This document shows, in pieces, positions 1-64,000 of a DNA stretch of 64,000 nt. Positions within the stretch are counted from its first letter, which is position 1. Every line of letters starts with the position of its first letter. The notes beneath the pieces were generated by a model. The model was not told the DNA's origin. It searched no databases and saw only the letters and a list, made by a program, of their open reading frames with translations. The stretch is from positions 2,197,664-2,261,663 of the forward strand of contig NC_030857.1 in NCBI RefSeq assembly GCF_000208745.1, written 5' to 3'. The translations under genes and the position numbers were made by a program. Source of the stretch: Theobroma cacao (taxonomy: Eukaryota; Streptophyta; Magnoliopsida; Malvales; Malvaceae).

Positions 1-3000
1 AAGCACAAGGTGACTACCTCGGCTCGGTTACCCCTACCAGCATCATGCCCATTCAAGTGAAACCGCCCTGTTTATACTATGACAAAACCCAAACAGACAC
101 CTCCCATGGCATTTGCATTTGTACCATTTAACATGTAATTTCGTGGTACAAGACAAGCGAAATATATTGCAGACAACTTGTCTGGTCACAACGGTACTCA
201 CCCCCTCTATGTTCAGAAACGCGGCATTGATAGACCTAACTGAGTACCTCCTTGACCACGGTGGACACTGGGCAGACTATATAACTAGACACGTCAAAGT
301 GCCCTGACCAAACCCGACCAAACTTTGACCCCAAGTATCAGTCTTAACCCCAGCAAACTGCTTGTTCTATCCAACTATCTATAAAGCCCTACAATTTCAG
401 TAAACTTCAGCTGAAGGTAATAATATGCTTATCATTTTATAATACTAATATATACAATATTTACATTATAATATTAAAACATCTAAGAAACTATCATGTA
501 CACTATAGCTAATGACATGTACATTTTAATGTAAGAATATATATCTTATCACAATAATATGTATATTAGTCTATAGTAACTAAAACATTTACAAAATTTA
601 TTATATCAATACGTATATTACAATATACAACTTGTACCTATTTTTCTTGATGGGTATTTTTGGTGATTCATTGAATTGTTTATTACACTAGAAAATTACT
701 CCTTGCACGATTAAATTATTTTTAAAAAAAACACCGGACATTAATTTGTTTTTATTTCATTATGTACCCAAATGCAATTTCCCTAATTTGTACTCGCCAA
801 AAGAACCTTTAATTTCTAACCAGAGCAATGGCTCAGCGCCCATGCTTCTGCACAGTTTACGCGACCCCAAAAATGCGAAAAGGATACCAAGAATGGCAGC
901 TGGAGAGGACTGAAAGCAATGAGCGACGAGGCTGGCCAACTCTCCACTTGCTAGAAAGGCCTTGCAGAACTTTCGAAATGGATATCTCCAGAGAGTCCGA
1001 CTGATAGAAGATCTTCGGTTTTGGTTTCACAGTCACTGGCGGTGTGTAAGCATGTTTTTGTTGCTCTCAACGTCCAAGGAAGAACCACGGGTTCTAAAAA
1101 GATGATACTTTGACACCCAGCATACAATTCGTTTATTCCTGGGACGGATCTTTGCTCTTTTCTTTTTTGGAAGCAAGGATGAACTTAAGAATTTGCATTT
1201 GGTATCTTATACCATTGATTTTGATAACTTTGTTCGCATCTACTGCTTAGCCTTTCGGTAACATGAAATCTTGTAGCAGAATGACCACTTGAAGCATGTT
1301 AATTTAAGAGACGTGAGGAAAAAAAAAATGTGATTTGACAGGATGGGTAGGCAATTTTGTATGGATCTTTTATTTTCCCTCTCTCTTTGTCTGTGTCCAA
1401 ACTGTAAGAATTCCGGGTCTGTACTAAGGTATCTATGTGTTGTGACCACAGATAATTGTCAGCTCAGCAAATGGACAATGAGTAGAAAGTTAGAACTTAG
1501 AACTACAGCCATGTTTGCTTTATTCTCCATAGAGAGAGAGAGAGAGGAGAGGTTGGGTGGGAGGACGGAAGATAAAAGTACTCGTTGTGTCTCTGTCACT
1601 AAAATGATAAGCATGGACAATTGAGTACCGGGCTGTCAATCCACGACGGTCGTCTGCGACTGGGACTGCAAGTTGCACTCGAGAGAGATTCCATTGAACA
1701 AAGCTCGCAAGTCTTAAACCATGTCACGTTTCTTCTTTGCGCCTTTTGTCCTTCCACCACTTCTAACACTGCCCTTTAACTCTTTACAGTTCGACGAAAG
1801 CTTTTCTGTTTTTTTATCCACAAATCCGTACCTAAAGACCTACTCCCGTCTTCTGCAAGTTTCGCAAGGAACTAGAGCCATGGAGGATCAACGAGGTGGT
1901 TTCGATGTCATGTCCAATTGCCGATGGAAAACATAGAGAGAAAAACCAAAAAAAGACCGGGAACAGCGCAATAATGTCCGTCCCATTTCAAGAATTTTCT
2001 CTTTATTTTCTGTTAATTAACATATAAAATATTGAATTCAAGGAAATAAAAATTTTCTTAAAAATCGATACTGTGTAGTTTTTGTAAGAATATTAAATGG
2101 ATAGAACCCTAGAACAGAAGATTAAGAGAACCCATAATCATCCAAGAATGTAAAAAAAAAAAACTACACAATTTACTGAAAGTAAGGATTAAGCGGTGAC
2201 TAGTCCTTAATTTGGAAATTGAGCTGTTGCAGCAGGTCCACTTTAATTGCAAAAGTTGGCTAACCGTTTAAAGCTTTGGATTTATGGGGTGCATTTTGGC
2301 AGAAAGAAAGTTACCTACAAAAGGAAAACAGTAACTAATACTCTTTAAGGGAATGAAGATATTAATGTATCCAACTCTTCCCAGTTCCCAGTGACAAAGG
2401 AAACAAACACCCTGGTTCACCAAGTGGGGGATTCGATCACCCGCTCTGCTCTCCTTTTATAAAATCCTTCCTAGTAGAGACAGATATCACAGTGAAAGAA
2501 AGAGTCAGAGAGTCTTGTCAAATTGATGGTTGACACATTACAGCTGTCAGTTCTGAACACTATCACCTTCATCAATTCCCCATGCTCAACTTGACAGTCT
2601 CTCACTATTGGGTAATGACACGCTCAGCCACTCAGATGTCCAAATGTTACTCTCTCCTTTTGTGTAAAATGAATGTACTACTAGAAATAATCACAGTGGG
2701 TTATGGAGATTCTGAAATCCAGCCACTGTTTTTGTTAGCTCATTGGACAATGCGAGCAGCGATACATTGCACGTTCGTGAGTAAGGGTTATTAATTAGAC
2801 CTACTCAAGCATGATAGAAAGTAATCGGAGAGCATGGGTAAATATTGCTGGAAAAGCATAAGAAAATAACTTAGGGAAAAAAAAATGTATGAGAGTGTGT
2901 AGAATATATATATAACTTAAGAATGTGAGGCAGGAACAAAACCAAAAAATGGAAAAACAAAAGAACTAGAAACCTAGATAGTTACTAAAACATTCTCAGC

Positions 3001-3386
3001 CATGTTTAGGACAATCCAAATTCCCCTCCCTTGGAATGCTGCACCTGTCATCACTTGACCAAAAAAATAACACAGTCGTCCACTCCATACCAACAGCAAA
3101 ACTATACAACCAAACAGCCTCATAGTTTCTTCCCCAGTCAATAACCTAACTCTTGTTTATATCTCACTTTCTTCTCTTTCTCTATCTTTCAAAGATAAAT
3201 TTATGTATCTTTCTTATTGTTTGCCTCTAGTTGCCTCATCAAAACACCGTCAAAACCGAGTAAGACGATGGTGAAAATAAAAGAAAAAGGTGTCCCATCC
3301 CTTCTGAAGTAGCATCCACTCCTGTTGAATCAAAAATAAAGCACACCAGCCTGACCGGATTGTGCTTTTCTGGTGGCATAGAGATA
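1..3386. other. Intergenic region at left edge, no convincing gene
   Basis: No exon chain or recognisable protein family is seen on either strand. The first 420 bases are less AT-rich than the following 400 and contain TATA-like strings near 282 and 380. They could be the edge of a repeat or LTR, but no terminal repeat or primer-binding site is visible. A 58-codon open frame at 828-1004 on the + strand has no recognised domain. A GA-rich microsatellite lies near 1531-1552. The last few hundred bases probably include the 3' UTR of the leftward LARP1-type gene. Confidence 0.5.
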
Positions 3387-6300
3387 TCAGTTTTGGTCCA
3401 AACATGTGTCGTCGGAATCCTCCCCATTGCAGAGTTGAGAGTGGCCAACCAGCTCGGATAGATGTCTTCCTGAGGTGTCCTCAGAATGAGGGTTCACATT
3501 ACCTGCCTTACTTTGGTTAATAGACTCTTCCTTCACTGTAATCTGCTGAAAAGAACTTGCCAGCATATCAGAACTTGATGCACCTGGAGATAGTATGCCT
3601 GACTCTGTGGAAACCCGAGAAGGTATCCATTTCATCCACTCATTAAGCCTCCTCACTTTGTCATCCTGCAGATATTTCAATAACAGTCAAAACCTACCTG
3701 AAAAAACAGCACCAGTCTGGCAATTTATTGCCAGTTTCTTGGACTCAATGCCACTGCCTAAAAGACTAAAAGGGGATTTCCAGTCAACAAGAAACTTGAT
3801 TGAAACTTAGAGCTGATTTTTAGAATTAATAAGGCATTTCCCTTGTTGCTTAATAATTATTGCAATGCTGAATGTACCTGTACTTCCACAATAGTTGAAC
3901 TCCGCAAGGAATCTAATATCAGCTGAATGTTGCTTGTCAAACTCTTAACCTGCAAAATAATCACCATAGAACAAACTTGATCTGCACAGGGCACTCAAAT
4001 GTTTTAAAAGGTTCAAGAAGCATCAGATATATTATGGTACAAACATAAATATTAACAACACATCAACCAATAGTATGTATGAATACTGGATAATCAAGAA
4101 ACCCCATGAGAAAAGAAAGAACAAGAGATTTAGTTATTTAGACATACAATCATTGTAATGCTTCCATGAAAAAATAGTCAGATATATCAATCAATCAACA
4201 ATTTAATGCAGATAGAAATCATTTAATGCTACCCCTCAGAAGATAATTGGGAACAGAATAGATGGTTTCTAAATCATTTTTTATTTTAATTGGAGGAAGG
4301 GGATTCGAACCCTACTCTTTAAGCAGGGAATCATGCACCAACCAATGAGCCAAGTGCTCGGATGCTTCTAAATCATTTAAAAGCAGTATAAATTTAACTA
4401 AACTACATTCCCCACTAATTCCTTGGTATTAACCCGCTCAGCAGGCCGCCTAAAAAAGGAGAGAAGAAGAAGAAGTCAAAACAATGGTATAAACGAGACA
4501 ATCAGAAAGTCTTTGCTACTTATTCTGAAAGGAACACGCAGAATAAAACCATGTGTCTAAATCACTAAACAAATGAACCAAAAGACAACCTTATTATAGA
4601 CCAGCTATTGCATACATGATACAACAATCAGATCTTCACGGCGAAAGATTAAATATTAAGGAGTCAGGATGAGAAGAGTGTCTATACAGAGTCATGACTG
4701 ACTGATACAATACAAGGCATGTGGCACACTGTGACTGGTAGAAAGTCCAGCGAGACATAGATCAATCCAAATCATCATGACGAAGAAATCTACACATTAA
4801 ATACTACTACAAAGTGTAATAAATTTCCTGGTATGACTGATACGAGATTCTACTTTCCCTGATTTATAGCAATATGAATATCCTCTGAAACCAACAATAT
4901 AAGGAACCCACATTTAATTACCCAATGTTTTGAAGTTCAGGTCTAGAATTTATTCTGTGCAATTTCAGCTGGTATAAATTAGTTCTCCATGTCATTAGCA
5001 CAAAGACTCTTTCACTTTTGCCCATTCAACCGTCTTTCCATTTATAAAAGTCCAGCGAACAGAAAAGCTTGAACCCTAGTGACCGATTAGCATACTCAAC
5101 AAAGTGCCATCAGAATAAATGGGCAAAGTACTACCTCAAATTTGATACAGAAATGCTGAGTTCATGGCCCACGAATAAAAAATAGAATTCAAAGACACCG
5201 GTTACTGAGGATGAGTGCTTTAGAAACGGATCAATAAACATAAACTTCAAAGCAAGGATTAGCAAAACTAGTTGACCAATGACGACACTAAACATCCAGG
5301 TACAGGTAAAGGAACAAGATTATCACCCTACCAAACTTCATCTGAGCTTCTGACAGGGTTTTAGACAACTTAAATACATAAAGGCTGAATAGCAGAGAAC
5401 AATATTAACTCTAACGTCTATATCATGGTTCCCTCATTCGCAATAACCTTTTAGCTAGCTTGCAATTTAAGTTGGAAAAGAGCATGCAAAGATCACATGA
5501 ACAAAATGAGAAACTGCTTAATCAAATCACAAATAACTTACTCGAGGAAATCCTGCTATTAAAGAAATGGGTACCCAGCCCTGATCATCCATGTTAGACT
5601 TCAAAAACTCATCTTTTACCAAATTTGCATCACTGCTCCAAAAAAAATTAGACCATCAATGCAGAGGCAGTTTATTATAAGAGAATTCTCAAAAATAAAC
5701 CGTTAGGGCAAACAAAATGTCACCAAAAATTAACTGACAATGTGAAATTACCTGAAATAATAATCTATCTGATGTAATAACAAAGCAGGCAGGGGAAGTT
5801 CCGGAACAGGCATAATCATTGCAGGAGGTGGGGCATGGGTAAATAATGGCATGCCCCTAAATGGCTCCATGGGCATTGTAGGGAAATATATAAACTCTGA
5901 AGAGAAGATTAAAATTACTTAACGCCCACATAACAGAAAGAAACAAGCTCTTAATATATGAACGTACCAGGATATCCTATGGGATTCACAAATGGTCTCA
6001 CAGGCTGTGGAGGAACAAAAGAATGAGCACTGGGTGGCGGAGGCCTTGGAAAGCCCCTTGGAGGAGCTCTCTGATGCTGCATATGACCATCTCTTCCACT
6101 GCCATAATTTCCACGATCCTGATCACGCCTGCCCCCATAATTGTTATGATAGCCACCATCTCCACGTGGTCCATAGTTGCCTCCCCTCCTAGAAGAATGC
6201 CGGTGATCATTGTGTGACTGAGACGCAAACCCTCCGACTGGTCTGTTTTCCCAATTATTGCCCCTATATTGAGGATCTCTCATGGAAGGATCTGGCATTG

Positions 6301-7230
6301 CTGGAACAAAATTACCATAACTATTTGGAGGCATTTGTAAAACAGGAAATGGCGGTGGCGGTGGTGGTGGTGGCGGGTGTTGATGAGAAAAGCCACTCTG
6401 TGGAGGCCCACTAGCAGAGTTGTTGCCTCCACCACTGCCACCACGCTTAGAAGACCTTTGCCGACTTGACATTGTACGGTTTGGTGTTGAAGTCGGATTT
6501 GCATTACTAGTACCTTGCTTCTGAGTTGATTGGGGTATTACCGGCCCCTATTATTAGCACAAAATTACTGTCAGCTTTTACTTAATTATTATTTAATAAC
6601 TAAAATAAGAAGTCACTCTGTGTTTGGTTGCATAACAAGAAATAAATATGGCAAGTAAAGAGATTCCTTTTCCTTGCCTGTTCTCCTAGTTTAATATGAA
6701 TATAAATTAACAAGGGCAAAATAAAAAGAATTAGAACAAACCTGAGAAGTAGAAAGCGATCCGTCAGGAACGGTCTTGGAAGAAGAGTCAGCTAATGATT
6801 TGGGGGAAGCCCTAGCGGCTTCAGATAAAGCAGGCCAAGACGCAGCTCCCATTACGGGGCTCACCTCAACGACGCCATTTGAAGGCTTGTTCCAAGCCGG
6901 CTTCTTGGACCGAGCAGCCGCATTGCTGTTGCTATTCGAATCAGAGCCACCGTCGGCGGCCAAGTTATCCGGCGGCGGGGAGGAGGAGGAGGAGGAGGAG
7001 GAAGCCGCTTTCGAAGGGGAGCAATCGGAAAAAGTTGCTTGCTCCGGTAGGGAAGCGACGGGGGGTGAGGTTGCTGATGATGGTGAAGAAGGGGTATGAT
7101 GAACGGCTACGATTGATTCCGACTCGCCTCGAACAACTTGAGCCCAGGGAGAAGGCAAATTTTTGCGGCGGAACTGAGGGCTGTTGAGACCACCGTCGCT
7201 TGGAGAAGAAGAATCAGCCGTCATAGCCAT
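3387..7230 (-). CDS. LARP1: La-related protein 1 family (LARP1b/1c-like) RNA-binding protein
   Basis: Six exons join in frame: 6742-7230, 5968-6547, 5752-5896, 5542-5632, 3878-3949 and 3387-3665, giving 551 residues. The N-terminus is low-complexity and Ser/Pro-rich, followed by a Gly/Asn/Pro-rich stretch with a polyproline run (exon 2). The La motif spans about residues 395-470 and contains YYFSDANLVKDEF and GWVPISLIAGFPRV, then a short acidic C-tail. In exon 4 the acceptor ending at 5633 was chosen over an upstream AG because it restores the conserved YYFSDANL. Plant LARP1 proteins bind mRNA in the cytoplasm; AtLARP1a works in heat-induced mRNA decay, while 1b/1c are linked to senescence. 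The length fits LARP1b/1c rather than the longer LARP1a, since no DM15 region is present. The fourth intron (3950-5541) is the largest and carries a short SINE. Confidence 0.93.
4280..4365 (-). mobile_element. Very short tRNA-derived SINE with 13-bp target-site duplication
   Basis: Read on the minus strand, this 86-bp insert begins with a tRNA-like head. Its pol III A box (TGGCTCATTGG, 4342-4352) and B box (GGTTCGAATCC, 4301-4311) are about 30 bp apart, and it ends in a short A-rich tail. It is flanked by perfect 13-bp direct repeats (TTCTAAATCATTT) at 4267-4279 and 4366-4378, the mark of target-primed retrotransposition. The acceptor-stem ends do not pair, so this is not a functional tRNA. 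It sits in the fourth intron of the LARP1-type gene, in the same orientation as that gene. Confidence 0.75.
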
Positions 7231-9080
7231 TCGAAAAATTAGGGTTTTTTAAAACTCAAAACAAAATTGCATCGGAAAACGAAAAATCGGTGTCTATCGC
7301 ACAACACATTAATATTTAATCGGTTAATCAAAATCCTTGTTTAATTAACCTCGAAACGCATAACAACGACGGAAGCAGCGAGAGACAGAGCATTTAGGGT
7401 TTGTTTAACGAGAATGCAGGAATCTGATGGGGAAGGAAGATGGATCTAACACGTGAAACGCACGAGCGAACCGCCGAATTACCAAAGAACCGAAGGCTGT
7501 GTTGCGTTGTTTAGGTTTCTTTCCTTCCTTTCTCTTCTCTCTTTTTTATTTATTACTTTGTGTTTTTTTTTTTTTTGGGCTTTGTTTTTTCTGTTTTTTT
7601 CCTTTCATTTTATATATATAATTTCTTTTCTTTTGGGGTTTGTGCCTTTTTGGGCTTTGCTTTCAGGAGTAAGGGAACGGAAGCTGCAGGTTTTAGTTAG
7701 TGAGGCACGGAAATTACCAAAACGACACCTCTAACCCTCTGTCTCCCTTCTCGGGCTCCGCTTGTATGTTCCTAACCCACCCACGAAACGCCACCGTTTT
7801 GTACACATTGAAATAAATTGAAAGGACAAGAATTTAATTTGGATTTTAGGAGCGCTTTTGTGAATAATTAATCATATATTATCAAAATTAATTGGTAATT
7901 TTTTGCAAATTTCTGAGGTTGTTAAAGTGAATCCAATTATGGGAAATCCAATTTCCATGTGAAATTGAATTGCTATACTTTGACTTGACTTTTTGGCAAT
8001 GCATTTGGTCAGTTCCAACTATATATGTCTTTATGTATATCTCCAACAGCTTAATTTATATATTCTGAAGAAATGTCAAATATATTTTTTAATATGTGAA
8101 ATATGAATAGGAATTTAAATTTAGTTTGGTTTCACATTGAATTTGAGAGAAGGAATATTTGTCATCATTAAGGTAATATACAAATTTATAATAATTTATT
8201 CACTTTTTATCTTTATATATTCAATTGTACATACATTTGCTCCTAGGAGAACAAGTGTGGAAACATAAATAAAAAGTGAACAAATGGATATGAGTTCATC
8301 AAAAGGTTTTTATTTTACATAATTTTTGAAAAAATTTTAAATTATGTAAAAAATTTAAATAATTTTTTATTTTTTTATTATATTCAATTAAGTCAATATA
8401 TATTTTATTTTTATTAAATAAACTCTTATAATTAATAATTGACTACTTATCATTAATTAAAATAATATTTATTATTTTTATATCAATATGACATTGATGT
8501 GACGTTTGTGAAAAAAAAACATATGACATGCTATATCAATATGTCATGTTATCATCTATTATAATATATTAACATGTAATAATAGTATCACGTGATATAA
8601 AATGATAAAATTACATTTTAATTAAGTCAAATTTTAGTTATTATGACTTATATAACTAAAAAAGTTTAAAACTTATTTATCTTAAAATTAAAGTAAAAAA
8701 GTTTAATTAAACGTGCTAAAAAGATAAAAAAAAATTTAAATTTTTTAAAATATTATGTCTTTTATTTTAAATTTTTGATTGGGATTTTCTATTAAAGTGC
8801 AAATAGCAAAGATTCTTTAAAGTTCAAGGAATGGATCAAGAAGATTAAGGATGGGACGACCGGCTCACGCTTGGTCTGAACTCAAGGGTGCTTTGGGTCT
8901 GAGGCCAGCCCGTGCGTTGGAAGCCTAAGGAAGGTTTTAGATGTCTAAAAGTTGTTGGACCAGGTCCAATTTTAGAACAATGGTCAAGTCTATTGAGTTT
9001 GCAACTAATTCCAATCCACTAATCTAAAATGAGATGAATTGTTTTTTTGGCAAACTACTTAAAAACAAATAAATATATTA

Positions 9081-9498
9081 AGAGCTAGTTTGACTTGATT
9101 TTTTTTAATTTAAAAATTATTATGAAGTTTTTATAAAAAATAATAGCTTTTAAAATTAAGTTAAAATTGTTTGATAAATTTTTTTAATAAGTTATTTTTT
9201 TATAAGTTATAATTTTGGTTAAAATTATAATAAAAGATATTTTTTTTAAGAGTAATATTGTAATTATTTTTAACAGATGAAGATATTTAAAAATAAAAAT
9301 AAAATTCTCTTGCATTTTTAAAAGAAAAAAAGAAAAAACTCCTCATAGGAACTTTTCCTGAAGTTATTTTTTTCAAAATTTTATTTTTTAAAAAAAAGTT
9401 ACTTTTTTTTAAGAACTTTTCAAAATTTTATATTTGACCTGATTTTTGCTTTTAAGAAGTAAATAAACTGAAAAAAAAAAACAGGCAAAACAAGCACT
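9081..9498. repeat. MITE-like element with imperfect terminal inverted repeats
   Basis: The first 25 bases and the reverse complement of the last 25 match at about 19 positions (AGAGCTAGTTTGACTTG against AGTGCTTGTTTTGCCTG). The interior is almost pure A/T with no coding capacity. The ends resemble the poorly conserved termini of hAT-like MITEs. No clean target-site duplication is visible, so family assignment is open. Confidence 0.4.
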
Positions 9499-11121
9499 AA
9501 AGATAAAAACAATCCAAAAAAAAAAGAAGAAATAATCGTATGTGAATAGTTTAAGTAGTGAGCTTCTCGTGTCCTTTAATTAATTTGTTCGATTTGATTT
9601 GATTGAATTAATCATCTAAAGTCTCTTTTGATATACATTATTTTTACCTTTTATGACTTTTTTCTTTTAGCCAAATATTAAATGTGGAGACAGATTCAAG
9701 TTCACCTAATTTTTTTTTATTTAAATGTATATGTTAATTAAACGGCACAAAATTATAAATTTTATATAGCTAATATCTTTATTGATTCATTATATATATA
9801 TATCATTATAATTAAAATTAATAAAAATTTTGTGTCTATTTAAATTCAAAATGGAGCCGCAATCTCATAAAAAAAAAATCATATAACATACACAAGTAAA
9901 GTGAATTAAATGAGACGGAGCAAGTATTTAATTTGATGGAGTAGGCTTTAGTTTATATGTTTCTCTTAACTTGATTATCAGTGTATCAAATCTTTTTTAT
10001 ATTCACACTTCCTTTTTTTTTAATTAACTAATTAAACTCCATATGAACCATGAGAGATAATTTAAATTCTAAATTTGATAAAAGAGAACTTAAGTATCTA
10101 AAACATACTTAAAAGAAAATTTAAAAAAAAATTTTTATTTTATCACTCGTCATTTAAAAGGTATTCATGTCGAAATTTGAAAAAAAGGCTTTTAAAACTT
10201 TTGAAGATTAAATTTAGGGTTTGACATGTGATGGATGGCGAGTAAGAGAAATTTTATCATAAGTTTGTTGAAAAATCATCTGCCCTCATCGCAAGGACTT
10301 AAATATTCTTGTATGAGATGATCCATACGGCAATTTCTTCGGAATTTCACGAAGGGAACCGACAGAAAATTGAAGGTCAAAGAGAAGTCCATAAATATGT
10401 GTAGGACCGTAGGCCCCCTATTCAAACTTTTGTAGGCCCCATATTCAACCAATTCTTAGCAACTCGACTTTTGGAAAAAATGCTAGGAGAAAAGGCGGAG
10501 GCGATGACATGGATGTAGAGCTCATTGCAGAATGCCCATGTCCTTTTAACTTAAATTAGACTATGGCCCGTAAGTTTGCACGCGGTCTCTTTCTATCTAT
10601 TTTTTTTCTTTCCCTCCACGTGGTTAAACGAGGAAGACCCAAATATTATAGATAAGTTCATCTTAAGGCAGAAAAAGTAGAGTCGTGGAGTCGTGCAACT
10701 GATTTAACTTTTGCAGAATTCCCATATTTTTCACCGTAAATTTTATTAAACTAACGTGGTTCTCGACCAGAAAATGGCTGGAAACCCATGAGTCACACAA
10801 GGCTCATGGTCATAGCGACCCTCCCATTAATAAACAGGGTCGTTTGACCTCAGGGAAAAGACTTTGAAAGCCTAATAGCCAGCGTTAAGTGGAGAAGTAT
10901 GAAGAGCACTCAACTACCCAACTTTTGTAGTGGTCTTAGTTCCACGAAATTGCACTTGAATTACACCCCATCTTTCATAATTCATACTGTGTTAGTTGCG
11001 ATTTTTTTTTTTAAAAAAGGAAGAATTATATTTGGTTGTTAAACAATTGTCTGATAGGAACCAGAAATAAAAGCATTTTTAGTCCTGGCCACTACTTGTT
11101 CGTTTTCTCCCTGACACTCGC

Positions 11122-11129
11122 TATAAATA
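11122..11129 (+). promoter_or_regulatory. TATA box of the CAD-like dehydrogenase gene
   Basis: TATAAATA lies 112 bp upstream of the ATG at 11241. It would place transcription start near 11155 and give a CT-rich 5' leader of about 85 bases. Confidence 0.6.
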
Positions 11130-11240
11130 CCACCTACTCTTTTCACATTTTACATTCAATACAAGCTCTGAGCTTTCTCTCTTTCTCACTCTCTCCCTTT
11201 GCTTGTTTGTGTGGTCGTACGTTTCGGTCTTTTCGTCCAC

Positions 11241-13090
11241 ATGGCTGTGGAAACGCCGAACCACACGCAAACGGTAGGAGGGTGGGCGGCTTATGATTCC
11301 TCTGGCAAGATCGCCCCTTACATCTTCAAACGAAGGTAACATGTTTTTACAAAATTAGTTTTCACTTTTCACTATCTTTCGTTTAGTAGGATTAACTGTT
11401 GCTAACCATGGAAGAGGCCAATATGAACAGGGAGAATGGCGTGAACGATGTGACCATTAAAGTTTTGTATTGTGGGATCTGCCACACTGATCTCCATCAC
11501 GTTAAGAACGACTGGGGCATCACCATGTATCCTGTTGTTCCTGGGTAAAGAATCTCGACCCTTTTTTAGTTGTTTTTTCCTTGGGCGGGGGGAAGGGTTG
11601 ATGAATTAGTTTAAGAATCTGAAGATCTAAATCCTTAATGATTACGCTTATTAGTATTATTTTTTGAAAGGCCACGTTTATTACTTGCTTGTAGATTATT
11701 TTATTATCGTTGTTATTATTTTATATTCTATCCTGTCTCTCTGTGGAAGTGGGGGGAAGTGGCTGCTCTTTTGACAAATTTCAGAGTTTAGCCACTTCAG
11801 TCTGAAGTAATTTCCTTTTTGACTAAAATTGCCTTAACATTGACCAAACGATGCAAGTAAACAAAAAAACAAAACTGTAAATTGAAATTGAATCTTGAAT
11901 CTCTTGGTTATGGGTTAAGGTTACTTGTGCAGGCATGAAATTACTGGGGTGATCACCAAGGTGGGAAGCAATGTCAAGAATTTCAAAGTAGGAGACAGGG
12001 TAGGGGTTGGGTGCTTGGCAGCATCCTGTTTGGAATGTGAGTTCTGTAAAAGCTCGCAGGAGAACTACTGTGACCAGATCCAGTTCACCTACAATGGCAT
12101 TTTCTGGGATGGTAGCATTACTTATGGTGGATATTCCAAAATGTTAGTCGCAGATCACAGGTCAGTAGTTTATCAGAGCCAGAAAAAGAAAGTTTCTTCA
12201 TGTAGAATTGGATGATTACTTACTTTGAGATATTTTATGTGAAGGTACGTGGTCCGTGTGCCAGATAACCTGCCAATGGATGCAGCAGCGCCCCTGCTGT
12301 GTGCGGGGATCACCGTCTTTAGCCCCATGAAAGATAGCCAACTACTCGAGTCACCAGGGAAAATGGTGGGAATAGTTGGTCTAGGCGGTCTTGGTCATGT
12401 TGCTGTCAAAATGGCAAAGGCATTTGGTCATCACGTAACCGTCATCAGCACCTCTCCATCAAAAGAAAAGGAGGCTAGACAGCGCTTGGGCGCAGATGGT
12501 TTCATAGTTAGCACTAATGCAGAACAAATGCAGGTTTGTTTCTCTTAAATTTTCTGCTTGTTTCACCAGGGAACTATGAGATTTCACTTTGAAGAGACCT
12601 TTTTCCAAGGTTTTTGAATCTAGTGGGTTTTATGTTGACAGAGAGGTAAGAGAACGCTAGATGTTATCTTGGACACAGTTTCAGCCAAACACTCGCTAGG
12701 ACCGATTTTGGAACTACTCAAAGTAAATGGGACTTTAGTGGTTGTGGGGGCACCAGACAGGCCAATGGATCTTCCTTCTTTTCCATTAATATTCGGTACA
12801 CCTTTCCCATTTGTCTTGTCCACATAGATAGACAATGAGGGGACAGAAAACTAAACAACTTTTTCCCGTTTTCCTCCGTATCTATTCCAGGGAAGAGAGC
12901 AGTGAAGGGGAGCATGACAGGCGGCATGAAAGAGACCCAAGAAATGATGGATGTGTGTGGCAAGCACAACATCACATGCGATGTAGAACTCATCGAGCCA
13001 GATCAAATCAATGAAGCCCTGGATCGCCTTGCGAGAAACGATGTTAGATACCGTTTTGTAATCGACATTGCTGGAAGGTCTAAGCTTTAA
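11241..13090 (+). CDS. Zinc-dependent cinnamyl-alcohol/mannitol dehydrogenase-like (CAD family, MDR superfamily)
   Basis: Six exons join in frame: 11241-11335, 11431-11544, 11933-12160, 12245-12533, 12642-12795 and 12891-13090, giving 359 residues, the usual CAD length. Visible features are the catalytic-zinc Cys in YCGICHTD (about residue 49), GHE (71-72), the structural-zinc cysteines at about 102, 105, 108 and 116, a third catalytic Cys in LLCAGIT, and the nucleotide-binding GLGGLG. A Ser-rich loop after the beta-alpha-beta fold (VISTSPSK) is typical of NADP(H) use. Such enzymes interconvert aromatic or terpenoid aldehydes and alcohols in the cytosol. The substrate cannot be read from sequence, and the gene belongs to the mannitol dehydrogenase/ELI3-like side of the family rather than being clearly a lignin CAD. 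No neighbouring gene suggests a pathway. Confidence 0.93.
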
Positions 13091-16000
13091 AGATTCAGGA
13101 TCACTGGTCTTCTGACCTCTTCCTTTGGCAAGCGACGCCTACAATTGTCAATCACCACCAGCTGTTTAATGCTCATCTTCACGAAATGCTTGCTTTGTAA
13201 CGTTTGGTAGTATTATAATTTCTTTGTTTGCTTTTAGTATTATTTCGGGCAAACTAGAAGAATCTATCCTTGTAAAATCAGGCTTGAGCATTTTGGCATG
13301 CTATGCAAAGTCCAATCGATGAGCTGAAATGAACAGGCAACCCACCAGAAATATTTGAACTCGGAATGTCTTCTAGGACTTCTTTGGCTTCTTCAATCGT
13401 ACTCACGCAGTTCATTATTTATACATGCACAAGAACAAAAGCTACAAGAACCCACCATTTCCCACACCATCATATCTTTTGGCCTATCAATGACCAAGCT
13501 ACAAAATAACCCACTTGGAATAATTAATCAAATTTCTTGAATATGGTATCAATTTGACATTTTTCTTTAAGAAATTAAATCCTTTGTCTTAATTATTTTT
13601 CGATAAAAAAAATAAATCAAACGTCATTTATTAAGAATAGTGCCTACCTCTCCACCACAAATCATTTGCAGGTCCCTGCAAGGCTTAGGGCACCCTCCTA
13701 TCGAAGATTCTTTTTTTTTTCATTAATTGCTGCAAGCATTAAGAAACATCAATCATCATAGGGGTAGCAACTTGCAAGCATCTCTTCGGTTTCCTCTCCT
13801 TTGTCTGTATATAATTTTTATTGGAGAAGATGACCTTTCAAGGGGATCATAGTCCTATAATTGTTTTGTTTCTTTGGCCAGGATATAACAAATCCTTTCA
13901 CTATGTACTCCAAATTTTCCCCAAAGAAAAAGGGACAAGGACTCTACGATTTATCATAAAATGTTATCATCCCAATGCTTAAGATTCTCCCAATTTCCAA
14001 TATCTTTCTGCTGGAGATCAGAATATTATTGTGTTTTGTTTGGAAGCTAATGACTAGGGGAAAATCGTCTCTATCATACACGATGATAAATCATGAACAT
14101 CATCCATATATAAATAGCTAAAAATAGTAAGATAAATCAAGTAGGACAAATTTTTGTATCTTCCAGTGGCTTCTGCTAGTCCTCTTGTCAAAATTAGGTG
14201 GTAATGTTATATATGGACTCAATTTTTTTTTGTTTAAATGCCAATATTAAGCACCAAATATATAATTATTATATATATATATGTATATATATTTAGTGGG
14301 ATATTGTTTAGGGTTATGTTTTTATCCTATACATCATCGATAGAATTGAACCAACGAGATTAGAGAGTTATTACATAACCCTATTATGATTTGTTTAAAA
14401 TTGACAAAATTGATGAGGCAAGCGACGCAGTGACACAAATAAAAATGGGAAAATGTCATATGCATTTATCATTCAGAAAAAATCAAGGTACAGTGAGTTT
14501 TATATACAGCCCTGTAACTAATCTATATCAACTAACTAACTAATATTTAAAAATAATGAGTAAAGGTAACTCTTTAACAGTAACTTGTGGTAAGACTGAT
14601 AAATAGTAAAACGTTGTGTTTTACTTCTCTCATTTATTTCTTCTTGATACGATGCGTTTGATTCTACCTTCTTTACCCATCCATTTGCAAATTCGAGTCT
14701 CTGTCTCTTTTTTTTTTTGTTTATTTTCTTGAGCTTATTTATTCACATTGTTCAGCTAATAAAAATAATTAATAAATTAATATGATAAACAAATAAAAAC
14801 ATATGTTATTATTTTTATAGAATTTAAAGTTTTTCATGTTTAATAAAATATACTCTATCTTTCAAAAAAAAAAAAATTGCTCTATAAATATGACATAATT
14901 ATGGCGATGCAAAGCTTCCTATATATGTCATTAGCACTTGATTTGATAAAATAATGATGGGAGGTTCAAACAAGCATAGTTTTAATTAATTACGTGGCCA
15001 ATTCCTGATCCCGTATTTGATATAAAATCTTCATATTGTTCATATCAAGATGAGGAGAAGTGGACGCAAGAAATTCCCGAGGGCTAAATTTGAACTAGGA
15101 AAGCAATCATTAAGCTCTCCAAATGATTAGTTATTTTGGCAAAGTTTGCGCGTATATATGGAGTGTTCCCATGGGGGGAAACAAGTTCATGAACTGGACA
15201 GCAAAGAGAAGAAGGTAACGGCTTAGCCATATTATTATTTTCATCTTAAATAAAAAAAAAATAGCAATATTTTCACATCTATCAGCTCCTTAGAATGGAT
15301 CTAAATGATCAACAAATTAATTAATTAATTATTAACATTGTTTCATGTGTTCGCTGTACATTAAGTTTAAGAAAATTTGTTTATTAAATTCAGAGACGGA
15401 TCCAAAAATTTTTTTAAGTGGTACCATAACTAAAATAATAATAATTAAAAAAATAATGAATTTATTAACATCATTAATTATATAAAATTTTAACATAAAT
15501 AGTATAACTAGCAGGGACTATGATCTAACACCACTTATATCAACACGGATCCGCTCCTACTCAAATTATTAACAGTTTGAGAAACGTGTTACATTTTCCA
15601 TCTACTTGGCCAAGTCATTGAGTTCTTATCTAGTTGAAGCTTAACGAAAGCAAAATGGTTTTCCTCTCTGAATTTGTTCTAATCACACGCTCCTCTTAAT
15701 CTGATATTTCAATTTTCAAAATATCCAAAACGCTAATATTTAATCAATGAAATAGATTTTGATGATATAATAAATGATTTAAGGGCTTTTATGCATTAAA
15801 TTAATAAATTATAGCATATATATAAGATACCAAAAAAAAAAATGATTATTTGTAATCTTATCAACTTACTAAAATAAACAATTGAAAATCATCTTTAATT
15901 ATCCACTCTATAATTGAATATTTTTACCGTACATACTTCAACCAAAAGGACAGGAAAAACACCAAAAATCGGTGTTGCAAATATCCTTAATGAATCATGA

Positions 16001-16662
16001 TTCATGATCCAGTTATCTAATCTTATTTAGATCATGTGCTTAATTCAAATATTAGGTTGTATATTTAAATTTTCTCTTCTTACACTAAAAGACTATGTCA
16101 TCGTTTTTTTTTTTGATACGTACACTAATTAAAAGGATAATTATTTTTATTAAAAATTAGACTTGTTAAAATAGTAAAATCCTGAAAAGCTTGAACTATG
16201 AAGCATAAATGACACATGCATGCTAATCCAGAAAAGGTTGAGAACACGTTATCTAACTTATAGTGCTAGAAAGCAAGATTTACCAGAAAAGGAAAAATAA
16301 TGCAAATAAAAGGAAAAAAGAAAACCCGATAAGATTTTATTTGGATGAATAAAAGAGAAAAGAAAATCAGACAAGTTAATAGCGTATGAAGCAACTTCAA
16401 TAGTCGTAACCTCCGAACTTTGCCGCACTGTTTGAATTAGGCAAGCTTTGTCTCGAGACATTCCACGTAGATTAACAACCGTGTCGGGGACGCAATAGTG
16501 GGACAAAAGCTATAACGATTTCTAGCCTCCCTCTGCTTCTTTTTTGTTTTATAATATAAAATCTTCTCGTCAAGCCATCAAACTCTTATATTTGCTATGC
16601 AATCTGATGATGATCTGATTCATCGAAACTTTTTCAAAACGGGAAGTGTGGTGTTCAAGAAC
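13091..16662. other. Intergenic region without recognised genes
   Basis: AT-rich DNA containing the 3' UTR of the dehydrogenase, a TA-rich microsatellite near 14262-14291, and one repeat candidate at 15393-15560. Open frames here are short and lack any family signature. Confidence 0.6.
15393..15560. repeat. Candidate short MITE with GGATCC-containing inverted ends
   Basis: The left end (GACGGATCC, then TAAGTGGT about 12 bases later) and the reverse complement of the right end (GAGCGGATCC, then TAAGTGGT) match in order and spacing. They enclose about 110 bp of A/T-rich DNA. Ends of this kind recur in many plant genomes. Target-site duplication is unclear. Confidence 0.4.
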
Positions 16663-17961
16663 ATGTCTCGAGGGAGAAAGATGATCCGGCCAGAGCTGAA
16701 ATCAGGTCAGTGTTCCAGGAATTCGGTTTGATAAATCTTAAGAGCTTGTGTGTTTTCCATTCTTTTGATTACAAGGTGTGTGTTCATGGTTTTTGTTGCC
16801 CTCCGAATCTGTTCTAGCGATGGAGCATGGTGGGTTTGGTTTGATTCTGATTTTGGAAAACCTTATTGGGTTTGTGGCGTTTGTTTTGTTCTCTCAGGCA
16901 GATTGCAGATGGAGGGTGGCGGTAACTTGAGCGGCAAGACAAACGTGAATGAAGAGTATGAGGAAGCTTTCAGGACAAAGTCTTATGTTGAAATGTGGAG
17001 CCAGGTTCATGGCCAGCTGGAAAAACCTAGCTTTGATAAACTTCCTTCATCATCTTCTATTCCTTATCAGATAAACCTGTCCGAGTACCTGCTTAAACCA
17101 AGGGAAGAAACGCTAGACAAGATAGAGAGCTTGAATTGTCATCACCTTCTTCTTGATTACTTTGGAGCTGGCTTGGAAGCTTGCAATCTATGTGAATTAC
17201 TCCTCCGAAGCATCCAGCAGACGCGCGTTTATTATCGGAAAATTAGAAGGGTGATCAAGATAAGCGGGGGGATGCAAGGTTTTTCAGATGAGCAATGCAG
17301 CGTTATACTAAAGGAGCTGGCTGGATTTGCATCACTTAAAAATCCATTATCTATTATCAGTACAGCGCAATTCAGGGAGATTCATGAGACAAACGTGGAT
17401 TTGTTCCATAAATTAACATCAAAACGCGAAAAGATAAAAAGGCAAGTGAAATCTAGAAGAATCTCCAAACAAATCGAGGGTCTTTGTCTAGTAATTTCTC
17501 AGACTAGTCTCGTAACTGCCTTGCTGGTACTTGCATTCCACAGCATGGTTGGAATTATAGCAGCACCGGGGCTTGCAGCCTGCTTATTCGGCATAAAGAA
17601 GAAGAGAAGAAGCAAGTCATCCGATCAGCAAGGGCTTAAGACAAGCTTGCTCGAAAGTCTTGGTGCGCAGCTTGACATCTCAGCCAAAGGAATTTATATT
17701 TTGATCAATGATTTCGATACCATGAGCAGACTGGTGTGGAGGCTGCACGATGAGATAGAGCACCGAAAAGCTATAGCTAGTATGTGCATTAGAAATGGGA
17801 AAGTTGAGGTGCTGAAGGAGGTGATAAGAGAATTCTCTATGCACGACTCCAGCTTCTTGGAGCAGTTGCAAGAGCTTGAGCAACATACTAAACTATGTTT
17901 CCACACAATTAACAGATCGAGAAGGCTCGTTATACAAGAAATAATCGATGCGCAACCATAG
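16663..17961 (+). CDS. UPF0496 (DUF677) membrane protein, At1g20180-like
   Basis: The large exon encodes a UPF0496 family protein: an N-terminal YEEAFRTKSYVEMW segment, a helical region, a paired hydrophobic stretch at about residues 208-246 (LVTALLVLAFHSMVGIIAAP), a basic KKKRR cluster, then a coiled C-terminal half. I favour a two-exon model, 16663-16705 joined to 16898-17961 (368 aa). The donor TCAG/gtcagtg and acceptor ctctcag/GC fuse MSRGRKMIRPELKS in frame to the main exon. Starting at the internal ATG at 16909 gives 350 aa and needs no intron. The uninterrupted 403-codon frame from 16750 would read through the intron and is less likely. Molecular function of the family is unknown; relatives include AT14A-like proteins linked to membrane and wall-cytoskeleton contacts. 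Confidence 0.85.
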
Positions 17962-18697
17962 GCAGTGCAATTCAAGGAGAATACTTTTGTCTTGCTTATA
18001 GAGTTTCGTAAAGACAGTGTTCTTCGCATAAGTGCAAAGAAGGTTGAAGTCTGTACAATGACTCGGACACTTCCGCGGCTTTACAATCATCAAGGTAAAG
18101 GAAATTGACAGATCTGCCTCAGCTTCTTTACCTTCCGTTTTCCTGCTGTAGAGTTATCAAATCGCCAGTTCTTTTATTTCCTTGCAGAGCCAAGTATTGT
18201 CTCATTCTTTGTCTTTGTAAACATACAGGCCCAATTTACTTTACAATCTGAAAGTAATTTCTGCGCTGAGAAGTTTGCATAGCTTATCATGCTCATTCTT
18301 TTTGTCTTTGTAAATGGAATACCATTGCATTGAGAAGTTGAAAAAGGTTAGAGTTTTGTGTTTTACCTTTGCTAGCTCCGATTACACTACTGTCTGCACG
18401 AAATGCTTCTCGGAAAAAGAACAGGTAAAAACAAACTGAATACACAGTCTTAATTGTCATTAAAATTATTTCGCTGATGAAATACAAAAATGTGAGCAAT
18501 GTTACATAGTTCACCCCTTCCCCATTGAGATTAAATAATGTTAGAGCATTATCATAGTGATGAACTTAACTTGTGAAAACCATCAGACAAACTGGTGATC
18601 AAGGGATTCCTTTTGTATGAATTCAGTGAGGGAGTTGGCTTCTCTTGATTTCCTGTTTGCTGTTAGGTCAAATAATAAATCCCTTCCTACTGAAAAT
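17962..18697. other. Short convergent intergenic region
   Basis: This lies between the stop of the rightward UPF0496 gene and the stop of the leftward Abitram gene, so it should contain both 3' UTRs. No other feature is seen. Confidence 0.6.
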
Positions 18698-21065
18698 TCA
18701 GCAAAGTTCTCTCAATATCTTGAATTCTTCAAGGCTCAATAAGGAAGTTTTGACCTTAAGCCAGTCTGCTGGCTTTGGCATAATAATTGCTATGTATCCT
18801 TCTCTATCAGCCTGCAATCAACAACATAGACAAATCACAGTTTTAACAGCTAATAGAAGCTATAAAAGCAGTGCTATGTAGAACAAAAAACAATGCAACC
18901 TACTAGTACAATTTATAAGTTGATACCAAAACCTAAGTGCATAAATCTTTATATTAGACTTTCAAGTACATAGATAATAGTATGCTAGATCCTTCACCTC
19001 AAATAGAAGAAAAAACATTCTGCTCGTCTGGAACAGGGTTTTTGCAACACTTAGACAACAAATAGTCAAACTAAAAGGCCCTAGATAAACTCAGCACAAT
19101 AAGCTACCTATATTAGATTCTAGCCAAAAAGTTTTAGGCTAATGGAATTTTGCATCCAGTTGCAGAAACCATAAGTTCTTTATGTCCTTTTATTTGACGG
19201 GAAGGACTAAGATCGACCTAGGAATTGAAGCTCACCAGCCTTCGTATTACCAGTTTAGAGCAACCAATTAGATCTCTTCTTCACCTAGTCATTGATTGAT
19301 TTTAGATTCACAAGACCTACATCAATCAAAATTTGGCAACTCTCTTCCATCAAAGGCAGAATCTACACTTGAAAGACTGATGCATAGATGACCATGCATA
19401 GCAAGTTTGGCTAAAACAAGACCAGGACTTCCATCAAAGATATAGGACTATTTCCTTTTCTAGACATGATTTGTTTCTTCACCTTAAAGCAAAATTCATT
19501 TACTCCATGACCCCAAGATAACTAAATCATGCAGATAAGAAACACTATCAATTAAAGCCACAACTTGTTTATTGATATTTGTTAAAGAATTTATATGTTC
19601 CTATGTTCTGTCTCCCAATGATTTCCAAAGAATCTTGAAGAAGCCACGCGGGATCCATTTCCTGGTCAAGCATCAACAAATTTGGACATTTCTTCCTTGA
19701 CACACGGATACTATTCTCATAAACTTTGCTCAGAATGATAAGCCTTATAGTTATTTCTATCTTTCGCACAAACAGTGAAATCTGCAATTCACCAGACCAA
19801 GCAGGCATTGGCTACATTATAACAACTCACCCAAACTTTAAAACACTAATCATCCTTTATCCTAACATATGACTTTCGAATTATCGGGAAGAACAAAGAG
19901 TGCAAGAGATGAGAAGGATATAATTCCTATCTTCTGAGCATATATGAATTGAAAACCGGTAAATAAGGGCAGCTAAGTATTCTCACCGACGAATTAAGCA
20001 GCTCTGGCTGCTTAATTAATCTGTCATTCACTTCCAAAAGAGAGCCTTTAACACAACACCTGCCCGAAACTGCTATTCACTTCAACAAGAACAGAAAAAG
20101 AAAAGAAACGGAAAGAGGGAGAGGGAGAGAGGCTTCACAAAAAATAATGCTGAAAATAATCATACATACCTCACAACATAGGAATCATCACCGGTGCAAA
20201 CCTTGCACAAAGCTGTATTGGACTCGAAATGTTGTGCATTCTGCAAGGGCATCACATCTAGCTTCAATTAAACTTTCTCTAAGCTAAATGCTTGCATTAA
20301 CCTCTCTGATATCATAAATTCGTAATCACCAATGTGAATGCACCTTACTTTGGTTTCCTAATTTAAACCATTACCAATTGATATCACATGGAAAAACCTC
20401 TTTAAAACCCCAACTTGAAATTCAATTATAAAATAAAATTCAGATGATTTTCTAATCAATTATAGAAACAAAGAGAGAGCTAAATAGAGATACCCTCTTT
20501 CTCTTTCCGGTGACCTTCATGCTACTGCGATCGGATTTGCCGACATTAAAATCAACCGCCGTGATCCCACCTTTATCCTTAAATGCCAGGTGAGTCGAAG
20601 CCAAGCCAACAACACACAATCTACAAAATTACAAAAAAAAAAAATGTTTAGTCAATCCAATATTTCAAACCTATTTAAACCCAAAAAACGAAAATTAAAA
20701 GAACTGTTACCCATTGGCATGGCGATAAACGTACTGGTCGTTTCCTGGCTTCATAAAGTCTGTAAAATTCGAGCTTTAAGATTCAAAACACAATTTTTTT
20801 TTTTCAGTCTGAGATTCAAAAAACAAATTATTAACCGCAAAAAAGGGGAGGGACCTGGAGCAAAGTAAGAGACAAAGTTGGTTTCAACAGCGGAGGGAGG
20901 TGTGGGAGGAAGTTGGGATACATCAGGGACCAGAAGCTTATGCAACTCTTCCTCTTCATACTCTGCTTTTTCTCGTACCGGTCTTTCTTCTTCTTCTTCG
21001 TGTAAGCTGTTCGACACAGTTGTTTCTTCCAGTTTGCGTGTTCGGTCGACCATGTCATCCGACAT
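18698..21065 (-). CDS. Abitram/FAM206 (Simiate) homologue
   Basis: Six exons join in frame: 20855-21065, 20711-20759, 20494-20620, 20170-20240, 19987-20059 and 18698-18811, giving 214 residues. After an acidic, Glu-rich N-terminus come SYFAPDFMKPGNDQYVYRHA, LCVVGLASTHLAF, KSDRSSMKVTGKRKRNAQHF, a CKVC motif, CCVKGSLLEVNDRLI and GYIAIIMPKP. These are the ordered blocks of the Abitram (FAM206A) family, which has a barrel-sandwich fold like glycine-cleavage H and lipoyl domains. The animal protein is about 180 residues and is reported to bind actin and RNA polymerase II; the plant role is unknown. The last intron (18812-19986) is 1.2 kb. Identification rests on motif order recognised by eye. Confidence 0.85.
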
Positions 21066-21969
21066 TGATTTCTTAACTGAAACTAACGGAGGGGAAAGAG
21101 GACCAGGGTTTTACGGAACTTCGACATGTTTTACAGACGACTGGAACTCTGGTTTGGGCCCAAGCAGCCCAAATATAAATTAGAAGGTTCATTTGTGCAT
21201 TCTCGATTGGACTTCATAAAGGTTAGATCAGCCCAAATTTTGAGCTCAATACGTTTTTAGGTCTAATTTGCATGTACCATCAGATGAAATTTGAGCTAAG
21301 TTTGAGTATTATTAAACCTTTGTTTTCTCTCTTATGAATATCATATGGTAGTAGTTGTTATGCACATTTTTAAGGGAATCAAACCATAATTTATTCACCC
21401 ACTTAACACATCGTTCAAATTTAAATACTAGAAAAGTCTATTTCAATTGTTGAAATATCGTTTTGATAGTACCATTACAAAAACAAAATATAGGATTTTT
21501 TTTTTTTAGATTTCCATTGATAATATCTATTACCGTCGGAAATGTTAATCCATAATTTTACCGTCATGTTTTTTTTTTTAAAAATTTTTGTGCTTAAATT
21601 TTAACGATTGAATATTGACCATATATACTCAGTCGGTAATTGTTATTGATGATTTACTTTTCACTTAGTTGTGATAGGTAAAAACCATATTTTTGGTAGT
21701 GTACTTGCTCCATGTTTATCGGAAAATTCAAGGTTGGGACTCAAGCAAACAATAAAACAGAGCACTAGGATTTTTGTTTTTCCATTAAATCACATGATAC
21801 ATAACATTTCAAATACAAATTCCTATCCGTTCTCTTCGACGGCAGCCAAATAACACACTTGCTTCTCTCACTCTTATTGTTTTGATAACTCTAACCAAAT
21901 AATAGAACTGGCTAGATGATAACTTGATGCATGGCCTACAACCTTGGTAACTCTGAATTAGCTTTGAGC
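21066..21969. other. Intergenic region between Abitram and peroxidase genes
   Basis: Contains the promoter of the leftward Abitram gene at its left side and the 3' UTR of the leftward peroxidase gene at its right side. AT-rich with several T-runs; no gene seen. Confidence 0.6.
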
Positions 21970-23506
<1,537 letters not shown>

Positions 23507-25146
23507 AACTACTTTGAAGATTAACGAACTAGCTAGCTATGCAAAGTTGATGGCGAAGGAAAGTGATATTTATAACAAGGGAAAGACAAGACCATAAATT
23601 GGAGTTGTTGCTATCGATAATGGTTGTTAGCATATTCGGTGATCAAGAACCATTGTTTAGTGGAGTAGTACTCAAGCATGCTGGTAAAGCGAAGCCCTAT
23701 CCAATTTGATTGTGATCGGCCTCTATAAAAAAGAATCAACGTGAAAATTTTAGTTGAGTTTTGCATGTTGACCTCCATAGTAAAACCATCATTATTTTTT
23801 TCATATAATTTAAGCAGATCATTACGTTGTCATACCCCACAAAGTTAAACCAGGGAATAATCATTGCACCAACGGCAGAGTAAAATCTAAAATAATCAGA
23901 AAGTAAAGCATGATAACAGGACCCATTTCAGAATAAAACGAGCCTAGTACTATGCCAAGAGACACGGGAAGGAGGGTTGGAAGAGCTACCAGAACCAATA
24001 ATTTCTTTTGCCGAGGCCTGATTAGGACTTAAAGCAGAGCATTGACCCTACAGAGCTTAAAAAGGGGGGTTGAACAAATAATGAAATCCTTGTCTTAACG
24101 CTAGCTTGATCAAGAATCAAAAGAGTCCAGACTCTACGGGCCTCAACTGACTGTTTAAATGTCATTGTCAACAGCCTAGCCAATAACAGAACGGTCCAGA
24201 TTATCTTTCATTGAGAACGCCCTCGCACATTGATGACTGACGTTTGACAATGAATCGGTTCAGAGTCTCAAACTCTATGGAACCCAGGAAAGAAAACTGA
24301 AAGAAGAGTTGGGCCTGAGGCTTCAGAATCCGGCCTGGCTCACGCCCTTCTGCAGAATATATGTATTAGGGATTTGGGACTGAGGAATTCTGATATAAAA
24401 TCTAAAAGCTCGAGGACTTTTGTACTTGGACAAGACAACATGGAAAATATATTAATGGAATCAGCGGTGCTTTGGAAATCACAGTTACATAGACCCTTGA
24501 TCAAACTTGGAAAAAGGTTCAGTGGATCAAAAATAGTTTTATTTTGGGGAAAGTTCATGGTAGGTTAATAACGCCAAGAGCTGTCTCTGTCTGTCTTTTC
24601 AAGTTTCGTTTCTTTTATTCCCTTAAAAAAGGCAGAGGCCATGAGTTAGTAGCCTCTTCTGCTATAGTCTACATCCAAACAACAGAGCTTTCAATCTATG
24701 AGACAGAACAGAATTTAACCTTGTTGGGGTAAATGACAGAAGGTTTGTCGGTTGCTTTATTCAATTGGAATGAAAAATGGGTAGAACGATCAAGCAACAA
24801 CTCCTATTACAAACATATAAATTTGTGAAAACAAAATTTACATAAGCTGAAGCTGCAAGTTTTTTCTTTTCTTGCGCTTCTTATTGATATGATCTTAGAA
24901 TAATTCCAAACATCGTCCGAATTTCTTGTATCGAAAGCACAAAAAGTAATGTAGCGGCTTTGAGTTCAAGGATTCACTTCCATCTGAACCACCACCCAGA
25001 GAACAGAAAAGTAGCCGTGTGAGTTTAACCATCTCATCTGGTATATCTTAAGAAATGTATGGCGGGCAGCTTTTTTTGTAAAATATAAGCACGCCTCTGC
25101 CGGGAACTAAAAACCCAGAATCCTGAACTCCAAAGCTTTTAGTAAC
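23507..25146. other. Intergenic region, peroxidase promoter and expansin 3' side
   Basis: Beyond the TATA-proximal promoter, no exon, RNA gene or repeat with recognisable ends was found. Confidence 0.55.
23567..23574 (-). promoter_or_regulatory. TATA box of the peroxidase gene
   Basis: TATAAATA on the minus strand, about 60 bp upstream of the first in-frame ATG at 23506. The predicted leader would be about 30 bases to that ATG, so either of the two candidate starts remains possible. Confidence 0.5.
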
Positions 25147-26172
25147 TTAGAATTGAAGATTGCTAGAGAAACTCTGGCCGAAACCCCAATTTGCTGGCAC
25201 AACGTCAGGGAATAGTCGAGTCACTCCATCAGTGGTGGTGACCTTGAACGACAAAGATTGGCCATTGAGATAGGCATTGGATTGCCAGTTAGCTCCCCAG
25301 TTCCTTGACATTGCCATCCACCCAGTTTTAGAGCCTTTGATGGATACAGATTGGATTGATCCTGCTCCTCCCACATTGCTGATCAATACAAGCTCAAAGT
25401 AGTCTCTACCGTTGATGGTGAACCTTACTCCACCATGCTTCTTGCATGGAACCCTGTATCGTAAGAACACCGAAACGTTGACATAAGGATATAAGATTTT
25501 AAGAGTAAAAAAGAGGGAAGAGACTGAGATACAGATGCTACCTTTGGAAGATAACAGGCACAATTCCGCCTCTGTAGATGCCGATCTTTTCCCAGGCAGG
25601 CTGAGCCATATCAAAATGCTGGAGAGGAGGGTTGCACCAGCCTCCGGCATTGTTTGGAAGAGCAACGTTGGGAGGGCAAAAGTTTGTAGCTGTAATGGTC
25701 ACAGATGCTCCTTTTATGCACCATCTGGGGTCTGTTTGATAATCACACATGATCTTGTAGCACTGTCCACATGAAGCTCCATCATTGAACAAGGCAGTAC
25801 TTAAAGCAGCAGTTCTTGTTCCATAGCCAGTGGCATACAAGTTTCCATATCCACAAGCTCCCCCTATTGTCAACAAATCATTCAATATCAAATGATGACG
25901 AAAATTACAGAAGAAATGTATTTGTTTCCTGCTTCTTGCAGGTTCTCAGTCTCTTCCTTCTTCTTTGGATGAATAAAACTTCATTTATCCAAAACAAAAA
26001 GATAAAGAAAAGAAAAAGGGGGTGGCTACTAACCCATAGTTCCCGAGGCATCGCTGCCTCCATAAAATGTGGCATGAGCTTTAGTCCACCCAGAGGCCGA
26101 GAAGGCATTCACGCTGGTAGCAAGATAGCAGAGTCCAAGCAAGATTGCTGATGCAAAAATGATTTTAGCCAT
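25147..26172 (-). CDS. EXPA: Alpha-expansin, EXPA11-like
   Basis: Three exons join in frame: 26034-26172, 25542-25863 and 25147-25453, giving 255 residues, typical for EXPA. It has a signal peptide (about residues 1-23), the N-terminal double-psi beta-barrel domain opening with [20 protein letters not shown], the conserved cysteine series, the HFD motif in [12 protein letters not shown], and a C-terminal CBM63-like domain with [15 protein letters not shown] and a terminal [11 protein letters not shown]. Alpha-expansins loosen acidic cell walls non-enzymatically. Position next to RPN3 matches Arabidopsis EXPA11 (At1g20190), and several local blocks agree with my recall of that protein. The subgroup within EXPA is less certain than the family. 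Confidence 0.95.
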
Positions 26173-27955
26173 TTCTCGGTAGCTTAAAAGACAACGAATG
26201 GTGGAGAAGAAAGAGGAGGAAGATTGGGATGAGGAGCAGTACTGAGAATCAATGTAGTATTTACATTTATTGGCATTTCCAAGCAGGAAGAATTGGCTCT
26301 TTAAATAAGGGACCAAACTCTCGCTATGCAACAACCTCGCATGTGATCCTGCAAGTAGAGAAGAGAGGAAAACCGATTTATTTTAAGCATTTAAAAATTG
26401 AATTATCCCTGCAAAGACTCAAGATTTCTGAGCCCTCATTCAATTATTCCCACGTTCTCTCTCACTCCCCTTCTTCCACACCCACATGCTCTCCCCCAAC
26501 AGAAGAGCCGTGAATGGATCAAAAACCATAAGCCCAATTGTTGTTTTATGGATTTCATTTTTATTTTGATGGTTGTTGCCATTTCAAGATGAAAACGACA
26601 CCGCCACCCGTTTTTGTTTGTGATTGAATATTTCCATTTGATCAAAGCACATACACAGGTTCACATGGCCATTCTTTTGACCCATATGAAACAATGGCAT
26701 TATTAATTCTTTTCGAGTCTTCGCACATGATTCTTTTTTGACATTAGATGGGGATGAGTTGTTTTTCTCGAGTTCTAGCTCCTGTTTCTCACCTCCGCTG
26801 ATACAGGGAGTTTGGTTCTCAAACGAACACATCTCCATCACTTTACCATGAAGCACATGGTCGAATAATCGTAACGCAAACTAACCTCTGACATAATGAA
26901 TGGTGTCTACAAGACTAGGGAACTGGACTTTCAAACGTTATTCTCAACAGTTATATTTGTCATAGGTTTAGCATTAAGCAGGCAAAACATTTAACAAGGA
27001 CAAGTTGAAGCACCTAGTTTCAACAGCAAACAGAAACCAGCACAGGCACGTGTGATGACAGCACCGTCACGCAAAGGGGATAGAAGCCCAGAGTGAATCT
27101 GCTGAGACTTCATTTTAAACCCATATGCTGGTTTGAAAGCAAATATTCTTTTTGTATTGGCAATCATAACAACTCTTGTAAGACTCTCTCCGCGTTCAAA
27201 GTAGATGATTATGACCAGAGTACCCAGAAAAGAATGCAGGGGCCCTGAATGATTGCATTTTTATCAAGCACATGACAGCTTAGAAAAGGGGTAAAACCTT
27301 GCTGTGAATGATAGGGTGGTCAGGTACCGTTTTTGGTACATCTTGGTATTGCTGTCTAGCGTTTAATGAAGCCATACTCAAGCTGGCAGTAGCACAACAT
27401 GCTGCTTTCAGTGTGATAACTTGTTGAGAATCAGGACCACCTCTGAGTTAGCACTTAGACCTCGTTACAACTTCAACCAAGAAAAAGAGGAAACAGAAAT
27501 GTAGAATGATCAGAACATGTGCAGAGCAACAAGGAAACCAGCAAACATAAGCAGGGAAATATTAGTAAACAATCCTGCTATACCGACTTGATAGACAAAA
27601 ACTCTAGACGTTAATTCTTTCACTAAGAAAGTCTTGGTTGCATGATGGCAATCGCCATGAAACACCTTGCATGGAAAAGGGCATGCTATTGAATCCTTGT
27701 AGCAATTTCTTATGAGAAAGTAATACCAAACCAACAGAGACCAACCCGAATTATTCTCTGGGACAATCGACCTACTGCCCAGCACCAGATCAGACATTAA
27801 AATTTTGTATTGATAACAACACTGGTGAATTCGTCCAAGTAAAAATGGTTACTATCCATAAAATTGGAAAGTATGAACTAGCCTTTCAAATGAGAACAAT
27901 AAAGGAAGTTGAGAAGCATATTTCAGTTCAAAATCACAGAAGGAAAAAAAATTCC
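26173..27955. other. Intergenic region between expansin and RPN3
   Basis: Holds the expansin promoter on the left and the RPN3 3' UTR on the right. No further genes or repeats were recognised. Confidence 0.55.
26300..26307 (-). promoter_or_regulatory. Probable TATA box of the expansin gene
   Basis: TATTTAAA on the minus strand, about 128 bp upstream of the ATG at 26172, implying a 5' UTR near 100 bases. Confidence 0.4.
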
Positions 27956-30900
27956 TTAAAAATCATCATCATCCTCCTCGGCAATATGCTTTGCTAGTTC
28001 CTGTTCTTGCTGTTGCCGCTCTCTCCTTTTTTCTGCACTTTCCTTCTCCTTGTGTGTGTTCGGTGGAAATCGTAAGGCTCGAACTGCTTCATTGTGCATG
28101 TTAAGGCAGAAAGCAATCCTTGAGTGGAAGGCTATTTGAGGCTCATTGGTAGAATATATATCACCAGTCTCTTTTGATACCATCCAACCATTTGCATGGT
28201 CTAATGTAGCATCTATTGCACCATCACGAATAGCCTTAGCTACAATGCTTTCAGCATCTGCAACCGGAGTTTTGGAGTTCAACCTTAATTTTTCAGCAAC
28301 ATCAGCCAGTGAAATGCGTGAATAAGAGATACTGATGTTGCGTAATCCAGTCCTAATGACATTATGTCGCAGCCGGACAATGAGATTGTGTGTCTTGTCA
28401 GTACTGAAAGTGCTAGCAAACTTCTCTGCAACAGTCCTAAAGAGCTCCAAGTCACCAATCCGTACAGCCTAAAAATTGGAGCCAAGAAATCATGTTGTTC
28501 TTTGAAAATCAGAAGTAAGACAGAAAGCACCAATGCCCATTTCAGAGAAGCAATCAAGATTTAAAGAAAACAATTTACTGTACAATTTGGTTCTCCTTAG
28601 ATATATATTCATCGTCAACAAATCAGACTTACATTTGTCAGCTCAAAGTAAGGCCTCAAAGCTTTCTCCATTCCTTTCTGCATAAACATTGTCCTCTCAG
28701 GTATTTCACCCAACAGCAGACGGACTAATATAGCCCACTTGTTACACTGAATTCTGAAGCCCCGAGCTGCAACAGGGGCTTTACGAGCAGCCTGTAGCAG
28801 ACTCTCTTTTGCATCGGTATACTCCAACTGAATTGTTCTGATCTTCCCTAGGTAGAAGAGATATCGACAAAACTACAGAATAAAAGATTTATCATCAGAC
28901 ATAGTCAAATATGTCCATTTAAGGTCCTCATGTGAACAGCAGTAGACAAATAGTGAAGGTTTGATGATAGTTAACAATATTAACCACAACATGGGCAAGT
29001 TCAAAACTTAACTCAGTTAGCCAAATAAACACTATAGATAAACTATGCTGATTTTCAAGCAAGAGATTATTAACAGATGAGAAAGGGAAACATGTAAAAA
29101 ATAAAGGAGATGAGATCCATAGGGCCAATAATAAACATAAGACTACTGCAAGATCTAACCTGGTGGATCGGTTAAACAAACAATAGAGCGACACAAAAAT
29201 CCCAATCCAAAAGATAAGCTCTCTTTTTTTCCCCCCAATTATATAGGTATTCAAAAGCGAAACAATAACTTGCTTACCTGCTGATTTGAGTGTGCTTCAA
29301 ATCGTGGTGCCTTAGACCTCAGCTTCTCTGCTTGATCATAGAGGTTATAATGGAGGTAATTACGCAACAACAAGTTTAGAAGTGTTTCCTGCATTATGGC
29401 AGTATATTGCATGTTAGCTCCAATTTCTCTCTTACGATGAAACAACCTCTAAGTTGATTGGTAACAAACCTGCCCAAGCTCATCATGGTGTAGTGTAGCA
29501 ATACGATGCAAGGCAAGGAGGTTGCTGCAAGTAAAAGTACACAATATAGTCAAGATAAAAGATTAGACTCTTATTCAACTTGGTCTGCTCTTCTGAGAGT
29601 TACATTTTAACATAGATGATTTATATTTTCACTCATGTAAGCACATATGCAGAGAAGAGACCATATAGGAGACAGCTGGATATGAATAGCTTACCCACGA
29701 ATTTCAGCAAAATCGCCAGTGAGCTCATAGCTATATGAGTAATAGAAGTAAAGCCTTGATGCTAGGACATCAAGAGTTCTTCTGTTTAGGCTCTTGAGCC
29801 GATTAACACTTGCTGAGGAACAAGCTTTAGCCTGAAAGAAAACAGAGCAAAAGAACCTCTGCAGTTTAACCAAGTAGATTTGGCTCGTAGAGGCAAAAGA
29901 TAATAGAAATTCATGAAAACAAATCTGACCTCATTGTATTTCTTCTGATCAATAAGATAAAGGAGTACAAGCAAATAGCAGTAAATCTCGAGCTCCGGTA
30001 ACAAGTGTTTTCCTGAAGTCTGAACAGCAGATGTTGCAGTATCGACTTCCATTTCATGCTCATCTTCCTACAATCATATTTATCTCAGATGTAATATTAA
30101 CAACAGAGACTACCGAGCTGAAATTGAAGAACATAAAAGGGCTTGTGCAAGGGCACTGCTAACATGCCACAATATAACATTCAAAGTTCATCACCATCAT
30201 TAAAACATGCTACCGCCCAATTTTTAATTTAAACTTTCAAAACTTGATGCAAAGACTCCAAAATACACAGCAATCCTAAGTCTACATACAGATATTGTCA
30301 TCTGAAAGGCCAAACCCCATAGAATCATTGTTCAATACACAACCAAAGTTTTACAGCCTAGTTAAACTGTTTTAGGAAGTGCCACTTTCTCTATTGCCGC
30401 ATGGATATTGATAGTAAAACATCATAAAGTATAGAAGCCCAATCCACAGTAGCTAAACAATTACAGCATAAGTATTTGAATAATTTTAATTAGATAGCCT
30501 TCCAATGAACTCATTATTTTAACTAAAACACCAAATAAAGAAAACTCATTGATTACAAATCTACAATTATGTGATCCTGAATTATCTACCAAAGGCCCAG
30601 GCAAAAGCTTAATATAACCTTTGAAAAGAGAGTGAAAAAGATGAGAAATGTACCTTAGGAAGAAACGAAGACAATCTAGCAAGAGCCTCGGACCCAGGCT
30701 GCAGTGCAAAATCGAGAAATGCAGAGAGCACGGGCGCCGTGAGCTTCGGCCTCAGCCCGAACGTGAGGCGAACCGCACGGACTATACGGCGAACCTCCTT
30801 AGTGTAGGAACCAGTCTCAATAAGCGAAGCAATCTCCTTCAAATCTACAAACACAAATTACAAACTAAAAAATATTAAAAAAATAATAATAATAACAACA

Positions 30901-31024
30901 ACAAAATAAGAAAAGAGAAAATAAACCCTAGAAATTGATGGTTACGGTGCAGGGTGGAGGGAACGGCAGAGGAAACAGAATGAGGAGGAGTTTGGTGATC
31001 TTTCATCTCCACATCTTGAGTCAT
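27956..31024 (-). CDS. RPN3: 26S proteasome regulatory subunit RPN3 (PSMD3, lid)
   Basis: Eight exons join in frame: 30946-31024, 30654-30844, 29930-30067, 29695-29831, 29470-29524, 29278-29388, 28633-28872 and 27956-28468, giving 487 residues, the length expected for plant RPN3. N-terminal blocks include [13 protein letters not shown] and [13 protein letters not shown]. Helical-repeat segments ([45 protein letters not shown]) precede a PCI domain at roughly residues 250-425 with [13 protein letters not shown] and [11 protein letters not shown] blocks. The basic tail ends in EEDDDDF. RPN3 is a scaffold of the 19S lid, in nucleus and cytosol. Arabidopsis has RPN3a and RPN3b; RPN3a (EMB2719) is essential for embryogenesis. 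An extra upstream CT-rich acceptor near 31060 suggests a 5' UTR intron. Confidence 0.96.
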
Positions 31025-32224
31025 CTCTGCCAAAAGCTCTGTCGAGGATCGCAATGAAATTCTGAGAAGAAAAAAAAATAGGAGGGAATTACGAGGCCAG
31101 CGACAACCGAGAATAGAAAAACAAAAGAGAAAAGATTAGAAACGAAAACGCTGCTTACAAATCTGGATGGAGGAGCTCGAGCTCTAGGGTTCGGTAGTTG
31201 CTGTGAATTCTTTGCTTTTCGTAAAGATAGCAGAGCTCCCTTCCCTTTTAAGATCTTTTCTTTCTCCTCAAGCCAAGAACTTCCCTATAAACAAATGAAA
31301 ATTCGCTATATATAGTAACCTTTTTTTATTACTTTAATTAAAATTAATTCAGACAAAGTTCCCGTAATAGATAAATCAAATTAAACCTTATAATTCCATT
31401 AATAATCAAATTAATCGAAATTTATATATTTATATAACCAATATATGTACATCTTTATTACATAAATATATTTACTATATGTTATAATTTATAAATAACT
31501 TACATACAAATCAATTAATTCAATTAATTCAGAACCAAAAATGTTTAAATACGGACCAAATTAACTAATTAAATGATTTAATCATACTTATTTCTAAATT
31601 ACAAATAACCCAAGTGAATAAACAATTTTAATCCATTTTTTTCTTTTAATTCAATCATTAATTCGATTTTAATCGAAAATTGCTCACTATTGCTCAAAAC
31701 AATTGAAAATGGCTGTTGAAACTAAACAAATTCAGGCTGTAAATTTGTACTATTGCGTTTTGGTTTCCAGCATGGATTTTAATGAGGATAAAAGCTCCCT
31801 TGTCTAGCCAAGTATCCAAAAAGAGAAAAAAAAGTAAAATACAAAAAAATTAGCCAAATAATGAAGAAAAATTTCTTGACAAATATAAGTTACAATTGTT
31901 CAAACATATCAGCCTTGTCTACTGGAAAAACAAAAGAAGAAAAGGGTGTCTGCCTCCTGTGCTGTGAGGCAGCTGCACTAAAAGCACAAATTGCAACTAT
32001 GCTAGTTCTACCATGACTGTCCATCAACACATCCTAAAGTTAAAACTGCAAGTAATGAACAAGGAAGAAAAAATTTGAACACATCCTAAATGCTAAACTG
32101 GTAGTAATGATGGAAAGCCTCAAAGGGGAAAAAAAATTAAGGACAACATAAAAAATCATAAACATATAACTGGACACGCATCCGACACCATCATTTCCAT
32201 AACGTTTTAAGAACCGCTATCGCC
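31025..32224. other. Intergenic region between RPN3 and Alba genes
   Basis: The left side holds the RPN3 5' UTR and promoter, with a CTAGGGTT telo-box-like element near 31182. The interval 31310-31700 is very AT-rich. The right side holds the 3' UTR of the Alba gene. No gene seen. Confidence 0.55.
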
Positions 32225-34337
32225 TCATGCAGCTGCCTGGATCGGCCCATTAGATCTAAACCCACGGCCCCTTCCACGATATCCCCTGCCACGGCCACGG
32301 CCTTCAAGAAGCAAACAGACAGAGACAAGACCATTAGAAAATGGTATTCTTCCCTACTCATCTGTACAAGAAAATAAAAAAAACTCTCTCCGCCTTTCTT
32401 CTGAAGGCAATTCACATGACAGATGATAGAAAACTTCCTCACATAGCATGTAGCATGTCACATGTCACACCAAGGTTATGGTTGCACTCTCCTAATTAAC
32501 TTTTATTTATGCTGCACCATGATATATGTACTCTAAGTGCATTTTGTTTTGTTCATGTTCAGAATGGTTCAAATTGCAACATGTTGAGAAAAAATAAGGC
32601 CAACATTCTTGGTGATTGTGGACAGATACCTACAACAAACTATGAGGTAAACTATCATGCGTACTAAATATTTCTTTAAAACAAAAATGAGATAAGGGAG
32701 AAAACCCACCACGGCCACCTTGAGGAGGGGCTTCATAATTGTAGCCTACATCTTGCTGCCTATCAACCTGAGGTCCGTTGTATCCTCCACGCCCACGGCC
32801 TCGGAAACCACGTCCTCTTCCTCGACCTCTACCCCTAGCATAGCCACGATTGCGGTCCCAGCCTCCATCCTCATACTCCACAGAGACAAAACCATTCCCT
32901 GAAGAAAAATGCAACTAAATATTGCTTAAAATGCAACTCAATAAGCTTCTATGACATTCAATCATTCAGTGCCGTGGTAACTAATGCCCCTAGCAAAACA
33001 AAAACAACCTCTAACAGGGTGCATCTCAATATTCAAATTAACATACCTCTACTCCTTGGCCTTCCTCTACCACCACGGCCTCTACCACGGCCATTAGGTG
33101 AGCCCTCTGCCAAACAAAAGAATTCTATAAAACGAAATATGGGCATCACAGAAAAACAGTGCAAATAACAAAATGTGTCCTTACCTCCTTCATGATCAAT
33201 TTCTGCGGATGGCTTCACCTGATCAGCTGGTAATGGAGGCTGATACCTGGATACGTAAGCAATTAATGAGTCACAAACATCTCTGGAAATTCATGTCAAC
33301 TAGAACAAGAAGCCCCACAACATCAAGCCACCACCATCATAGATGCTAAAACCTTCCATAAGCCAAAAATTTCTAGCTTCCAACATTTGCAAAAATTTAA
33401 TTAAACAAGAAATGAAGATAAAACCAACTTGTTTCATATGAACAAAAAAAGCTCAGTTGACCTCATTTAATAATTCAAAATTCACTAAAATTGAAGGAAC
33501 CATGCAAAGTAAAGTACAATGGTACACAACATAATTCATCAGTGCACACTTCAAGTGTAAGAACTTACCCAACAGAGGAAGTATTCAATTCTTTTTTTGA
33601 AAGGGTTATAGTGATCATTGACACATGCCTTGTGGTCTCCAATCTGTTATAATTAAACAAATGTTACTAAAATTCTCTAGATAAACACAGGTTAAAGGTC
33701 AGAAAAACAACAACTGTTTATCATGATAAGGTCAAATAGCTCTTACGGAAGAAGTCCTTCCTCCAAAGGCTCCCATATATCTGTTATGTCCGTGGACCCA
33801 ATCGACGTAATCTGATGTAGACCAACAATTCTCCTCTGCATTCATTTGAAGCACATGGAACACAAATTCAGCCTCCCTAAACACGAACCAAAAGATAAAA
33901 TCCATTCACGAAGGCAAGTGCATACAGGTAAAAGAATACCTTAATTAACTCCACTATAGTAACAGTCTTGTTGATGGCTCTTCCCATTGCCTTAAACACT
34001 ATTTCATTCGAGCCCTTTTCCTAAGAAGAAAAACATTAAATGAAAAAAAAAAAAGAGTTACACGACAATGCTTAACTATTCAAATTAAGGGCAATCACAA
34101 ACACTTAAGAAATAACCTTTCTGGTAAATATTTCTCAAAATAATCAAACACCCAACTCAAATAAAGGTCTAAATATGCAGAAATTGAACAAACAAAAAGG
34201 AAAAGAAAAGAAACCTGGAGCAGAGTCATGGCATAAGTGATATAACTACGCATCCTGCCTTGACTGGTAATCCGAATCTCATTCTCGTCAATGGGTGTCT
34301 CTGCTTTCGGCTTCTCCACTCTCTGGTAACGATCCAT
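32225..34337 (-). CDS. ALBA: Alba DNA/RNA-binding protein with C-terminal RGG tail
   Basis: Eight exons join in frame: 34215-34337, 33940-34020, 33747-33835, 33569-33643, 33185-33246, 33047-33106, 32710-32898 and 32225-32301, giving 251 residues. The Alba fold covers about residues 18-115 (NEIRITSQGRMRSYITYAM, KAMGRAINKTVTIVELIKRR, ITIGST-like loop). The C-terminal half is built from Arg-Gly repeats spread over the last three exons and ends in GPIQAAA. Long RGG-tailed Alba proteins in Arabidopsis (ALBA4-6) bind mRNA and enter stress granules and P-bodies; smaller family members bind R-loops. The first coding base directly follows a TAG acceptor (34338-34340), and a good donor lies near 34543, suggesting a 5' UTR intron of about 200 bp. 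Confidence 0.93.
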
Positions 34338-35903
34338 CTATTCTCCACCAAAAATCAATATTTCAAAAGTTCAAACGTACCCCAAACCCAAAAAAAACAA
34401 AAAAATTAAAAATTAAAAATACCAAACAATAAAAAGAGTAAAAATAAAAAATAAAAAAAGGGGAGCGGGATTGGAGGAAGTGAAGAAACAGAAGTAAAGG
34501 AAAAGGGGGGGTGGGGTTTGGGGGTTAGATCTGAGAGAGATACCTTTTGTGGCTTATGGAGTAAGGAGTAGTAAAGATAGAAAAAGGGGGGTACTCTCCA
34601 CCAAGAGACAGCCCTCTTCTACGGCTTATTTTTCTTTTCTGTTCTTTTACGCCCTAAAGCCGCTCTCTCGAGATGTCTCTCGCTCCTTTATATCCCCACG
34701 CTGACGCTGCCACGCTTCTAAAACTGCCCTAACCGACCCTTTTATCCGGTTCACCCGGTTCTCTTCCCTTGAACCCTTTTATTTGTTTATTTACAATCAC
34801 ACTGTTCCAACTACTACCAATTTTTTATTTTTTGAAATTTCCTTTTATTTTTCCAAACTCAATTCAAATGAAAAGTATAATTTTTTCCTAAATCTTGAGC
34901 GTATTTTGTTAAAAATGCTTATTCTTAATTGACCTTAAAACTAATTTTGTCACAATCTCTTAATGTTTGACTGATTCGATTGATCAATACCCTTCCTTAT
35001 TCCTACACATAAGAATAGAAGAATTCCAAAAAATAATATTTCCTCCGTCTTAGTTTCTTTCGTCTCAAAATGAAGTTTATTTTTCTTTGTTTAACATTTA
35101 ATTCTCTTATCTATATTATAGTTTTTTTTATATTAAAAAGTATTGAACATTTATATTATAAAAAAATTTCAAATTTTATTGTAAAATAACATCAAAATCA
35201 AATATTTTTACTTTAATTTTCATAAAAATAAAAGAAAATCATATAATTAGGAACATAAAAAATAATATGTTATATAATTAGGAACATAAAAAATAATATG
35301 TTTACATGTTCTCCCGACTCTCCATAGTAATAACCATTTTGTTAATCCTTTTTCTCAATTTGTATACTTTTTCTTCTTCTTTTTTTATTTATTTTGTATT
35401 ATTATATTAATTAATTAATTAATTAATTAAAAAAACTCACTATAATTTTCCAATCAAAACTAATCCTTTTTCACACAAAAAAGTGTACCCTCATGAAAGA
35501 GCTAGAAGAAATTGAATACCAATCTTATTAGGCCCAATGTTCTAATCAGGCCCAGCTCTCAGGTTGGCAAGGTCAACAGATCCTAAACTCTGCCCTACCC
35601 CTACTCCATGCCCATGGTCAGGTTTTGAATAACCCAAACAAGAAGAAAGATTGATACACATAATCTACTTTCATTATGAATTATATACATCATTAGCCAT
35701 TGTTTTAGTACAAAATCCACTTTTGAAACTCCCAAATCACTGCCAATAATGTGATAATAAAAACCATTTATTTAGGATATCCTATGTCTTTGGCAGCTAC
35801 TTGAACTACAGAACATCCAACATTACTTGAACAGTGTTCATTCACTATCATACATCAAGCGGATACCACCTGAAGAATGTGTCCTGATATATTGCGGACT
35901 TCT
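34338..35903. other. Intergenic region left of the tandem duplication
   Basis: Contains the probable 5' UTR intron and promoter of the Alba gene on the left, very AT-rich DNA in the middle with a 31-bp direct repeat, and from about 35370 the start of duplication copy A with the 3' UTR of its DsbA-like gene. Confidence 0.55.
35241..35302. repeat. Perfect tandem duplication of a 31-bp AT-rich unit
   Basis: Positions 35241-35271 are repeated immediately at 35272-35302 (unit begins ATATAATTAGGAACATAAAA). It is a simple two-copy array in intergenic DNA about 70 bp left of the large gene-pair duplication. Confidence 0.85.
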
Positions 35904-38080
35904 TCAAAAAAATAAGTGCCGAGAATTGTCACTCTTTCTGCCCCGTGCAACAAGCAATGGATCAATGATGCTTCTCCATCCCTTATAGTCTATTGCGGAG
36001 CCAGGATCAGGCAATGCAAATCCATTGATGTAGAAAGAAGGTGTCCCAAATACTCCTCTTGAGGCACTATACTGCATGTCGGAAGATATAACAGTGAGAG
36101 AGAGTAGAAGTAATGATGAAACTGCATGTATGATAGTCCATGGAAATAATAGAGATTGATCACAAACGACACCACCTAAAATAATGCATTGGGCACAAAA
36201 AAATTTATACTGTCATAGTACGCATTTGATTGCACTACCACCATCAACTTTTCATCTACAGAAAACAGGATAAAAAGAAAGGAAGAACTCTTTTCTTGGG
36301 GGGAGCAAGTGATATACCTTGAAAGAAACTCTTGTTTTAAGATCAGTTTTCCTGTCACTGAAACCTGATTCAATTGCAGAATAATAGGAGTTTCCAACTG
36401 ATTCTGCTGTAAACTTTATGATTTCATTCACAACAGCAACTCTCGACATGTTGCGTGTTTGGTCATTGTAAAACCTCTCCTGTTTAATAATACCCAACAA
36501 GTTCAGTGCAAAATACTGTAGACAAAATCAATATTCATGTAATAATACCCGCAAATAAATGAGGCTAATTGATAATCATATGAGAGCAATGCTACTAAAC
36601 CTTAAACTTAACAACAATGCAAATGTTCACTCATCAGCCACATAATTGCTTCTTAAATCTACCATAATGGCTTTAACATGGGATCAAAATCAACTAGACG
36701 AAGAACTATGACCCTCAGAGCCATCAGACAGGTCTCACAGTGCAGACTGTAAAGCTAAAGACACAAAGATGATAATCTAAATGATATCAAATGCTTCAGA
36801 AGAAAAGCTGACAGAAGCCTTACCTCAAAGGTACTTGATAACTATGAAGAGAAACTAGCACATGTAGCATCAGTTTTCCTACAATTGCTAAAATTCAATG
36901 CACCTTGAAATTAACGGACCGACTAGAAATAGCTTTAAAACCACTAAGAAAACATCTTCTCATGAAGATCAAATATTAAGAAATATATTTAAAAATTAAA
37001 ATCAAGACGAAAATGATGTGAACATACAATCAACGGGCAACCAAACAAGTAGGAGTGGGGATGAAACAGAAGTAGTGTAATGCATAGTCTTACAAATACA
37101 GCTATTTTCCATTTCTTTACTAAAGTACATTTCGCCTGTTAGAAAAAGATAATTTAAAGCTAGAAAATGGAAAATCAGAACCTGATGCTCGAAGAAGCTC
37201 TCCAACAGTGTGAAAGTAGCAGAAGGATTGAGCAAATTTACAATGTGCAAGGCCCGGGAAGTGGCGAAGGCATAGTCATGGTAACTGCAATTTCCAATTT
37301 GAAACCTCTCAAAACTCACCATCATTTAAGAGTTAAAAAGATAAATCATCAATTCCAAATTCTAAATTTCTAATCAAGGTTGACATAAAGGAATGATATT
37401 TCAGCAGGTTTCACACTACACTAAAAAAACAACTGAACAAGCAAGAGGTTTTGAATGGGGAATGTTAAATTCAAAATCCAATTTGTTAAAGCCAGAACTT
37501 TTTCCAGAATAACAACTCAAACAAAAAGCCAGGGTGTTCAAAGTTCAAGAAGTGTTCATCCCAATTTTTCTTCTTCAGCTGGATGTTCAAGCACGAAGAA
37601 CAATAAATAAAACCCAGAATAATCACTTTAAGCTAAAGCTAGTAACAGCCACTAGGTAGCTTGATCGGGATCTGTTTCAAATCCAAAATTCAATTTTTAT
37701 TCCTTCTTAAATTTCTCAGAAAAAAAAAAGAAATACAGAGTAAAAGGAGAATCAAATAAAAAACAAACATATTAGAAAGAGAGAGCGACTGACGGTAATG
37801 GGAGAAGGTGAATCGTGAGCATAACGCGAGAACCGTAATGTTGAATAGCTTGCTTGAGAGGGGGCCATGAGTCTCTGCTATCGGGGCAGACCGGGTCGAA
37901 GAACGCCTCGATCATGATCGTGTCCGAGTCAACTTGGCGGTTGGTATACACGAACCCATCGTACTTCGCCGGCGGCAAAGACTGAGCTTGCACCGTCCGT
38001 TCAGACACATAAACAAAAGCAAACAAGCAGAACACAACTGATGATAATGATGAAAAAGTTGCTCCTTTCCCTGTCCTCAT
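35904..38080 (-). CDS. Secreted DsbA-like thioredoxin-fold protein (At1g20225-like), intact copy
   Basis: Four exons join in frame: 37794-38080, 37182-37284, 36318-36479 and 35904-36071, giving 239 residues. It has an N-terminal signal peptide (about 1-32), then AKYDGFVYTNRQVDSDTIMIEAFFDP. The active-site position reads CPDS (Cys65, Ser68) in place of CxxC, and near the C-terminus VFGTPSFYINGFALPD supplies the cis-proline loop (GTP) of DsbA-type folds. Plant members are called thioredoxin superfamily proteins, and their biochemistry is poorly known. A single cysteine suggests a monothiol or non-catalytic chaperone-like role in the secretory pathway (inference). It is divergently arranged with a PPR gene; its own PPR partner is a decayed fragment, and a second DsbA-like copy to the right has a stop codon. 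Confidence 0.88.
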
Positions 38081-38338
38081 TTTTGCCCTTTTGTCTATTG
38101 TTTGGGGAGGCGTTTAGCTGATTTATCTTATCTCTTTATTCTTTAAACAGTACTACGCAGGCTAGCCTGACTTAGAATGCGCTTATCTTACTTGTACCTT
38201 TTGGATTAAGTTGCCCTTCTCTCCACGTCAAGTATGGTTGACGTCGCAAAGACAACGGTTGCTGATGCGAAAGGTTGCCCGCGGTGTCCCATAAAGCGGC
38301 TTCCGGTTAAAAACTAGGGCGGTTACGACTAACAAGCC
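38081..38338. promoter_or_regulatory. Shared upstream region of DsbA-like gene and PPR fragment (copy A)
   Basis: Only 258 bp separate the divergent start codons. About 38168-38338 is closely similar to 42026-42201 in copy B (shared AGAATGCGCTTATCTT, TGTACCTTTTGGATTAAG, CTCCACGTCAAGTA). At the position of the PPR-side TATA box the intact copy reads CCTATAAAGA, whereas here it reads CCCATAAAGC, so the core TATA has lost its first T. Confidence 0.6.
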
Positions 38339-38732
38339 ATGACAGGGCAAGCTCTGCTCTTTTTCGAAATTCTGAACCGTTCAATTCTTCCTCGCCTGAA
38401 CTCAGCCGCGGCATCTTTATCACAAACCAGCCAGGCTCATGCTTACATTCTAAAATCTGGAGTTTGTAACGATGCCCTTGTTTTTACAAAGCTCATCTCA
38501 CAATATGCTAATCGCCATTGCTTTGCCGAAGCAGAACTTGTCCTTTAACTCAATATCTGAGCCATTGGTATCTTCCTTTTCTGCTCTCATTTATCCAATC
38601 GCTCAATGTTTTGTATTTTTTTTGGATAATCGCGTGCTTCCGAATGTTGTCAAGGCTTGCGGTAAATTATCGGCCTTCAAATTGGGCAAAATTTGTCGTA
38701 AAATATGGGTTTGATTCAGATTTAGTTGTTCA
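38339..38732 (+). pseudogene. Truncated, frameshifted 5' fragment of the PPR gene
   Basis: The ATG and first 69 codons match the start of the intact PPR-DYW gene at 42202 (FFEILNRSIL, SQTSQAHAYILKSGV, FTKLISQYANRHCFAEAE). An extra T in CTTGTCCTTTAACTC creates a stop at 38546-38548. Further on there is an internal deletion around 38590-38625 (about 45 bases missing relative to the intact gene) and another near 38690. Homology ends at 38732, where the duplication junction replaces the rest of the gene with T-rich DNA. It cannot encode a PPR protein; a short peptide is conceivable if transcribed. Confidence 0.9.
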
Positions 38733-39334
38733 AGCTTACTTTTTTTTTTTTTGTATTTTGTAGTATTATTATTAATTAATTAAATTAATTAAAAAAACTC
38801 ACTATAATTTTCCAATAAAAATTAATCCTCTTTCACACAAAAAATTGTACCATCATGAAAGATTTAGAAGAAAATGAATACAAACCATATTAAAATTTCA
38901 AGTTACAACTGGATAAGTTAAAGCCCAATGTTCTGATCAGCCCAGCTCTCAAGTTGGCAAGGTAAACAGATCCTAAACTCTGCTCTACCCCATGTCCCCA
39001 TGGTCAGGTTTTGAATAACCAAAAAAAAAAAACAAAAAGAAAAGAAGATTGATGCACAAAAGTTACTTTCATTACGTAATTTCTACATCATTAGCCATTT
39101 ATTTAGTACAAAATCTACTTGTAAAACTCCCAAATCAATGCCAATAATGTGATAATAAAAACCAATCTAAGCAAACAACTAAATAAAAATAAAAGACTAC
39201 GGGTTTATTTCGTAACAATTTATTTAGAATCCTATGTCCATGGCATCTACTTGATGGAACAGTGTTCATTCACTGCCATACATCAAGCAAATACCAGTCG
39301 AAGAATGTGTCCTAATATATTGCTGAATCCTTCA

Positions 39335-41538
39335 TTAAAATAAGTGCGGAGAATTGCCACTCTTTCTGCCCTGTGCAGCAAGCAATGGATCAATGACGCT
39401 TCTCCATTTCTTATAGTCTATTGCGGAGCCAGGATCAGGCAATGCAAATCCGTTGATGTAGAAAGTAGGTGTCCCAAACACTCCTCTTGAGGTACCATAC
39501 TGCATGTCAGAAGATATAACAGTGTTAATGGCATGTACAAAGCTTAGCAGAGAGAGAGAGACTAGAAGCAATGATGAAACTGCATGTATGATAGTCCATT
39601 GAAATAATAGAGATTGATCACAAACGAAATGACACCACCTAAAATAATGCATCGGTCACAAAAAAATTTATATTGTCATAGTATGGATTTGATTGTACTA
39701 CCACCATTAACTTTTCATCTAGCAGAAAACAGGAAGAACTTTTTCTTTTGGGGGGGCGGTCTTTGGGGGACCGATTTACCTTGAAAGAAACTCTTGTTTT
39801 GAGATCAGTTTTGCTGTCATTGAAACCTGATTTAATTGCAGAATAATAGGAGTTCCCAACTGATTCTGCTGTAAACTTCATGATTTCATTCACAACAGCA
39901 ACTCTCGACATGTTGAGTGTTTGGTCACTCAAAAACCTCTCCTGTTTAATAATAGGCAACAAGTTCAGTGCCCAATCAATATACATGTAGTAAAACAGGC
40001 AAATAAATGCGGCTAATTGATAGTCATATGGGTGCAATCCTACTAAACATTAAACAATTTTGCATTTCCATTTGAAAAACAATGCAAATGTTCACTCATC
40101 AGCCACACAACTGTTTATAAATCTATCTTTATGGCTTTAACATGGTGATCAAGATTGCCTAGAGCAAGAACCTCAGAGCCATCCAAGAGGTCTTACAATG
40201 CAGAATGTAAAGCTAAGGACCCAAAGATGAGAATCTGAATGAATTGAAATGCTTCAGAAAAAAAGCGCTCACAGAAGCCTTAACTTAAAGGTACTCGTTA
40301 AATATGAAGAGAAACCAGCACATCTATTAGCAGTTTCCTCCAATTGCTAAACTTCAGTGCACCTTGAAGTTAACAAACCACTAGAAACAGCTTTAGAACT
40401 ACTAAGAAAACATTTTGTCATGAAGACCAAACATTAAGAGATATATTCTAATATTACAATCAAGACGAAAATGATGTGAACATACTGTCAACCAACAACC
40501 AAACAAGTAGCATTGGGATGAAACAGAAGTAGTGTAATGCATAATCCAACAAATACAGCTATTTTCCATTTCTTTACTAATGTAAATTTAGCCTGTTAAA
40601 AAGAGATAATTCAAAGCTAGAAAATGGAAAATCAGAACCTGATGCTTGAAGAAGCTCTCCAACAGTCCGAAAGTAGCAGAAGGATTGAGCAGGTTTACAA
40701 TGTGCAAGGCACGGGAAGTAGCGAACGCATAGTCATGGTAACTGAAATTTCCAATTTAAAACAACTCACCATCATTTAAGAGTTAAAAGAAAAAGTCATC
40801 AATTCAAAATTCTGAATTTCTGATCAAGGTTGTCATAAAGGAATGATATTTCAGCACGTTTCACACTAAACTAAAAAAACAACTGAACAAGCAAGAGGTT
40901 TTGCATGGGGAGTGTTAAATTCAAAATCCCATTTGTTAAAGCCAGAACTTTTTCCAGAATAACAACTCAAACAAAAAGCCAGGATGTTCAAAGTTCAAGA
41001 GTTAAATCAGAAACTAGAAGTGTTCATCCCAATTTTTCTTCTTCAGCTGGATGTTCAAGCACAAAGAACAATAAAGAAAACCCGGAATAATCATTTTAAG
41101 CAAAAAACTAGTAACAGCCACTAGGTTCTGTTTCAAATCCAAGATTCAATTTTTATTCTTTCTTAAATTTCTCAGAAAAAAAATAGAAAAACAAAGTAAA
41201 AGGAGAATCAAAACAAAAACATATAAATATTAGAAAGAGAGAGCGACTGACGGCAAAGGGAGAAGGTGAATCGTGAGCATAACGCGAGGACCGTAGTGTT
41301 GAATAGCTTGCTTGAGAGCGGGCCATGCGTCTCTGCTATCGGAGCAGACCGGGTCGAAGAACGCCTCGATAATGATCGTGTCCGAGTCTACTCGGCGGTT
41401 ACTATACACGAACCCATCGTACTTCGCCGGCGGCAAAGACTGAGCTTACACCGTCCGTTGACACACAATAACAAAAGCAAACCAGCAGAACACAACTAAT
41501 GATAATGATGAAAAAGTTGTTCCTTTCACTGTCCTCAT
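39335..41538 (-). pseudogene. DsbA-like thioredoxin-fold gene, second copy with premature stop
   Basis: All four exons and splice sites are preserved: 41252-41538, 40639-40741, 39780-39941 and 39335-39499, corresponding to 239 codons. Codon 31, CAA (Gln) in copy A, is TAA here (41446-41448), a single C-to-T change at the end of the signal peptide. Everything downstream remains open, including KYDGFVYSNRRVDSDTI, a CSDS active-site variant of CPDS and VFGTPTFYINGFALPDP. That suggests recent inactivation. Alternatives are an internal start giving a protein without a signal peptide (no good ATG is close), readthrough, or a sequencing error. The C-terminus is one residue shorter (HLF). Confidence 0.85.
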
Positions 41539-42201
41539 TTTTTCTGTGTCTCCGGGCTTTATACGATGTACGAGAAATAAAATAGATTTACCCGCTTTGT
41601 ATTTAAAATGAAAGCAAACAGCGCTATTTAGAAACACTCTCTTTTAATCTTAAGAGAACTCTATCTTTGCTTGAAGTACAATTAGAATAAATAACAATTA
41701 AAAAGAAAGATAAAAATATTAAGTGATTTATTTTTAATAGAACATAATTAACTTATAATCTTAAATTAATTTAACTACTTAAATGGATAGCATTGCACAA
41801 GAAGTTCAATTCTAGTAGACAATTCATTTGCATGGCTCACAAGCGCGCAGGCCTTACGCGTCAAACCCGTTAATCTGCTCCGTTCTGCACAGCCTAATCA
41901 TTTTACGTCTCGTACAGTCCAATCCTGTTAGTGTCTTGCGCCTACGGCAACTTATTCGCTGTTCTTCCGATGATGGCCTGGATTGAGCTTGTCACGGGAT
42001 TTACGAGCCGTGTCAAGGAAGGTTAACTTGACCTAGAATGCGCTTATCTTGCTTGTACCTTTTGGATTAAGTTGCCCTTCTCTCTCCACGTCAAGTAAGA
42101 ATGACGTGGCAAATTCAACGGTTGCTGATGCGACGGGTTGCCTCCTGTGTCCTATAAAGAGGCTTACGGTTCAAAATTAGGGCGATTACTACTACCGGGC
42201 C
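41539..42201. promoter_or_regulatory. Divergent upstream region of the second pair (copy B)
   Basis: The right part (42026-42201) is the conserved PPR promoter, with CTCCACGTCAAGTA and a TATA box (TATAAAGA, 42153-42160) about 42 bp before the PPR ATG. This implies a very short 5' UTR. The left part (41545-42021) is absent from copy A and includes AT-rich DNA and a less AT-rich stretch from 41820. It may be an insertion here or ancestral DNA deleted in copy A. Confidence 0.6.
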
Positions 42202-44478
42202 ATGACAGTGCAAGCTCTGCCCTTTTTCGAAATTCTGAACCGTTCAATTCTTCCTTGCCTGAACTCAGCCGTGGCATCTTTATCTCAAACCAGCCAGGCT
42301 CATGCTTACATACTAAAATCTGGAGTTTGTATAGATACCCTTATTTCTACAAAGCTCATCTCACAATATGCTAATCGCCATTGCTTTGCCGAAGCAGAAC
42401 TTGTCCTTAACTCAATATCTGAGCCATTGGTATCTTCCTTTTCTGCTCTCATTTATGCCCTCAACAAGTATAATCTTTTTACCCAATCGCTTTATGTTTT
42501 CTCTCGAATGCTCTCTCGCGGTATTTTGCCGGATAATCGCGTGCTTCCGAATGTTGTCAAGGCTTGCGGTAAATTATCGGCCTTCAAATTGGGAAAAGAA
42601 GTTCATGGAATTGTTGTAAAATATGGGTTTGATTCAGATTCAGTTGTTCAAGCTTCTTTGGTGCATTTGTACTTAAAAGGTGATCGGATCCAGGATGCTA
42701 AGAATGTGTTTGAGAGATTGCCGGAACGGGATGTGGTTACTTGCGGTGCTTTGCTTTCCGCTTATGCTCGCAAGGGTTGCGTTAATGAGGCAAAGGAAAT
42801 CTTTTATGGGATGCAAAGTTTCGGTGTGGGCCCCAATTTAGTGTCTTGGAATGGTATGATTACAGGGTTCAATCAAAGCGGACAATACAACGAAGCGGTT
42901 GTCATGTTTAAGGAAATGCATTCCGAAGGGTTTTTGCCTGATGATATTACAATTTCTAGTGTTTTTTCTGCTGTGGGCGATTTGGAGAGGTTAAATATAG
43001 GGATTCAGGTTCTTTGTTATGTGATCAAACTAGGTCTTTTGCATTGCAAGTTTGTTATTAGTGCGCTTATGGATATGTTTGGAAAATGTGCATGTGCAGG
43101 GGAGTTGATGAAAGCGTTTGAAGAGGTGGATGAGGAGATTATGGATACAGGTGCTCTCAATGCTTTAATAACTGGACTGTCTCGAAATGGTCTTGTTGAT
43201 GTTGCATTGGAGACATTTCAGCGATTTAGAGTGCAAGGGAGGGAATTGAATGTTGTATCCTGGACATCAATAATTGCTGGATGCTCACAGAATGGGAAGG
43301 ATATTGAGGCATTGGAGCTTTTCAGAGAGATGCAGAGTGCAAGGTTGAAGCCAAACTCTGTAACAATACCTTGCTTGCTGCCAGCTTGTGGAAACATTGC
43401 AGCATTGATACACGGTAAGGCAGCTCATGGCTTTGCAATTAGAACAGGAATTGCCAATGATGTTCATGTTGGCAGTGCATTAGTTGATATGTATGCTAAG
43501 TGTGGAAGAATCCATTTGTCTCGACTTTGTTTTGATAGGATACCGAGCAAAAACTCAGTCTGTTGGAATGCAATTATGGGAGGATATGCAATGCATGGTA
43601 AGGCTAAGGAAGCTATTGATATTTTTCATATGATGCAAAGGAGAGGGCAGAAGCCTGATTTTATCAGCTTTAGTTGTGTTTTATCTGCTTGCAGTCAGGG
43701 TGGCCTAACAGAAGAAGGTTGGCATTTTTTCAATAGTATGTCTAGAGACCATGGAGTCAAAGCAAAAATGGAGCATTATTCCTGCATGGTAAACCTTCTA
43801 GGTCGTTCTGGAAAGCTAGAACAAGCGTATGCCTTGATCCAGCAAATGCCATTTGAACCAGATGCCTGTGTTTGGGGAGCTTTGCTTAGTTCTTGTAGAC
43901 TTCACAATAACATTAGTTTAGGTGAGATTGCTGCACAGAACCTCTTCAAATTAGAACCAAGCAATCCTGGAAATTACATCCTTCTTTCCAATATATATGC
44001 GTCTAAGGGCATGTGGGATGAAGTAGATGCCGTGAGAGATGTCATGAGGAGTAGGGGCATGAAGAAGAATCCTGGTTGCAGTTGGATTGAGGTCAAGAAT
44101 CAAGTGCACATGCTTCTTGCAGGAGACAAATCACATCCACAAATGACTGAGATCATTGAGAAGATATATAAATTGAGCATGGACATGAAGAAAGCAGGTT
44201 ACCTCCCAAATACTGACTTTGTGTTGCAAGATGTGGATGAACAGGACAAGGAGCAGATCTTGTGTGGGCACAGTGAGAAGTTGGCAGTAGCCTTTGGGCT
44301 TCTGAACACTCCTCCTGGCTCTCCACTGCAAATAATAAAAAATCTCAGAATCTGTGGTGATTGTCATGCTGTTATAAAATTTATATCTGGCTTTGAAGGG
44401 AGAGAAATATATGTCAGAGACACAAATCGCTTTCATCATTTTAAAGATGGAGTTTGTTCTTGTCGGGATTATTGGTGA
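42202..44478 (+). CDS. PLS-type pentatricopeptide repeat protein with E/E+ and DYW domains (At1g20230-like)
   Basis: A single intronless exon of 758 residues, typical of plant PPR genes. Tandem P, L and S repeats (VVSWTSIIAGCSQNGKDIEA, ALVDMYAKCGRIH, CWNAIMGGYAMHGKAKEAID) run from about residue 30 to 560. They are followed by E/E+ motifs (PDACVWGALLSSCRLH, NYILLSNIYASKGMWDEV), the PG box (GCSWIEVKNQVH) and a complete DYW domain. The DYW domain has HSEKLA (zinc/catalytic HxE, about residue 690), CGDCH (about 718) and terminal DYW. DYW proteins carry the cytidine deaminase for C-to-U RNA editing in plastids or mitochondria. The target site is unknown, and I see no unambiguous targeting peptide by eye. 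The synteny partner in Arabidopsis is of similar length. Confidence 0.93.
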   Translation: MTVQALPFFEILNRSILPCLNSAVASLSQTSQAHAYILKSGVCIDTLISTKLISQYANRHCFAEAELVLNSISEPLVSSFSALIYALNKYNLFTQSLYVFSRMLSRGILPDNRVLPNVVKACGKLSAFKLGKEVHGIVVKYGFDSDSVVQASLVHLYLKGDRIQDAKNVFERLPERDVVTCGALLSAYARKGCVNEAKEIFYGMQSFGVGPNLVSWNGMITGFNQSGQYNEAVVMFKEMHSEGFLPDDITISSVFSAVGDLERLNIGIQVLCYVIKLGLLHCKFVISALMDMFGKCACAGELMKAFEEVDEEIMDTGALNALITGLSRNGLVDVALETFQRFRVQGRELNVVSWTSIIAGCSQNGKDIEALELFREMQSARLKPNSVTIPCLLPACGNIAALIHGKAAHGFAIRTGIANDVHVGSALVDMYAKCGRIHLSRLCFDRIPSKNSVCWNAIMGGYAMHGKAKEAIDIFHMMQRRGQKPDFISFSCVLSACSQGGLTEEGWHFFNSMSRDHGVKAKMEHYSCMVNLLGRSGKLEQAYALIQQMPFEPDACVWGALLSSCRLHNNISLGEIAAQNLFKLEPSNPGNYILLSNIYASKGMWDEVDAVRDVMRSRGMKKNPGCSWIEVKNQVHMLLAGDKSHPQMTEIIEKIYKLSMDMKKAGYLPNTDFVLQDVDEQDKEQILCGHSEKLAVAFGLLNTPPGSPLQIIKNLRICGDCHAVIKFISGFEGREIYVRDTNRFHHFKDGVCSCRDYW

Positions 44479-46806
44479 ATGATTTTATGGCTGACTAGGT
44501 TTTAGTTGAAAAGACTGAAGCAAACCAACTGACAGTTCCTTTGTAATTATCCTACTTATGAAGCTGGGTATTGGTTGTATACACACCAAAAACCCCAGTT
44601 GAGTAAGCTAAACTCTCCCTCAGTAGGAAGATAAGCATCTTGTCTTGGTTTCCTTTGAAATTTAAAAACATCATGATGGATATATATTTGAACTCAAATT
44701 GGTGATACTGTTGCACTGCTTGCGGATGCTTTGTCTTTCATTTAGTGCATGTTGGTGTAGCAGATTACTACCATCTTATCCCTATTCAAGTAGACCTCAA
44801 TTTTCCATGCTCTTCCTTTGGTGCTCAAAGAAAAGGTATAAAAACATCTTTTGTGGAAACATGCTCTGCCATGACTGGCTTCAATTCTGCTATCCTATTA
44901 TCAGGAAACCTACAGCCTTACTGCTAGTGATTTAGACACTGTGTACTGCAGCACTGTTAGGCCTGGAACTGGAAGGAACTTTCATGTTGAAGAGATATTG
45001 TTGGAATTTTAGTTCCCCTCGTGTGCCCTCCTTCGAGCACACACCTAATTAACTCTGGAGAGTAATCCTGTTTCTGGAAGATTGGAAAGTGATTTTTAAG
45101 TTAGCTGTTGAAGTCTTTATGCTTGCTCTAGACTTTAAATTCTTTGCAACAAAGCATTTTTAACTGATGCTGAATTTAATTTGATTCTTGACCAAGAAGG
45201 AATGGTTGCCTCTCAAGTACTGCTATATAAATTGGGTCACAGCTTTGCGGAGAGAATCTAGCTACTGCTGCACAAGTAAATTTTCCCCTGGAATTTTTTG
45301 TCGGTTCTTTTATTACCATTGTTGATAAAGTTCCATGGTATAAAATGCCGTAATCTCAAGATCACAATTCACAATCTCTTCCAATTTAGCATGATTCTCA
45401 TGTTCTTTATTTAAATGCTTGCGGAATTTGCAGCTTGAGACTTGAGATGCATTTAATGTGATGCAGGTCAGGAAATGGATCTTTTTATTGTCTGCTCCAA
45501 CTTCTGTCAATTATGTAAGCTGAGTTATCTGTTTGAGACTCTGGACCTTTTGTCTTCAGTAAACTTAAAGCATCCTGGGTGCTTCAGACCACCATATTTG
45601 TACACGCTTTATAATCCCAGTTTATTCATAGTATGTGCTATAGTGATTGGAATTATTGCCCTCAAAAGGTAATTCTTTAAAACAGATATGCCTAGTTTTA
45701 TAATTCACAAATGAGTGGAGCGTTCACTTTGTGCTGGTGATAATTGATATTAAACAAGTATTCACATGTGTACCGGTTTACTGCAGAGGCAAAATTGAAG
45801 TGACAAAACCAATGATGATATCAATTAAATGCTGTAATGGAGGAGTAGTTTATCTTATCTAGTCTACATTGCATGGAATCATATTAACCAATAAATAAAA
45901 GTGTATCATATCTTGTGTCACCTTTTTGCCCAGTTTGCTTGGTTAAGTTTATGACATCTGGGGACTACTTCTGAATAATTTTCTTCTTATTTCCAGGTCC
46001 ATCATTAGAAAGATATAAAGTTAGAGCAATATTTTAATGCTCTGCTTTCTTTTGAAGTTGTAAAGCTATATATATATATTCCATGTATGGCTGTCCTAAG
46101 GCCCTCTCTATCACGTAAGAAACTAATCTCATAAAGAAAATCATCTTTCTTGGTTTGGGGCTACGATCAAATGATTGATGAAACACACATCGGAGACTAT
46201 GATTTCGTTGTGTTGTTTTCGTAGATGCCATGATAACAAGCAAAATCATGGGATACGCCCCATACTCCAAAGTCTATCCCTTCCATTTCCTTTTGAGCCT
46301 TTAATGCATTTTAATATCAAGTTAGGTGACAGGATCCCATTAAATCAAGGGTCCCATGCTCTACAATCAAACGGAAAATTAATACACTAGCAGTATATAA
46401 TTCAATGGGCCAAACCAAATCTCACTACCAATCATTTTCTCTTCTTTCTAAGCCAAATTTCGGTTACAAAATCCAGCCACCACCACCACCTCAGAGGGCA
46501 GAGTCCCCCAGCCACAGCCCCCTGATTGATCACATTTTTCACCCAAAAAAAAAAAAAAAAACTTGTGCCAAAAGTATGAGTTAGTGCTTAACAGAGCAGA
46601 AAAGTACAAGGAAATAAACCTCAACTGTAAATTCGTCAGTGCCGTTTCTGATCCTTCTTGCTTGTCTGCCACGATACGCGTCAACCCTAAAACCGCTGAG
46701 AATTCCATTTGTTTCCCTTCCCAATATAGCCGTTACCACCCCACTCTTGCACTCATAGCCCTCGCCCTCGACGAAACTTAATTTCCCACTAAACCAGCTG
46801 ACTATT
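44479..46806. other. Intergenic region between PPR and ATL genes
   Basis: Probably includes a 3' UTR of the PPR gene. No exon chain was found. A poly-A run (46542-46560) and CT/AC-rich DNA precede the ATL gene. Nothing else is recognisable. Confidence 0.5.
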
Positions 46807-47301
46807 ATGCGCCATGGAGGGCACTACACCCCTCCACCTCTCCTCTCTCCTTCTCCATCACCCGCCCTAAACTCCACCACCACGGCCGGCAGCCACCACC
46901 CAATGCTCGTTTCTGTTTTCTTAGCCCTTTTTCTGCCATGCGCTGGCATGAGCGCGGTTTTCATTGTATATATCTGTCTTTTGTGGTACGCCACGAACTA
47001 TCGGACTGGTAATTCAGGGTCTTTGGCGATTAAGCAGGTGGCTGAGAAAGGGTTGTCTGTTTCGGAGCTTGAAAAGCTGCCGAAGGTCACTGGGAAAGAG
47101 CTTGTCTTGGGGACTGAGTGTGCCGTCTGTCTCGATGAGATTGAGGCTGAGCAACCTGCTAGAGTGGTCCCTGGTTGTAATCACGGGTTTCATCTGCAAT
47201 GCGCTGATACCTGGCTTTCTAAGCATTCGGTTTGTCCTGTTTGTAGGGCCAAGCTTGAGCCTGATCAGCTCTTCGATGCTTCTGATGAGAATCCCTGCTA
47301 A
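46807..47301 (+). CDS. ATL23: ATL-type RING-H2 E3 ubiquitin ligase, ATL23-like
   Basis: An intronless 164-residue protein, as usual for ATL genes. After a Pro/Ser-rich N-terminus comes a hydrophobic segment at about residues 33-61 (LVSVFLALFLPCAGMSAVF), then a GLD-like spacer (GLSVSELEKLPKVTG). The canonical RING-H2 has Cys105, Cys108, Cys124, His126, His129, Cys132, Cys143 and Cys146, with the C-x2-C-x15-C-x-H-x2-H-x2-C-x10-C-x2-C spacing and the E2-contact Trp136. ATL proteins are membrane-anchored E3 ligases. Small size, the LPCAGM string in the membrane segment and the VPGCNHGFH core resemble my recall of Arabidopsis ATL23. All zinc ligands are intact. Confidence 0.92.
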   Translation: MRHGGHYTPPPLLSPSPSPALNSTTTAGSHHPMLVSVFLALFLPCAGMSAVFIVYICLLWYATNYRTGNSGSLAIKQVAEKGLSVSELEKLPKVTGKELVLGTECAVCLDEIEAEQPARVVPGCNHGFHLQCADTWLSKHSVCPVCRAKLEPDQLFDASDENPC

Positions 47302-50300
47302 GCCTTAGCCTTAACCAAATTCAGGGTCTTTCTTTTAACAGTATAAAGTTCAGTATTTGGTGTTTATATTTAAGAATTTTCCTAGGAAAAAGATCGAAGA
47401 ATGATGTTCATCTCAGTTATTTCACTTTCATGCATGTATCGGGTTTCTTTCTTTTTCTCCTTTTTAGTAATATTTTGTCAGTTAAATTTTCATTGATATT
47501 GTAGACGATGTGGGATTTTGCTGGCTTAAAAATCCTCCATTCTTGAAGAGCTTGCTTTTTTGGCCTTTTTGGTGTGGAAGTTGGAAAAAAAGGGACGATG
47601 AGAATTCAAGGGAAAAAAGCAAGAAAAATTTGATAGAATAATGAAAAGTAAAAGACTCATGAACTGGAATGGTTGCCTATGGTTTATGTCAGCAACAACT
47701 CCTACTATATGCGTCAAAGACTGTAGTTTTCAGGAACCGTTTGATTAAGATACAACCTTTGATCAGTTGGTTACTTCACCCATTTAACGGCATTGAAGCA
47801 TCAGCATGTATCTTCTCTGTGAGTATAACAAAAAGTTTGCAAGCAAAGCGAGGCATTTTACATCCATAGACGCCAGCCTGCGATCAATGTGGTTATGCCG
47901 CGTAAGGGAACAAATTCCCTTTCTTGATTTCCATTTATTTAATATAATATTCGAAAGTGCAGAACAGTCCTTCAGGTTCTCCGAAATTTCCCAAATGGTC
48001 CCCAGTGTCCTTTTGTGCATGTAGTGTGAGTGCTGGCAGGTTGCTGTGGTAGCTCCCCGACCGCTCCCGAACTAGCCGTCTCACCGTCTCTTTATATGCC
48101 CACAGCCCGTGGGGGTTTGTGTCATTCTTCCAATTAAATTAATTAATACTGCAATTAATTCTTAATTGATTTCGGAAATAGAATTCCAACTTAGGATCCT
48201 TTTGTTTTTTCTTAAATTAGTTTTTAGACAAAATTTTCAGGATTAAAACTTATTTAAAAAACTAAAAATTTATTTTTACGGATAAATATTAGATCTAGCA
48301 ATTTTCTTAAAAACTATTATTTGTATTTACAATTTTTTAAATACAAGTAACGATGAAAAATATTTTTTATAAAATAATTTAAATAAAAAAATTAATAATT
48401 TATTACAATAATAAAAAAGATTAAATATTTTTATAAAATTTTGTATAGATAATTTTTTTTAATAAATCATTTTTCGATTATCAAAGAAACCCTCAATTCT
48501 ATCAAAAAAAAAAATTCTTATACTTATTGATGTAATATTGTAATGCTCACAGTTTTGGGTCTGTGTCATTCTCCGATTAAATGAATGATTATTGCAATTA
48601 ATATTGAGTTAAATGCTGATACAATATTATTATTAACTCTAATCATCTAAATTTGGATAATTTGATTGCCACCTGACTACGACTCTGGCTTATCTTCCCA
48701 TGGTTACAGGTTACCTAAACCGCAATAAAATTTGTGAGTAATAGACAATTTGATAGTAGCATGCTTTTTTGGTGCATTTGTCTTAAAAGTATTTAAAATT
48801 ATTAATATTGATATAAAATGGGGTTATTAAGTTATTAATTAAAAGATAAAACAATAATGGGTATAAGCACTTATTAACAAGATTCAAATACGAAAATATC
48901 TTGAAAAATCTAAAATCTCCTTAGCATTTAATACCTTCAATAATTGTGGGTTTAGTTGATTGGGTTATAAAGAGGTCATATTCTTCAAAGTTCTAAATCA
49001 TTTTTGAATGGGTTAGGCATAGGCATTTATTATCCTTTAATTATGTTTTCGTGTACTTCTCACTCTTGCCAAAAGGCTTAATTTTTGGGGTCGATTTGGC
49101 CACTAATTAAGAGAGGAAAGCAATGATGTGGAGGGTGCCTATCACCCAATGTTCTATATCAATGATAAATCAAAATTGGAACATAAAATTTATTTTCAAC
49201 TATTGAGGATTTTTGTTTTGTTTTTTTTTAATAATTATTCCATTATCTCTATCCCAAATTTCAAGAATTCTTTAAATTAAGTTATAACTTGTCAATTAAA
49301 TTGGGTTGATTATATTTATTCAAATTGATGAATTTTCAAATAAAGTATTAAAAATATTTTATTTTTATGTATGTTTATACCATAAATCCTAATAAAAGGA
49401 ATTGAATTTTTAAAAATAAAAAATAAAACAACAACAATTTGATATGAAAGCTCACGTAACTAACCTTAAGTAGAATTGGTTTCGATCGATTAGACTTTAA
49501 CACGTCTTAAACTAATTCATCTTCTTTTCTTTTTCCAAACAAAAAGCTTATTCATAAGAGGTTTGGTATGAAGAAATTCTCCATTTGGAGAGTATTGATG
49601 TGTCAAAGCCAAATTTGGAAACAAAAATATGTGATGCAAGGGAAGGTCCACATGCCACACTGATAGCAATCTCTCTTCAAATCTTAACCTCACATATATA
49701 GGGGAAAAAAAATAGCCAGCTGTGTTAATTTGTTTCTGCAATTATACCCAAAACAACAAAGTTGTTTTTGCATTGATTTTGAGGTGAAATGAATATGGAC
49801 AAACTTCGCTTGTATTGAACGTGGGCAGAGACCTCGTGGCAAATACCATTTCCCTTTAACACACGGTGTCCCCATTCGCCTTCCTGCAATTCATTCCAAG
49901 ACAAAACTATGTCTGCGATAACATATTTTGAGCTAATACCCACCAAATCAATCAATGAACCATATGCTCTTCGGCTGTGTTATTGATCTGATGTTACCAT
50001 ATGAATCAATGATTGCCTTTCTGTTTCAAAACTGGACTGGAAACAATTAACTCAGTTGGAAGCTTGCCGCAGCAGAAATCTTCTTCGCTTCGAAACAAAA
50101 GATTTTTGCTTTACCATTGGGTACGATATGCGATATTAACATATTAATATGATTATATTTGATATAAGATACGTTTTGTATAATATATATATGTTTATCG
50201 TATGATATAATATGATATTCGATATTAAAAAATTAAATTTTAATATTGATACGCATGCTGTTAGATTTTTTGCTTATAAAAAAGTTGAATTAGCTCAAAT

Positions 50301-50743
50301 AGAATATTGTGGCTTGACGAGAAAAAAACCAAATATTAAGATAACAAAAAAGTAATAGAAATGTGGGTATCATCAGACTTTAAAACTGCTGAAACATAGT
50401 CAAAGGTGCTCATAATTAATGAAAACCTAGGATGGAAGTGCCAATATCTGAATTGAGTTTTATTAAAACACGATTGTTTAGTTATAGAGGTCACGTGCAT
50501 GACATGCATAAATATATATATATATATATGAAGTTGGTATCGTAAAGCACTGATTTGGATTGAAATCGTGATTGTTTTCCAATGTTATTAAAAAGAAATA
50601 TATCATCTAAGATATGTGTTTTTAAATTTTATCTACAAACTATCAAATCGAAAATCCTTGTCAATTGTTGTCCAGTTGCCACCACATAATTACGTAAGAC
50701 TCTCGTTTAGTGATTAGGGGTTAGGGACAAATATTAATCAATG

Positions 50744-50784
50744 TAAATCAAAATAATCAATCGAAACTTATTGAATTTAGTTAA
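50744..50784 (+). repeat. Dispersed AT-rich repeat fragment, copy 1
   Basis: This 41-bp stretch matches 59049-59089 at about 36 positions (shared TAAATCAAAATAATC and ATTGAATTT). Similar but weaker motifs continue on the right of both copies, suggesting remnants of one repeat family. Confidence 0.6.
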
Positions 50785-51536
50785 TTCAGTTTATTTTTAG
50801 ATTTTACAATTAATTAAAAAAATGATTTACGACATTAAAAATTTATAATTAAATCATGAAAAAAATTAACCACTAATAAAGAATTGCCCTAACCAATCAA
50901 ACTAAATCAATTTTTTAGATTAATTTTAAAAATTTAAAATGGAATAGACCAAATATTATTCCATTTTAACGTCAGCATGAAATTAGGGGCTTGAGCTTGA
51001 ATGAGCCCAAATACCTCCACTGCTTTTGTTTGGGTTTATGAAATCCCAGCCCATATTTTAAGATTGTAAACTAAGTTAATGATTGAGAATCAGTCATAGG
51101 CCCATCATGAACCCAATTTCTGGCTTCAGCTAAAGGAGGATCGCCAAGTGATAGATAATATGTCATTTTTTTCTTGTTATAGTTTTTTAAATATGCTAAT
51201 CCCTCTTTATAAAGCTACGTCTTTTTTAATATATTCATACGTTAAATTATGTACATAAAGACACTTTCCTCTTTTGCCAAAGATTTCGATTTTTATATAT
51301 TTATGTTAGATTATTTGTTGATAAAAATGTGAAAAATTTGTTTAAGAATGAGATTTTATATAAAATATTTAAAAAATTTTCAATAATATATAAATTTTTT
51401 TGTGTTTAAAATTTGGTTTTGCTTTACATCCAAAGGCAACAAAAAGGTGAAGTGAACTTTGACCTACCTTTTTGCCAAAGTCATTTTAACATTTGAAGCG
51501 ATTACCGGCGCGTTACCAAACTGCGTCCTACAACGC

Positions 51537-51829
51537 CACGTGCTCCAAACGGAACTCGACACGAAACGCCGATCGCGCTGGCTTGTAGGTCACGAACTTC
51601 CATCAAAACAGGGAAGACAGGGTCCGCGCTGTCCCTTTTTTTGCTTTTGCTCACTTGGGCACGGCAGCTGGCTTGACACGTGGGCTTCGTCCACCGCTAT
51701 GTTTGGGGCTTTTGTGGTGGGACCCCGAAGCTCTAAAGATTCCAATAATTGGAATTCAATTGACAGCAACCCCAACAACTTCCATCCACTCCGGCATCAT
51801 GTGACACTTGTCCTTTTTTCTAACACGTG
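51537..51829. promoter_or_regulatory. Cluster of three CACGTG G-boxes
   Basis: Perfect palindromic CACGTG occurs at 51537-51542, 51677-51682 and 51824-51829, the last two in ACACGTGG/GACACGTGGG context as in ABA-response elements. G-boxes bind bZIP and bHLH factors. The cluster lies about 2.4 kb upstream of the nucleoredoxin start and 600 bp upstream of a TATA-like TTATAAAG (52439-52446), so the regulated transcript is not known. Confidence 0.55.
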
Positions 51830-54210
51830 GCCTCCTGCGTACGGCCCCTGGTATTTTCTTCTTCCTTACTCTCCTCAGACGATAAATTTGGCCCCACCCC
51901 ATCTTTTCATGTTTAGAAAAAAAAAAAAAACTCGGCTACTTAAGCTTTTAAAATTTGAGAAATTTGTTGCCCAATCATTTACCCAATAATTTTCTTAACG
52001 AAATGGAATTTCCCTCTCAACATATTTCAAATATTACATTTTTTTAGTAATATAAAATAAATTTATTGTTTTGATATTAACAGTATTATTCTCGTAAATA
52101 GAATTTATTCATGAAATATTAATTTAAAAATTATTAAAATATTATATGACAGTATAAGTAGAGTTTAAGATGTATTAAGTTTTCAGATAATAGTCTCTTA
52201 ACATGGAATACAACCCTGCACAAATGTCATAATTTCTTTTATGCCGTTTTGGTCGATTCCACTTGAAAATTAAGCTGATCTTGAATTCTAGACCAATTCC
52301 TCAGAATTAAATGTCCGTTAGTGAAAGAAGATTGATCTGAAACAGTAGAATGGGGATTTTCAGGCAAAAGTTAGGTTGCGATTGATTAGTAATGCTGTCT
52401 GTCACCATCTCTGCGAATGTCATTGGATTATCATTGGCTTATAAAGACGAGGCACGTCGGAAAGAGCTGTCACCAAGGGCAAACATTTTACAACCTGGCT
52501 GCGGCCTTTTCTTCTCTGCCTTTCTTTCTCTCTCCCTGTCCGAAACTCCTAATCTTCTTGCATCATTATCCGGAAAGAAAATGGGACCGCTTGTGCTATC
52601 GGCAGAGCCCAAATCTCACACATATGCTCCTCTCTACACTTCTTCTACCTTTTTTTTTTTTGTTTCAATTTTACCATTTTTACATCAACCGAGTTTGATC
52701 CCTTTGCTGCCATTTGAAGGATTTGGTACTGCCTATTTCTCTTTTTTGCAGGAATCTGTGTGGTGGTGGTGTCGTTGTTGTTGGTGGTTGGTTGACTGTT
52801 TTAATATGCGAGAAAGGAGAAAAGGTAAATATGGGGAACTGGATTTCGATGACAGCACCGACATGTAATGATATGACGGGAGCATGTAGGTTGCCACGCG
52901 TAAGGTAATGAGCATGCGTAAATGCAAGGGAGGGGGAAATCTTTCCTAGAAAAAAGAAAAAACTTTAACCAATGGTAGGCAACAATCTGTCCCGGAATGC
53001 AAAACTAAGCGGCAAAAGTAATAGGAAGAGAACTTTTTGTTTAAGGTCTTCGAGTCAGACGTTGCCAAGTGTTACCTTAGTGGGGTCCCTAAATAAATGG
53101 GAATTCAAAGCTAATTGTTACAGGCTTTCAGCCGCATAGGGGCACGCAGCCCATCCTCGCACGCACCTAAGGGTCAGAGGCTCTTCTGGGAAAAAAAAGC
53201 AACAAATTCTATGTCGTGTTAACAAGATATTATATTTATTTGACTTTTAAAGATTAAATAATAAAAAATTTAAATTATAATAATTTTTGAATTAAATTTA
53301 TAATGTTTTGTTGTATTTATAATTTTAATATTAATTAATATTTTTTTATTTTCATGACAATGATAATATGAGTAACTGTAATATATAATTGATAATTAAA
53401 GTAGTCGATTGTATTTAATCAAATCAGTTGCGCTTGATAATATTAATTTATTAAATTATATGTTTTATGTGTATAAAATTTTGATTAAAATTGATATTAA
53501 ATTTGATGATACTTAATTTTTTATTTTTATAACTTTTATAAAATGCCGTTGGATCAGATTTTATATGAGATGGGGGAATAGGGGACTCGTAGATAGAGGT
53601 AGAGGCTCTCATATCTTGGGAAGGGAAAGAAAGTATATTAATTCTTTTATTTTTTATTTTTAGTAATAGTATTATTTTTTAAGTAAATAAGAGAGGGTGG
53701 GAGGAAGAGAGACAGGTGTCCCTTCGGTTTTGTTTGGCTTTCACAACATCAATTCAAAGTCTTTAATGACAACACGGGACCTTACGCATAGGCCATAGCT
53801 GGGCAACGCTGGGAGATTAACCCTTTTTCATCCAAAGGCTAATGTGTCAAACCAATAGGTCATACGCGTGGCAGGTTTTCGGGTACCTGACCCAATATTG
53901 AATATGTGTCGTTCATTTGTGATCAGGCGGGGAGATGTATCTGTAGTTTGGTGGGCTCTGCATGGCCGCAGATTATAGCTCATGTACATGAGAAGCACTG
54001 TTGGAGTCTCTCTCTCTCATGAATTTTGGAGTGAATGCTACGTGTGGGCTGATGCATTATGGGGGTTCGACGGATGTAATGATGTGCAAAGAATATGGTT
54101 CCAAGGAATATAAGCATTGGAAGTACTGGGGAGTCTGGTAATTGACTTAATCTGGACACGCCAAAACGAAAAGAGAGAGAGAGAGAGAGAAACTGGTGAG
54201 AAAGCAAGCG

Positions 54211-57200
54211 ATGAAGGAGATGAATTGGGAAAACAACTCCAACAATCCGGTTCAAACTCTGACAAACGGTGACTCCGAGAAGATTTCAACCTCTAGATTT
54301 TCTTCTCTTCTGGCTTCTAAAGATCGGGATTATCTTCTCTCCTCCAGTGAAGCTGAAGCTGAAGCTGATCAGGTTCCCTTCTCTCTCTCTCTCAACCTTT
54401 TGCTTTTTATGGAAGGAATATATCTAACATCCGTTGGGTTTTTAGCTACCAGACCCTGGTTTATCCATGGTTTTTTTTCTTCTTTGCTGAAGCATTTGTT
54501 CTTTATCTTCAGCATCTAATGTTTTTTTAGTGTAAACGTGGTTGTGGGTCAGAGATGAAGCATGCACTTGCTTTTGGCCTAACTCACTCATGGCTTCACC
54601 GCAATAATCTCCTGCCAAAACTTTTTGTACTCTCGATCATCATAGATCGACTCCTTTTCTACCTTTTCTTTTCCCCCTCTTCTTCTCCTAGCTAGGTCCA
54701 ACTTCATAAAGAGAGGCAGCAGGAACAAGACTTCCTACTGAAACTACATGCAGACCTTTCAGACGGACCTTCTAGAACTATTATTATTGTATTATTTTTC
54801 TCTAAAAGGAACTTAATTTAATTAACTATACTTATTATTACGATCTAATTCCTAATAAATTATCCGATTATAAGTTATTTTACTTAAAATATAATATAGA
54901 TTACTAAATACCTATTATCCTTGGAAATCTTTGAGGAGATTTGTCTGGTAGCAAGTGACTGCTGGGAATACACTACACATGGCTTGGTAGCTGGTAAGTT
55001 AGTCGGTCTGTGTTAGGGAGGAAAGTTCATTAGGGTTTTGAAATGGCAAGAAACTCACCTGCCATTGCTCTTTTTCAATACAATCTATAGTTTTTTTTTC
55101 TCATTAATGTTGACATGTGGCTTTCCCTCATGGAATTTAAGAGGTGGGTTAGTTTGGGCTGCTATGGATCCTCACCAAACTGTCTGGTTAGTTTCTATTT
55201 CTAACCAGGCAATAATTAAGTTTATACCTCGGAACATAATACACTATTTCATGTACCAAGTTTACTGAATTAGATTGATTTTATGGGATGGAAAAGAAAA
55301 TCAACACGTTTTCCAGGAAGTTTGAGTTTGTAAGGGATCCTAAACCTAACTCCCATCTGCTAATGTATATGCTAGACAGCCCAAATTGTTAAGTTAGGGT
55401 ATCAATCATTGATATGATACTGATCATCCAGATATATTATGGCACCACCAAAGATGAAAAAACATATGGGATTGTCTGATAGAACTTGTTAAGTGAGTAG
55501 ATCTTATGTTAGTTCACGAGTTGGCACAGTTTTTGTTAAATTATCAAACTCGAAAATGACGTTGATTTAGTTTTGAAGGGAAAAAATTATTCTGGGTCGT
55601 CTTATGTAATTATGATTGTAAGGTGAATCTTTTAAAAGATATGCTACTTTTGTATGGAATCACATGAAATTAGCTGGGATTGAGTATTGAAGGACTGTGT
55701 AAGATGCATAATGTAAAATCTCTAATCCTCCTGTCGGCAATCCAACACTGCCCGAACAAAATTGGTTGTGAAGAAATATTCTTTTTGGTGTTCTTGTCGT
55801 GGTTATGTTGCTCTTGTGGGGAAGGGAATAGGGGGAAGAATTCTTCGTATGAGGGTGGGGTGCCGGGCTGATTGAAAAACCCCACCTCCATCCTTCCTCC
55901 TCCCCGCAGTCCTCCTACTGGTCTAGGTTGGGGGGGGGCGGGGGGTGCTCGCTAAGATACTCCTTGTCACGAGCAACACATGCCAAATATGCCTGTCCTT
56001 ATCAATAGGGGTTCCCACACTGCAGTTTGTGCTGTGAACAACTAAGATGGAAGGACATGTGGCTTTGCTGTTCATCGCTTTAGCCTCACACTCACGCCAT
56101 AGCAGTAACACGTGGCATATTTATCCTTACGATTCCGGAAAGCTGGTAGCACATCGCTTTCAGATTTTGGGGTTTGTAGGGTTGATTTTTTGTGGTGTGG
56201 ATTCTTACTTATACTACTTTCCTAGTTATGGTATCCTTTCTCATTAGCTTCAAATACACTGCCTAACATAAAATGTAAGAGTATCGGTTTGTGGACAAAC
56301 AAACTTGACTTTTTCATTTGGTGCTGAATCGCACCATTACTTGGTTTCTTTATTTATAGCAGGTGAAAATTTCGGATCTTGAGGGCAGGGTGATTGGCCT
56401 TTACTTCTCAGCTAACTGGTATCCGCCGTGTAGAAATTTCAATCAAGTACTTGTCGATGTCTATGATCAGCTGAAGAGCAATGGGTCTAATTTTGAGATT
56501 GTATTTGTGTCATCTGATGAAGACTTGGATGCCTTCAACAATTACAGGAAAAGCATGCCATGGCTCTCAATTCCATTCTCTGACTTGGAGACAAAGAAGG
56601 CCTTGAACCGAAAATTCGAAGTCGAAGGCATTCCTTGCTTAATTATTTTGCAGCCTGAAGATAACAAGGATGGTGCAACTTTCTATGATGGTGTGGAACT
56701 CATTTACCGGTATGGGGTCGAAGCATTCCCATTTACCAAAGAGAAGTTGGAGGAATTACAAAGGGAAGAAAGGATGAGGCATGAGACTCAGACCTTGAAG
56801 AATTTATTGACAAACCCTGATAGAGACTATATTTTGGGTCAACCCATAACTAGAAAGGTCAGTGCTTACATCTCATTGATGTAATGTAGTTGGATAATAT
56901 GTTGTTAAACGTGGCTTAGCTTTTAAGACCTCGCTGATATTGATTGATGATTGGAAATTTTGTTGCTGAGAGAGTATTAAAGCATGTAATATTGTGTCTC
57001 TTTTTAGCTGCACACATATTCTTTCATGTGTGCATTGCACTTTATATGTTCTACAACTTTTTTCTACTTTTTGCAATCAAAAACATCATTTTTTTCTTTT
57101 TTAACATTCCATTTTATCCTAAAATAATTGTTCTTTTAAAGGTACTTACCATTTATAGTCTTTAATGAGTCTATTCTTGCATACATAGATAACATAGTTT

Positions 57201-58282
57201 CAAGAAATAGAACCTCATATACCTTTCTGGGGCATTGACCATAGTGACTGTCATCTAATCTCGAGCACAAGAGTGGCATACCCTATACATCTTAATAAAT
57301 TAAACCAATTTTCTTGCATAGTTAATGAAGCAAATTCTCTTTATAGCTTATATTGATGCGAGTAAGTATGTGTTGAGCAATCAAACTTTAACAGGGTATT
57401 ATTTCAGGTATGCTAACTGAGTAAGCTCCACTTGTTGATCATGTTGTCCTTTACCCTTACTTTTTGAAAAGGTATCCTCACCCGACATTATCATATCTGT
57501 AAGGTCCAATTCCCAGTGTCATCTGAGGCAAGGGCGAAGCTGGATTCACCGACTTGATCTTGGAGTTCCTGAGCCCTCCCTTATGTGGCGTAGATACTTT
57601 GAGATTAATGTTCTTGTGTTAAGGGCTGATTGAGTTGTATATGTTTCCTTTGCAGGTGCAAGTGGATTCCTTAATAGATAAGACAATTGGGCTCTACTTC
57701 TCAGCCCAATGGTGCCTTCCAGGTGTTACGTTCACTCCCAGGCTGATATCCATCTACCAGAAAATCAAGCAAACCTTGGAAGAAAAAGGTGGTGAGGACT
57801 TCGACATAGTTTTTGTGTCGAATGATCGCGATCAGAGTTCGTTTGACACCTACTTTGGTAGCATGCCATGGCTAGCTTTGCCTTTCGGAGACCCCAGCAT
57901 TAAAAGCCTTGCAAAGTACTTCGATGTGCAAGGCATTCCCTGTTTGATAATCATAGGGCCTGATGGCAAAACTGTAACCAAGCAAGGAAGAAATCTTATA
58001 AACCTGTACCAGGAAAATGCATACCCTTTCACCGATGCCAAAGTGGAGTTGCTAGAGAAAGAAATGGAGGAGGCAGCTAAGAGCTTCCCAAAATCCGAAT
58101 ACCATGCAGGACACCGCCATGAGCTTACCTTGGTATCGGAAGGCACTGGAGGGGGGCCCTTTATATGCTGCGATTGTGATGAGCAGGGTTCCGGTTGGGC
58201 TTACCAGTGTCTGGAATGTGGGTACGAGGTGCACCCCAAGTGCGTCAGAGCTGTGGCCCCAGGCTCAACTGAAGGAAGCTGA
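54211..58282 (+). CDS. NRX: Nucleoredoxin-like protein, two thioredoxin-fold domains plus C-terminal C1-like zinc motif
   Basis: Three exons join in frame: 54211-54372, 56363-56857 and 57656-58282, giving 427 residues. The first Met in good context (ATGAAGGAG) is used. Domain 1 (about 55-185) has active site WYPPC (Tyr74, Cys77). Domain 2 (about 220-350) has WCLPG (Cys239). Both contain IPCLIILQP or IPCLIIIGPDG cis-Pro loops and the MPWL motif of tryparedoxin-like folds. The C-terminus (about 370-415) carries a DC1/C1-like Cys/His motif (CCDCDEQGSGWAYQC, ECGYEVHPKC). Plant nucleoredoxins reduce protein disulfides in cytosol and nucleus; NRX1 protects catalases. Here each domain keeps only one of the two active-site cysteines. 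Intron 1 is 2 kb and contains a long G-run (55930-55945). NRX2-like is the best class guess; the exact subtype is uncertain. Confidence 0.88.
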
Positions 58283-59048
58283 TCATTGTCAGCTGGAGCT
58301 ACACGTAATGTTTGCTAATTGAAGCTTTCATTCTGCCATAATCAAAGATTTGTCAGACCTCCGTTTGTTAATTTGGCTTTCCCTTGGTGATCTATATACG
58401 CTATGCCGGTTTTCTATTATTGTAGCTAAGCCATGAACATCAACATTTGGCAGTAACAAGAAAAACGTGTTTTCCCAAGCCAGCATTCTTGTGTGTGGAA
58501 GGTGATGCTTCTTATTTTCTTTACTGCTTTCTCACGGTTAAAGAAATTCCTATGGAGGAAATGATCGTAGAATCGGGGATAGCAGTACTAGTGACAATTC
58601 CTCCACATGGCCGGGGGTATCAAAGTGCACAAGGCTCCACATGCAATAAGGATGTCTTGCACTTTGCCATTACCAAATTTATTTTCTTTAATAAATAAGG
58701 TGTGCATTTAATTTACTTTGCCTTTTCTTTAATTAACGTAATTCCATCTCATCGAGCTTGGATGCACCCACATTATTGAGAAGCCTAGAAGTTGGGAACC
58801 ATGAATAAATAATCACTATTCTACTACTTGTATCATGGTTGCTTGCCACTCGACTGCAGACCACGTGTGCCTTTGCGGTGCTAACGTGGCAAGCTTGGCT
58901 GTTTATTGTCTAAATTGTAAAAATCAAAACGGAGGAAGCTTCTCCGAAGTTTCCTTGTTTCGGCAATTGCCTTTTCTGCTTCTTTCAAGCAATAACGAAC
59001 TTAGGCAAAAATTTTGCTTTCGAATTTAGGAATAAATATGAATCGGTT

Positions 59049-59089
59049 TAAATCAAAATAATCGATAGAAACTGATTGAATTTGGTTAG
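59049..59089 (+). repeat. Dispersed AT-rich repeat fragment, copy 2
   Basis: Partner of 50744-50784 (about 36 of 41 positions identical, same strand). The surrounding 59.0-59.5 kb DNA looks like an eroded repeat with no coding capacity. Confidence 0.6.
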
Positions 59090-60051
59090 TTAGAATTCTT
59101 TTTTTTTAATCAATAAATATAATTAGTTTATTTGACTATTTTTGTCGGTTTTTTTTTCTAAAATTTACAAGGAAAGCCATTACAAATGAACTATTAATAA
59201 TTTATTTTTTATATAAATATTATTAACATTTTAAAAATATATCCAGAAAATATTCTCAATTTATGATAAAATAACTAATCGAAATAGATCGAGATAAATC
59301 AATTTTGATTTTTTTCAATATTTACTATAATTCGATCAATTTTAATAATACTTTTACAAAAATTTTATTAATTTAATTTTTGAGATTTTAAAATCAAATT
59401 GACTAAACATTTACTACTATTAAAATCTATAAATATACCTAAAATAATTGAAAAAAAAATAGTAGGGTAGACTATATAAAAAACAATTAGAAGCAATAAT
59501 CAAATCAAACACTATAGTTGTACCTGGTTAAGCTATTATTTGGAATTGAAAGTCAGCTTTGAGTGCTAAAATAGAACTATACTCTAAACATAAATATCTG
59601 TTGAATGATAAGGGAGGTAGGAAGAAACCAGAAATTAAAAAGTATATTCTTTGATGCCCACGTCATCTTGATAGCCACGTTGCATAAAAAGAATGAATGA
59701 AAAATTAAAAAAAAAAAAGTCTCAATCTCCACCAATGAAAACATTATTCAAGTGGGACTGGCACTGATACGAGTTATCGCAGGGTTTGGTAAACGAAATA
59801 ATCATATTCTTTCCCTTACCCTTTCTGTGACTTCACATAATAGACTGCAAAAAAAGTGTTAATTGCTCAAACTCTTTAATATACTTTTTAATTATAGTTT
59901 TATTTAAATTTTTTTATTACTAACAAGGGGAAAAAAAAATCACATAAGATCACATGCTTGTCCGTGACAGCAGTAACTATCAAACCGGTCAAGACTTGAG
60001 AGAAAAGAACCGGATCAAGCCGGGTTTTTCTTTGATTTTTATAAAATTTTC

Positions 60052-60444
60052 AAAAAGGTCTCTAAATTATGTCTATTTATGTAATTAAGGTTTTATTATA
60101 TTCAAACATATTCTTATTTTTTTTATTTTTTAATAAAAATTAAAATTATTAAATTTAAAAATAATTAATATTTTTTATTCATGTGATATATAATATAATA
60201 ATAAATATGATCATGTGATAATTAATATGAAAATAATTTTATGATTATAGCGTCAAATTACATAATATGTTTTGTAAGTGAAAAATATCTATTAATATCG
60301 AGTTTGATGATAATTAATTTTTATTAAAATTAAAATTTATTTAAATATAAATTTAAAAGTAAAAACTTTGTTTTGTTGGCCTATATTGTGTATAATAAAA
60401 AAAATAGGACTTAATTGCATGAACAATAAAATTCTAAGACTTTT
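60052..60444. repeat. MITE-like element with long imperfect inverted ends
   Basis: The left arm (60052-60097) and the reverse complement of the right arm (60401-60444) align along about 45 bases (AAAAGGTCTCTAAATTATGT against AAAAGTCTTAGAATTTTATT; both include ATGNAATTAAG). The interior is AT-rich and non-coding, and the element is about 390 bp. Target-site duplication is not evident. It lies about 450 bp upstream of the V-ATPase ATG, so it may overlap that promoter. Confidence 0.55.
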
Positions 60445-60895
60445 CTTATTATTTGTTTATTTTTTAATATCACATTCTCTACTCTCTCATCTATCTTATC
60501 AGATCCCTCCACAAATTTTCGTTCCATAAATTCTTTGTCATTTAGTGCTTAAATTCACCCTTTTGATTTTACACTTCTTCTCCTTCGCTCAATCAACCTG
60601 TCCCAATCGAATTGGCTATATCTTCTCTCATTTTGGATCAAATTCGCCAAGAGCTTGTTTGGCTCAAAACGAACTCTTCCTAAATTCTAATCTCGGTAAG
60701 ACCAGAAGTTCCAAACTTTGCGAATTTTGGTTCAATTCGTAACGAAAAACGGCGGTTACTTGTTTGGATCCGAAATAATGTTTTAATTTTTTTTTTCCGC
60801 TTTCTTTGATCTGCGTAAATGTTGGTTCACTGTAGTGAATAGTGATATGTTCATATGTTTCTGTTTTGAATGTTATAATCAGCTTGAACTTGAAG

Positions 60896-64000
<3,105 letters not shown>

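What the first reader, a model, noticed from the sequence alone, without database searches (positions are those of the whole stretch)
35370..42655. Tandem duplication of a divergent gene pair with reciprocal gene loss
A segment carrying a DsbA-like gene (-) and the start of a PPR-DYW gene (+) is duplicated head to tail. Copy A retains an intact DsbA-like gene but only a frameshifted 394-bp PPR fragment. Copy B retains the intact PPR gene but its DsbA-like gene has a nonsense codon. Each duplicate has therefore kept a different member of the original pair, and the two functional genes, once about 260-660 bp apart, now start about 4.1 kb apart. This is a compact natural case of uncoupling a putative bidirectional promoter.
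Basis: partly seen in the sequence, partly recalled or inferred. Interest (0 to 1): 0.75.

Follow-up and report, generated by a model that had tools for sequence, protein, structure and literature searches.

The report
Cacao tandem duplicate, partly born broken
A stretch of a cacao chromosome carrying one complete thioredoxin-like gene and only the first fifth of a neighbouring RNA-editing-type gene was copied next to itself long ago, so one copy of the second gene was most likely broken from birth and later one copy of the first gene acquired a stop signal; this is a fairly ordinary gene-duplication history with one point worth checking in cacao's sister genus.

Summary
The tandem duplication is real. 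Copy A is 35365-38736 and copy B 38737-42655, 88.9% identical over 3308 aligned bases. The window is Theobroma cacao Criollo, chromosome 8. Copy A holds an intact four-exon DsbA-like gene; copy B's is open except for TAA at codon 31, with all splice sites kept.

"Reciprocal gene loss" is only half right. The A/B junction lies inside PPR codon 152, exactly where copy B reads on into the rest of the PPR gene. One simple tandem duplication would have copied only the first 20% of the PPR gene, so the A fragment was never a whole gene. Only the DsbA-like gene was duplicated whole, and only it lost a copy later.

The duplication is older than the genus. The one Herrania protein listed is B-type and intact; (B, Herrania) has 100/98 support, and an A+B clade is rejected (p-AU 0.005). 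Copy B's loss therefore seems later than that split. Whether Herrania keeps A is unknown; if not, the two genera kept opposite copies.

The shared bidirectional promoter is unproven: the retained 181 bp evolve no slower than introns. Inverted ACGT boxes there are a lead.

The parts
35365..38736 (.). Copy A of the tandem duplication
   Evidence: Repeat families and alignment; edges read by eye
38737..42655 (.). Copy B of the tandem duplication; the PPR gene continues past its right edge
37794..38080 (-). DsbA-like gene, copy A, exon 1 (start codon at 38080)
37182..37284 (-). DsbA-like gene, copy A, exon 2
36318..36479 (-). DsbA-like gene, copy A, exon 3
35904..36071 (-). DsbA-like gene, copy A, exon 4 with stop; 239 aa in all
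   Evidence: acceptor, end (the exon 4 anchor failed)
41252..41538 (-). DsbA-like gene, copy B, exon 1, holding the premature stop
41446..41448 (-). TAA at codon 31 of copy B (CAA in copy A; lysine in Herrania and the 7 other Malvaceae compared)
40639..40741 (-). DsbA-like gene, copy B, exon 2
39780..39941 (-). DsbA-like gene, copy B, exon 3
39335..39499 (-). DsbA-like gene, copy B, exon 4 with stop
38339..38736 (+). 5' fragment of the PPR gene in copy A, cut by the duplication junction, with later indels
42202..44478 (+). Intact PPR-DYW gene (At1g20230 type by database names), 758 aa; the duplicated part ends at 42655 inside codon 152
38081..38338 (.). Head-to-head intergenic stretch of copy A, 258 bp
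41539..42201 (.). Head-to-head intergenic stretch of copy B, 663 bp
41545..42019 (.). Part of the copy B intergenic stretch with no counterpart in copy A (edges approximate); within it 41603-41817 resembles 4 other places in the genome at 69-74%
42086..42109 (.). Inverted pair of TGACGTGG boxes in copy B; in copy A (38223-38246) one box is exact and the other reads TGACGTCG
32225..34337 (-). Alba-domain gene next to the DsbA-like gene (3' end read by eye, approximate)

Best explanation
A single tandem duplication in an ancestor of Theobroma and Herrania copied about 3.4-3.9 kb that held one complete DsbA-like gene, the intergenic stretch, and only the first 454 bases of the PPR gene. The left-hand PPR copy was therefore truncated at birth and has drifted as a relic, while the right-hand one still reads into the full gene. 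The two whole DsbA-like copies both stayed open for a long time; copy A kept the family's conserved residues, copy B changed some of them before the two genera split, and copy B later gained a nonsense codon in its signal-peptide region in the cacao lineage, while a B-type gene stays intact in Herrania. Shown: the anatomy, the junction, the tree, the stop. Inferred: one event rather than two, and that copy B makes no functional protein.
For: The junction 38736/38737 joins PPR codon 152 to the left edge of the unit, and copy B's PPR continues past the same point. In the A fragment 12 of 15 amino-acid differences from B are A-derived against 5 outgroup proteins, 2 B-derived, 1 ambiguous; 6 synonymous to 16 nonsynonymous changes in 129 codons: drift of a relic. 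(B, Herrania) 100/98, with A outside; A+B held together rejected, p-AU 0.005; of 38 positions where the three differ, 20 have B = Herrania, 8 A = Herrania, 5 A = B and 5 all different. Herrania P0001 is open, with lysine at codon 31. Zero indels in 720 exon bases against 18 in 1400 intron bases, 9.3 expected, P about 1e-4: both frames were kept. Copy A keeps 47 of 47 invariant and 37 of 37 nearly invariant columns of 39 relatives aligned without it; copy B keeps 47 and 33, Herrania (itself a row of that alignment) 47 and 34.
Against: No A-type protein is in the protein listings, not even from cacao: nothing above 87% identity to A among the 120 listed of 477, nor among the 35, although a PPR record of another cacao genotype is there; so copy A's status outside this assembly is unseen. 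dN/dS between A and B is 0.80 (0.43-1.63), so purifying selection on the amino acids between the copies is weak, and the kept frame rests on the indel count. A larger first duplication followed by a deletion would leave the same junction. The AU test was named after the tree had been seen. The stop rests on one assembly, whose quality value a later paper gives as 38.8 (PMC11009333, passage).
Confidence: 0.82

Rival explanations
1. True reciprocal loss: the whole pair, with a complete PPR gene, was duplicated, and a later deletion removed the rest of the left PPR gene together with the start of the second unit.
For: Two copies and one open member of each are also expected under this.
Against: Needs a second event. 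Between the cut PPR fragment and copy B nothing of the missing 1.8 kb of PPR sequence is left: the junction is direct. A search of the assembly for that 1.8 kb elsewhere did not complete.
Confidence: 0.1
2. Assembly artefact or two divergent haplotypes laid end to end.
For: The stop is a single base in an assembly of quality value 38.8.
Against: 11% divergence, with indels and a B-specific stretch of about 475 bp; B groups with another genus, so A and B cannot be two recent cacao alleles. No N in the window.
Confidence: 0.03
3. Copy B is not dead: the sequence at the TAA also reads GTAAGC, a good 5' splice site, and removing the rest of exon 1 from there to exon 2 keeps the frame, giving a shorter protein without the Cys-65 motif.
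For: GTAAGC lies at exon offset 89, phase 2 like the native donor, so 198 nt would be removed in frame; splice sites and the rest of the frame are intact.
Against: A frame match has a one-in-three chance; the product would lack the conserved CPDS/CSDS region; no transcript evidence was available.
Confidence: 0.05

Closest known systems
Partial tandem duplication that leaves a truncated gene copy, followed by nonsense loss of one duplicate (ordinary birth and death of duplicates; from general knowledge)
   Same: One event, one copy cut by the junction, later loss of one whole copy
   Different: The unit straddles a head-to-head pair, so the two open genes end up in different copies
Divergent resolution (reciprocal loss) of duplicates between related species, as in the Mimulus hybrid-lethality case (PMC5896889, start of abstract seen in the search listing)
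   Same: Cacao Criollo has an open A and a stopped B; Herrania has an open B-type gene
   Different: Herrania's A copy was not seen, the copies are adjacent and so tightly linked, and no hybrid effect is known
Bidirectional gene pairs of Arabidopsis (PMC2648788, passages read; start sites at most 1000 bp apart, 13.3% of genes)
   Same: Head-to-head start codons with 258 and 663 bp between them
   Different: Transcription start sites and co-expression are unknown here; one passage of that paper gives a heat-shock/PPR head-to-head pair whose score falls below its threshold, so a PPR gene in such a pair need not share a promoter

Membership tests
DsbA / DsbA-like thioredoxin fold | Profile and fold match | tested here: inconclusive
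   Thioredoxin_4 26 bits, over its 23.2 cut-off; DSBA 22.9 bits, under its 25.6 cut-off. One sequence match in the PDB at E <= 1, 3gn3, E 6.7e-5; model of the Herrania relative matches 3gn3 best, TM 0.74 by target length, then many DsbA-type chains (mean pLDDT 76)
DsbA / DsbA-like thioredoxin fold | CxxC redox motif | tested here: not met
   At this place CPDS in 113 of 120 relatives, CSDS 3, CPDT 2, CIDS 1, CPAS 1, so CxxC in 0 of 120; copy A's only cysteines are 18 (signal region) and 65
DsbA / DsbA-like thioredoxin fold | cis-proline loop (TP) | tested here: met
   T194 and P195 invariant in 39 aligned relatives and present in A and B; that this is the cis-Pro is recalled, not measured
PLS-class PPR protein with DYW domain | PPR repeats, E motif, DYW domain | tested here: met
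   PPR_2 200 bits, E_motif 91.5, DYW_deaminase 152.3, ending in DYW
Bidirectional gene pair | Opposite strands, transcription starts within 1000 bp | tested here: inconclusive
   258 and 663 bp between start codons; transcription starts not known
Bidirectional gene pair | Shared regulation or co-expression | not testable with these tools
   No expression data at hand
Reciprocal loss within the locus | Both genes duplicated whole, then one lost from each copy | tested here: not met
   PPR copy A ends at the duplication junction, inside codon 152 of 758; this holds on the one-event reading
Divergent resolution between genera | Opposite copies kept in two sister lineages | tested here: inconclusive
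   B-type open in Herrania, stopped here; neither Herrania's nor cacao's own A-type protein is in the listings

The most novel reading that the evidence does not exclude
The tandem DsbA-like pair was resolved in opposite ways by sister genera: cacao lives on copy A (ancestral CPDS motif, all conserved columns kept), Herrania on copy B (CSDS motif, changes at three nearly invariant positions), and each open gene now has its own private copy of what was one shared intergenic promoter with inverted TGACGTGG boxes, so that an old coupling of a secretory thioredoxin-like gene with an organelle RNA-editing factor could be tested in natural split and unsplit states.
Probability: 0.22. Interest if true: 0.5.

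Novelty: new member of a known kind. Interest (0 to 1): 0.3.

Why it matters
It is a clean example of how a tandem duplication that cuts through one member of a head-to-head pair can separate two neighbours without any loss of the pair as such. It also shows that counting 'reciprocal losses' by gene content can mislead: one of the two losses was most likely a birth defect. If Herrania lacks copy A, it becomes a natural test of whether the two paralogues are interchangeable. As it stands, specialists would find it tidy, not surprising.

Tried and rejected
Artefact or haplotype stacking: rejected by the tree and AU test. A second whole copy elsewhere: none among the matches returned for the exon 1 region, the PPR start and the DsbA-like protein. 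Fused or oddly long cacao gene models that could explain the missing A-type protein: none among the 35 hits. The B-specific intergenic stretch: 41603-41817 has 4 weak relatives (69-74%), no other part of the 481-base query matched, and the A-specific piece matches only itself; which state is ancestral could not be decided without relatives' DNA. RNA genes in the window: none at gathering scores, no tRNA. Papers: At1g20230 in 4 papers, once in each (none opened); At1g20225 in none; At1g76020 in 3 (none opened); a search for bidirectional promoter, tandem duplication, plant, divergent gene pair found 39 papers with 3 of 4 terms, 15 listed; one for pentatricopeptide, head-to-head, bidirectional promoter, thioredoxin found 13, 8 listed, none on this pair by title (passages of PMC2648788 read). 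Gene conversion: intron 1 differs at 6.3% against 13.1% in intron 2 (p 1.3e-4, post hoc), which suggests an old conversion tract; not pursued. Tajima relative rate of B against Herrania, 8 to 5, not significant. The 3-of-4 probability for TGACGTGG boxes treats homologous copies as independent and is not used. In some searches my anchors for exon 4 of copy A failed; one search settled it. A search for the rest of the PPR gene elsewhere in the assembly got no answer.

Full report
What is there. The window lies at G000:C8:2197664-2261663 of a 324.85 Mb assembly. Contig lengths 41.24, 36.36, 21.61 and 19.59 Mb for C2, C3, C7 and C8 match Table 2 of the cacao Criollo v2.0 paper (41.2, 36.4, 21.6, 19.6 for Chr2, 3, 7, 8; PMC5603072, passages read), and the window's PPR protein differs at 2 of 758 residues from a record named Theobroma cacao. 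So this is Theobroma cacao Criollo, Chr8. That paper counts 554 scaffolds, 134 of them anchored into 10 chromosomes, which by my arithmetic leaves about 430 sequences; this assembly has 431.

The duplication. Copies A (35365-38736) and B (38737-42655) align over 3308 bases at 88.9%. Read by eye, the junction shows about one base of shared sequence. The order from left is Rpn3-like gene, Alba-domain gene, DsbA-like A, PPR fragment, DsbA-like B, PPR-DYW gene. The Arabidopsis order At1g20220 (Alba), At1g20225 (thioredoxin-like), At1g20230 (PPR) is recalled and was not checked. Hits P0243, P0244, P0246, P0254 and P0266 carry an Alba domain, as if two neighbouring genes had been fused in one model. 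Comparing locus tags of DsbA-like and PPR hits by hand, I found neighbouring or nearly neighbouring numbers in 8 species (Diplodiscus, Pterospermum, Shorea, Hibiscus cannabinus, Morella, Malus, Carnegiea, Smallanthus) and distant ones in 10 (Erythroxylum, Oxalis, Anisodus, Hibiscus sabdariffa, Canavalia, Deinandra, Ancistrocladus, Liquidambar, Tetracentron, Ulmus). The listings show cluster representatives only, some species have paralogues, and tags do not give orientation, so this only hints that the neighbourhood is old.

The PPR fragment was probably never a gene. Copy A's PPR homology stops at the very base where the second unit begins, inside codon 152 of 758, while copy B runs on. That is the signature of the right-hand breakpoint of one tandem duplication. 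The fragment has since gathered a 1-bp insertion and gaps, and its replacements are mostly its own: 12 of 15. So the locus lost one whole gene (DsbA-like B), not one from each copy. A larger duplication with a later deletion would look the same and is kept as a rival.

The DsbA-like genes. Both have four exons of 287, 103, 162 and 168 (A) or 165 (B) bases with GT/AG borders. B has one premature stop, TAA at codon 31, in the signal-peptide region. Between A and B there are 14 synonymous and 36 nonsynonymous differences (dS 0.087, dN 0.070, ratio 0.80, bootstrap 0.43-1.63), yet no indel in 720 bases, where the intron rate predicts 9.3. The indel test treats events as independent and introns as fully free; still, it says that both frames were held for much of their history. 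Zero exon indels bound the dead time of B at about 65% of the age of the pair. Copy A keeps 47 of 47 invariant and 37 of 37 nearly invariant columns of an alignment of 39 relatives that does not contain it; B departs at 4 of the 37 (P66S, P74A, Y134L, N135S) and Herrania at 3 (P66S, Y134L, N135T). So A is the conservative copy, and the B lineage had moved at conserved places before the two genera parted.

Age and the other genus. In a tree of 22 proteins, B joins the Herrania umbratica protein P0001 (100/98) and A falls outside (95/91 for the three); holding A and B together costs 32.5 log units, p-AU 0.005, a test named after the tree was seen. The 20 positions where B = Herrania lie in all four exons (10, 1, 5, 4). 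The duplication therefore predates the split of the two genera, put at 9-12 million years in PMC11009333 and about 18 in PMC11152179 (passages read). Intron divergence averages 0.112. The motif at the conserved cysteine is CPDS in 113 of 120 relatives and CSDS in Herrania and B. In Herrania only a B-type protein was seen (P0001 represents a cluster of 12 sequences whose other members I could not see). I cannot call A lost there, because cacao's own A-type protein is missing from the same listings, which I cannot explain.

The promoter question. The intergenic stretch is 258 bp in A and 663 bp in B. They share about 181 bp next to the PPR start; this differs at 26 of 181 sites, against 145 of 1400 in introns (p 0.13), so there is no sign of joint constraint. 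The part next to the DsbA-like start has no counterpart between copies from about 4 bp upstream of the ATG; in B it holds a stretch like a dispersed repeat and a CpG-rich part that matched nowhere else (observed/expected 1.19 against 0.57 for the window). Two features were noticed. TGACGTGG occurs 4 times in 64 kb, 0.33 expected, and 3 of these are here, as an inverted pair in B and one exact plus one altered box in A; the two copies are homologous, so this is at most two independent boxes. TGACGTGG is a listed unfolded-protein-response element of mammals and CCACGTCA lies within the plant pUPRE (PMC3645738, passages read), which would suit a protein with a signal peptide, but that is a lead. 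B has TATAAA at 42153, which reads CATAAA in A. Each open gene thus still has an intergenic stretch of its own; 'private copies of a formerly shared promoter' describes it better than 'uncoupling', and neither is shown without expression data.

What the protein is. Pfam gives Thioredoxin_4 above its cut-off and DSBA below; the solved relative is 3gn3, a putative disulfide isomerase, also the best fold match of the model made for the Herrania relative (model only moderately confident). With CxxC in 0 of 120 relatives at this place it should be called thioredoxin-fold, DsbA-like, of untested activity.

Verdict. A correct observation, over-interpreted in one point and under-dated in another. Ordinary in kind; the open question is the state of copy A in Herrania and the other Theobroma.

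Noticed in passing
37285-37793 against 40742-41251: Intron 1 differs far less between the copies (6.3%) than intron 2 (13.1%) or the 3' flank (16.4%), which suggests an old gene-conversion tract.
   Followed up: partly
41545-42019: Copy B intergenic stretch without counterpart in copy A: a dispersed-repeat-like part and a CpG-rich part that matched nowhere else; ancestral state undecided.
   Followed up: partly
38223-38246 and 42086-42109: Inverted TGACGTGG boxes between the head-to-head genes; three of the four such boxes in the window.
   Followed up: partly
35904-38080 (protein listings): No A-type DsbA-like protein is listed, not even from cacao, although a PPR record of another cacao genotype is.
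   Followed up: partly
21970-22455: Peroxidase domain match covering only positions 144-237 of the profile on the minus strand; its other exons were not looked for.
   Followed up: no
56360-58282: Two Thioredoxin_8 domains and a C1 domain, a nucleoredoxin-like gene, in the same window as the DsbA-like pair.
   Followed up: no
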